A stretch of 64,000 nt of DNA from contig NC_088788.1 in assembly GCF_949628265.1 (NCBI RefSeq), positions 18,228,001 to 18,292,000 of the forward strand, read 5' to 3'. Source of the DNA: Cloeon dipterum. Taxonomy: Eukaryota; Arthropoda; Insecta; Ephemeroptera; Baetidae. Under the pieces are notes generated by a model, which did not search any database, was not told the DNA's origin, and worked only from the letters and a program-made list of their open reading frames with translations. Position 1 is the first letter of the stretch, and each line of letters opens with the position of its first letter. Below, in pieces: positions 1-64,000 of the stretch. The translations under genes were made by a program, and so were the position numbers.

Positions 1-15
1 AACTTGTTTCTTCAG

Positions 16-81
16 ATGATCGTGCTCCAGAGCCGGAATAAATTGCGAATCATGTCTCAAGTCTTCTGCCCAGCATTCTAG
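16..81 (+). other. Possible terminal exon of a gene to the left
   Basis: The window opens with a good splice-acceptor look (a pyrimidine stretch ending TTCAG at 11-15). It is followed by 21 open codons and a TAG at 79-81. Nothing in the short peptide is recognisable, and no AATAAA follows closely. The frame is a guess, and the stretch could equally be non-coding. Confidence 0.15.
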
Positions 82-774
82 GAAAGGTAGGCCACCTGCT
101 CTGTTTGTGTGTAAACCCAGTTGCCCATCTTTGCCAGTTACACTGTCGGTGTTATGTAAACCAGAAATTACATCATTTAATAAAAGCAAACATCCTATGT
201 ATCCGCCAAGTGCAAGGTTACAACATGGAAACTGCTATGCGACTAAAAATGTCGAAAAGACTATTAAAATTCTTCATATCATTGCTTAATTAGTCAGCCA
301 CAGTGATTGCTTTTGCAACAAAGTACGAATGAAAGTGTAAAGGCTAACTCTCCAACTCGATTCAATATCCAGAGTAAAGATTGTAAAGATAAAAAATTTC
401 ACGGAGCTTCTAAAAAAGGAATTTCCATTTTTTAACAGCTGGCACAAAAGTTTATTGGTGCATTGTAAAAATGATGGCATTCTTTTCAGAAAACGATCAT
501 TCAAAACATTAAATATGATCGAAAAATTCTATTAACTAGAAAATTAATCCAGTTGAAATTATAAATGCATGTCAAGAGATTGAGATGAGCTATTGAATAG
601 TTTATTTTCACGGAAATCATGATATGATGTTAACTGTTCCAATTTCAAGATAAATTTGAATTTGTTCCTTAAACATTATAATTTCGATTATTCTCATGTC
701 TGTTGATAGGTGAATTGTACTTCAAAGTAAAAGAGGAATATTTCTGTCAGATACTTGACTTGGTGGTCATGGCA
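82..774. other. Intergenic DNA downstream of the first cuticle gene
   Basis: This is AT-rich sequence with only short, unbiased open frames. I see no gene, repeat or RNA in it. Confidence 0.5.
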
Positions 775-780
775 TTTATT
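775..780 (-). terminator. Polyadenylation signal of the minus-strand cuticle gene
   Basis: TTTATT on the plus strand reads AATAAA on the minus strand. It lies about 107 bases past the stop codon at 887-889, a normal 3' UTR length. Confidence 0.5.
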
Positions 781-886
781 CACATGATGTATACAAACAA
801 TATCTATTGTTGTTGATGGAGTTGGTGCGAAATTAATAAATTATATGTTACATCACTCAGTCAGTCTATGTTCAAAGAGATCACTC

Positions 887-1610
887 TTAGTGGAGGAGGG
901 TAGCGCCATAGGCAGGGGCGGCGTAGGAAGCGTAGGCGGGGGCGGCGTACGAGGTGTAGGCAGGGGCATGAGCCACGGTCTTAACGACGGCGGGAGCAGC
1001 GTAAGAGGTGTAGGCGGGGGCGGCGTAGGAAGCGTAGGCGGGGGCGGCGTACGAGGTGTAGGCAGGGGCGTGAGCCACGGTCTTCACGACAGCGGGAGCG
1101 GCGTAAGAGGTGTAGGCGGGGGCGGCGTAGGAAGCGTAGGCAGGGGCAGCAGCCACGGTCTTAACGACAGCGGGGGCGGCGTAGGAGGTGTAGGCAGGGG
1201 CGGCGTAGGAAGCGTAGGCAGGGGCGGCGTAGGAAGCGTAGGCGGGGGCGGCGGCGACGACGGGGCTCTTGACGGCGACCTTGTAGGTGTTGGCGTAAGA
1301 GGTGGAGACGGGGGCGACGGTCTTAACGACGGCGGGGGCGGCGTAGGTAGCGTGGGTGGCGTAGGCGGGGGCGTACGCAGCCTGGGCGGCGTAGGCGGGG
1401 GCGGCGTAAGCTCCGTACGATCCGTAGGCCAGGGGGCTGGCATAGGCAGCGGGGGCCAGGAGGTTTCCGGCGCTGGCGACGGCCAGGAGGGCGGAGAAAG
1501 CGACCTGAAATCAGGGTGCGTTGGTTAAGTTTCGTAATCCACAAATTTTCGGGGCTGGAAAGTGAGAGTGTGATTTTAGAAATAGAACTAAAACTTACGA
1601 GCTTGAACAT
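887..1610 (-). CDS. Ala/Pro/Tyr-repeat structural cuticle protein
   Basis: This is a low-complexity secreted cuticle protein, expected to be built into the exoskeleton. There are two coding exons, 1599-1610 (only ATG plus three codons, MFKL, then GTAAGT) and 887-1504, giving 209 residues. The N terminus MFKLVAFSALLAVASAG is a classic signal peptide. The rest alternates AAPAYASY, AAPAYTSY and AAPAVVKTVA blocks, as in the AAPA-repeat cuticle proteins described from locusts and many other insects. There is no Rebers-Riddiford chitin-binding consensus and no cysteine. Coding DNA is extremely GC-rich with C-ending codons, against AT-rich surroundings. The tiny first exon joined to a repeat-rich second exon is typical of insect cuticle genes. 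The TATA box and initiator lie just upstream. A close paralogue is at 24919-25548. The family is confident, but a specific gene name is not possible. Confidence 0.9.
915..1255 (-). repeat. Nested coding repeat, 102-bp tandem units made of ~24-bp subunits
   Basis: Within the cuticle gene, near-identical 102-bp units start at 947 and 1049 (34 residues each, one VVKTVAH block per unit). A third, altered unit follows from about 1151. Each unit is built from 8-residue YAAPAYxS modules. The array encodes most of the length difference from the paralogue at 25 kb. Confidence 0.75.
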
Positions 1611-1638
1611 GTTGATGTGTTGAGGAACTGAGTGAACA

Positions 1639-1672
1639 GAATGATTTCTGCCCGGCGACTTTCGCTTTTATA
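1639..1672 (-). promoter_or_regulatory. TATA box and TCATTC initiator of the minus-strand cuticle gene
   Basis: On the minus strand TATAAAA spans 1672-1666 and TCATTC spans 1644-1639. The initiator A (1642) lies exactly 30 bases from the first T of the TATA box. This matches the usual arthropod spacing and the arrangement in the 25-kb paralogue. The predicted 5' UTR is about 32 bases. Confidence 0.75.
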
Positions 1673-4600
1673 GTAAGGCTGCCAGAGAAAGTAGAGGGGC
1701 GCGATCCTGCGAGTCTGCAGCGCCGGCCTGAAGGCTTCCTGGAGGCGGCTGGTGGACCTGGCGGTGTCCGGCCGGCCGCTCTTGCGACAGGAGACCCGGC
1801 CGACGCCTCACCCAGCACTCCCTTTTTCCCGCCTGGCTCACCACTAATCGCCAGACAAATGAAAAAAAGAATCACAACTCCCTTTCCTCGTCGCGCGCGG
1901 GCCGACCGTCGCGGCGAATTAATTTGCAAGGTGCAGTGTGTCAATCACGCTTTTGTTTGGACCACTTTGACCTTCCTACTGCCTTTCCTTAACTAATTTC
2001 AAATCTACGCCCCTGCGGCAGCGGAGATTGAGATGGCCATTCAAAATGCTGTGTTATTATTTGTTTATTGTAAAAATATTTTATTAGAGATTGATCATCC
2101 ACGCGAGGATAAAGCAATTATGGTGAAGCTTGGGAAGCAAGGTTCTGTTTTTGTATGATTGTTTATTCTTGCTTTATCGTAAATTTATAAATAGGCTGAT
2201 TTTTAAAGAATGTAAACTGCAGAAGGAGCTTACAGTATGCAAATATTTTGCAAGCTATAGTGGCAATTTTTCGCCGCACTGGCAATGATCCGCAATTTAT
2301 TTATTTTATTTTTTACTTTCAAAAGTACTGCTGATTTACGGCATGCGGAGCCGAAACATTGAGCCGTGAAGTGACATTTTTCCTTGCAATTAACTGAGCA
2401 ATTCAATCTTTATTATTTTTGCCAATTGGAGAAGCATAGCCTTTACTTGAAAACCTATTTGTATTTTTTTTTAAATAGTCTGAATTTAATTGATTCAATG
2501 TAACATAAAATCTGGAACAAATTGGGTAAATCCAGTGGTAAAAGTTAAACTATATAGTTCAACTGTGCATTGAAGTACACCTCGAATTTTGTTCAAAAAC
2601 CTTCCAGCTAAGAATACAGGTTTTATTGAGACTTGCATGTCTATATAGCCGAAATGAGATACACGAGTGCTGTCGTTGACCAGGATTTGTAGATCAAGGA
2701 TGTCTTGTTTTGCGCACAATGCTGCGAAAATGTGCACAGAATCCGCCCGGCAAAGCGTGTGTGACGTGGGTGCCGCGGATTCAGGATCTGATTTCCGAAG
2801 GCCGTGCGTATCTTTGTTTCTTGTCCCATTCATCCGGTCTTCGTCCAATTAGCCGGTTTTTCCTATTGCCTCGTCATAAATACCACAGCTAAAATGGCCA
2901 AATAATGCCAATGCCAGAGATAATTAAGATTATTCAGACCAATTTTTGCAACAGACAAGCAAAACCCTTGGCCTGTTGTGTAATTGTTGATTAATAATGC
3001 GTTAATGAGTGCATTATTATTTTTTTTTAATTTTCCTTAATAGTTTCCCTCAGGTGTAAGTTTTAAAAAATGACAACCTTGCCCGTGTTCACCGAAGCAT
3101 TATTATTTAATCGTTTAATAGCTTCAATGAACTAAAATATTCGTTATGCGGCTCCGAAAGAAAAATGCCGCCTCGCTTTACAATCTGTGAAAAGTCGAGC
3201 AATAATACTCGTGAGACGAAATGTGTAAATTGCATTATTATACTTATTACTGTGCGTTTGGTTTACAAAGAAGGGCCGCCACACTTTTGCTTTCTTCTCA
3301 GCTCGAGAACCAGTTTTCGAGTTACGCAGCTCGCCCCAGAGAATACGTATAAGAAAAAAGACAGCACTCTGTCAACGTCTTTTGTTCTTTTTTGATCTGG
3401 CGCAGAGGACAAAAACGCTCCATATCGTGCGTTTTTCTGTTGCATATGAGATCGACCTACGGGAATGCCAAGGTTGAGTCGATCCATGATTGCACCTCAT
3501 ACGATTACATGACTGAATAATTGGGTCGTGCGTATGTTTACTCATGTGCACACTCGAATAATGATTCGTCAATTATATTAGACTTGTTGGAACGCAATAT
3601 TATGCTATGTGATAATTGTTCACGTGCGGCGCGATAATGAAGCAGCTTTGCATACGAGATGATTGTAATTATTTTTGTCTTTGAAGATTTCTGCACTTTT
3701 ACGACGTGACACATCATGCTCTAGGATGTTGCTGATGTTGCAGATTAGCATCGCTAATTGCTGCTGCATATGCAGAACTCTTAAATCTTTCCATGAAAAG
3801 TCGTAAAAGGTTTTGATTTTTATTGACATTTTACTGCCGAGCCTTGGCCCACAGATGGACTGGTAGGGGCCAAAATTTAAAATATATGGTGCCTCGAGAG
3901 ACTCATATTTTCGCAAAAATAAATATGACTGAAATATTCTGAAAGCTTTTGGTCGGATTGGGAGTTCACCGGTATTTGAGACCACCAATGAAGCAAACCA
4001 GCATTTTATCGATCAATTACACGAAAGCTTAGCAATTTTAAAATTGCTGAACGGTTGAACCGCTGGAATTATTATAGCCGCATATATAGTTTAATCTCAA
4101 GAACGTTTTTAACCTGATTTACTCGTCCATTCTGGATTATTGATGTAATTGCTTCACAGCAAAAATGACCGTAAATAAATCGTCCCCTAATAGGTGCAAC
4201 GAACCATTTCCAGAAATAATTAGCTGCAATCTCGCGGGAACGGTTTCGTCACAAGACTGGAAAGATAGGGAATTTCTGAAAGTGTGTGTGAAACTGCAAT
4301 TAGATAATTGCACGGCCCATTGTGCGGCTCTGCTACGAAACAATGCGTCGAAGAGCCGCACGCGCTTTCAACAGATCGCAAAATAATCGCCATTCGATCT
4401 TTCAAAAGAGTCCCAATTTTTTAGCCGAGAGAGATTTGGATGCGCGGCCGTTTAGATAAGAACTAAAAAATGCCTCACGCGCGCGTTAAAATCTCTGATT
4501 CCAACTCGGCAGTGCGGCGGTTTGACCTTGTGGTTCCGATCGTGCGACTTTCTGTCAATCACCCTGCTGCCGCCCGTAGTCAGGCAAATTAATGAGCGAG

Positions 4601-7600
4601 TGCATCGACGAGCCAGAGAGAGAAGTGACCCGCGCCAAGGATCTCGCGCATTTTCAGCCGCAAACGAGCGTTAGTTTAGTTTTTCTCCTCTTATCGCTCT
4701 TGGGAACTAACTTACCTTTTCATAGCATTCAAATCAGTTACAATTAGTCAGGCTCAGGTTATTTTAGCAGCGTCGAAGGTCTTTCTCGACTCGACCGTCG
4801 CAATTTTGTTTGCTGATGATCTTAATGCAATTTTGTTTCTGGCAAGACACGTGCAAAACCGCAGACGAAGCAATCTTCCAATCAGCTACTCAAGTAGTGA
4901 CAATTTCAATGATAGTCTTATTGAGTTTAAAATTACCTCAACTGTTCTCTCCATTATCCATGATATTAGCCATTCTAAAAAATAAATAAATAAATTATGT
5001 TGCGGTAGATGCCAATGAAGGCTGATGCTCTCGAGGAGGTCGTACGTAGCGATAAAATTGAGCAACAAACTCCCAAATTTTCACTGTCGAATTTATGTTT
5101 GATATTTTTTTGCAACAAAGAAATTCGCGTTTGGTTGTTTGTTGAGAAATGCGAAATTTTAGCTTACAGGACGAATTTCTCTTTTATTTGTGGTGTTTGA
5201 AATATGTACGAATAAAAAGCAAATTCATGCACTCGAAATGTTTATTTTTATGCAGCAAGCACAATTATTTGTACAAACTGGTAAAGACGTTTACGGAACA
5301 GCGGCCGAAACATTAGTTACATTATGGTATAGTGTAATAACTCTTTTAAAATTTATAAAATACAAATAGGTGCATTAAATTTCATAGTAATAAAAGAGAT
5401 GACCGGTGAATGCGAAAAACAATAATTTAAAAATATCATACGTTTATAGAAGAAAATGGACATTCCTAGTTGCAACCTTTTTTGCCTTTTAGTTTTCCCT
5501 ATAAGTGAAGTCTAGCCCTATTTTTCATTTTTAAAGGTATTATTATCTGAAACACACAATAAAATCATAGAACAGACAGTTAAAATATATTTTCATCAAT
5601 AGTTTTCACAAATGAATACAGCTGAAACTAATCTAACCAAACTATTTCTGGCCATATTAATCTAACAAACAAATTTCATCCTTGTGGGTAGGGGATGGGT
5701 TCCAGCCCCTAATCACGACCTGGGAAAGTCAAAATTAATTATTTACAATCAAATGTGGGGCGAAGCCGACAGAAATCTGCACAACAAATGCCATATCTAA
5801 AATATCCTCGATTAGTATGTAAAAATTTTCGTTTTTTTTTGGTACAATATTCGATTATCTTTTGTTTTGTGACGTTTCAGCGACTTGTTCTCTCGTAAAA
5901 TTTGCGAAGTTGATCACCACGGGCAAGTTGGCGTCAGACATAGACCAGTTTTGACACCGATTTTTACTGTTCAACACTGGTCTTCTAGAGAAAAACCTCC
6001 AGAAAATTTTGTCCAAATCTTAGGACCCATGATAATGACAGGGCCTGACAATTTTTATTTCAAATCAGCGAGCAAAATAAAAGACAACTTTTGACGAGGA
6101 ATGTCTGGTTTTTTCTATTTCTATGAACGAATCCATCATCTAAATAATCACACGTTCTTGTACGCAACAGCTGTTTCAGCCTCATGAGCAGTGCGAAGCA
6201 AAATAATAACACTGAAACAACCTGGAGAGCGGTTTGCCTCACACGCTGTGTAACTAACTAAGTTTGCTGCAAGTGTTGAGAGTTATATTTCAAAAAGAAA
6301 GAAGTTACATATGTGCGATGAATTTCAAGAATACATTTAGAGACACTAACCTTCCAACCGAATCCACTAGTCCGATGCTAAATTAAAGTTTCTTTTTGTT
6401 TAAAAATCATTTTTAGTTGAGTGGTGAAAATGACAAAAATATGCCTATTTGAAATTAAACTTAAAAAATGTGTCAAAATTTGGTAGCCACATCCAACCTA
6501 ATTTTCAATTCAAACAGAACAATTAACCCGAGTTATGAAGACATGAATGGTGGTGAAGTGGTGATCAATCAAATATTAAGCCTGCTGTGCAAATCGTGTG
6601 GGCCGCGAAAAGTCAGAGGGCGGAGCGATTTCATTGTGCGGCGCACGTTATTAAAATAAGCTACCGCTGCATAAGTAGACACAATAATTGCCGGTTACCG
6701 CACAACAATAATTGTGTACAAAGGAGAACCACTCATAAATTAACCTCGTCTGAATTTCACTCTGCATGAAGTGAACTAGATTAAAAAATGCAAATAATAA
6801 ATTGCACCCACACGCACACGAGACTCGCCTGGCTCGGCTCGCTCGGTATGGCCATTGTGTGTGTTTGTGAGAGAGAATACATAAGAGTGCGTCCCTGCGA
6901 GAGTGCTTGAAATCAGGGCACTCTCTCGTAATCGTGAAATTTCTAGGTCCAGCGAGTGTGCGCTTGTGCAAATGCTCTTGAATGTATATACATGTCCAAC
7001 CGACGTGTATAAATAAAAATAATTTCAATTCGAAAAGAAAAACAACTCATTGCGTATGCACCATTGTCTTTGTGACAAATTACGCGATAAAAATAACACT
7101 TGGCTAGAATGTTTTCATTCCGCGCAAACTAGACATTTCAGAATAGGGTCGTTAACCGCGTTCCACAATTAAATGCCTTTTTTATCATTATATTACCCAG
7201 GTGTCACCGACTCAGGTGCTAAAGTGTAATTACACGTCTTTAAATCCACAGCGAGGCTTGTTTGAAGTGTTTTATGGAGCAAACGAAATAAGGAACGAAA
7301 ACTCGATTTGGCAATTTCCCGTGCCGAACAAGGCACAACACGCAATACTCAAATGAGGCAGTGACACACATTTGCCAAGCATATATGCATTTTAAAGCTG
7401 TCTATTTTTTCGCACTCGAGCCACTCAGAAGCGAACTAGAATGTTGCACACGCAACTAATAGTATTGGTAGGTTAGTTAATAACTCGTTAACATTTTTTT
7501 TATTAAGAAACATTTAAATAGGATTTTAATAAGTCAATAATTAAGACCATTTTTTCATAGAATTTCTTTAAGTTTGAGGAATATAGAAAAAAATTCTTCT

Positions 7601-10600
7601 CTAAAAATTGTGAAGGTGAAATCTGGATCGAGTAACAGTTTTCAGATTTTGCATAATTTCTCAAAATATCAACGATTTAAAAAAATATTATTTCGCTTCA
7701 TTTCAATTCGTCTCGATACGAATCTATCCAAAAGCGAGCGAATTATGACGTAAATTTCTCTTCTGGTGAAATAAATCCCTGATATTCAAGAGGCTCGCCG
7801 TTTGAATAGCATGCAAACGTTAGAGCCAATTTTCTCAGAAATTCAAATGGCAATCTGGGAAAATTATAGCTATTTCACAATTTTTACAGAAATTCAAGTA
7901 AAGGTAAAAAATAGTTTCACAATTTTCTGTACAGTTTTACTTTCGATTGACCTTCCAAATGCGGTCTTTAAGGAAATTGCTCTTTAAAAAAATGGAATAT
8001 TTAACAGTGCTAATAAATACTATTGCTGAAATTTTAAAACGTATAATAGGATTTTTTGAATTTAGAGGTTATTTACAGGTCCAAACTGGTTTATAGGGAC
8101 ACGGCAGGGTCAATCAATTAATTACGTGATAAATTAAGAAACCGTTTGACGAAATTGCAGGATTTACGGTAGGAAATCCCTTTTAGAACCAGATAAAAAA
8201 ATGATGGGTCCATAAATAAGGCGGCAAATGGAGCGAGAGTTGTCTCGTGAAGAAAACCAACCTTGCCGAGAAGCATATGGTGCGCGCATAATTTGGCAAA
8301 CGCATTTGGCAACACTCACACACGCAAATTAATGGCCAGCGATCGCTCTTTTTGTGTCCGGACAGAGTAATAAGTCGCGTGACGCAGTTAAACCTTCTGC
8401 AGCTCAGCATTGTTGCCGAATCTTTCTTTCGCTTAAGTTTTGGAAACTGGAGCACTTTTGATTCATGGGACACGAACGAAAATGGACCGCTCGCGCGATG
8501 ATAGCATCTACAAACACACACTCGCTCGAAAAATAAATATGTTTGCGGCCGCAAATTGCGAATCGTGCCATTTGTGCAAGGCTGAGTGACGGAGAATGAT
8601 TCATGTGGCAAATAATCCAGTTCGATTGTGTACACCCTGCAGTCAATCTCTGGCCTTTAGCCTTCTGAAACTTAATTCAAAAGGCAGTAAAATCCAGTTA
8701 AAAATTATAAAAGTAGAGTGCAGTTTCTTTGATAACCTTGACAAAAATCATACGCCCAAAAATAATTAAATAATATGAGGCAATTCTAAACGCACACAAA
8801 ATTATTGTGGTAGAATTTAATTATTTTTTGCAGCACAGAATAATTTCTCGCACCTCTCGGTTTGAGTTGAGTAAATATTGATCAGTCCAGTCGCTTTAGG
8901 GCACCGAATGCAGCTGCGGATCACGAAGTAAAACAGAAAGCACGCATTAAAGGCCACCGCTGGCGCAGTTTAATAGGCACACACAAGCCGAAGGCTTATA
9001 TATAAGTATTTAATTTTATTGACCGCGTATTATATGAATTTTGCCATGAGCAGTGCTCGTGGTTGGCTCTTTTGCCATTCATTAAAATCGCCTCCAACTG
9101 TTATCGCGATGCAAACTAGATACTTAATTGCTGGCTGCCCGTTGCATGAGACAAACTCGCACACAGCACTTACTCTTTACGATATCATGGGTGCACGAGT
9201 GATTGTTTTAGCGCCAATCAAATTCGCGAAAAGTGAGAGGAGAAGGCTGGTTAAACTGGATCTATCAGCTGGGATTGTATATTGCCTCGTAATGCGCCGG
9301 CCATACATATTACGGTGTACACGTAATTCGCTCGGCTTATCAGCAGACCCGACTTTTCAATTTGGCTTGCGTGTCATATATATGTGCAGCGTGCGGTCCG
9401 CGTCCAATCGCTCTCGCACCGAATCATCTCGCTGAAAGACGGCCTGTTGCGCAATGCCAGGCGTAACTTGAAATTGATCACGCTGCTCCTTTTAAACTGG
9501 CACAATGCTGTCTTATAGGCTAAAAAGGGATCAGTTTTATGGCGTAAAAGGAGCCGAGTGGAACAAATTGCTTATATATGTACTTGTTTTTTTCGCTCCT
9601 GCGAGCGGTTCGCGTTTAATTGTCATAAATTGTTACGTAAGAAATTTCTCTCATAGAAAATTGTAATTTTCCTTACTAGTTAGGAGAACTCTCTAGATGC
9701 CCTGGATTTTATTAAATTTATTTTAAACGATTCCAGCTAAAGGAGTATTAAGATTTGCCCCATCATGTTTGCAAGATGAAAGAAATGGATTTTCGCAAGT
9801 TAAACTTTCCGTTTTTAATTTCATTCTAGATACTTGATCCAATTAATGTTGGTTTCGAAGGGTGGGAGTGTGGCGGGGTTGAAAAATAATTTTCATTCTT
9901 TTTTCATTTACCCTAAATTAAGAGTGTAGACAACTGCAAGTGATATTAAATTCTCTCTGCAATACGAAAATTGTTTTACAGGTAAAGTATTGCTGATGAA
10001 GCCTGCGGGTCAGAAACAGCTGTTACACGCATAACTAGAACGTGCGAGTAAATTTTTCTCTTTCAATTTTTCAAATTCAGCCTCACAATCTGATCAAAAA
10101 CACATGGAGTTGATCCATATTCTATACTTTTTAAGTTAATTCAAATTCCCCCTTGCACCTGTAAAGTAGAAAGACTGCTTCATTTTCTGTTGAAGAAAAA
10201 GTTATAGATTAACCTCACATTAAATCATTGATACTTTGAGTTGTTAATGACTGATCACGTGAATATGGTTGAATGATATTAAATTACTGTCTTCCACAAG
10301 GAAGGAAAATTTTCTGATATCATAATCAGTCAGCGAACATTCACTAAAGATATTTATATCGAAGAAAAAAGAATATAAACTCGTTTTCATATAGTAAGAA
10401 TTATTATTAAATCAGTTATTGCCGTTATTGCTTTCACCATTTAAACTGAATCGATAAAAAGTAGATCTAACTATTTTCCATTTCTTTGCAGCTTCATTCT
10501 AATTTTAGCGACAGGAAGAAAGTCGACACGGGGCGTGCGTTGTGCAATCAATCACGCATGCAACGCTAATTACACAATTATTATTTTTGCATTTTGTTTG

Positions 10601-13600
10601 ATGGCAACCGACACGCGCACAGAAAATAAAACGCACGACTTCCAGTGCCAATAAGCATCAACAGGGACGATTGCAGAACGTCGTGCCACAGTGTTATATT
10701 TTTACGATTTCCCCGTGTGAGTGTGATTATTAGTTGCATTAAGCGATGTGGAACTCGCAGCCAGTCGGTAGTGAATCACACACCCATCATTTGGTTGCCT
10801 CATAAATAATCACAATCGTTTGGCACCGCGCACCATTCATTCTCTCACTGTTTTCAGTAATGAACGTTAGCTGAATGCACTCGGTACGTAATCTGTGAGT
10901 GCAGAATACTACACGGCTTATTATGATCATTTAAAAATTTTGGAGAGAAGGGAAGTGGTGGAACAAAACCCATAATTTATATTGAAATTGAATATTTAGT
11001 GCATTTTTAAAAAGTAAGACAATATCCTAAATGTATAAAAAGCGATAATAGCTTTTAAAACCACTAAACAATTTTTGCATCTGATGAAAATAAAGGTCCC
11101 ATTGAATCATGTCATGCAACGAAAATAATTACGCTGCCGGCTTAAAATATTACCCTTTCCACGTTTATGATACCTTACACCGAAATTGACCGCATTTTGT
11201 GCATTGTTTCCGAAGTAGTCATACACGAAAGTAATTTCAATCGGTGTTTTCCTCTTATCCACCTTGCATTTTAAGCCTCGGACTGCGACTGGACACGCAC
11301 GAGCAATTTTAGCAATCATTGCGGGCGACGCATACGCAGTGCAAGCATTTCTCCAAGACCAAGGTCGGGTTTATCAATACCAATTGGATCACCTTTACAT
11401 AATGTCATTACGAGCACGTACCCTCAAGCCGTCGATTCGGGGAATCAGGCGCATTCGGTGCTCTTGATTCGCGGAAACAAATAATCGACGTAAATCAATC
11501 AGGGTAGTGAGTGCAGCTTTCTAAACGTCAGGCGCCTAAATAGAAAATGCAATTGCAGAAATGTTCACCGTTCAATTGCTTTGAGGTCGAGCAAAATCTC
11601 AATTCGACCTTGAATTTATTTTCCTAGATATTTTTCCCTAATCGATTTTAATCTAAATTGACGATTTAAATTACTCAAAAATCATATATTTTGTGGTTGA
11701 TGCAACAGTTAAAAGCACATTACATTTCTTTGTTGTATGTTTCCTAAAAATTACTCTATATCGGGAAAATGATCTTGTAACCGCTTGTAACTTTCTTATA
11801 AAAAATTTTTTAACTGTTCAAAAATATTTTATTTGTTTAAAATCCATTGTCTCATAAAAAGGAGTAAGAGTCCAGTAAGAGTCGAAATATGTTGAGGCTA
11901 GTTAAGTTTCAACCACGTTTGATCAACTAGGACAAGTCCGAGCAATTTTCGTACATTGCAAATAGCATGCCTTCCTCGCGAGTGTGAACCTTCATGCCAG
12001 ATGAAAGGCAGCATTTTGTGGTATTGTTGCAAATCTGAAACATTTTTTATTCCGCTTCAAACATGAATTTTTCGAACCCTCTAGTTTTTTTGTGAACTCC
12101 AAATCTCTGGTTCTAACCACCAGAATTTTAAAAACTGAACACCGTTAGACTCGTCTTGACCTCCCCTAACCAGCTGAAGGGTTTAGGAGTTGATTTGGAA
12201 CTATGAATAAAAGAAAACCAGAATTATTTTAAATTTGGACCTTCCCCTCCCTTGGCCTGGCAGTAAAATGTTTCACACAGGGAGTCGAGAGGCAGCGGAG
12301 AAGAGGACCAACAACGTATAAGGTGAGTCTGCATCTGCTTGGGCGGCGAGACAAGCAAAGTGGCCAGAGCGCCGGTCAGTGATGCAGAACAAAAAACAAC
12401 TCTTACTTTCAGTGCCTCTTTCTCACTCGCTCGCTCAGTCGCAGCCAGTCGGCCGGCAGTCTCGAATGAATCACGCCTTGTTTCACGACATGCAATCGGC
12501 ACTAGAGCAGTGCAATCAAATAGGGAGCGCGCGCTGCTCTTGAGCACACATGCACATTAAATGCATGCACGTCTGTGTGTTATTATTGCTAAGTTGCTCG
12601 CTACAATAACGACGCGAGAAGCCACCTGACCCACATTCGGCCAATCTCGCTCGTCCCACTGGCTTCACGATCGATCGTTGAAATAAGCTAACCAAACCAT
12701 ACACTTAATTTGGTGTCCATTATTTTAGGGGTTTAATTTTAACCTTAAACTACTTTAATATTTGCAAACCCAATCAGTGTTTTAGTGTTTATTTTATTTT
12801 ATTGTTTGGTACAAATTGGCCTGATCAAATTTGCGCTGCGATATCATGAAACTCAAAATTATGGTGTTTAAGTTGATAAGAGGAGTGCAATTATCATTAT
12901 TCCGACCAATATAATTTTTTATTTCAGAGATGTTGAGTCTTAAAAATTACCTCACCACACAAAAAAAACGAAAATCGACAGTGAGCATAAAAAGAGAAAA
13001 ATCGAAAGGGTACTACTTTGATTAATTCATAAATTACGTATGTAATATATTATAAGAGAAATGGCCCATTTCATTTTTTTCTGGATAAGAAAAATACAAA
13101 AATTATTATCAAATATTTATTTTACTCAGCCCTTTTTAGTTTGGAAATATTTATGAATATACAAGCCTTATTAAGCGATTTTCAAATAATAATTATGACT
13201 TTATTCAAACCACTCAATTTAAATCCTGAATCTTTTTCCTAAAACAAGTTTGGTAGGTATTAATTATTGTCTTAAAATTTCAGTTGGAATCCATTCCAAA
13301 AAGGAATGGCGTTAAAACAATAAAAATCTAAATTTGCTCGGCTGTCAGTGTAGCCAAAAAACGTCTCAATTTCACAGCCTTTTACTCAGCACGATTGAAA
13401 TCACACCTTGTGCAACACACTTATCGGAACAATGTAATACTTCTCGGTGATCGCTCGATCTGCGAGATTTTACTGCGACTGGGCGTGTGTGTTTTCTGTT
13501 GAGTGAGTCAAGTCCCGGCGCGACTAGAAGATTATTAGTACCACGAGAGATCGAATGTGATCTGTTTTGAGAGTTTGTATAGTCTGCTGGTGCGCGTTGT

Positions 13601-16600
13601 TTTTCGCCAAACAGGCGTGGCTCGGTCGCGCTATGCCTGAAATCAAATAAATATGCATGCGTGCGAGCTGTTGCCCAACCCGGAAGACTCCGTAGACGAG
13701 CGGGGGCGGCTTTTTGTCAACCGGTGCGCTGGACTCGTGCTCTAATTCAATTATACCAATAATTTTAAAACAGGTAGCCGCGAAAATTATTTACTTCTGA
13801 TTGTGATAAAATCGAAAGGTGTGAGTGAGTTAACGCTTTTCGAGGCAAAAGGGAGAGACAACTCATTCAGGACTGGTCAGACCATTATTTGTCAATGGCC
13901 TGGCACTTATATAAATGGGCTTGAGATTAAAAGGAGCGATATGAGGATAGCCACCGGACTTGTGAGTTTTCACATTAAACGACAGTGGCGGACAAAGTCA
14001 AAAGTGCGATTAACTGAACGGATATTGATTTTCAGATTCTCAAACATGAAAATTTTGCACAACAGCAGAATTGAAACTTCGAAAATGTATAATCGAAGGA
14101 TGAACCCATTTTTTGGCGGCTCTGTACACTGTAAAAACTCTAAGAATTATTGGACAGTTAGGAAAATTAACAAATTATAGATAGGATTTTGTGCTTGATA
14201 AGTAGTAAATCTGTATTTTTACTAACAAAACTCTTTAAATCAGCAAATTGTAAAATACACCTAGCGCTATAACTTAGTTTTCATTTTAAAGTATTTTTGA
14301 GATACAGAATATATAACGTTTTAATTAAACTGTATGCAACTTGATTTTTTTAAAGTATAAATGCGTTATTAATGGTATTTAATAATTTTTTAAATAAACA
14401 TATTTTGATTTTAATTAAATACAATGAATTAAATATTAATTTAATATTAAATTAAAATTAAAGTTTGCAATATAAAGTTTAAAAATACTCACACATTTTA
14501 AACTTTTAAATTAATATTTTAAAATACTTCTTAGTCTTTAACAGAATAACTAGAAAATATTTTATTTAAAATAAAGTGCTCTATGCCCATGGATAGCTGA
14601 CCAGTTGGATAAATCTATTCCACATATTTTTTTTTACCGTTTTGATGTGCTTCGTTAAAATTTTTACTGTTGGGGAACAGATCCTGAATTCTGCATAAAA
14701 TGAGATTAACTCCTAAATGGACAGTTAAAAAGTTACACACTTGTCGCTTGTTGAGTCCTCAAGTAGCGCATCGTAATCTCATTAATATTTAAATGAGGGA
14801 ACAGCAAGGAAAGGGATAGGGATGATCACCAATTTAAAATTATTTTAATTAATACCGCAAACTATTTTAACCTAATTCAAAATGAGTTGTATAACTTGAA
14901 AATTATTTTGAAATAACAAAAGGAAAATCCATAAGGGGCGAATTTAATTATTAAATTGATTTTAATACTATGCCTTCTAACAGTAGGTGGAAAAATAAGC
15001 AATGGCAGCAAAAAATTTGAAAAAATTGTACATTCAAAAAATTAATCTCACACGCTCTTGTACTATACAGCAGCTTTTTTGGTCCCGTATATCGTTTTCT
15101 CTTTTCGTTTGCATTCAGAGATGAGTGCAGGCGGACGTTTTCAATATAATTGCCGAAACAAAATTCCCTGCAGCTTGTACTTAGGTATGAATGATGAATA
15201 AAGTTATCAAATCTCAATTTAAGAGTATCCCATATTTTATTTAACATTCAACGCATCTCAACAAAGCTATACCGACATTCGCATCTAATCGTGATTATAT
15301 TTTAGATCAATTTTTATTTTTTAATATAATGTAGCATAATATAAGGTCACAACAAATAAAACAATTTTTTGTGTTTTTCCCGATTCCACCTTGAGTTTTG
15401 CATGAATTATGATTGTCGTGTGGATGGAACGAAGAACATAGAACGCCACTGGCTGCTCGCGGTAAACGTCTCGTTGCGTATCTCATAATAGACCGCTGCT
15501 CCTGCTGTTTACATAGCCAGCAGCCCGCAAGGAAAGCGTTCGTTCAATTCATTTGTGGCCGGTCGGTGTTGAACGCCGCGGGCCTGGCAGCTGCAAAATC
15601 TGACCAATTTGCATGCAGATTCTTGGATCCGAGCGACTAGCTACCAGTTAATTATGCTGTTGCAAAACATAATCGTGTTATTATGTGATATCACGCAGCG
15701 CAATACATCTGATTAATGGCGCGTTCACACACAGGAAGACATCAGTTGCGTATCCTGTGCAGCAGATTAGCATTCGAGAAATGACCTATATTTTCGATCC
15801 TCTTGACATGCTTTTGCAACATCTTCGCAGCTAACGTGTAATTTTGTATTTTAGAGTTAAGCAAATCCTTATAGAATCTCTTCTCTCTTCACTGCCCTGC
15901 TGAATTATAAAAGTGTGTATTAATTAGGGTATAACCAAATCTCCTGAATTAATTAAAACGTTGTTAATTAAATCAACATGATTCTGGTTTGAAAACATCA
16001 CGGTTTCCACCTAGAGAAATTAATTCTTTTTTAAAATAATTTGAACGTTGATTAATTTCTGAATGATTTCAAGGATGATTTCTACGAAATTTGATTCAAT
16101 TTTTCTTACTTCGCAATACCTCTCTTTCAGATAAATGTTGATAGTAAGAGTTTAATTGTTTTCATTAATACAATTTTGTTATTAGAGTCGAATTTTACGA
16201 CAGTGGAGATATTTTTCATGTTTTGAGCGATTTTCCCTCCAATAAAATCACATTTACAGGGGTTTGTTTATATCTTTTAGTTTATATCAATATTCATTAC
16301 AAATTGGTTTCATTTTTTGATTGGAACATTTTGACGATTTTTGACTAACTTTATTGATTTATCACCCAAAACGGATTCAATTAACTGAGATAATTAATAA
16401 AAGAACATTGGGTATAAATTAAAATCAAATTTAAACCAAATAAACTGTCAAATCTTACCCAAAGTGCTTTTACTGAAAATCAGATAGCATGCACCTAACC
16501 GCGACCAATTAAAAAAGTGTTAATCTTCTTTTCATTTAAACTATGATATGGAATGAGACAGAGAAAAATCGTTTATCACTTTAATAATTCCCAATTCTAA

Positions 16601-19600
16601 CCATTAATCATAAAAGACATTATAATAGCATTTTTATTGAAGTCCTGTTATTAAATTAAAATCAATTAATATTGATTATAATTTACTGGGTGCGCCAAAA
16701 ATAAAGATTTCACCTTTCATTACAATCAATAGCCAACAACACAAGAGGCGAGTTAATTTAATTTCGCGCTTTGGTGCTTCAAGGCTCACTCAGCATTTTG
16801 ATCTTCGCGTCATAGTAAGGCCACACGCGCGAAAAGCGTTGAATTTGCATTGTTTGCTGCACCTCGGGAGACACTGAGCTTAACGATTTAATTGGACCGC
16901 TTTCCTTGTTGGGCCAAAATCTTGCTTTCAGAATATTACGGACAGTCATCGTACAGCCTTCGCAATTTATTTGCCGGCGAGCACTCAGCTTGCCAATTCT
17001 GAAAAGATTGACACCACACGTCGGCTTGCTCAGATATCGCAGGTTCTCCTCATCAATCACCCGACTTGGTTTGTGTTGACTTCAGTAGCCAACTAGTTGT
17101 TGCCAAATGTATAAATACAGCTGGATCAAATAGAACCGTAAACACATCGGCGAAATTTCACTTCCTTTGTTTTTATTTTTGCAAGCAGCAACTAGCATCA
17201 TGAAGCAAACAATTTGCAGTGGGGAAAATCTATAGAGCTATTAGAGCAGTTTGATCGATAAATGCCCTTCGGCGAATCTGGTCCTGGTCGAAATATCCTG
17301 TTCCCGCGAATCAGTGAGATCCTGCATGCAACGCCCTGATGACAGGATGTGACTAATTGTGATTCATAATTATGTTTTGCTCAAAGTTGCGCAAAATATT
17401 CGCCGTGTATTGCATAAAAATTTTCAGAGATAAAATATTGAAAAATTTAACTCTTAAATTAAAATGAAAATCTCTGCTAGAGGGGGGAGAGATACATAAA
17501 GGAAATAATCGAAGAGAAAATTTTCATTTTTATTCTAGAAACCAAAGCAGGGGAAATAATTTTTCATGAATTTGCAGTTTATTTTGAGTTATATTTCTAT
17601 AACAGCCCTTTTTCGAAATAACCAATTTTTTAAATAAATCAATAGAACCTTTAAATATCTACACTACACCGCCCAAATTAAAAAAAATGATTTTAAAAGA
17701 AATATTTTTTGTTTCGGAGAAATTTCCAAAATTATTTAATTGATTCTCAATTGGTTTTACGGCAATTCGCGGCTTTTTTCGAACCCTTCTTTCCGAACGA
17801 TAAGTGGGAAACTACTGAATTAAAATTTCCTTTAAAAATCTATGGTTTATTCATATTTTATGAATTCGTTTTAAAATAAGCTTCAATATGCAGATTAATT
17901 TAATATCCAGAGATTTCAAAATGAACTAGATTTGCCAATTTAACAAGAAATCATAGACCAGGAAAATATAGTTTACTTTGCAATCGCAGCCCACGAACAC
18001 GTTTCCGCAGTTAATTCAGGCCCTGGCTGATGTGCTAATTTTAATTGGCCACCGCGTGTGTGTGAGTTCTCTTTTGCAAGGCGCGCAGGAGAGAACCCGT
18101 TTGTGAGATGCGAGTTGGCCGATAATCGGCACCGAGTTGGTGTTGCGTCACATTTGGCAGACAAAAAACCCCGCGTCGGCTAGAGTAAAGTATACTATTT
18201 ATTAGCAGCGCGCGCGAGTGAATAGCTAATTATTCCTTTCAAACGGCTGACGAGCAGATTCTCACGATCTTCGTGATATTAGAGGACGAAAAATTGAGCC
18301 CAATATCATTGTTGTGAATGGATTTGGTACAAGGTTCTTTCAGCACTCAAGGAAAGGGAAGTCCAGAATCCGTGAAAATCAAACCCGTTTAATGAATTTA
18401 CTGCCTTTAATTGGTGTTTGTCTTTGCCTTCAAGGTATGACGAATGGATGAACAAATATTTCTCTCCTTGTTTGAAGATCAACAAGTGTTTTAAAATTTC
18501 ATTTACGTGGTGAAGCGGATCATTAAGCATGGTTTTCCGTGCGTAAATGAATTGCAAAACCAATATACCATCTCGTAAAATATAATTTGTAATCTGATTT
18601 TGCCAGATTATGCGGGCATGATTTATGCTAATGAATTTCGTGGATGGTTTGCTAATAATATAGGCATTACACGCGCAAGGATTCGAATTTCTAAAAATGA
18701 CTCATTTATCTGATAAATGAAAATGTGCCACATTAATTAAATACGCGTGGCGCAGAAGAAATAGGGACGCACGACGCTTTACAGATACAGAGTCAACATA
18801 TGAGTTCATTTGACTTTCATTTATATATCCCGACCTTTCCCACGTAAGGAGAGCATTGTAACCAACGCCCATAACATGACTATCTTTAATATACAAAACT
18901 AGACAGAAGCAAGTGAAGTTTTGTAAATTCATCATTTCGTAGCAACGACCTGAATGAACACGTTCCTTACACAATTGCGGAAAGTGAACGCATTTTCTGT
19001 TGACGGCATCTTCCCGTATTTGAATTTATTGGCATGGCACAATAGCCGACGTACAATTGATCGCCAACGAGCCATGTCCAGTGCATCGAGCCGTTCTTCG
19101 CTCCACCCTGCATATTATACATAATGTTATGCAGACATTTATTAATCACAAACCTGCGTGAGGTATCTCTCTCACTTTCTGATCCCAACCGTACCGCCGT
19201 GTGCTATGCAGTGCGTGTGCGTGTTTAATGCGTTATATATTATACACATAAAAGGTTCCATCTGACGGATTACTTTACCAGACGGCTTATTTACGAGTGC
19301 CTTAATTACCCAGTTGAGATGGATTAGATTTGATGTCATAATAATCTCAGGCGAGCTTCACACCGTGTTATTAGGAAATTGTTAGTTTTTTCGATCATTA
19401 TAATTCCACACGTATCGAAGAACAGCAATTAGAGTGAAGTCGTGACTTATGGCTTTTATTTGAGTGATTTTCCTTCAGACATATTTAAAATTTTAAGAGT
19501 TAACTAGCAATTGAATGAACTGGCTCATTCATTTACCTATTTTATCGATGCAGACGAGAGCGATCAATTTTAACACCGAACTTATATAATGGAAAGCGCT

Positions 19601-21337
19601 CCTGTTAATTCATACTAAAAGTTGTAGTTGTATTAATACCATATTAGCTGCAGATGAACATCATTTGACAAAATTTTCCGTTGGTCGTGGTTTTCAATCT
19701 ATGAAAGCCCAAATTTTGGATTTTGGGGAACATAAATTCATAATTTTTCGAATTAAAAGGTTCGCTTTCCTTGTAAAGAGTGCAAAAAACGCATTTGTCA
19801 AGCGCACAGTAAATAAAATGGTTTGTTTGTTGCGGATCAGTGCGGCGAGAGATTACTTTTGAAGTAGTTAACCGTTTTGCAGCCTTGAACGCATTTTCTT
19901 GCCAAGAATTTTCTTCCATTAAAAACTTGTTTTACTATAAATATTTTTATGAGATATAAACAAGTGTAATCATCCCGTTTTTCAAATAAAGTGACTCAAT
20001 TTTAAAATAAAATAAATATTGACTATGTATTATGTTCTCTGCACTGATCTTTTAATGAGGCTTTATTACTGAAAGCTATTAAAAGAAAAATCAAATCCTA
20101 CTTTTCCGTACTATTTAGCTGCGAGACGAAAACAGCGGTTGGTACAGTATGGTTACGTGTGATTAATTTTTTCTTCTCAAGCTTTTCCCAATTTCATTTT
20201 AAAATCAGTGTCCTTTCACAATTTATTCATTTTCGAGGTAAATTTGTTGATAATTGTCCATCCGAAATCAAGTTTTTGAAAGAAAAATTGCGTAAGCCCT
20301 GAAATTCGCACTAGAACTGACTCAATTATTGGCAGTAGAAATCAGGTCTATGCATGTAACGCCGGTAGTTTTATTACTTCCAGACGCGACTGTAAAAACA
20401 CACATAATTGGCAGCCTATTCATTCAAATTAATCAATAAAATGAAACTACCGCCGGCTCATTCAGGCAGCTAGAGACCGCATTTACATCGCTCTCGGCGA
20501 GCACAATTAAAGGCAAAAAGTGCGATTACCCAGAGCTGGTGTACAAAAAGAAAGGGCAATGAACAACTGGGTGAAAAATATACGTATATGAGCACACACA
20601 CGCCGCGCCTCCAGCTGCTGTACAGCGGCGTTTGTGTCTCTTTACACCGGCGATTGCATAAGAAAACCGACAGGTCGGCGTCTCGAAGCAGCGTAAAAAG
20701 TGTATAAAGTGCACTGCACTCTCTTCGAGATAGACATTTTTATTTGTGTCTGCACTTTATGCGGCACGTGACCGCCCGACTCTTTCCTGAATCTCACCGA
20801 AAATGATTGCGGACCAAATTGACAGGGTATAATAAAACAAACTCCAATTCGTTTCTATTGTGAGAGTGCGGCGGAACGTGATTTTTCAGCGCAGGAGAGT
20901 TGCGGAAAGTTGGCGATTTTTGTCGCTGAGCCAAATCTAACACGAGAGAGGATATTGCTTAATTATCTAGTCGCGATTGAGCAATCTTGGCGGCTCATAT
21001 GGCTCGGAAATCAATATGCATTTATTAACGGCGCAGAGACCCAAATCACAATATAGAGCGGATGCTAATGCTAATGCGTATTTTTCGATGCTTGCCAGGA
21101 GAAAGTTGCGTTGAATTTTGTAACTTGTAGAGATGTCTGTCCAAACTAATTATACTTTGGCGTCTAATTTTATGTTCATATTAGATTTCTTCATGACACT
21201 TTTATATGAGATCGCTGAATATCCTACGTTGCTTGCAATCTTTTCCCCCATATAGTCAGGAAGTAAACAACGATTAATTTCATCAATTTTAATTTTGGCT
21301 CTTATATTTGGAGCTAATAAATAAGATAGTTTAGTTT

Positions 21338-21340
<3 letters not shown>
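1673..21340. other. Long gene-poor interval between the cuticle genes
   Basis: No reading frame in this 19.7-kb stretch has codon bias, splice signals or a recognisable domain. The longest open frames (about 120-150 codons near 3.6-4.0, 8.2-8.6, 9.0-9.4 and 13.8-14.2 kb) look random and mostly lack an ATG. Sequence alternates between very AT-rich tracts (for example 14.2-14.6 and 16.0-16.7 kb) and more balanced, CpG-containing blocks (4.4-4.7, 8.2-8.6, 12.2-12.7, 13.4-13.7, 18.0-18.2, 20.4-21.1 kb). The balanced blocks are candidates for enhancers or conserved non-coding DNA, but nothing in them proves this. Confidence 0.5.
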
Positions 21341-21414
<74 letters not shown>

Positions 21415-21430
21415 TATGTATGTATGTATG

Positions 21431-21465
<35 letters not shown>

Positions 21466-21468
21466 ATG
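21341..21468. repeat. Compound microsatellite (GT)n-(GTAT)n-(AT)n-(GT)n
   Basis: About 70 bases of pure TG/GT alternation are followed by several GTAT units, an AT run and another GT run ending near 21468. It is a dinucleotide microsatellite with transitional tetranucleotide units. Copy number is likely polymorphic. Confidence 0.95.
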
Positions 21469-24400
21469 TTCAATGCATTGAAAACAGGCGGATTTAAAAT
21501 ACATAAATAAATTGTCACTAAAGGATGAATGAAAAACAAGGAAATTTTAACAAGTAGTCGTGGGTGATGTGTTTTTGTAGACGAAAATTTGGAGATGACG
21601 GGAATTAATTACTCCCAAATCCTTCAAATGTGCTTCAGGATCGACTCGTCTTCACTCAGTATTATCGATATTTTGAAAAGTTGGACTTTCATCAGTCACC
21701 TGTGAGCTCAGTTCTACAGATTTAGCCTCGATAAATAGCCAATTAAAATAAAAACAATGTGACCAAAATTGGTACCAATTGGCACTTCTGTAGATTTGAA
21801 AAATTTGCTTTCCTGTTGTTTCAAAATGTGAAGCACGGCACATTCGTCACAAATTTCTCAAATGTTTTAGCCTTAACCGTTGTGGCAAAAATTTTTTTCT
21901 TTCCATTTATTGCGATTGAAAATGCGTTTAATTCACACTAAATAGAGAAGGAAATCTCGTGCACTACGTTTTTTTGTCTTCCACTTTGGGAAGAAAATAT
22001 AACTCAAAATGATTGTTTAAAAAATTTAAATTTTTTATAAGTTAGTGCATGTGGTGCAATTTTTCTGAGAAAATGATATAGTGACTTGTTAATATGCCTC
22101 AAAACACCGTCAAATCGTTTCAGAAACCGTCGTATAATTCGAAAAGTCTAAAATGAGTTAACTATACTCTGAAAAAACCATCTATGATTCACAAATCAAA
22201 CTGTTGATAATCGTTCTCTGCTAAAAAGAACCAAAAATGCATTAGAAAGGTAATCTACTCCTGCTAAATTAGTCCCAGTGTAAAATAAAACGTGATCTAG
22301 TTTAAGCCTCTTTGGCTTCAGCCGGCTTCAGCTTGTGGCAGTTCGGGGTCCTCGGTAGTAACCCACAAGCTAACCCCCAAAAGAAATGGATACCAATTTG
22401 TCTGATTTTCAAGGCAAATGAATGAAACGAGTTGTAATTCAATTCAACAGTTAGTTTTGGAAATTCTAGCAGGTTCTGCTGTCGAACCGCACACGTCATA
22501 ACAATAACTGTGTCACGCGCGTAATGGACGAGAAGTGTCTCGTCGTCTATTTAGAAGCTCGTTTGCGGCAGCTGCAGTGGCGTTCAATTATTCGGAGAAA
22601 TGCACGCAGGATCGTGACCCCAATTGAAAATAAAAGCTCAATCCACTCTTTATATAGACGGATAGATTTACAATTCAAGAGTGAAATTCACGCCGACGTG
22701 CAATTCGAGTTCGGAATTCCTCATTTCGTTGCAACACGCACCGCGCGTTCATTAGACTCTCTCGCGGTCGTCGCCGGCGAAATGCATAATATGTCCGTGT
22801 AATTGGCTAAATAAATGCGGAGATGAGCCAGCTACATTACAATCGCGTGGCAGCAAATCGAGACGAGGAAACGGCCGCGCGGGCTGATTGTTTCACACAC
22901 GTGCGGATCAAGTGCGCGGCGTATTATGCAACTGTCGCAAGCGCGCGCGCGTTGAAAGTGAAATTGGACTCGCGCGCGCGCTTGCCAGCAACTAACTACT
23001 CATCCTCGTAACACGCGGGCAATCGGATTTATCGTTTTTGTTCGAGCAATTTGTTTGATTGGCTGGAAACGAGCTTAACGGCATCGTAAATCCTCAACAA
23101 ACACCATTTAATGTCAGGTCCAACCGCAATTGGAATGCAAAATGAACGGGCAATTTGCGAAACATTGTGACACATGACTGAAGTTGCGTCTTCTACAGAA
23201 ACATTGGTTTATTTTGCAACAGTAGTTTTTTAATTATCATAGCATTTGCTATGGTAACTCATTATAACCAATATTAAATTAAATATACTGTTTTATATGT
23301 ATGTTAACTCTTTTTATTTTCAATATTTTTGAACTCGTTAAATATTTAAGAGGATTATTATAGTTACAGAAATGTGAAGACTTATATTTTACTCTCTAAA
23401 TGAGTAAGAAAATTTTATTAGCAAAAGGAAAATTTAAAACAATATTTTATGATGATGCTTAATTTAATGCATAGGTTTTCATAATCAATGTCTAAAAAAT
23501 TCAATCTGAAGCTTATAGATTGAACAAGAAATGTGGTGTTAATTTGATAGAAAGTTCAATAAATTTACTACTTGAAGTATTGAAACAAATGCAAAAAATA
23601 TTTTGATCGCCTTTTTAGCTCTTAACCCATCTAACATTTTTTTAAATATCTTTAAACTACACTGCCAAAATTATAGTTCAATTTTCAAAATGCCTTGCAG
23701 TTGTTTATAGGAATAAAAAATAAAGGTCATCAACAAGGATAATCTGCAGGATATCCTTCCTGATTTATTTCTTTCCCACAAATAATAATTGGTCTGCTCA
23801 CTGTGGAGTTCTTGGGAAATAAATATGAATCTACGAATTGTGCGCCTTATCTAATAGGTTTCTGTTGGTCCTCGGCATTTTTGTTGCAAAGCCGGCGGCA
23901 CTTCCTACGCAGGCGTAAGCAACAATTATTTTGTCAGGGTCTTTTCCTCTCTATTTCGTCTGCCATGCCACAGCCCGTCTGCGAAAACACAACAGATTCA
24001 GGGTCCTCACGCCGGAAGAAAGGAACTAGTTTCGAAACGATCATCAATAATCATTATATCGTGTTGATAATATATTTTTTGCTAAAACAAATTTCGCGTT
24101 TTGGCTGCAGATCATTTTTTGCACCAGGAGAAAATAAAGGGAGAAGCAAAAACTGTTAAAACGAGGCTATAATTTATTCGTAAGGAAATTTCAAGACTAG
24201 GGTAGATTTTATTAAATTTTGAGTTGTAATATTAGTCTCTAGATGAAAGAATGATAATTTTTTTCAATGCTGTATTTAATTTGATATTATTCACTATATA
24301 TATTTAATTTAGATAGATTTAATTTGCACAAAATCTAAGAAAATATGTTAATTAAATCTAGAGATTTATCTTCCTATTTATCTTCTTGAAAAAAGGAGCG

Positions 24401-24847
24401 ATATAGCGTTGACTGCAAGGCTGTATTTTTATTCAAAATTAAAAGGAATTTTTTATGCAGGTGCAGAGTGGTTTACAAAGGCTTCAAGACCAATGTCTAG
24501 ACCAATTGTGTAGATATTTGAACACCTGGCATCTTGCACTTGACTCTCAAATGCGGCATGAAAAACAATCTGGTGTAATGATCAAAGTGAGCCTTGCAAA
24601 AATAAGTGCCGTGTGCCGCCTCCAGCAATGAGAGAATTGTAATATCCTCTTTGGATCTCCAAGAAACGCAGAGTGACCAACGATGACCGGCGTGATGCAA
24701 GGAGTGCTCCAGTTAATTTAATTCCATTCAATTTCCCTACTGAAGCAGCGTGCACGACGCCGCACCAAGAAAGAATCGCCAAGGTTGCTCCCCTGCCCTA
24801 AGCTCCGCCAGCTAGGCGGCCAGGGTCCCCTCCTTCGGAAAGCCAGC
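21469..24847. other. Upstream intergenic region of the plus-strand cuticle gene
   Basis: No supported gene is present. The block holds a GC-richer stretch at 22312-22380, a CpG-rich block at 22.5-23.0 kb with a perfect hairpin (annotated separately), and AT-rich DNA from 23.2 to 24.5 kb. Promoter-proximal DNA of the cuticle gene begins near 24.5 kb. Confidence 0.5.
22938..22984. repeat. Perfect 14-bp inverted repeat of alternating CG
   Basis: The left arm at 22938-22951 (CAAGCGCGCGCGCG) is the exact reverse complement of the right arm at 22971-22984. The two are separated by 19 bases. The alternating purine-pyrimidine arms could extrude as a hairpin or adopt Z-DNA. No gene is adjacent. Confidence 0.85.
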
Positions 24848-24881
24848 TATAAAAAGTGGCGGCCGCCTTCCAGCATCATTC
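24848..24881 (+). promoter_or_regulatory. TATA box and TCATTC initiator of the plus-strand cuticle gene
   Basis: TATAAAA at 24848-24854 and TCATTC at 24876-24881 put the initiator A (24878) exactly 30 bases from the TATA start, with a 41-base 5' UTR. The geometry is the same as in the paralogue at 1.6 kb. Confidence 0.8.
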
Positions 24882-24918
24882 TTTCAGCCACAGCCGAAGA
24901 AACAAAACCTCATTCACC

Positions 24919-25548
24919 ATGTTCAGATTTGTAAGTACCGCTCTTTAGAAACTGAAAATCGAACAATTTGTAATTATAAAATTAAAAAATAAAATATTAA
25001 CCGACACACCCTGAATTCAGGTTGCTCTCGCCGCCCTCCTGGCCGTCGCCAACGCCGGAAACCTCCTGGCCCCCGCTGCCTATGCCAGCCCCCTGGCTTA
25101 TGGAGCTTACGGAGCCTACGCCGCCCCCGCCTACGCCGCCCACGCTGCGTACGCCCCCGCCTACGCCCCCGCTGCCTACGCCGCCCCCGCCGTCGTTAAG
25201 ACCGTCGCCCCCGTCGCCACCTCTTACGCCAACACCTACAAGGTCGCCGTCAAGGCCCCCGTCGTCGCCGCCGCCCCCGTCGCCTACGCCGCTCACGCTC
25301 CTGTCGTCGCCGCCCCCGCCTACGCTTCCTACGCCGCCCCCGCCTACACCTCCTACGCCGCCCCCGCTGTCGTGAAGACCGCCATCGCTGCCCCTGCCTA
25401 CACCTCGTACGCCGCCCCCGCTTACGCTTCCTACGCCGCCCCCGCTGTCGTTAAGACCGTGGCTGCCGCCCCCGCCTACACCTCGTACGCTGCTCCCGCT
25501 TATGCTTCCTACGCCGCCCCCGCCTACGGCGCTGCCCTCATCCACTAA
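24919..25548 (+). CDS. Ala/Pro/Tyr-repeat structural cuticle protein (paralogue)
   Basis: Two coding exons, 24919-24930 (MFRF, then GTAAGT) and 25021-25548, encode 179 residues. The signal peptide MFRFVALAALLAVANAG is followed by AAPAYAAHAAY-like, VVKTVAPVATSYANTYKVAV and AAPAYASY/AAPAYTSY blocks, ending in GAALIH. It is clearly a paralogue of the 209-residue protein at 887-1610. The two share the phase-0 intron after codon 4, a similar intron end (ACCCTGA followed by TTCAG after one variable base), the conserved SYANTYKVAVK segment, and ends YGATLLH versus YGAALIH. It has fewer tandem units. Codon third positions are almost all C or G. The expected role is a non-RR structural protein of chitinous cuticle, secreted by epidermis. 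Confidence 0.9.
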
Positions 25549-25633
25549 GTCCTTTCACTTTGTAATAATTGTATAAATGCACCTACATCAGACTGAATTG
25601 TGAATTTTGTAACTTATTTGCGGCTACATCAGC

Positions 25634-25639
25634 AATAAA
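25634..25639 (+). terminator. Polyadenylation signal of the plus-strand cuticle gene
   Basis: AATAAA lies 86 bases after the stop codon and is the first canonical signal downstream. Confidence 0.75.
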
Positions 25640-28600
25640 CGTTTATACATGATCATATAATTTAAAAATCTTACTCTCTTTTTCTTCTCAACCGCCAACT
25701 ACCTCAATAACTCATTAAAAAAGAGTCTATTACAATTTGTCAGTCTAAAATATTTTTCAAGACATTCAAAAACGCTTTAAAGCAAAACTTATCAGTCATA
25801 TTTGACAAATAAAAATTTATTTTACAGAACTATACGTACACTTAAAATAAAGCTCCTGTTAATGGTCAATAATTATTGTACAATAGGGAATTTCAGTAGA
25901 GCAAATAGTTTATACACTTTAAAATTCTCTGCTGTTTGCGAAGATAATGACATCTAAGATTGGAAATATGGGCGACTCCATCTGACTCAAATTGCTTTTT
26001 TGGCCCAGTCTGACTTAATTAAATCAACTAGCAACAGTATTACTCAATGGCTATTACCTGTGTGGTTTCGAAACAAGGAAAGGGCAGCTAAAAGTGAAAA
26101 TTTGAAGCAGAGAAAAATAGATTTGTGCATATTTAAGTTAATTTAACTCTCATAATGCTAGCAATTTTTTCGTATCTTTTGGATCGTAAAACTACTTTTT
26201 AATTATAATTAATATTCTAATTTTATTTACCTCTCTTCGCGTGGGAGGATATGGAATGTTGCGATGATCGTTAAGAGTGACAAAGATGTTTAAACAATTT
26301 CGAGTTAGAATTGGAAACTTTTAATTTGCTTGTACGGTCAGAAAGCGAAAATAAAAAACTGTACAAAGGAGATTAACAACAGAATCAATTGGAGCACTGG
26401 TTTGTCAGTCCGTGTGCAGATGTGCCAGTCGTCTGGCGGGTTAGCTGACGACGCTTGGAATTAGCCGAAATTGCAATTCAAACCAATGCACCAATTGATT
26501 CTCTTATTGATAGTATTGTGCACAATTTTCAAATTTATTCACTTCCTAATCATACAAATGAGTAAAATTTCCTCTTCCAATTTGAGAATTGTTTTCCTGC
26601 AACATAGTTTACTTATTTTTAAATTTTTTTTTATTTGTATTAAATTTTCTCAATACAAATTTAAGTAATGTATAAAATAATTTTTAAAAATTTTAATTTA
26701 TTTTGTACAAATTTTATTTTTTAAAATAAACATTGTATTTTATCTTAAAATGTTTATTAATTTTGTTGCATTGATTTTATTTACCGTGAAGTTTTTAAAT
26801 TTTTAATAAAGTTTTATAAATATTTAAGAGCCACACTAATGATTTTACACATACATAATTTAGATAAAAATATTTGCTAGTGTTGCTTAAATTCGAATTG
26901 CCAAATGTACTAAATCGTTGATATCTGTGTCAACTATATAAAGATAGGCTGCTATAAATTATTGATAATAAATTAAGCAATTAAGAGTTGTTAATATCAG
27001 ATGACTGACGAAAAGTGTGAATACCGTCAAAGTTCAATTACCTGCTCCATGCCAGAGAAATACAAAGCACTCAAGCATAATCAGTCTGATCCATTCTCAC
27101 CGCAAAGAAAATAGATGAGTCTGTTCAAGGCTCGTAGTTAAAGCACTATTATTTACACCGATTCCATTAGACGCTCCAAAAAAATGGAATATTTTAATTG
27201 CAGAGCTCATATCGGCAGGCCAGGTGCGGCTTACACCGGCAGGCCTATTTCAATATCGCTGCACCTTGTGAGCACGAAACCAAGGCCGCGCCGCCTCGCA
27301 CTTCAAACCGCAAAAAAGCCGCTTTTTCTGCATCCAGGGGAGTTGCCTCTAAAAAGCGAAAGGGTTTTATCAGCTTAGGAAGTACGACGCCGCGCGATTC
27401 GAATTCGCATTCACAGTATCATCTCGCTGCGATGAGATTTGAGCTGGATATTCGCATTCGCACGTTGCCCAACCCATGATGGATGATATTTTATCGGCGG
27501 GGCAAGACAAAAGCGAGTTAGTGCAATTACGTCGGTTTTATGGTGTGACCAGAGTGACCCGACGGCCTCCCCAGCTTGCAGACATTTAACTTTCGCTTTT
27601 CATCCCGCGTGTGAATCCACCGCTCGGCCCACCATCCTTGCCTTGCCTTGCACAGACACACCAATCATCCGGAGAGCAACCTCCCAATGGCTCGCTGACC
27701 TCCAAAGCAAAACATCAACACACAATAGAATGTCAAAATATTTCACCATAGAGCTAGTTTTTCAATTTGCTCTGCTCAGCTCGTCGACCAAAAGCACAAA
27801 TGCGCATTAACTCTAAGTTTCTTGTCAGAGCAATCAAACAAATATAATACCTTGTCATAATCGAAGGTTCTCTTGCGTCTCTCAAACATGAATGCAACTC
27901 ATAAAAACGATTTTCTTCGTGCTGCAGGCATTCAACATAAATACACAGGCTACAATTTTTATCTGTAACTTATTTCTCCGAACCAACTCTGCAATGTTTC
28001 GGATGGATATAATTATGCAATGATTTAAATGCATTTAAAAGTTCCTTCATTTTATTAAGTATGAGCCTACAATCGTTGCGGGACGATCAAATGAGCACGA
28101 ATCGTGCAATTTTAAGCCATTTACACCTCAATTAAAACCATAATTATAGAACCGTCTTAAAACAGTCTAAACCCATCTATTAAATCAGTTTCTCTTTAGA
28201 TGCCTTTGTATATTTCGTGCATTCGATGAAATTCTAACGAAATTTCGACAAAAAATCAAAGAGTTCGGCTGTATTCGGAAAACGTGCGAATTGACTGCAA
28301 TGATGTGTCTCTTTCTCACCAAATAACAATTTAAATGTAGTCACTTATTTTGCGAAAAATAAACAGGTTTTGTAAATTTTCTCCATTTAATTAATTTTTT
28401 ATACTGCCTTTTTGAATAGGTCAAAGCACAAATTTGGCCACTGGGTGCCGCATTTTTTAATCAGCTTCATAATATTTTTAAACGCTTTCCAAGTGGCTAG
28501 CTCTGTATAATCAAATGGAAATCACGATTTTATTGCTTGTGCAGTTTTTATCTTACAAAAGACACGGACAGTTATTGGATTTATCACGCTGAGAGGAATA

Positions 28601-30415
28601 AAAATGAGGCACGAGAACGTGCTTAAGAAATGCAGAGACCTAAAAATTTCCAACATTGAACAGATGATAATTATATTGATTGAAAATTTGTCACAGCCAA
28701 ATATGATGTGGCTTTGGATTCCATTTAATTGGAAGAAGAAGTGTATTATTAATAATCCAAAAATACATGTTTTATTTCCTCCTAAATGCTGTCGACACTA
28801 AAATCGGAAAACATTCAATGGAATAGTTAAAGGCTGGGAAATTGAAACGGGTTTCAAAAGAAACAATGTTTTAATTATTTACTTTTTAAACTATTGGAGC
28901 AAAATTCGGTTTTAGACGGGTTCTTGGATGAATTAAAGACTTTTTTGACGCAGAATTTGTAACTTTATTTTCACATTTAAATTTTTTTAAATGTTGATTT
29001 GAAAAAGAATTTCGAAACCTTTTCATAAGTTTACAGGCAATTTTTAAAAATGAATGGGGTGAATTATTTTTTAAAATTCAATATTCATATCGAAAATTTT
29101 CATTTCTGGATGCTTGCCCCAATAGGAAATAAAAATGACAACATTTCAGCCAATTTGATTGTAAATTCATCTCATCGGAGCTACAACAGGAGCCTATACC
29201 GCGAGTTGGTGTTAAAGTAGGGTCTGAGTGAGAAGCCATCGGCGGCGGCCGCGAGGTTGCTGAACGCACTATCACACTGGCTGCCTGAAATTCGCATGAG
29301 AAAAGCATTTGATTGCGTGTTGCCTAATTCGCGCGGGGAGAGTGGTTAGTCTTGAATTCTCATGCACGCGTCCGTGCAAAATAACACGTGTCAAATACGT
29401 ACCTTGAGTCGTGTTGTCAGACAGACAATTCTGCGCATGGAGCAATTTAATCAGTTCGGCGGCCTGTTTTAGCCATTGCACAATTTACCTGGAGAAGGTA
29501 CCGCCTAACGCAAATCGAGAATTTCAACGGGTACGTTGAGCAAATTCGGCCACTAAAGGTCCTAATTGCCCTCGGTGACGCTAAGATGTTAATTCAAGTT
29601 ATTAATTTAGTTTTCAAATAATTTGTTAAATACTCGAAGCTTTTGATGAGCAATAATCGGTGGCATTTGAAACGACATCACTCCAATCAGGATAGTAATC
29701 CGTGGCATTGCTAAAAAGTGTGCTGATTTGGTCCATGTTCAAGGAAGCAGAGCTCGAGAAGGTGGATTGATTTACAAGGCCCAGCCCTTGGTACGCGCAG
29801 TCGGCATAGCACTAAAAATGTTGTGCAATTTAATTCTGTGCAATTCTCGACCGTTAAATGACTAGCATGTTCCAGTAATGTAGGGAATAATTCAAGTTGC
29901 GACATTCTTGTATAGTGACAGGTTTAATACACTGCATTTGATACCACTACACATGATACTGACAGCAAATTAATCCACAAACTCTAAAATGCAGCGAGTT
30001 AAAAAGATTGGACGATTTTTGAAGGCGCGCAACATTCTAATATAATTAATAATGAAGCTAAAATTCCAATTTTATCCTAAAGAAAATTTTTGGAATAATA
30101 ACTGTCTTTATAGAACACATTTTTAAGATGTTTTAACATAGGAAAATAAATCTCATGATGATTGTATCCATATAATTTAAATAAGAGGACCGAGTTATGG
30201 CAACAAAATTAGCAAAATCAAGAAGAATTCAACTTAGTGCTGGAAAAACTTTTAATACCATCTTATAAATATGTATTTTCCTATTTAATAACATTATAAA
30301 GTATGATTTATCAAGTTTATATTATTTTGATTTGTTTATTTGTCGTGCAAATAAAATATCAAATTACCACGTTCAGCAAGACTTGCTCAGTGAATGCTGA
30401 AAACGAGTTTCTAAA
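25640..30415. other. Intergenic DNA, no gene seen
   Basis: The stretch is mainly AT-rich with a GC-richer patch near 27.2-27.7 kb. Open frames are short and unbiased. A 93-codon frame at 27198-27479 is unconvincing. Confidence 0.5.
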
Positions 30416-31422
30416 TTAGAACCCCCATAAAAAACATAATCCCAAACCTGCGCCATTGTTTGAAATCCTGCCTTGGTATCCATATCCATTGACGAGTGTC
30501 CCGAAAAGACCGCCGAAACCCCTGCCTCTTGACCTGTACCTGTAGCCACCATAGCGTCGTGTTGTTGCGGTTGCGCCACACTGCGATTGCACGTAGTTGG
30601 GAATCAAAACCGGAGCATCGCAGCAATTCTGAGCTGCCTTGATTCACAAAACACGCACGCACGTCAATTAGATGGAAATTCTGAGGGAAAATAAAAACGA
30701 ACCTGCAGCAAACTGACGATGTATGTGTAAGGGAGGAAATTTAGAACAGCTCTAGGGCTGCGGGATTGACCTAAAATAATCAGAAGCGGAGATTTAAATT
30801 GTTTTTATGATGAATTTTATCAAATACTTATTTCCCATTCTTCTTGACACGCAACACTGTAAAACTAAATTTGATAGCTGATTATTTAATTACTCTAGGA
30901 GCTGTGAATTTTTACCAGCACTACGAAAAGAGCAGTAGCAAACCCATTCCATATCTGAGCCATGCTGGGACGAAACTGCTGAAAAAAATACGACGGAAAG
31001 TGGTGCCGGAACCATTAAAAAGCGTTAACCTTCCCGAATGCAGCACCGTAATCGCACAATTTAGAGACAGGATGTGCTAATGTGAGAGATGAATTGCAAC
31101 AATTTCCATTGACAGTAGCTTTTTTATTCAAAGAGTCGCGTGGTTTAGCGTAACTTCAAATTTAATTTAAACAAAAATACCGCATATATCCTTGGAAACT
31201 GTCGTGCGAATTTTAATGCGGCAGTTCATTCATTAATTACGCCGTTTGAGCGTGTCAGAGGGTGTGTTTGGGCAAAGATACTGTCGGCAGCCTAAATTAT
31301 GCATAATAGGCCGCGTGCTGAGCGCAACACGACGTCGGCGAGGCTGCTTACTTGCTTTCTTGCATGTACCAAGCCCAAAGTAGCACCACGAGGGACGAGC
31401 AAACACGAACCATTGTCGCCAT
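30416..31422 (-). CDS. Putative small secreted Gly/Tyr/Arg-rich peptide, unrecognised
   Basis: This is a three-exon model: 31352-31422, 30703-30757 and 30416-30637. Phases agree across both junctions and give 115 residues. Exon 1 encodes MATMVRVCSSLVVLLWAWYM, a plausible signal peptide, before a GTAAGC donor. Exon 2 is 55 bases. Exon 3 encodes AAQNCCDAPVLIPNYVQSQC, then an RRYGGYRYRSRGRGFGG segment, and ends GLCFLWGF. The predicted mature part has four cysteines (CC, C and a late C), enough for two disulfides. I do not recognise the family. Candidate roles are a cuticular or glandular secreted peptide or an antimicrobial-like Gly-rich peptide, all guesses. The weakest points are the exon-2 acceptor (30758-30759, reading CCCGCAG) and the exon-3 acceptor, which has a poor pyrimidine tract. 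Confidence 0.42.
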
Positions 31423-33102
31423 GGTGATCCTCGACTTTTGTGATTTTCCTTCTCGCTCCCTGCGCTTGTGGTGCCCACGGGGGAATGCGTGCGTCAAACC
31501 ACTAACGCTGCAACTAGCAGTCTGCCGGAATCTGTGGGCTAAAGCAGAGGCCGGAAGGATGGCCCACAAGAGGGGCTGCTCGGTGTCCCCCTCCAGACCC
31601 CATGACTATCTCTACGGTATTTTAAATATTTTGTGTTATTTCTAATTATGCTAATTATAATTTTTATTTAATTTAAACTGCACGGTTAACCGCAGAACAA
31701 AGTAATATTGTTAAGCAGCAATTTAAATCAATAATGGGTTGAAGCGTGATCATTTTAAATTTCTTTCTCTACAGAATATTTTTTATTAAGTGTGCTATAA
31801 ATTAATTTAAAATTTCAGAGGAATTTAATTAATTTATTCACTTCCTTGATCTAAGCCTATAATTTGGATTTTGAACTCCCAATCAGGGGAGGCTTTTAAG
31901 ATGACCAAGACTATTTTAAAAATATGAAAGGTTAAGATTGGAATAATATTCAACAGAGGCAGCAAATTAATTAAAAAATATCGTTACCAGTACGACTGTG
32001 ACTAAATTTTTGTTTGCGTACGTGGAATATGACAGAGAGAGAGTGATATAGTTATCAAGAATCGAAATTATTGTTTTTGACGTTTAAATTAAAAAAAGGA
32101 AAACCAATCTCAGTAAAAATCCGTGTTCTTTTTGTTTCAGACCCTTTATTCACAGTGCCTACATTCAAAGATTTTATGAAGGCGGCCAACTGCGCGGCTA
32201 GAGAGGCAGCCGAAATTGTAAAACGATAAAATGAAAGTGCCAATTAATAGTGCTAATTATACACGAAACTCAGCAACTGCGGCCGGTTTTCAAAAACATG
32301 TTTAGCGAGCTGCCTCATTATCCGAGCGTGGAAGTCGTGGTGTCAAATAAGAGTTGCTTCCCACAACAAGTTCACAAAACTTTGTGCTCAAGGTAACATT
32401 CAGATCGTTTCGTTGCATTCTTGAATGCCATTTAAACATTCATTTTGTATGTCAACTAAATTGACTGTCCCATTTTGAGAGAATGTTTGTGTTTGCTACA
32501 TGTATTGAATCGGTGCTGATTTTTTGTTTTCAATGACACGCAAGGGTGGCCAGGAGACAATTCGATCGCGCCTCTGAAGTGAACGGAATCCATAGGCACA
32601 AATATTTTACAAGGTAGAGTATTTCACACAGCACGCAATAAAGAAAATTAAACTGTCGTGTATGGTTCCCATTCAAAACATTTTAAATTGATTTCAGCCT
32701 CCATTAAATCGAAGAGTCAAATCGTTAAGTTTTGAAATGGGGAAGTTATTGTATTTCTATTCTTTAAATCGGCCGGTCTTAAAAATTACAGCTTGGTGAT
32801 TTTTCTGAATTTTCCCTCTAAAGCTTCTGAAAATGGTTTTATTTTAAACCTTTCACAGATTTAGACGTTCATTTAACCTATTTATAACACCTGGATAATT
32901 TTTACGGACGGATTTCGGCAATTTTAGGCCAGCTATATTTTCAATTTTAGTTTAAACAGCCTGAAATCGCATGATTCGTGCTCATTTATCTTTCGCACAA
33001 TGATTTAGGATTCAGAAAAAAGTTGACTGGTCACGGTCTTCAGTAGTTTTGAAAGTTTTACGAGGGACATGCATTAATCAAAAATGTTTGCCACAAACTC
33101 AG
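31423..33102. other. Intergenic DNA, no gene seen
   Basis: I find only AT-rich sequence and short frames. Any 5' exon of the 33-35 kb gene may lie here but was not identified. Confidence 0.45.
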
Positions 33103-35028
33103 CGCCTTGGAACCAACGCAGGAGTGCGAATACGCGCCTTTGGTGAGGCGGTCTTCCAAGCCGTGGACTCCGTCGCCATTGAGCACCACCTACGTCGTCA
33201 CCCGGGAGCTGAAGTCCCTCGAGCGGCCCGTGACCGAGCCACACATGGCCCTGATGACGGCCAGCTATCGCAACAACGGCACGCAAACAATGCAACAGCA
33301 GTTCCTGCAGCAGGATCATGCGAGAGGTACCGTCGACGAACTGATTCAATATTTTCCACAGGCCGAATAAACGCGAAAATTCAATACCCTGCCACCTTCA
33401 GGCACGCCAAACCTTCTACAGCGTTTGCGCTCCTGCTCTTCAATTCTAAAAATAACCCTCCGCCGCCGCTTCAATAGCGGTTCATCAACCGACCGCGAGC
33501 AGTTTGCACGCGCACTCCAGCTACCGAGCCGGCGCTGCGCTTTCGATTCATGGCACACTGCACACACTAAACCAAATTATTTTATAAAGTGTAAACAACT
33601 TTTGACGCATTTTATTAGATTTTGCGTATTAAAATGAATAAGCTATTTATATTTTTTTCATAACATTTTGAATATGCGTTATTTTATAGTTGAATTATAT
33701 TGGTATTTGTAATATTTTCCTCTGTATGCTATTTATTTGAATATAAAAATAATATATTATTTGGGCTAATTAACATAACATAAAATAAATAAATTTAATA
33801 GTTGATTAAGTTAAACTTTAGATTACATTAAAGAAGTATTATTCACAGCTTCTTATTACTGTATTATTGAATTGGCCTAAATTTTATTTGTAAAAGAATT
33901 TATTATTAAAAACAAATTGATATAGACAAGACATAGACACATTAATCAATTATAGGAATTATTTGCAGAGGACTAAGGTCACCGTTTCGTTAAATATTAT
34001 TTAAAAAGCAGGAAAGATTGTATGCTGGTCAAAGTTAGTTTCCGTCTTCAGTTTCGATGCTAATAAAATTTAAAGAAAAATTGTAATAAACTAAAGTACC
34101 TTAATAATTGATTTTAGTTGATTTTGACACGTGACAAAAAATTGCTTGAAATTCCAATATTCGCATGTTTATTTTAAGTCCATTACTTCATAGCACGTTT
34201 TAAATGAAAATTAAGCACACACCCCTAACAAGTCTTACACAGTTATGCACCGTCAAATGCTTGAAAAAATGTATTGTTCTCAATTTAAATTTGTGGTAAT
34301 GTGGACACTGATGTTTGGAATGTCCCAAAGTGGATTTCAGCGGCAACCCGAGGGAAGCAGTGGCCGCCAGGATGCAGCAGTTGCGGGAGGCGGGCGAGGA
34401 GAGACTGAGACTGGCGGCCAAACTGCGGGCCGAACACGCGGCGGCCGCGCAGGCCCAAAGGGAGGCCAGTAGGGCGAGGACCAAGGCTCGCTGGGACGAG
34501 CGCAAAGAGGCTGAGCTGACTAAACTTATGGCCAGACATAACAGAGGTACCAATCCTATTTATTTACTAATTTTTTAACTAGGCAAGGGTTCATTTTCGA
34601 TTATTATTTCTCATAAAAATAAAAAAGGAGAAAAAGAGTTAAAAAAATCTACACTGCTTTTTAGAGTTCAGTAAAGATGTAATTAAAAATTATTCCTGCC
34701 CACTATATCACCAGAATTTTCTCTTTACTCATAGCTCAAGTCAGTCATGTCGAGGTAATGGGCAAATAACTAATATAATATATTTAACTTGAGTTTATAG
34801 AATCCCTGCAAGATATTATTGCATAAGTAAAATATCAAAAACTGCAAAAAAGAATTTCCTTGCTACCCTGATATATTAAAATTTCGGTTTACAGAGGTGC
34901 GAAAACTGGCGAGGGACTTCAACGAGGTTAGCGTCCAGAGTGAAATCCGCGCACCCCGCGTCGAAAAAAGTGAGCATTTGGAACTGCCCATCATCCAAAG
35001 TCTACCTGTTGTCGCTCCGTCACTATGA
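33103..35028 (+). CDS. Unrecognised Ala/Arg/Glu-rich, probably coiled-coil protein (5' end not found)
   Basis: Three exons join in frame: 33103-33326, 34331-34546 and 34895 onward. The first carries GC-ending codons and the segment STTYVVTRELKSLERPVTEP. The second is a charged helix with REAGEERLRLAAKLRAEHAA, continuing through AQREASRARTKARWDERKEA, probably a coiled coil. The third begins EVRKLARDFNEVSVQSEI. All three use phase-1 donors (GTACC, GTACC, GTGAGC). The reading frame continues past the last GTGAGC to a TGA at 35026-35028 with AATAAA at 35056-35061, so this may be the true end. Alternatively the donor is used and splices onward. No ATG is in frame at the start of the first exon, so 5' exons are missing. 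The family is not recognised. Confidence 0.5.
33327..34330 (+). other. Intron of the unrecognised 33-35 kb gene
   Basis: This is the interval between the first two exons of the model. After a GC-richer start (to about 33.56 kb) it becomes strongly AT-rich. No separate gene is supported. Confidence 0.4.
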
Positions 35029-35244
35029 ATGCAACTTTTTCCCAAATATTTCGGAAATAAAAATCGGGCTTTTTCTCCGAAACTCAATATTTTTTTATTT
35101 TCTAAAAATGGAATACACATAAATATGTCGAGAGGTTACAACAATGCGAGGCGTGCATCAAACCTTCTAGCAGTTCTTGTTCTCCTGCTACCTGCATCTA
35201 AAAATAGATTTTTAAGCCCAATCATCGTGTGGATGTACCTTCAG

Positions 35245-35310
35245 CAGGCGGCGCCGGACCCGTGCAGTCGTGACGATTCGTCGGCGCTGCCTGTGCCGCT
35301 CCAGCTGCAG
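35245..35310 (+). other. Possible isolated coding exon
   Basis: A 66-base block between CTTCAG and GTGAAT encodes QAAPDPCSRDDSSALPVPLQ plus two residues, in phase 0 at both ends, with GC-rich third positions. It does not fit the phase of the GTGAGC donor at 34970, so its link to the upstream gene is unresolved. Confidence 0.25.
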
Positions 35311-35939
35311 GTGAATCGTACCACCAAGTTTTGCTTCACAGGATGAAGCGCTAATTTTAAAATGATCTAATTATTGAGGGAAATTTTTATGTAAAAAAAC
35401 AGCTAATGTTATGTGTTTCTCGGTAGATTGGAACAAACTCTACAGGGGAACGAATTTTTAAAATAAAAGAATTTTCAAGTTTTAATGGATAGTTCTTCGC
35501 GCCTTTCTTTAAAACAGCTTCCTTCCAATGTTAAAAAATCATTGAAAATTGGTTGAGGGATTTTTGTAATAATTTATACTCAAGAAAAGCTAGAAACGCG
35601 TTCAAAACATTGGAAAAATTGTATCACGACTGTTAAAGCATTAATATGGGGAGAGCCCCTGCAGAAACGGTTATTAGGCCACAGGGATGATTTCCCCGTG
35701 CAGCGGATTGCATAACCAGCACTGTTGATGGTAGTTCGCAGGGTGATCACTTCGAGCGCTGGCGCTGGCTGCGCTGCACGTCTTGGTAAACACATGGCAC
35801 TGTTTTGGTTTTCGACTGCGGTGATGACACAAGCAATTCACTGCTGAATTTCGCTTTTAAAACGATTAAAGTTAATTTTAAACCATCAAGAATTTCAAAA
35901 ATCTTATTTAATTAAATTTAACTTTGAATTATTCCAAAA

Positions 35940-38900
35940 ATGGCCAGGGACAAAGGTAAAACAGGTATGTGAAACATTTCTTTTTTTGTATTTAACTCGA
36001 TCATTTATTTTCTCTTCAGTTTCCTTGCTCTTATCATATTTTCTTTGCTTTTTAGAGAAATCGCACAGCGAAGTCCTGGAGGAGCAACAGCGGAGTCTGG
36101 CTGCCATCACCGAAATCGTGACCGAATTGGCCCAGGCGCAGAGGGAGGGCCGCGACGTCCAGTTGAACAGGCTGAAAACCAAAATTGCCTCTAAGCATGG
36201 TCTGCAAAACTCGCCTCGGCTCACGGAAATCATTGCCGCCGTGCCTCCAGAGCTGAAGAAGCTGCTCCTGCCCAAACTCAAGGCTAAGCCTGTCCGAACT
36301 GCCAGCGGAGTATGTTTTTTTAATCACAGTGGAGTAAAATAATGTCAAAATGCGATTCAGATTGCTGTTGTGGCTGTGATGTGCAAGCCCCACCGTTGTC
36401 CTCACGTCAGCCTTACGGGAAATGTCTGCGTTTACTGCCCTGGTGGCCCAGACTCTGATTTTGAGTATTCAACTCAGTCCTACACCGGCTACGAACCTAC
36501 ATCGATGCGAGCGATCAGAGCCAGATATGACCCATATTTGCAGACCAGACACAGGGTGCAACAGGTATGATTTTTTTTCCGCTTGAACTGACTTTACTAG
36601 TTCTGTTAATTCTTGTCACATTTTTTATTCTTCTATGCTATTTGACTAGAGGAAAGTATTTATTAATAATAACAAAATTCGGATTTCCACAGTTGGAGCA
36701 ACTGGGCCACTCTGTGGACAAAGTCGAGTTTATTGTCATGGGAGGAACATTCATGAGTATGCCTGAAGACTACAGAGACTACTTCATTAGAAATCTCCAT
36801 GATGCCTTGTCAGGGCATAGAAGTTCATCTGTAGACGAAGCAGTAATGTAAGTACAAAAATTATTTCCCCATTTCTTTGGTGCCTGTTGTTAAATATTAA
36901 CTTATTATAGTGTCAGGCCTAACAAACAGGGTTCGCCAATTTTTCAATGCTCAAATCTGAATACCGTTCTTTTACGCAAGACATAACTGGAAATCCACAG
37001 TTTTTTCCGCATATTTTACAATTTGATCACCAACAAATTTTCTTTTTTAAATTTTCTTTTAACAATTCATGTCACTATAGAATTGATAGTCTATAACCAA
37101 TAATCATGTATGTGTCTAAGAAAAATGTGCAAAAATTGTGGAAACCCTCGTAAAAATAAGCTTTTTGTGATGCAGCGGGATTTTCTGTAAAAAATGTGGA
37201 TTGAGATTTATTTTTTTCCTTTTCATCATCTTTGAAAATTATGTTTCAGGCCTAGGTTTATATTCCCAAATTCCCTTACGGAAAATTATAATTTGAACAG
37301 CAATTTTACTACAATTTAGACGTTTATCAATCTCAAATTTGATTAAAATTGCAGCAAGGACAATACTGTTACTTTCGTACATATTCCAAACATTTTAGTC
37401 TTGGTTATTTGGTATAATTGCAAAATAAATGTTTATATTTTAATGAAATTTAAGATTGCAAAAATATTGCTTTCTGAATTTTCGACTCATGCTGAACTGC
37501 TGGCAGAACGGCTAAATTTAAAACCTCTAATCGGGTGTTTCCACAAGAGATTTGATGAGGTCTACATTTTTATTTTTGAGTACCTACAACGTTTTATGGT
37601 ATTTTGTTTCAGTGAAAATATGTTTTTCCAGTAAATTGGGTTGTAATCTGGAGAAACGAGATTTTCAGTGTGTCAAAAAAGGGAATGTATCAAGTTTAAA
37701 TTATTCTAGAACTTAAAAATTAGTGCCAAAAGATGACCATTTAGACAACCTAGATTTGTTTAAATTTTCATAAATTATTTATTATATAATTGCTAATTTG
37801 AGTGATTTTTAAAATATTCATATTCTTGAACTATCGATTTTTTAATAAAATCATGTTTCGAAATCCCAGTCAATTAGTGAAATTGCCATCTGCATAAAAT
37901 GCGGGATTTTGTCAAGCCCCAGTTCTACTATGTCCCTTAATGACAAATAATCGAGAGCTTAATCTTATGATCGCAGGTACAGTGAGAGGAGTCGTGTAAA
38001 GTGCATTGGGCTAACAATCGAGACGCGGCCCGACTACTGCCTGAAGAAGCACCTGTCCGACATGCTAAAGTACGGCTGCACCAGACTGGAAGTGGGCGTG
38101 CAGTCTGTGTACGAGGACGTGGCCCGCGACACCAACAGAGGCCACACGGTGAGAGCAGTGAGCGAGTCTTTCCAACTGGCCAAAGATTCTGGCTTCAAGG
38201 TCGTGTCGCACATGATGCCCGACTTGCCCAACGTCGATTCTGAGAGGGACCTTTTGCAGTTCCAAGTGAGTGAAGGAATATTTTTTATTATTAGAAGGGT
38301 TTTGATTGTTCTTTTGGTAGGAGTTTTTTGAAAACCCGGCATTCAGAGCTGATGGCCTGAAAATTTACCCGACCCTAGTGATCAGAGGGACTGGCTTGTA
38401 TGAGCTGTGGCGAACTGGCCGGTACCGTAGCATGCCGCCAAGTGGACTGGTCCAGTTGGTGGCAGATATTTTGGCTATGGTACCCCCGTGGACCAGGATT
38501 TACAGGGTGCAGCGAGACATTCCAATGCCGCTTGTGACGTAAGTTGAAATATAATTATGACTTTTCATTTAAAGTGTTTTTAAATTTTTATTTGTCAGCG
38601 TAGAAACTACAAATTTTTATATAATTTACAAATAATGGGTTAAAAAATTAATTGCCACCTCCATAAATTAGGAATTAATTGAAAAGATACCACACTTTAA
38701 CATACACTGTTCACCTCACTGTTTCGGTTCCGCAGTACTACTTACCCTTCAAAACAAAATTCATGGCACATTATTAGCTGCTAAGAATTCTGAATCAATG
38801 GGTTGTTGAAAATGAAGGAGAAAAATTCTATATTTTCTTATTTAGCTTTTTGGAAGAAAAAAATAATTCTGCTCTTCACATTAATTCTGGAAATAAAATT

Positions 38901-39657
38901 ATAAATTTTATATACCCTCCTAATGGCTAACTGGTGCCTTGGTGCCCAATCAAGAGCAGTGAAATACATTTTTTCCCATTGAGAAATAAGCTTTAAAATA
39001 GTAAAAGAAAATTAAATAAAAGAAATATTGCTTTTTTTCTTTAAATTTTTCCCTCAAATTTGTACTTGTAAATGCTACAGGTCAGGCGTAGAGCATGGAA
39101 ATTTGAGAGAGCTGTGCCTGGCTCGATTGCAAGAGCAGGGACTCAGCTGCAGGGACGTAAGGACAAGAGAGGTTGGCATTACTGAAATCCACAGAAAAGT
39201 TCGTCCATATCAGGTAAATTTAAAAATATTAATATAGTACCGTGACAATTTCACTTATTCAAATTTCCAGGTTGAACTTGTAAGACGTGACTACATGGCT
39301 AACGGCGGCTGGGAGACGTTTCTCGCCTACGAGGACCCTGAGCAAGACATCCTGGTAGGGCTGCTGCGGCTTCGCAAGTGCACAGGGCAAGCCTTCCGGC
39401 CAGAGCTAAAGGGCGGCGTTTCCATCGTTCGAGAGCTGCACGTTTACGGCTCCGTGGTGCCAGTCTCTGCAAGGGACCCTACCAAGTTCCAGCACCAAGG
39501 ATTTGGAGCCCTACTTATGGAGGAAGCTGAAAGGATCGCTCGGGAAGAACATGGGGCTAAGAAATTGGCCGTGATTTCTGGCGTAGGAACTAGAAATTAT
39601 TACAGGAAAATCGGGTACTCGCTCGATGGACCTTACATGTCCAAGATTCTTGTTTAA
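35940..39657 (+). CDS. ELP3: Elongator complex protein 3, tRNA uridine(34) acetyltransferase
   Basis: This is the catalytic subunit of Elongator, which installs cm5U-type modifications at wobble uridine 34 of tRNAs using a radical-SAM domain and a GNAT/KAT domain. Eight coding exons (35940-35964, 36056-36309, 36361-36564, 36693-36847, 37977-38265, 38321-38538, 39081-39213, 39271-39657) total 1665 bases, 554 residues. The human protein has 547. All junctions are GT-AG and in phase. The [4Fe-4S] cysteines appear as C-x9-C-x2-C in [14 protein letters not shown] (residues 106, 116, 119). Near-invariant blocks include [59 protein letters not shown] and MMPDLPN. The GNAT acetyl-CoA motif is in [20 protein letters not shown], and the C terminus is [18 protein letters not shown]. 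Only the extreme N terminus is divergent. The gene is complete and apparently intact. Confidence 0.98.
36848..37976 (+). other. Largest ELP3 intron (intron 4)
   Basis: This 1.1-kb AT-rich intron splits the ATG codon between the DALSGH and YSERS segments. It is bounded by GTAAGT and CGCAG. I see no nested gene. Confidence 0.8.
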
Positions 39658-39696
39658 TAATTGCTGACGATTCAATACAAATATTTTATGCTGTAT

Positions 39697-39702
39697 AATA
39701 AA
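39697..39702 (+). terminator. ELP3 polyadenylation signal
   Basis: AATAAA lies 40 bases after the stop codon, in a short AT-rich 3' UTR. The stretch from here to 40339 holds only random open frames, between two convergent genes. Confidence 0.7.
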
Positions 39703-40339
39703 AATAATTTTATTTGCAAAAAATATCTCTTGAAATATACATTATTTTATTTATGCAATTCGTTCTTTTACAATTTGGGCTGATCACGATTTTATGAAAA
39801 AATTCCTACAAGATTGGATCATCTGATTCTGACTGGCTGTTCTGTGAAAAACATTGATACAATATAGGGGTAATGGGGAAAAAAATCTATTTTGTTAAAG
39901 AGCTTCCATAGCTCATAATCTATGAGATCATGCCACTTACGCATTAAATTAGTGATATCAAATTTAAAAAATACAGAGATTAGATGGATCTGAATTTTAA
40001 ATTCACACAGGATTGGAAATTTAATTCTAGCACTGTTCAACAAACGAAATGAAGTGCAAAACAAAATTAATAAATGGACTTTTTTAAATTTAAGGGCTTC
40101 ACAAATTGGTTGGATGGATTTAATGCTGTTAAAATTGTCCAAAAATGATTTAACCATTAAGTTCAACGCCACAGAACATTTAAGTGTAAGTAACGTGACG
40201 ATCCCCCCTCCTCCCCTTAACTATCAGCCACAGAAATAGTTCCTTCGATTTTTTCATCGGGAAAAGAGTTTCAAGAGATATGCAACCCGCTTTGAAGAAC
40301 ACAGTTCGGCGGCACAATATCCCTCCCTAAATTCGCGTT

Positions 40340-40345
40340 TTTATT
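40340..40345 (-). terminator. Polyadenylation signal of the astacin gene
   Basis: TTTATT on the plus strand is AATAAA on the minus strand, about 145 bases beyond the stop at 40490-40492. Confidence 0.45.
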
Positions 40346-40489
40346 ATTTTAATTTTTATGGATTTTTTCCAGCGCTCACGACTCAGTTTTAGTTGGAGAA
40401 CAATAAAAACATAAAATGTATTTGCTTGCTTATTAAATATATTTTAAATAGTTCAGGGTTTCACATAGTCAGGGAATATCGACGTTGCA

Positions 40490-42017
40490 TCAGACTGCGC
40501 AGTTGTACATTGCATTAATTTTCTGGATATCTTTTTGACTGAATCCGTTCCTCTGTCCAATTGAAGCTCCAGCCGGCTAAAATAAGAAATTACAAAACAT
40601 TTAAACATATATAGCAACAGAGAGGATTTAATTTAAGTAACAAATTCTTAACGCGTATATTTGTTTCAAAAAAATATAAAAAAGCTTTTTTCTTCATTTT
40701 AATTGATTTCAAATTTGGTCAGAGAGCGCTCATCAACAAGAAACTTACATTTATAGTTTGAATTGTGGGAAGACCATTAGATGAAAACGCCTTTGATGAA
40801 TAGTGCATAACACTAGCGTAGTCGTAAGTCACGCCGAATGCAGTCGAATCTCTGATATCAAAGTTGCCTTCTCTACCTAAAACACCAAACAAAGTGAACA
40901 AAAAATATCAAAGATATGGACATTTTGCTTTCCACGCTTACCTGGTGTAATGTTACTCCACAAAATGTTCACGTGTTGGTTTCTGTCGGTACGCGACTGC
41001 TCGTGGAAAAAGCCAATTGTGTGCATCAACTCGTGGATGACCGTGCCCACCTGCGCATGATTAAGTTGAGCTTACCCTTTTTTAAATTTTTAAAAATATT
41101 CACCATAGTGACGCAGCCGGGAACTTGCAGGTTAACGTACTGCATGCCTCCGGCCCTTCCGACTGTGGCCCAGCACCCTGAGTTGTCGCTCTTGATGATC
41201 AAGTAGTTGCTCTGCGTTCCGTCGTATGGCTTAAATCTGATGCACGTGTTAGCGTGGTATGCGTCGAACGCTCTTTGGATCAGAGCCGTCTGGTTAACAG
41301 CTAAAAATTCGTAACGAATCTTATTTGGTGCTTATAGTCGCAATCAATTACAACGCACTGAATGCTCCCTGGATTCTATAGTAAACGATTGCTCCTGGCC
41401 ACCGATAGTAGGTGTTGATGATTCCGTTTCTGCCTTGGCTGGTTGGCAGGGAAAGCATGTCACCTTCATAATACGAACCCAATTCTTCCGGGTTTATGCC
41501 TGACTCTGGATTCCATCTTCCAACGTGCATGCCTTGAAATCAATTTAATTTAGCTTTTTTAGAAATGATATTTTAAGAATTTAGAAATACAGATATCAAT
41601 AAAGTCCTGTATTACTCATCAAATAAAAAGCGAGTAAAGAAAAAACTGAATAATAAGAAATCATAGAAGGATGACTATTAAACTTCAAGCGATTGTTAAA
41701 TTATTTTCAAATTGACATTAAATCAACTTTCTACTTAATAGACAATAAATTTAGTAAAATAGAGGAAATTTTTTATTTATTGAAACGTTTTATTTTTAAG
41801 AAATAAATTATTCCTATATATTTAAATAATATTTATTTTTTTGGAGCTCACCAACATTCGCGTCTGGCCTGCCCAGACTCAACATTCGAACCCTCTTGAT
41901 GTCAGCGTCATGGTCTTCCTCACTGAACTCGGAGCCCTCCTCGGGCAGCGGATTCGCGAAAACTGCACAAATTGCGAGTGCGGCGCACAGGAAAGTGGCG
42001 GTAAGCTTCGTCTCCAT
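40490..42017 (-). CDS. Secreted astacin-family zinc metalloprotease (M12A)
   Basis: This is a secreted zinc endopeptidase. Six coding exons (41852-42017, 41359-41532, 41104-41300, 40942-41050, 40749-40876, 40490-40576) total 861 bases, 286 residues, in phase throughout. The smallest intron is only 53 bases. The signal peptide begins METKLTATFLCAALAICAVF. The prodomain carries YYEGDM, the aspartate-switch motif that blocks the zinc in the zymogen, followed by the likely activation region GRNGI. The catalytic motif HELMHTIGFFHE supplies zinc ligands His185, His189 and His195 and catalytic Glu186. The Met-turn is SVMHYSS (Met239, zinc-associated Tyr241). The four standard cysteines (NTC, SGC, PGC, YNC) fit the two astacin disulfides. 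The protein stops straight after the catalytic domain, with no EGF, CUB or MAM module, as in digestive or hatching-type insect astacins. The substrate is unknown. Confidence 0.96.
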
Positions 42018-42059
42018 TGCAGATGATGTCTAGACGATCTGCAAAACATAAAAATCCTT

Positions 42060-42069
42060 TTTATATATA
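42060..42069 (-). promoter_or_regulatory. TATA box upstream of the astacin gene
   Basis: On the minus strand TATATATAAA occurs about 45 bases before the ATG. It predicts a start of transcription near 42037-42039 and a very short leader. Confidence 0.5.
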
Positions 42070-44432
42070 CTCTAGAAAAGGAAGCGAACTGCGGCATAAG
42101 GTGACATGCATCAGCCTTGCGGTCTGCGCTGCCACCTTCAGAGACCCATATAGTGTCTTATGATTTTATCCAATACTCACCCACGCACTTGTCGTCGCTA
42201 TAGTTGCAGGGTTTGCGCTAAGAATGAGATCTGCGAATGTGCGGCCGCCTTTATTAAGGATTCGCCAGGAATTATCTCGCGAGCATTTCGCCACTATTGG
42301 AGGATAATTAATTTTTATTCCTCTGTGTTTGCCGCCTTTATTGCACAGGCCTGCTCATCTTTGTCACAATTGAGAAGCGCAGATTGTTTGAACAGGGAGT
42401 TCCCAAATCTCGAGCTTGTTTTTTGTCTCCATATATACACTGCGCGCTAGTTTATCTGCGTAATGAACGTTGTAAAGTATGCAAATCTCATGTTTTTTTT
42501 TGTTTTTTTTGGTGCGTGACCGGTGGGAAATTTTTTTCGTCTTTTGAGAAGCGATTCCAATTAAGGACGCCTTGGCTCAAGAAAATAGTTGTAAATATTT
42601 CTTGTGTTTGGTTAATCACGTACGCCAGGTAATTTTTACAACTCGTTTAGTGGAAAGTTTTAAAGGTAACCACTAAGGTATTTGCGATATTGTTTTATTG
42701 CGCGTGAATCTTACTCAGATTGCGAAACATAAAATGATTTGGGGGTGCGGTCGATTTTGATCTCCAAGAAACGACAACGTTTCAATGTTTGCTTTGGTTG
42801 TCTCCGAGTAGAATTTATTTTTTTATTTCCCGCGATTATTCTAGAACCTAAGCCTGTTCAATGCAACCCATGCTTATTGCTTCAACTTTAATGTATAATT
42901 ATAATTACGCTTTATCAAGAAGTGTGCACATATGATATTTTTATTATAGCTCTTGAATTCTTCATCTGGCACTTTATTTAAAAAGGCTATTTTTTAATTT
43001 GCATATACTATGTACACACGTCTAGTGAAACAGCATTACTTCGCGAAATTATGCTTAATTACTCAGCTCTAAACAGCTTTGGCCTCATTTTTAGTCATAC
43101 AGGTCATATTCTTACATTTTACCTTGGTACTAAAAGATAAGAAGTACACAAAATGTTCATTTAAAGCTATTTCTAGAAACTTTATACTTCTTAAAAAATC
43201 TAACAATAAGCGCTATTTTTAAAGTAATTGTCTCTTAAATAAATCATTACGCTGCTTTAATGGTATCTTATATAATAGGGTCATTCTTGTTTCATAATTG
43301 AATTTATTGCCTAATTAAAAAATTGTGCCATTGGTCTACATGTTACTATTTGAATTGCAATCAAAACAACGATTGACACACCTCTTTTGTGACGTTAAAA
43401 TAGACTCTACACACCAAATTGTGACGTGTGACGCAAAAGCTCTTTTCATATACAAAAATCTTAAGTTATCATTTTCTAGAACCTATGTTTGCTATTAAGT
43501 AAAGCGCGCCACGAGTTTTATAGCTTTATGGCGAGTCATCACAGAGATTTCTACGGCAGTAAATCTGGATATGCCCCAAATTGCCTATTGTTAATTTGAA
43601 AGTTCATTAACTATCAAATAAGTGTGTGAAGGTTTCAGGAATTCCAAGAACTAAATAAAACATTCAGTGCAAAAAAATTAGCTCACGGTACTTAAGCTGC
43701 TGGAAACCACAGGGAAGATTCTTCACTTTTCAACAGTGACAAATATTCAGCGGAAACAATATTTTTAAATGTTTATATTCAGATTTTCAGTACTAACGTT
43801 GATACCATCACTTCATTTTTTTATACATGGAAACTCAAGAGCGCCAAATAAAAGTCAGAACTGAAGTCACAGTAAAAAACAAAATGTAAGTCGACATGTT
43901 AACGCATTTGTAATGTATTTATCTAGACAATGAGCAGTTTTTTATTGTGGTAATCACACCCGATGGCCCCTTTACCGTGCGGATAATGGCCGCACATTTT
44001 TGCTGTATGTGATATCACACGTAAATTGAGATTTTATCCTCAGAGTTCATCACAATACGTGTGAAATTTCACCTCACCCTGAGCCAGAACACAATAAAAG
44101 TTTGTTGCACGTAATCAGTGCAACACGCTTGACGAACTCTTCGATGTCTTACAAGCACGCCTGCAAATCGGAGAAAACTGTGCTGCAGTACAGTCCTTCA
44201 ATGCGCCGGGTGTCAGCTATATTAAAATTTTCAAAACCTTTACCAACTTATTTTCTTGTCTTGTCAGATGTTGGCATACAGACGCGTCGCTGAATAATTA
44301 AAATCACCACTTAGATGTTTTTCTTTGATTAAACGCTAAATTGCTATTTTTTCATTGATAACTAAGTTAGATAAAATCGAACGCACTTATTGTTAAAAAA
44401 ATTTATGTATTGAACACTAATTGACAATTTTT
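42070..44432. other. Intergenic DNA, no gene seen
   Basis: AT-rich sequence separates the astacin promoter from the 3' end of the arrestin gene. Frames of up to 96 codons near 42.2-42.6 kb have no bias or domain. Confidence 0.5.
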
Positions 44433-44438
44433 TTTATT
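44433..44438 (-). terminator. Polyadenylation signal of the alpha-arrestin gene
   Basis: TTTATT on the plus strand reads AATAAA on the minus strand, about 87 bases past the stop codon. Confidence 0.5.
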
Positions 44439-44524
44439 TGATGATGCCAGAATAGAAGCAATACATGTTTCATGCAGAGCTCGATCATTAAAAAAACAAT
44501 TTAAAAACACACACCACACGTTAT

Positions 44525-46432
44525 TTAGTCTTCAGTTTCCTCATCATCATTGCCAGGTGCTGATGCAGCGGAACCCTCAAAAACGGATTCTTCGTAAGTC
44601 GGAGGAGCTGGAATAAATAAATGAAAAGAGATAAAAAGGAGTCAGACTCGATAAATTAACTCTTTCACTCACGCAAATCAGAGTAGCTGGGCACTTCATC
44701 TGCGGAAGCGGACAAGGTAGGATCACTGCTGATGTTCCAGCCAATAGGTGGGTAATTTGGTTCAGTTGGTTGGCTGCCTGTATCAGAGCTTTGGCGCAGG
44801 GGTACAGTGCCAAGCACGACTGGCAATTTGACGTTAAATCTGAAGTGGAAGCCCGGGGGAATGAAATTTACCTATACAAATCAAATGAAATAAATTAAAT
44901 CCTTTTATTTGGGTTCCATTTATATTATCTATAAATAATCCCCGAGGGTCAATTTTCCATGTTAAAACACGATATGTACGAGATCCAAATTTCAACTTAT
45001 ATCTTTAATACATTTCAATTAAATAAAATACTGTTTGAAAATAAAATATTGGATAATTAGAATTATTTGTTATTGAAAAACGACTTTTTATTGAGGTTTT
45101 CTATGTTTACCTCCAAAAAATGGTCCAGGTCAATGATTTTACATTGTTTCAAGTTTGAGGCGAGAAACACAGGAATATAGACAGGTTCTTCTTGAAACAT
45201 TTTCGACTGACGCGAGTGGATATGTCCCAGATTTTTTGATGTGATGGTTTTTAGGACAGTTTTTTTGGTGTCATCGCTCGCTTTGTAAACTACCCGCTGA
45301 AATAAATTGATTATTACATGATTTAAAAGACTGTTGATTTAAATCACCCTTTTGAAACTCATCTCAATGTTGCTAATATGAACCCTGGAAAGATTTTCAA
45401 TGTCCAGAGTGGGCAAAAGCGTTTCGCCTGGAACAGCGCCGCCAACAGGGAGTGAAAGGTTAACGTTCACGGTCCCCGATGTCCAGAAAAGGGAACGGAA
45501 TGATCTTGTTTTGTTTATGCTAATCAGCTCCTAAAAACCTTTTTCTCAAGATTATATTTTTTAATTTTTAACTAACCCACCGCTAACTGCGGACCTTCAT
45601 TCAAATCGATTGGATTTACAATGGTAACAGTTCTAATCGCTTCTTGGTCAGTCGCCCAGGGTGTTTCCACAATGGCACTGATTGTGTAGCGGATTTGGCC
45701 GAGCTCGCTTTCAAAGGACGACGGGATGTCTTGAGGGAGAATAATGTTGAATTCGAATTCGTGTTCACCGCTCTCCAGAGCGTCATCACATCCTAAAAAT
45801 GAGTAATTCAATTAATTGTTGATAGGAGTAATTTAAGAAAAAGTTTTTACGTTATGTATACCTCCTTGAAAAACATAAATCTTTTCCACAACGTACGTTT
45901 CTTGATTTGTATGTTCTGTTGTGACAGTTCGAGTTTCGTATCTATTTGTCCTTACATTTCGCTTTCGCATATCTTTGGTTACAACCCACTCAACCGTTCC
46001 TACTCCTCTGATTTCAATGTAGATTACTGTGAAATTTTTAAATTATTAGAAATAGTTTCACTAATAGATGTAAAATAAACTTGACAAAATTGTTAACTTT
46101 TAACACATTTAGGGCAAATGATAAGTATTTTGAATTTTTTACGTTCAATTATCGGCATATCGGCAACAAATTAAAATTTATGCTTGAAAAGAATTAATGT
46201 ACTTGTGAACATTCTGTAATTTTTTTTCTGCACAACACACAATAATTCCCATTAATGATTGTATTAAATTTTTCTATAAATATACTTTCATAAACGTAGG
46301 ATTAGCATTAGTACCTCTTACAGCTGTTTCCGTCGATCCATTGCTGACTAAAAGCTTGCCAGAAATGGTATGTCCTGCATAATAAACGAGATCCGGATTG
46401 TCAAATATTATTTGACAAACTTCCAGAACCAT
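44525..46432 (-). CDS. Arrestin domain-containing protein (alpha-arrestin, ARRDC family)
   Basis: Alpha-arrestins are cytosolic adaptors that recruit Nedd4-type ubiquitin ligases to membrane cargo. Seven coding exons (46315-46432, 45862-46026, 45581-45792, 45348-45530, 45111-45296, 44673-44871, 44525-44607) total 1146 bases, 381 residues, phase-consistent. The arrestin-N domain runs from MVLEVCQIIFDNPDLVYYAG through IRGVGTVEWV and ALESGEHEFEFNIILPQDIP to TPWATDQEAIRTVTIVNPID. The arrestin-C domain runs from RSLFWTSGTVNVNLSLPVGG to FHFRFNVKLPVVLGTVPLR, the family's C-domain hallmark. The tail carries PPPTYEESV, one PPxY motif for WW domains, and ends in acidic NDDEETED. Only one canonical PPxY is visible, where many family members have two. 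The intron at 44608-44672 splits the first proline codon of PPPTY. It fits the large, expanded insect ARRDC group, and orthology to a particular ARRDC is not resolved. Confidence 0.95.
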
Positions 46433-47666
46433 CGCTTATTTTTTCTACGTCGAGCCCGGTCGAGCCAAAATCTAAAAAATTGAAAATATCATCAACTTTC
46501 AAAATAAATGTAAAAAACACGAAAGTAATTTTTTAAGAAGTTGTAGCTGAAATTTTCACTCAACTATATAATGAGGAAAAATTGTTTTAGTGTCAAGTGT
46601 CAACTCATGCTATTTGCATTTATATTAAAAAACCATAAAACATATATTCCATGAATTAAAAGAATACCTCAAGAACGCCTGGAGGTCCACTGATGAGCTA
46701 CACGAAAAAGATTATCTTCGACAAATTACACAGATTTTTTACTAAATAATAAAGACTGAGATATTTATCTCTGCTATGGTTATTGCATCATGCTCTCTTG
46801 CTTATTGCGTCGAAAAACCGATATGATATTATCAGACAAAATGATAGTAATGACGTGATGTACATAGAGATATGATATGGAAAAGAGATCTAAATAGGTT
46901 AAAGTGTTGACCAAGACACGTAATCTAACGTACATTTTTTTTTAAAGATTTCTTGACTTATCATTAAGAAACCATAGGTACTACACCGTTAGTCTCTATT
47001 ATCACTTTCACTCCATATATGGTCTTCAACACTCTAGAAAATCGTTTCAAATTTGGAATTAAAAATATTCTTACTTAAAAAATGTCAAAAATCAAACAGG
47101 ACATCTTACTGTTAATCTGATTTGTAATTGCTTTTATTTGAATTTATTTTTTCAGCAAGTTTAGATATTAGTAAAGACTTCAAATTATTATAAAGGAGCT
47201 GACATTTTCATTAAATTTTTTTCAATCCTATAATTTATTTCAAATGATTTTACTATCAACATATTTTCAAACAAATTTATGTTTTGAACAAAGTGTATAC
47301 TTGACTTTATTAAACAATTTTCAGCTTGCAAATAAAATATTTATTTTAATTTTTGTTTGAAAACAAATAATTTATTTCTTTCCGATCTAAGAGAGACCAA
47401 AAGTTAAAGTTAAATCGTTAATTATATCTTTAACTCTTTCCTTTCCGTCAAACTTATGCTGACAACGAGCTTGTATATAACGAGTGCTAAGTATATAACA
47501 TAAAACTATTTAAATACTTCTTGCACCATAGAGTGCAGAGTGCATTCTATCTTGTTATAAAGCTGCCCGCAAACTTTACTTACTTGTAGTAGTGGTTTTA
47601 CCTTTATGTTTATATCAGCGAAATTTTTACAACAAAGCTTTCTTATTATTGTGGGATCTTTGTACT
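46433..47666. other. Upstream region of the alpha-arrestin gene
   Basis: AT-rich sequence with no open frame of note. It ends at the left edge of the palindromic element. A 5' non-coding exon of the arrestin could lie here. Confidence 0.5.
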
Positions 47667-47951
47667 GGAAGGATCTAAATCAAGTGACACCCCCCTTGGC
47701 AAGTGGTCTTCAGATTTTGATAAAATTCGGTGGAGATGTTGCCCTAGGGGACCTAAGTTGAACCCTAAAATATTAGGTGAAAATTCCAAAAATTGCCCAT
47801 TTTACGGGGGTTCAAAATTTGAGATTTTTGAAAAAGGTGATGTTTTCGGCGATTTGTAACTTTGACTCTGTTTGTGGTAAACACAAAAATTTAGTATCCA
47901 AAATAATCTACGTTTAATGCCAAACAACTTCCCCACGACGACCAACTTCGT

Positions 47952-47970
47952 AGGTCAAAGGTCAAGGTCA
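47952..47970 (+). promoter_or_regulatory. Three tandem AGGTCA nuclear-receptor half-sites, left arm
   Basis: AGGTCA occurs at 47952-47957, 47959-47964 and 47965-47970, that is, a DR1 followed directly by a DR0. The last nine bases, TCAAGGTCA, match the FTZ-F1/SF-1 extended half-site. The site is by sequence match only, with no evidence of function. Confidence 0.5.
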
Positions 47971-49309
47971 CTAAATTCGGGTCAAATTTTTCAAAAAAAT
48001 CCCACATACCCTAGTACATAAAATTTTGAAAATTCAAAATAGCCAAAATGTGCCTCATATTCATGGTAACAACATATAAAAAATTGGCGAGACTTATTTT
48101 TTTCTTTTTCGAGATATTTTGAATTGAGTGTTAAAAACCGGTGTTTTCCGGGTCTTCTGATCGCAAATAAAAACACGTTTTCCGCTTAATCTCAGCTTCT
48201 ATGGGTCCGATTTAGAAAAACCGCACACCATTTGATACGTAATGACCTCCCCTAGGTAATGCAAGGGATCATAAGGGTGCCCACCCCTTTCAAACCCTTA
48301 ACCACCCCCTGGAAATCCGAAAATTTTTTTTTCAAATATTTACTCTCTAACTCGATTAATTAAGCAAAATACTAATCAAACATGATTTAAAATAATTAAA
48401 ATGTATAATATTTTCATTTACTTTGTAGAAAAATAACTTTAAAAAAGTAAAATTGCTATTAATAAAATAATTTAAGTTTATTTTAAATATATAATTATTT
48501 TGGGTTTTTGTTTATTCAAAATAGCTGATTTTTTTATTTTTTTTTTAAGAATTTTAGAATATGTTTTATATTCTAGAGTGTTCTTCTATTATAATAAATA
48601 AATGCAACCATTAATATTTGTTAAACCATAAGCATTTGGTAAAAATTGTGTGCTTAACAAATTATTGGTATTGGTTGCATTTCTTTATATTTATAAAGAA
48701 ACACTGTAAAATATAAAATAAATTTTAAAATTCTAAAAAAAAAATAAATAAATCAGCTATTTTGAATAAACAAAAACCCAAAATAATTATATATTTAAAA
48801 TAAACTTAAATTATTTTATTAATAGCAATTTTACTTTTTTAAAGTTATTTTTCTACAAAGTAAATGAAAATATTATACATTTTAATTATTTTAAATCATG
48901 TTTGATTAGTATTTTGCTTAATTAATCGAGTTAGAGAGTAAATATTTGAAAAAAAATTTTCGGATTTCCAGGGGGTGGTTAAGGGTTTGAAAGGGGTGGG
49001 CACCCTTATGATCCCTTGCATTACCTAGGGGAGGTCATTACGTATCAAATGGTGTGCGGTTTTTCTAAATCGGACCCATAGAAGCTGAGATTAAGCGGAA
49101 AACGTGTTTTTATTTGCGATCAGAAGACCCGGAAAACACCGGTTTTTAACACTCAATTCAAAATATCTCGAAAAAGAAAAAAATAAGTCTCGCCAATTTT
49201 TTATATGTTGTTACCATGAATATGAGGCACATTTTGGCTATTTTGAATTTTCAAAATTTTATGTACTAGGGTATGTGGGATTTTTTTGAAAAATTTGACC
49301 CGAATTTAG

Positions 49310-49328
49310 TGACCTTGACCTTTGACCT
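49310..49328 (-). promoter_or_regulatory. Three tandem AGGTCA nuclear-receptor half-sites, right arm
   Basis: This is the mirror copy of the left-arm cluster, reading TGACCTTGACCTTTGACCT on the plus strand. It points at the prefoldin promoter about 0.7 kb away. Confidence 0.5.
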
Positions 49329-49613
49329 ACGAAGTTGGTCGTCGTGGGGAAGTTGTTTGGCATTAAACGTAGATTATTTTGGATACTAAATTTTTGTGTT
49401 TACCACAAACAGAGTCAAAGTTACAAATCGCCGAAAACATCACCTTTTTCAAAAATCTCAAATTTTGAACCCCCGTAAAATGGGCAATTTTTGGAATTTT
49501 CACCTAATATTTTAGGGTTCAACTTAGGTCCCCTAGGGCAACATCTCCACCGAATTTTATCAAAATCTGAAGACCACTTGCCAAGGGGGGTGTCACTTGA
49601 TTTAGATCCTTCC

Positions 49614-50047
49614 TACTACAAACTATTTTTTAAATTCTTTGGCTCCAGTCCAATGCCTCATTAATTCATTAATTTTTCCCTGCCTTCCTTTTCAAACCGT
49701 TAAATCTTTGCAAAAAAATGTGCAATCAAATCGAAATTTTGAAAATTACCGGAACTTTCCGGAAATTTCACTACTTGCACATATTGTGTTCAAAGTTCAA
49801 GGACAGCATTATACATTATAGTGCTTTTTGTTGGATTCATTTTTATTTCCGTGGTTAGTATGACATTATTTAACTTCTTTTGCTTTTTCACGTGATGTCG
49901 TGATTAATAAAAAAACATGACTCGGTGTTGTGTCCTTGAAAAACAGGAAAAATGCACAATACGAATGCACGCACGAGCTCTGCTATCTAATCTTGCATTT
50001 TTCTGAATCAGATTCAGATTGACTCTTCGCGCGCTTTGGTGTGGAGC
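49614..50047. other. Upstream region of the prefoldin 6 gene
   Basis: AT-rich sequence with no gene seen, between the palindromic element and the prefoldin promoter. Confidence 0.5.
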
Positions 50048-50054
50048 TATAAAA
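50048..50054 (+). promoter_or_regulatory. Possible TATA box of the prefoldin 6 gene
   Basis: TATAAAA lies 119 bases before the ATG. No clear initiator follows at +30, so the assignment is tentative. Confidence 0.3.
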
Positions 50055-50166
50055 AATGACAGGACTTAGAGTACACGCCCACTTAAGCTGATAAACAAAC
50101 TTGCACGAGGTGTGTCTGCATTCTGTCCGGTTTTTGACTGGTTTATTGTGATTTTACACCTTTGCT

Positions 50167-51050
50167 ATGGAAGAAATGCAGAAAAAGCTCAACTCTGAAC
50201 TCGAAGCTCTTAAAAAGCTACAGAAAGGTAATAATTAGCGGACCATAATATCGCAAATATACATAGCGATAAAAATGTGATGGACCAATCCAAACTTCCA
50301 AATTAAGCCCCAGGTTTTGTTTTTTACTTAAAAATTGTTTTATTATTTCAATTTGATCCGTCATAATACTCTTTCTGTCCCTCTACTATTAAATCGAAGC
50401 CTTTAGTGGTCATATGAAGTAATAAAAGGTAAAAATATTGACATCTTCCTCTCATTTCGTTACAGAGTACCAAAAGTCTATGAACGCCCACCAACAACTG
50501 GACGCCCAGCTTGGGGAAAATAAAGTTGTGAAAGAGGTATGAGCCACGAAACTGGATTGCAGTAGTTTCACTGTTTTCTCAAATCAAATGCCTTTTTTAT
50601 TCTAAATACATAGATTGATTGATCTGGTTAGCGTGTTTACTACATACTTGCCCATCAAAGTCCCTCACTTGCTTGTGTTCTTCATAATTTAAATTTGTGT
50701 TCAAAAGAAAGTTAAGTTTCAAATTCTAATTATGTTTTTTCTTCAAAGGAATTAGACCTTTTGAAGCCAAGCAACACAGTCTACAAACTGATGGGCCCTG
50801 TCCTTGTGAAGCAGGACATCGAGGAAGCAAAGATGAATGTAGACAAACGAATTAAGTACATTTCCTCTGAAGTGTAAGTGTCAAGTTTCATCTTTGATTG
50901 ATAGAAGTTTTAAACTGGACCCTCTTTAGGGAGAGACAAAACAAGATGTTGGCTGATCAAGAAGAAAAAATGCAGGCAACCAAGGACAATTTGACAAAAG
51001 CTCAGGCCCAGATGCAGCAGATCCAGAAGGCGATCCAAGGCCAAGCATAA
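50167..51050 (+). CDS. PFDN6: Prefoldin subunit 6 (beta-type)
   Basis: This is one of the four beta-type subunits of the hexameric prefoldin co-chaperone, which hands nascent actin and tubulin to the CCT/TRiC chaperonin in the cytosol. Four coding exons (50167-50227, 50466-50536, 50749-50873, 50930-51050) total 378 bases, 125 residues, close to the human 129. Junction phases agree. The N-terminal helix starts MEEMQKKLNSELEALKKLQK. The central beta-hairpin region contains LKPSNTVYKLMGPVLVKQDI, the family hallmark. The C-terminal helix contains RIKYISSEVERQNKMLADQE and ends IQGQA. The coiled-coil/hairpin/coiled-coil layout is complete. The gene is convergent with peroxidasin and divergent from the alpha-arrestin. 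Confidence 0.97.
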
Positions 51051-51475
51051 GATTTTCCAGACACCTCTTCCTTTAAGTTTCATGTAATTATTCAACCTCT
51101 TTAAAATCTTTTTCAAGGATTTGAAATAATAACTCGACATTAGAAAATAATTTTAAGGGTTTGTTTATTGTTACGAAGCTTTCTTTCGCTGCTGACATGC
51201 ATCGGCTCGACACTCGACACAGTTCAACTATTGAAGTTTATATTAGGTCATGGCTCTTAACATTTACTAATTCCATTTCGAGAGATCATCCACAAACAAG
51301 CTTGATTCACGCAGAACACGTTAAAGAGTTGATATTATCAAATAATTATTTAATGCAATAGTTGAACACTTACTTAGATTTATATCTGGAATTTAAATAC
51401 AATTATATAATATGGCATCCACACGTTAACTTAACAAAGCGGAATTTTTCGTATTGAAACAAAGTTAGAGAATTT
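51051..51475. other. Region between two convergent genes
   Basis: It contains the prefoldin 3' UTR and intergenic DNA. A canonical AATAAA for prefoldin is not obvious. AATAAT-type variants occur near 51124 and 51145. Confidence 0.4.
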
Positions 51476-51481
51476 TTTATT
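51476..51481 (-). terminator. Polyadenylation signal of peroxidasin
   Basis: TTTATT on the plus strand is AATAAA on the minus strand, about 250 bases past the peroxidasin stop codon. Confidence 0.45.
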
Positions 51482-51731
51482 TTACGCCTGGCATTAAACG
51501 ACGACAGTTATTTACTTGAACTTGGCAGCTATATCTGGCAGGAATAGTCATAGAAGTTTTCATACATGATTCCACGACCAATTAGGAATATTTTGTAGTT
51601 CTACATCCTAGAATTTCTCGAGTCTAGTCATTTTAACGGTAATATCTGCTGCTCGGACTATGTGTAGAGTTGAATTCTGTGATATGAGGAGCACACAAAA
51701 TTGACTAGGTGTAGTCTTGCTGGAGGCCTTC

Positions 51732-52872
51732 CTAGGCCTTTGGAGATGTGCACCGAGCGCAGCACTCGCCGTCATGCGTGATGGCCACTTGGGGCAGGTT
51801 GCAGATGAGAGGAGGGCAAATGTTTCGAGTGCACGTTATCTGATGTTTCTGAAAGCAAAAAACAACTTTATTATTGTTTATTCTCATCCAAGTCAAAAGA
51901 ACAGTAAAGTTACAAAAATTAACGACTTTAGTTGGGTACTTTCAATGAGAATCGACTCATTTTGAAGGCCTTTCAAATGCTCTATAATAATAATAATCTA
52001 GAAATTATTAAAAATGAATTGAAACAAATTTAAATTTAATCGCACTTACTGCCATTCTTCATGCAATATAAACATCGGCGCACAGGCCTCATTGGAGGAT
52101 ATACCCAGTCCAGAAAAGGACTAAAGCTTAAGCCTCTGCCTCCGCTCTAGGGTATTTTATTGGAACGCTAGACATTTGTCCTGTGAATTGATTCGCGCAT
52201 GCTGTAAAGGTGCAAAGCAGCAAGTAGCGAGTCGGAAAGCTTTCGCAATCCTCTCCAATCAGCATTGACTCGTCATTGCAATGCAAGGGAATCAAATTAA
52301 GGCGCAAATCAGCTCGCCCCAAACAGCAAGTAGTGTCATTTTATGACTCACCAAACAGTGGCACTGCGTGCATGAATCGAGGTGCCAGATTTCGCCGTTG
52401 AGTCGGACGTGTCCGGTGTCGTCGGTGCACTGCTTGCTGTTGTGCTTGAGCGATTTGTGCGAGTCCTCGTTGATGATCCTGTGCTCCAGTTTCTTGATCT
52501 TTCGCTTGATCCTCTTCAGCTGCTTGTCGATGTACGCTATCACCTCCTCGATAGTCTTGGCCTCTTCTTCTTCTTCCTCCTCGTGGTGCCCTTCCTCTGA
52601 GTCGTCTGCCTCGGGAGCTGGTGGCTTTGGAGAGGCCGTGGTCATGGCGGTGGTCATCGGAGTGGCGGTCGTCGTCGTTGCAACCGTCGCGGTGGTGGTT
52701 GTGGTTGGGGCTGTGGTGCTGGTGGTCGTTGTTCTGCCACCAGGGTTTTTGTTCCTCCTCCTTGGTGCCTGGGTCACCGCAGGAGTTGCAGCTTCCTCGA
52801 CAACTTGATTTGTGTCGTCAGCAGCACGGCGAACTCGTCTTGATATCTCGGGTCTTTGCGAGTTTTTGCATT
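51732..52872 (-). other. Peroxidasin C-terminal linker and VWC domain
   Basis: Exon 52352-52872 starts [25 protein letters not shown] is a furin-type site where vertebrate peroxidasin is also processed, just after the peroxidase domain. A Thr-rich stretch follows ([20 protein letters not shown] and onward). Next come an acidic run ([18 protein letters not shown]), a basic amphipathic helix ([20 protein letters not shown]), and the VWC start [20 protein letters not shown]. The last exon supplies the rest of VWC, with TCTRNICPP and GECCARC. Confidence 0.9.
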
Positions 52873-55800
52873 CTGGAATTAAAATAGGAATTTGAACATT
52901 TTATCATTAAAAATAGATAGAAAAATAAATAGCTCAAAGGCACGTTCAAATTTACCTCCAAATACATATTTTATATATATAGCCTTTGAATAATTTTAAA
53001 TAATTATATTAGGGTTAATTTAGGAAGCTGGTCCTCAACAAGTCAAAATTTAAATTGTTTGTTTCAGAGATATTTATCAGCTGAAGAAATATTTAATTAT
53101 GTCCTTCAAAATGTTCCAGATTTTGCTTTTAACTTTCAACTCACCTTGGCAGCATTCAGTCCAGAAGCTGAGCTCTATCTGAGGCACCTCCTCGCAAGTC
53201 ACCAGGCCCGACCTTTGCATCATTGGTAGCGTGAACACATCCCTGGTCACCCGGTCGATTGAATCTCCGTTGTTGCATAGCACAGCCGCCAGGGACGTCT
53301 GCCGGATCTGCGTCAACTGCGCTGGAGAGAAAACGGCTGGGTCCTCGTACCAAAATCTGCCAAAATTCCAGCTTTAAATTGTGCTAAGTGCTTCATTGCA
53401 AATTTTCACCTGTCTCCATCGCGGAGTCTGCGGAACTGGTCAACCAAGATGCACTGGAAGGTAGGACCGACCTTTCCACCCTCCACCTGATCCTCCAGGA
53501 TGCCTCCAACCCACAAATCAATGTTTCCTATGAACGATTTCATTTAAAATACTCTTTCTGTTTCTACTAAGTGGACTTAATTTATGTTGCAAATAAAAGC
53601 TGGATTACTAATTTAAACTAGTTTACCTGGATGACCGTACAACTTCTCAAGTTTTTCTCGCACTCCACTGCTCTTGATTTCATTGCGCAAGTCCATGAAG
53701 GTTTCTGCGTGGCTCAAATTGCAGAATCGGCGGTAGTCATTGTAGCTTGGTAAACCGTGGTCTCGACCTCGTTGAATGTTAATTGCAGCCAAGTCCAACG
53801 CAACCTTAAATTTTGCAAACGAAAATTATACCAAAATTTTAATCAATTTGCACAGCAGCAGAATAAAATCCGAAATCGCAGTGTGTGAAGCATCGGAAAA
53901 TTGCAAATGAGTGACGGCTCTGTCTTTAAGCAGATTGTAATATTAAAAGGATTTTCGCAATTGGGCATTTAACTTACGTTATGCGCTGCGGAGAAGAGTC
54001 GTTCGGTCAAGTCGGAATTCAAGGTTTGCTGGGGCGTCTTTAGCTTTGCAGGAGAAAAGATCATGCCTCTCATGAGGGGGTCGACGCCGCCCTCCTCGAC
54101 GAGGCGCCAGGGAGAGAAGAAGGCTCTGTGCAGGGGCAACGGCCCCTCGGGAATAGGGTGGAAGGAGGCGTTGAGTCTCTCGAAAATGGGGTTGATCAAC
54201 GAGTGGCCGAAGCGGAAGGCAGCCGTCGCGAATGCGTTGGACACGCGAGGGTCCACGTCTGGCTGGTAGCCCTTGTAGGCGCCCATCTTCTCCATGCCCG
54301 AGGGGCCCAGGATGTGCGGCAGCCAGTGGGTGAACGTGATGTGCTGCATTTGGGCGCCAACAATCTACGGAAATACGAAATTTATTATAAAACTGTGAAG
54401 ACGTTTGAACAAATAGTTCCCCATGCGATATTTTTTTTAATTAAAATTGACGAGGTTTAATTAACTTATGTCCATTACATTTTAAGATGTTGATTTATTC
54501 AAATCCACCGTTAAGTATCCTTCAATGTTCATTAATTTACCCTTTAGATTCCGTCTGGGAAATTAAATATTTTTTAAAATGGTGTTGAAAGGTTAAAAAA
54601 GGTTCAGAAATTTATTTTTCTGTTTGCATTACACTTTTTACCTTTCGTGCTTCGTGGAAAATCGTGTCTGACTCCCACAAAGGGTTGAAAGACCTCAGCT
54701 TGAGGGCGACCCTGTTGTGTTCCCTGAGCCAGATAGTGTGCATCGCCAACAGGGCCACTTGCTCGTTGGCCCTGATGTCTCCAGCCATGAAGCAGCCAAT
54801 GTTGTGCTCCCTTGGATCCCGTCTGCAGTCCATAAAGGGCCGGTCTTCCAGTGGCAACAGGTCACCCCGGACTCTTGGCAGGTTGGTTGTTCTCATGAGC
54901 CCATCCTGGCTAGTGAAGTTTCGCAGATCTGACGCCACTGAACTGGAGAAACCATAAACCTGAAATAAAATATCAATTGTTTTAAATTCAGATAATTTGT
55001 TTAAAATTTTTCGAGGACTTATTAACTCTCCAGAAATAAGCACTTGACCTGATTTTAGTTGAAAACAAATTTTATTAGTTAAAAAAGATACTGGCTCAAC
55101 CTTGGCAAAATGAAGTAAAAATTAAAAGATAAGAGAAAGAGAGAGAGAGAGAATCATTCTAACGGGCATATTTAACTGTGCTTAATAATTTTAAATCCTT
55201 TTTGGGACACAGGAAACCGCTTTGGTAGATTTAAATTCTTGAAAAATCAGTCAAATGCATATTATGTGGAAGAAGAAAATAATAATACTAATAAAATAAT
55301 ACTAAATTCTCGTATGATCAAAGGGTTTTGAAAAATTCAAGTGGTTTTTGCGTCTTAGATATGAACAAGAAATTTAAATTTCTGTAAAATTATGACAACG
55401 TTTTCAAGATTTTCAAATATTAAAAAAGCAGGGGGCTCCTGTTTTGAACTAACCCAAAAACTGCTGTGAAAAAGTGCAGAAACTTGCGTAAACAATATTG
55501 GACAGTCTTTTTGTTAATTGTCCACCTGGTTCTTCATTCATGTGAAAATATAGATGGAGCCAGTTCATACCTGGGATGCATCAATGAAGGAAGTGAGCTG
55601 ATTTATCTGCTCGCGCGGGTTGACCGAGTCGAAGAGGACCGAAGTGCCGCCGGAACCACAAATAGCACTGCTCCTCACGAAATCCATGCACTTGTCTAAT
55701 CGGCCCCGCAAGTCGTGCTCGGGAATCTCAATCGGGTAGCATGGAGAGGCGAACTCGCATGACCTGAAATACGGATCAAGCACTCTTTTCATCCTGCGCT

Positions 55801-58800
55801 TTGCGGCCACTCACGGCAGTGGCGACGATTAAATTGTCTGCCCGCTCTGAATATAAATTCTCGCCGACCGAGCCATCATGAGCACCAGTCGAGCGGAAAA
55901 GTGGACGGAAATTTATTATATCGCCACTCGAAATCTGTGGCCCTTCAAGTTGTATTTCATGAATGGCATACAAAACGGAGGATTAAATCAGACAACACGC
56001 TTGGATAAGCGAAATTTTTATCCACTGAAAATTGATATGTACATGATATTATTTTAATCAAACGGCCATAGCCCAACTTTTTTTAAATTCAATATGCCCT
56101 AAAATAAATAATTTTACTTTGAACTCATTTTAGATACAAACTATTCAATTTAAACATAGCATAAAAAATGTTTTGAGTATATAGAATGTAATTTTCAATA
56201 TTAAAGTAGCATTTTAAAGGTCTGAAGTGCATTCAATGAAAACATCATGTATAGTTTTTTGAAAAGTGAATGATGAAAAATATCATCTCATCTTCATACA
56301 AAACATCAAAATTTGATTTTTAGGTTATTCAAAATTTTTGGTGGCCTCTGTAACTCGAAAACAATGTTTAATAAAAAAATATCGACTGCTAAGTCACGTT
56401 TAATAGAACGATTTTGAATTCGAAATGTATGTGGAGTTTCCCTGAAAATGTCTCACTTTTAATTGAAACTAAAAAATGCTTTTATCCTGAAAGTAACGCT
56501 GTGGAGATATTTTACCCCTTGCACTCGACGCCGTCTTCGTAGCTCTCGCCGCTGAGCGAAGGAATGGCGTGGTCCATATCGTGGTCCAGGAACTGACCCC
56601 ACTGCATCAGCATGTGGCTGTTAAAGTGGTCGGGGGTGATGTCGGTGGTGCTCAACAAAGAGCTGGAAACGAGGCGAGCATTCGGCTTCTCAAAGCCGCG
56701 GTACTTGAGCCCTTTTGTCCAGCCTGCGAGGAAAACGACGCGGTTAATTGTCGCTCGGCAACACAAGAAACGGCGTTGCCGCCGGGATTGAGATTAATGA
56801 TCTCTCCACGTTTAAAAGCAATTATTCTCGTACCCCAGAAGCGATTGCTCAACACTCGCAAAGTGGCCTTCAATAATAGCTGTTGCGCTCATCATAAATC
56901 TTGATTAACATTATACTGCCAAACTCTGTTGAGCTAATGATTATGGTAATTTCATTTGCAAAGGATCCACTCAAAGATTTGAGAACATAAATTCGGATTT
57001 GCTATCTTATACTGTTATATAGTGGAGCGGAATGAGGACAGGAGGAAACGCCCGAGTCGAGGGCTTAAAACTATATTGATAAATATTTTACGCATCTCAC
57101 CACTATTTATCAACATATATAAGTCATTTTTTGTTCCTCATGTAGAGCAAAATATAAAGCTGTAACCATGAGCTCCAGCCTGCTATTGGTAAATAACTAA
57201 TGGGTGGACTATAAATTAAGAATAAAACCAATATATAAAATCGAATCTTGCGTTTCCTAGCTTAGTCAATTTAAAAAAATCGATAACTAATATGAGAAAA
57301 TTTATAATGAATAAACGATTAAAATTTGAAAATTTTAGTCATTTTCCTTTTTAATAGCTTTTTGGTCATTTATCTAAGAAAACCATTCAGATAATAAATT
57401 GAATATGTGAATTTTTGGCATCATTTCTCTTATTAATTGATTAAAATATACAGTATTCGAGTCTAAGGAGTGGAAAAATTAATAAGACAACGGAATGGCA
57501 CAAGAGAAAGGCATATATTTGACCTAAAATAAAAAATATTCATCGCATTGCTTGAGAAATAAAACTGGCAGCTTTAGGGAGGGGTATCAGTTGTTCTAAG
57601 GCAAATATATCGAAAAATAAATTGGTTGGTTTTGACCAACCTTGAAATTTTTAGTTAATTTGAAAACACCACTTTTTAAAAATAAGAGATTGAAATCGCA
57701 AAATCATATCATCAGTCTACACAAAGCTAAAAAAATTATAAAATTCCAAGTTTTGTTTTATATTACTTATTAAAAATAACTATTAAAATCTCCAAAACCT
57801 TGTTCTGTATGTATGAACTTATTTCCTCTATTAGTAAGTTGGAGTAAGTCACCGTGAGTTCTTTCTAACTCAGAAAATGAAACTGCGACATACCTATTGG
57901 CAGATTAAATCCGTTTTCGTAGGCAGCTGGGAGAAGGCGGACGAAAGCGGTGAGTGAGGCGCCCCACATCGGGTGTCTCAGGTTGTTGCAGGTGCCGTCC
58001 AACGCCCTGTACTTGGCGTGGAAGCACATGTCGTCGCAGTCCACGTGCGGCCTGTGCAGCATGCAGCCGGACAGGTTGGCGACCAGCTCAAGCTGGTTCG
58101 GCGACAGCAGCTCTCTATACGAAAAGTCTGAAAAATTCACGGCACATTAGCCGCACCCGTATAATATATTTTTTCTATACGTATTCATCAATCTGGAAGG
58201 GCTTCGGGTACTCTCGCTGCGGTTTATTCAGATTAAATCCTCCTATTTAGCATTTTAATTTGGCGTAAAAAATCGCTTCAAACCAAAATCAGTTGAGCCA
58301 AGTTACATTAGAATCGTAAAAATCAAATTTTCAATACCTAAAAATTGGCGTTGTTTGTTTCGCGAATTGCCGGGCCAATTTTTATTTGTAAAATTAGTTT
58401 TTTTTTACGTTAAAGGCCCCCTGAATTGAAAGATTGACAAAACGATGCGGAGTGGACCATCCTTGGATTGACACCATTGTGAGCTATTTAAATGATGAAA
58501 ATAATTGTTTGGCTTGAATTTCGAGAGAACCAAAATGTTTGCTTGAAATTTTTAACACATTTGGGACAAACAGGGGTCATTAAAGAATGTGTAGCAGAAT
58601 TGTGTAGTGCAAAATCATGAAAAAAACTTTGCTGTCTACCTAAATCAATCTGTAAAAATTGGGAAAGAGTTATAATTTGCCCAAAGTGCTGTATAAATTT
58701 AAGAGAAAATTGGCTGCAAAGTTTGTAAGCTAATCTAGCGCTGAGCACTGTCTCCCTATATCATTAGAAGGGATAATTTGCGCACCATTGGATAGATCGC

Positions 58801-61800
58801 GACGACAGCGCGACGAGAGGAATCGAAATCAGGTAAACGTTCATACATTATTTTAGAAAATAAAATCAGAAATTTGACTGTCACTTTTGGTCCTGATTTT
58901 GTGATTTTACTATTGCACATTGTAGAAATGAAGTGCAAAAGTTCCAGATAATTGTAAATTAACGGTGGCGCCATATATATCTTGGTGGATACGAAAAATA
59001 AGAAATGTTCCATTTACCTTTGCTATCTTCGAGACTGAGTTTCAAGCCAGCCAGCACGTACTTTCGCACATTAGCCAGGGTGATTTCGTAGATTTCGGCT
59101 GCCCTGGCCACTTGCCTGGCCTCAGCATTGGGGTAGCGCAGGATTCGCAGCAGCTCGCCCGGGGTGGCAGGCGTCGAGCGCGTGAAGAGCGACGTTAGGG
59201 TGTCGTTGACTGCCTTGTCCACCTTGCTTTGCGCTTCTTGGTGCGCCTTTACCACGAACCTGTCGCCCGGCCCAGCAACCACCGTCATGCCTGACGGACA
59301 AATTATCATTTTTGCGAAAAGACAGTTTTTTCTCGCGCCGGGTGATTTATGCGGCACACAAAGTGTTTTCGCGCGACAAAAATATTCACCGTCGACGTGC
59401 GAGATAAAAATTTGAAATAAAAAGCTGCGGAGGCGCATAGACTCATAAATTTTAATAACGCAAACGTGTCATACCTCTGACAGTGACGGTGGCTTTCGCC
59501 GAAATTTTGCCTTTTTCGTTGACTGCGGCGCACTCGTAAACTCCGGCGTCGGCCTCGGTGATGTTGTAGATGTACAAACTGCCGCCAGACGCGATCCTAA
59601 TCAACATCGATCCGTTTTCACTCCAATGAAATAACGGCTAAAAGCATTGCCTCTTACTTGCCAGGCTCAAATAAAAAGGCAGTTTGTTTTATGTTCCTTT
59701 GATAGGCCTGACGCTTCCTTTTCCGAATCAGAATTGAGAATTGCCTCGTATAAAATCGGGTTTACATTAGAGGTAAACGATTCACAGCGCGTTTGCTGAA
59801 TAATGAAAAGCCAGATTTGGGAAACAACAATTTTCTGATACTGAAAAGTTGAATTTCGGATTTGATGATTAAAATTAAAAAAAGAGAAAATTCAAGTAAG
59901 ACAATTTACAAAAATATCAGGGCTTTAATTTTGGAGATAAAATTTGTTTAAAATGAGGTCCCATTGTAAGAACGTCAAAATTTATTAAATTTCCAAATAT
60001 ACTATCTGGACCTGATTTATTTGGAAATAAAAAACAGAAAAGAAGATCTCCTAAAAATTAGCAGTCTAAATCCTAGTCAATTTTATAATACTATCAAAAA
60101 ATAGAAAATATAAACACGCATTAATTAACTTCTTATAAAAATAATTGCTAGTAGCTCCCATTCTTAATTAGTTCAGTGTAGAGAATAATAAATAAAATTT
60201 GCTAATAACCTAAAAAATCCAGTAAGGATTCTGTGTAGGCTTCCAAGTAAAATAACTAATAGAGAGTCAAGTATCCAGATTCAATTTGCACTCACTTGTG
60301 TTGCGTATCCTCATCGATGGGCACGCTGTTCTTGCGCCACTCAATTTCTGGGCGTGGGTGTCCTGTGGCGCTGCAGGGCACTTCAATTGTGGCCCCAGGG
60401 ACGACGGTCAAGTCGAACGGCTGGTCCTGGAACACAGGTGCCTCTCGACGTTCGTCCTCCACGCTGAGCCACGCGCCGGCGATCACCTGCCCGGCCGTGT
60501 TGCGCGCGATGCACGTGTACTGCCCCGCATCCGACAACTTCACTTGTTCGATTCGCAGGATTTGACCTTAAATCACACACGTGCGGGGAAATTAAATCAG
60601 GATAAAATCAGTTCAAAATATTCATCAGAAGGACAAAAACTGTCTAAATTTTCTTTAAAAATTGATCTTGTTAAAAAATATATGCACTTTTACTCATGTA
60701 ATTTTAAGAAAAAACCTAGTAAAAATGAATTTTCTCCCAATTGCTCCATAACATCAACCATATTGTTTTTTATTATGCTCAAAAGAAGTTCGTCAAAATA
60801 TTCCTGCACCCCGGGGGCTAAGTAATACACTGCATACACTTTAAAATCGAGTCAGGTAGGCATTCATTTCCACAGCGGCGTTGCGCGGGAAGCATATCCA
60901 CTATCTTTCCCAGGGGTTTCGACGCGATACATGGCACTACTTGCGCATTCCTTGTCGCTCCAAAAGAGAGGCTAACGACGAAGGAAAGATGCAAACTGCA
61001 TTTACTCACCGTTGGCGAGAAGAGCGACATTTCCGCCGTGTGGGATAAGCTGGCCCTCTTTGTACCAGTTGACGGTCGGTGATGGCTGACCGTGGGCGAG
61101 GCATCGGAACAGAACCATGTCGCCGGCTCGTGCACTCTCGTTCTTCGGACTTTCGGTCAGAATCGGAGCACCTAACACACGTAAAGAGTTTTTCAGGTCG
61201 TTATAGAACTTAAATATTTGCATCTGAAGAAAAAGTTCAATTGAAATATAATTTTTTAATTAAAATTTAAATTAGGTCATATTTGCTACGGTTTGAAACA
61301 ATTTTGAGCTCAATTCAAACTGTTGGTAAACCAATATTGTCTAATTTTGACCAATTTTCCATACAAGCAATTGTTTTATTGTAAATTATTATCATTTTAG
61401 ACTTTTTACTGTTATTTATGGAAGTATCCTCAGGATCAGGAATTAGAGCGATTTTTTAAATTAATTGTTAGGATTAATTAAGACTGAAAAATAGGCAGTT
61501 TTGCCTTTTTTAGGATTTTAAAAGATTTAATAACAAAGCGTGAATTTTACACTAATTTGGTGCATTTAAATTTACATTAATGCCTTGTCAGCCGTTAATG
61601 GGAATAAAAGAACATCTAAAACCTCTTAAACACTATCCTATTTTATTTGCAAACATTAGCTCGCACTTACCGACCACTTTGACGTAAATAATGGTTTGAA
61701 TGGTGCCGAGGTAGTTAGAGGCCGAGCACCTGTACGATCCAGTGTCCTCGACCCGCGAGTGCCGAATAGTCAGAGTGCCGTTGTTCAACACCCGGAAGCG

Positions 61801-63067
61801 CTCGTTGCTTCTGACGTCCCTGCCATCCCTGGACCACGTAACAGTGGGGCTGGGCTGGCCGGTCGCGGTGCAGTGCAGACTAATCTGCTGCCCCTGGTGG
61901 CCGTAGTAGTCCTCCGGATTGATGGCGAACCTGGGCTTATCTGAGTGCATTTCAGGAAAATAGCTGTTAGTTAACAAAAGCCGTGTGCTTTTTCGACATT
62001 AATCTGGGATTTAAACAATTCAGGTTATGTTAGGATCAATTTTTTACTCTTTAAAAATGGTTTAAATTAGGAAAAAAACAATTTTTGGCTTAGTTGGATA
62101 ATTGGAAGTGGGAATTTTTGCTTTTGGAGGTAAATGAATTTTGAGGGGTAGCCTTCGTACGAAGCGCTTTTGGCTACAATACTTTCTAATTCAGGGTTGT
62201 CAAGGAATGGAACGACCCGCCATCAACACACTCAAGGAGAGCAGAAAGTGAAAGATTTTCCTGCTCACTGCAAATATCATTTGTGCCGTGAATAGGTAAA
62301 AAGCGACTAATTAAGACATGTGATAGACAATATTACTCAAAGTGGCGTTAGATGTCTTATTTTGTCCATCGTTTTTGCAGCGATGCTTTAATTAAAGTGT
62401 CTGCAGTCAATTCTCCCTTTCGTAATTTTGTGATTCGGTCGTGTTTTTTTTATTTTATTAGATCCTGAACTTTGTATGATTTGTAGCAAGAATAAATAAA
62501 ATAGGGACCGAAACAGCCGCTGAACAATGCACAATATACGAGAGCGTGTGTGACATTATTTTCCCAATGTCCATTTCTTGTTGTTCACCTATGGGGGGTA
62601 ACCATTAAAAAATCAATTTCAACTAATCTTGGTTGTCAAGAAGATGGAAATGTCAGCGCACAAGAGACATGTGATTTGCTGAGGCTGCTGGAGGGTGGCG
62701 GAACTCGTCCTTGTCATATTAAAGACTGCTCACATGCATATATCATAAAACATGCCACTTTTTGCGGCATATGTGTCGCACGTCCTCGCTCGCTGCTGGA
62801 AATAAGCACGAAAAGCCACTTGACGGCAAAGAGAGAGCGAGCAAGCGGCAAAAAGCAAGCTCAATTGCAGAGGATATTTGTAAGAGGGTGCAATTATAAT
62901 TACCAACAGTGCGTCCGACCCGCATGACCGCTGATCTTGACTTTGTGTGGCCGACAGAATTTTTGGCCACGCACTCAAAGGAGCCGACGTCCTCCAGCAC
63001 GGCGTTCGAGATCATCAGGGTGCCGTCGTCCAGAACCGAATAACGCGGGTTTTTGTCCACTGTGTGG
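51732..63067 (-). CDS. Pxn: Peroxidasin, C-terminal 1248 residues (5' end beyond window)
   Basis: Peroxidasin is a secreted haem peroxidase of basement membranes. It makes hypobromous acid to form sulfilimine cross-links in collagen IV. Sixteen exons are seen: 62904-63067, 61671-61940, 61010-61171, 60296-60566, 59475-59596, 59018-59290, 57894-58127, 56516-56723, 55571-55763, 54642-54959, 53978-54364, 53627-53804, 53410-53527, 53145-53356, 52352-52872, 51732-51848. All are GT-AG and in phase, giving 1248 residues to the stop. Domain order is the second half of Ig1, Ig2, Ig3, Ig4, pre-peroxidase region, peroxidase, linker, VWC. Human PXDN is 1479 residues, so the missing part should be the signal peptide, leucine-rich repeats and the start of Ig1. 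No exon for these is visible at 63068-64000, so the next intron crosses the right edge. No frameshift or internal stop was found. Confidence 0.97.
55139..55152. repeat. Short (GA)n tract in a peroxidasin intron
   Basis: A run of seven GA units follows an imperfect AGA-rich lead. Confidence 0.8.
55764..56515 (-). other. Peroxidasin intron, nothing else seen
   Basis: An AT-rich intron of 752 bases lies between the exon ending GVECKG and the exon starting SCEFASPC. No nested gene or repeat is apparent. Confidence 0.75.
56724..57893 (-). other. Largest internal peroxidasin intron
   Basis: An AT-rich intron of 1170 bases just before the distal-histidine exon. No nested gene is seen. Confidence 0.75.
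58128..59017 (-). other. Peroxidasin intron
   Basis: An AT-rich intron of 890 bases between the pre-peroxidase exon and the first peroxidase exon. Short antisense frames here are not convincing. Confidence 0.7.
59475..63067 (-). other. Peroxidasin Ig domains 1 (partial) to 4
   Basis: Ig1 second half contains [20 protein letters not shown]. Ig2 is a single exon with [20 protein letters not shown] and [15 protein letters not shown]. Ig3 spans two exons with [20 protein letters not shown] and [15 protein letters not shown]. Ig4 also spans two exons with [20 protein letters not shown] and [15 protein letters not shown]. Each complete domain has the Cys-Trp-Cys core of I-set domains. Four Ig domains is the usual peroxidasin number. 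Confidence 0.93.
61941..62903 (-). other. Peroxidasin intron between Ig1 and Ig2 exons
   Basis: A 963-base intron with a GC-richer, CpG-containing part near 62.6-62.9 kb. No exon with an Ig pattern is seen inside. Confidence 0.7.
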
Positions 63068-64000
63068 CTGTTCAAATCGACAATCAAAAATTAGAAAATT
63101 AAATTTAGAATATGTGATGGGTAATAGATCAGAGATCAGTATAAGTATGTATTTCTTATCAACCTCAGTGTGCATGCACATCACTTATTGCACAAAAGAA
63201 AATATGAAAAACTATCATTAGAAATTTTTTTAATTTATTCCAAAATAGTAATAATATATTAAAAAATTGAGACAAAATGCTCGAAATCGAGCAGATTTTA
63301 TAAACTGTTCAAAAATTCTGAAAAATGAATTGATCCATATAATTTCTGACCTTTGATTTTGTTTAAACATATTATGAATTAAATTTTTAATGAATGACAG
63401 CAAGGGTTAATTTAAAATATGTGACGTAGCACTATAACTTTATAAGATATTCTTTGATTCATTTCTGCCCCAATTAAGTCTTAAAAATAGGAAAATCGTC
63501 ATTTTTGGGAAGTGATAAAAACACAAGTGCGATCTGGGAAAATTCTATGAGCAAAAGAAAACAAAATACGAGGATTCTTTTACGGATTTAAGACAGATTT
63601 GTTCTGTGATCCATGTATTTGCTCTAAAAAAATATTCAAGAAATAATAATTTTAGGAAATGCTTAATCCGCAAAAAATGTGGTCTCCTAAAATGTTAACA
63701 AGCAAAAAGAACTGATGAAAACAAAGGGTCTGGTAGATGCATGGAGAATGTGAAACGATTCAATTACGTAGCTATTCCATTCTTTTTGTACGCAGCGAAA
63801 GAACGATCTCGAAAAGCAGCTCCAGCGAGCGATAAACAAAACAATCCGCGCGCACGGCGAGTGACACGGTGAAAAGGAGCAAAATCTTGTGTCGGGACAC
63901 ACGAAAGAGTGAAACAATGCCGCGGCGGCGGATTCCTGCACGTGGCCCGCAGATAATACACGAGTGTGTAGTGCGTGCGGACGCGTTTATTATGCGGCTG
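63068..64000 (-). other. 5' intron of peroxidasin running off the window
   Basis: AT-rich to about 63.7 kb, then a more balanced block to the edge. I looked for the first half of Ig1 and for LRR exons on the minus strand and found none, so they must lie to the right. Confidence 0.6.

Follow-up and report, generated by a model that had tools for sequence, protein, structure and literature searches.

A 64,000-nucleotide stretch of the genome of the mayfly Cloeon dipterum (NC_088788.1, positions 18,228,001 to 18,292,000; hereafter the window) holds a 1.95-kb palindrome with arms that are nearly exact reverse complements of one another. What kind of element is this, how did it come to have two copies of the same end, and what keeps those copies alike? 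The gene responsible for moving a foldback element usually does not turn up with it, and ideas on how long inverted repeats keep their identity draw on a handful of cases in Drosophila and nematodes.

An inverted-repeat search places the palindrome at 47667-49613 (1,947 bp), with the outer 665 nt of each side (47667-48331 and 48949-49613) 100% complementary. Inward of these perfect arms lies an overlapping 270-nt pair at 92% ungapped identity, its register shifted by a 1-nt indel, and the innermost pair, 84 nt at 80%, flanks a 55-nt centre. When the arms are aligned to each other with gaps, identity is 99.55% over 894 bp and about 160 bp remain in the middle. The near-perfect palindrome, the diverged middle and the flanking TACT repeats named in a preliminary description of this locus were thus all recovered. 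The features are as follows.

47663 to 47666, no strand: left target-site duplication TACT, from the sequence and the duplication scoring
47667 to 49613, no strand: the whole palindromic non-autonomous transposon, 1,947 bp
47667 to 48560, forward strand: left arm, 894 bp, with terminus GGAAGGATC; made up of about 650-680 bp of terminal inverted repeat (TIR) shared with coding elements, then sequence related to their 5' interior
48561 to 48721, no strand: asymmetric centre or loop, common to 28 of 28 full-length copies
48604 to 48610, with a mirror at 48672 to 48678: GCAACCA within the loop; in the coding elements this motif stands directly upstream of the predicted start codon
48722 to 49613, reverse strand: right arm, 892 bp, the reverse complement of the left arm and likewise derived from the 5' end
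49614 to 49617, no strand: right target-site duplication TACT

The palindrome itself has no long reading frame: among stop-to-stop frames of at least 80 codons, the sole one overlapping it is 88 aa long and enters from the flank. The preliminary description had reported no transposase frame, which is correct for the window copy, but two candidate genes lie between related termini elsewhere in the genome. Tandem repeats in the arms are limited to units of 6-8 bp in 2-3 copies, and do not explain the palindrome. The left flank of the window copy (400 bp) is single-copy in the assembly. Elsewhere in the window there are two similar frames with AYAAPA-type repeats on opposite strands (890-1510, reverse; 25015-25545, forward), which we take to be like arthropod cuticle proteins, and a TG dinucleotide run of about 64 units at 21342-21469.

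The palindrome belongs to a dispersed family. When one arm was searched against the genome of the window (190 Mb, 10 contigs), the scored matches fell nearly all in inverted pairs; 40 of 376 first-look candidates were scored, so that the copy number is a lower bound. A 23-base terminus pattern, allowing up to two mismatches, was found genome-wide at 35 forward and 35 reverse sites, and its reversed control at none, so that the dispersed copies with the same termini which the preliminary description had set as a test are present. Around these termini 39 stretches were fetched for analysis, and they include at least 28 full-length palindromic copies of 1,937-1,957 bp. Two loop types, counted by eye, are present among the 28 (16 and 12 copies). 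In one of the fetched loci, L039 (C2:13075240-13085200), two family termini (positions 600 and 9359) lie inside a longer inverted repeat (299-1226 and 8733-9660) which runs about 300 bp past the termini and lacks a target duplication. A 1.7-kb direct repeat at 99% lies within it, and its outer flank recurs at C2:12907677-12907979, adjoining a single family end; L039 may be a family member enclosed by a larger inverted duplication.

The 4-bp duplications sought at other copies are perfect at 26 of the 28 full-length palindromes and at 27 of the 30 distinct two-ended elements (the 28 palindromes, L040 and L041), being missing in L041, L062 and L064. The scoring table gives 28 of 31 rows, as L078 repeats L040; L039 and L042 were left out, and L079, with ends that differ at five positions, was scored apart. 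Random re-pairing of left and right flanks yields a 4-bp duplication in 460 of 30,028 pairs. The duplicated tetramers are varied and AT-rich, with a weak position preference (A 16, T 14, A 19, T 17 of the 31 rows, L078 again repeating L040). Flank repeats usable for finding empty sites were absent among the fetched loci, where the flank comparison gave two matches, both of 33 bp between an L066 flank and L073. A target duplication of fixed length and shared termini at dispersed sites characterise a TIR DNA transposon, and arms of 894 bp within 1,947 bp, with 28 full-length copies aligned arm to arm, give the structure of a foldback; the palindrome is a non-autonomous foldback DNA transposon.

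Long inverted repeats are difficult to assemble, and collapsed or duplicated arms could in principle be an assembly artefact. The uniform length, the conserved asymmetric loop, the matching 4-bp duplications and the presence of at least one substitution between the arms (outer 660 bp) in 25 of 28 copies make this explanation hardly credible. The preliminary description had itself named a single copy without terminal conservation elsewhere, or an assembly artefact, as ways in which it could fail; with 28 full-length copies sharing the structure, the palindrome is no peculiarity of a single assembled locus.

Two elements of about 4 kb with related termini carry long open exons.

L040, C2:34853707-34857709: 4,003 bp; TIRs of 769 bp at 99.6%; duplication AAAT; 619-codon open exon
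L079/L080, C2:6500319-6504305: 3,987 bp; TIRs of 716 bp at 100%; duplication ACAT; 621-codon open exon

A protein search of the genome with the L040 protein gave two matches, L040 itself and L079. The two exons are identical at 490 of 613 aligned residues (80%), and dN/dS between them is 0.16 (NG86) or 0.20 (YN00), which points to purifying selection. Both elements have an upstream first exon with two cysteine pairs, joined in frame by a GT-AG intron, giving predicted proteins of 692 and 682 aa. No match above cut-off was obtained for the candidate transposase in Pfam, NCBIfam or PDB; specifically, Pfam gave no MULE match, a THAP match was absent from exon 1 of L040 and from exon 2 of L040 and L079, a scan of viral contigs found no relative, and short motif strings of the protein led to a single paper in the literature, which was unrelated. 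By eye, acidic motifs in the L040 exon (ADFSEN at residue 391, SDGAPSQYKN at 475, HGKNSCDGLGG at 511) look like a DDE/D core. Given its place between the TIRs, the purifying selection and these motifs, the gene is probably a transposase, and the ~4-kb coding elements are the probable autonomous source of the palindrome family. Over its outer ~650 bp the arm matches L040 at about 92% identity and L079 at 85-89%, and mobilisation of the palindrome by the L040/L079 genes across TIR identities of 85-92% is assumed here.

Within the arms, at 47952-47970 of the window with a mirror at 49310-49328, lies AGGTCAAAGGTCAAGGTCA, which resembles the half-sites of nuclear receptors of the steroid-receptor type. 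The full 19-mer occurs in 44 of 56 arms, and TCAAGGTCA in 55 of 56 arms as well as in both TIRs of L040 and of L079. Special conservation of this hormone-receptor-like motif was ruled out by its rank, 265 of 641 windows.

The coding elements also bear on how the palindrome arose. Inward of the TIRs the two ends of a coding element are dissimilar, so that one can ask from which end each palindrome arm is derived. The inner arms (both arms of the window copy and of L053) were compared with the 5' interior of L079, and in four of four tests 0 of 300 shuffles reached the observed score. Against the 5' interior of L040 the count was 0 of 300 in three tests and 2 of 300 for the left arm of the window copy. 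In eight tests against the 3' interiors, the score was reached by 35, 90, 67, 157, 299, 222, 274 and 172 of 300 shuffles (lowest 35, though a range of 26 to 299 is also given for the eight tests). The match to the 5' interior extends to GCAACCA. Since both arms match the 5' and not the 3' interior, the palindrome consists of a 5' end and an inverted 5' end; judged by these matches, it is an inverted duplication of one end of the coding element, as in Galileo. The one asymmetric loop common to all 28 copies indicates a single origin for them.

Could such a palindrome be kept as a natural silencing trigger, with a transcript that folds into long double-stranded RNA? The structure permits it, and silencing would then fall on the family itself, since homology to the arms is present at both ends of the coding elements and in their 5' leader. 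Against this, no known RNA family matches (the palindrome has no match in Rfam), and the full-length copies lie in both orientations, half of them (14 of 28) pointing the same way as the window copy and half the opposite way, which looks like ordinary spread. We consider this role highly improbable.

The preliminary description had read the likeness of the arms as recent insertion or arm-to-arm conversion, and both hold. The window copy is probably young, since one arm of the copy at C4:16910126-16912074 is identical to it throughout the outer 660 bp. Some copies are near-identical to one another, and it might be supposed that the arms are alike merely from youth, a single identical-armed source having been copied recently with no exchange between arms. 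The common loop gives a direct expectation for this: without exchange, the arms of a copy would have separated no later than the copies themselves did, and divergence between the arms of a copy should equal or exceed that between the same arms of different copies. Over the outer 660 bp, the mean divergence of the 28 copies is 0.58% within and 3.3% between copies (these arm statistics omit the one-ended L049, L052, L054, L055, L069, L076 and L077, and L041, which is internally deleted). Alleles private to one copy tell against youth as well, with 43 in both arms and 55 in one arm over the outer 780 bp. Youth by itself is therefore very unlikely to account for the family, even though one pair of sister copies, discussed below, has kept arm-specific differences through transposition. 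As to the diverged centre, which had been taken to favour conversion, the conclusion stands on the comparison between copies; the argument from the centre alone does not, because an asymmetric loop inherited by 28 of 28 copies does not in itself show conversion.

Several other comparisons bear on the concerted behaviour of the arms. Mates carry the same allele in 1,189 of 1,228 comparisons (0.968) at 44 subfamily sites, and in 200 re-pairings of arms among copies the agreement averaged 0.665 and never exceeded 0.770. When copies are oriented by their loop, left-left and left-right distances between copies stay equal as far as 780 bp and part first at 840-890 bp (0.129 vs 0.138). In a tree of the 56 arms, mates fall together for most copies, but in several recent sister sets the arms group by side instead; 23 of 56 arms have their closest counterpart in another copy, because sister copies are equally close. 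Among within-copy mismatches in the outer 660 bp, 65 of 103 involve an allele that occurs elsewhere in the family, so that not all are fresh private mutations; these alleles must go back to common ancestry, to exchange between copies or to recurrent change. Of the 18 differences between the arms of L050, 12 are concentrated at arm positions 252-321; at several sites there, one arm has the alleles of the commoner group, and the segment is likely a conversion tract from exchange with another copy. Taken by their alleles, the arms have been homogenised across the family, and more weakly near the loop.

This weakening is graded. In thirteen bins of 60 bp from the tip inward to 780 bp, divergence within copies is 0.03-0.32 of that between copies, and in the two bins that follow the ratio rises to 0.46 and 0.64. 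Of the alleles private to one copy, a fraction of 0.38-0.52 stands in both arms, dropping to 0.17 innermost; in the 110 bp beyond 780 bp, 5 private alleles are in both arms and 24 in one. We lean towards repair of breaks at the tip, which would act on the outer arm, rather than a cruciform extruded from the centre, which would act on the inner arm. A divergence barrier near the loop, or poorer alignment of its AT-rich part, could give the same gradient.

A hairpin-like intermediate that necessarily equalises the arms at each transposition would explain why they are near-identical on most lineages. The sister copies L056 and L059, however, have seven arm-specific differences in common with the same loop orientation, and their recorded flanks are unrelated; transposition can thus carry an unhomogenised arm pair, and homogenisation is not obligatory at each event. 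Arm-specific differences common to sisters in the same loop orientation, and which therefore survived transposition, are also found in L044/L061 (three), L046/L073 (four) and L058/L071 (three). Origin of these sister pairs by segmental duplication would undo this argument, but the flanks recorded for them show no match to one another. Moreover, a hairpin extruded from the centre should pair the innermost arm first, and this is the part least homogenised. An obligatory intermediate of this kind is very unlikely.

More speculative is the idea that the transposase itself starts the homogenisation. Breaks at the tips would be repaired from the other arm, and conversion would run inward and fade towards the loop, the transposase being of a superfamily that is undefined or not yet linked to foldbacks. 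We hold this to be possible but rather doubtful. If true, the element would keep both of its transposase-binding ends correct, in a selfish proof-reading loop.

Recombination between the arms is part of the account that we prefer as a whole. We think it very probable that the palindrome is a non-coding cut-and-paste transposon mobilised in trans, with a 5'-5' palindrome of single origin and arms that recombine. Legible in the sequence are the dispersal, the target duplications, the intact candidate genes, the 5'-5' structure, the common loop and the concert that weakens towards it. The events behind these can be proposed as follows. The ends of the palindrome would most likely be bound and cut by the transposase of the ~4-kb relatives, and cut-and-paste insertion would leave the 4-bp target duplication. 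In such a relative, an inverted copy of the opposite (5') end would have taken the place of one end, in a single event to judge by the copies sampled; probably a break was repaired with the other arm as template and synthesis continued beyond the inverted repeat. The product would then have multiplied, to give 28 or more full-length copies of two loop types. Its long and similar arms would recombine with each other and occasionally with other copies, so that a mutation is lost or spreads to both arms; we infer break repair as the homogenising process.

Galileo, Tetris and Tm1 already provide examples of foldbacks, of long TIRs that resemble each other within a copy and of TIRs extended by inverted copying. 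In Galileo, of the P superfamily in Drosophila, TIR1-F1-F1-TIR2 copies have sequence internal to one TIR copied inverted beside the other, TIRs are 98-100% identical within a copy, and chimeric copies occur; the arrangement is attributed to repair in which one TIR served as template for the other and copying went on beyond it (PMC3573991). The window palindrome has the same arrangement, and differs in its 4-bp duplications (7 bp in Galileo) and in exons without a THAP match. Nearly complete copies are a minority there (10 of 170 in Table 1 of that report), whereas one palindromic form of uniform length dominates the copies sampled here. With 4-bp duplications and no THAP match in its exons, the family lacks the marks of the P superfamily (a THAP domain and duplications of 7-8 bp).

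Long inverted arms that are non-coding and dispersed are shared with Tetris and Foldback of Drosophila, and homogenisation of TIR repeats within a copy has been suggested as possible for Tetris (PMC4079207). Tetris has 8-10 bp duplications, its TIRs contain tandem repeats of 220 bp, and a coding partner was not found for it; the mayfly family has 4-bp duplications and two candidate coding partners, and its tandem arrays do not exceed 3 units of 6-8 bp. Tandem repeats in the arms, a trait of FB, Galileo and Tetris though not of all foldbacks, are absent apart from these short units. A rare coding member with many non-coding foldbacks recalls the Tm1 Mutator/Foldback elements of root-knot nematodes, which have mostly 9-bp duplications, a MULE transposase and within-element TIR identity averaging 93% (PMC3169594). 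Mutator foldbacks are recognised by 8-10 bp duplications and a MULE transposase, and here the duplications are of 4 bp and Pfam gives no MULE match. AT-rich 4-bp target duplications like those found here are described for Sola2, with TIRs of 12-21 bp as against 716-769 bp in the coding elements (PMC3627910). Sola may be a lead to the superfamily of the family, by analogy of duplication type, and as such is unproven. No published description of this palindrome family was recognised from titles and abstracts; Repbase and Dfam, which lay outside that search, may already name it.

A single genome thus offers at least 28 comparable palindromes of apparently single origin together with two candidate source genes. 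Their origin by 5'-5' inverted duplication, their spread and the homogenisation of their arms, including its gradient from tip to loop, can be separated from one another and measured. Such palindromes may also serve as sites of ectopic recombination and inversion.
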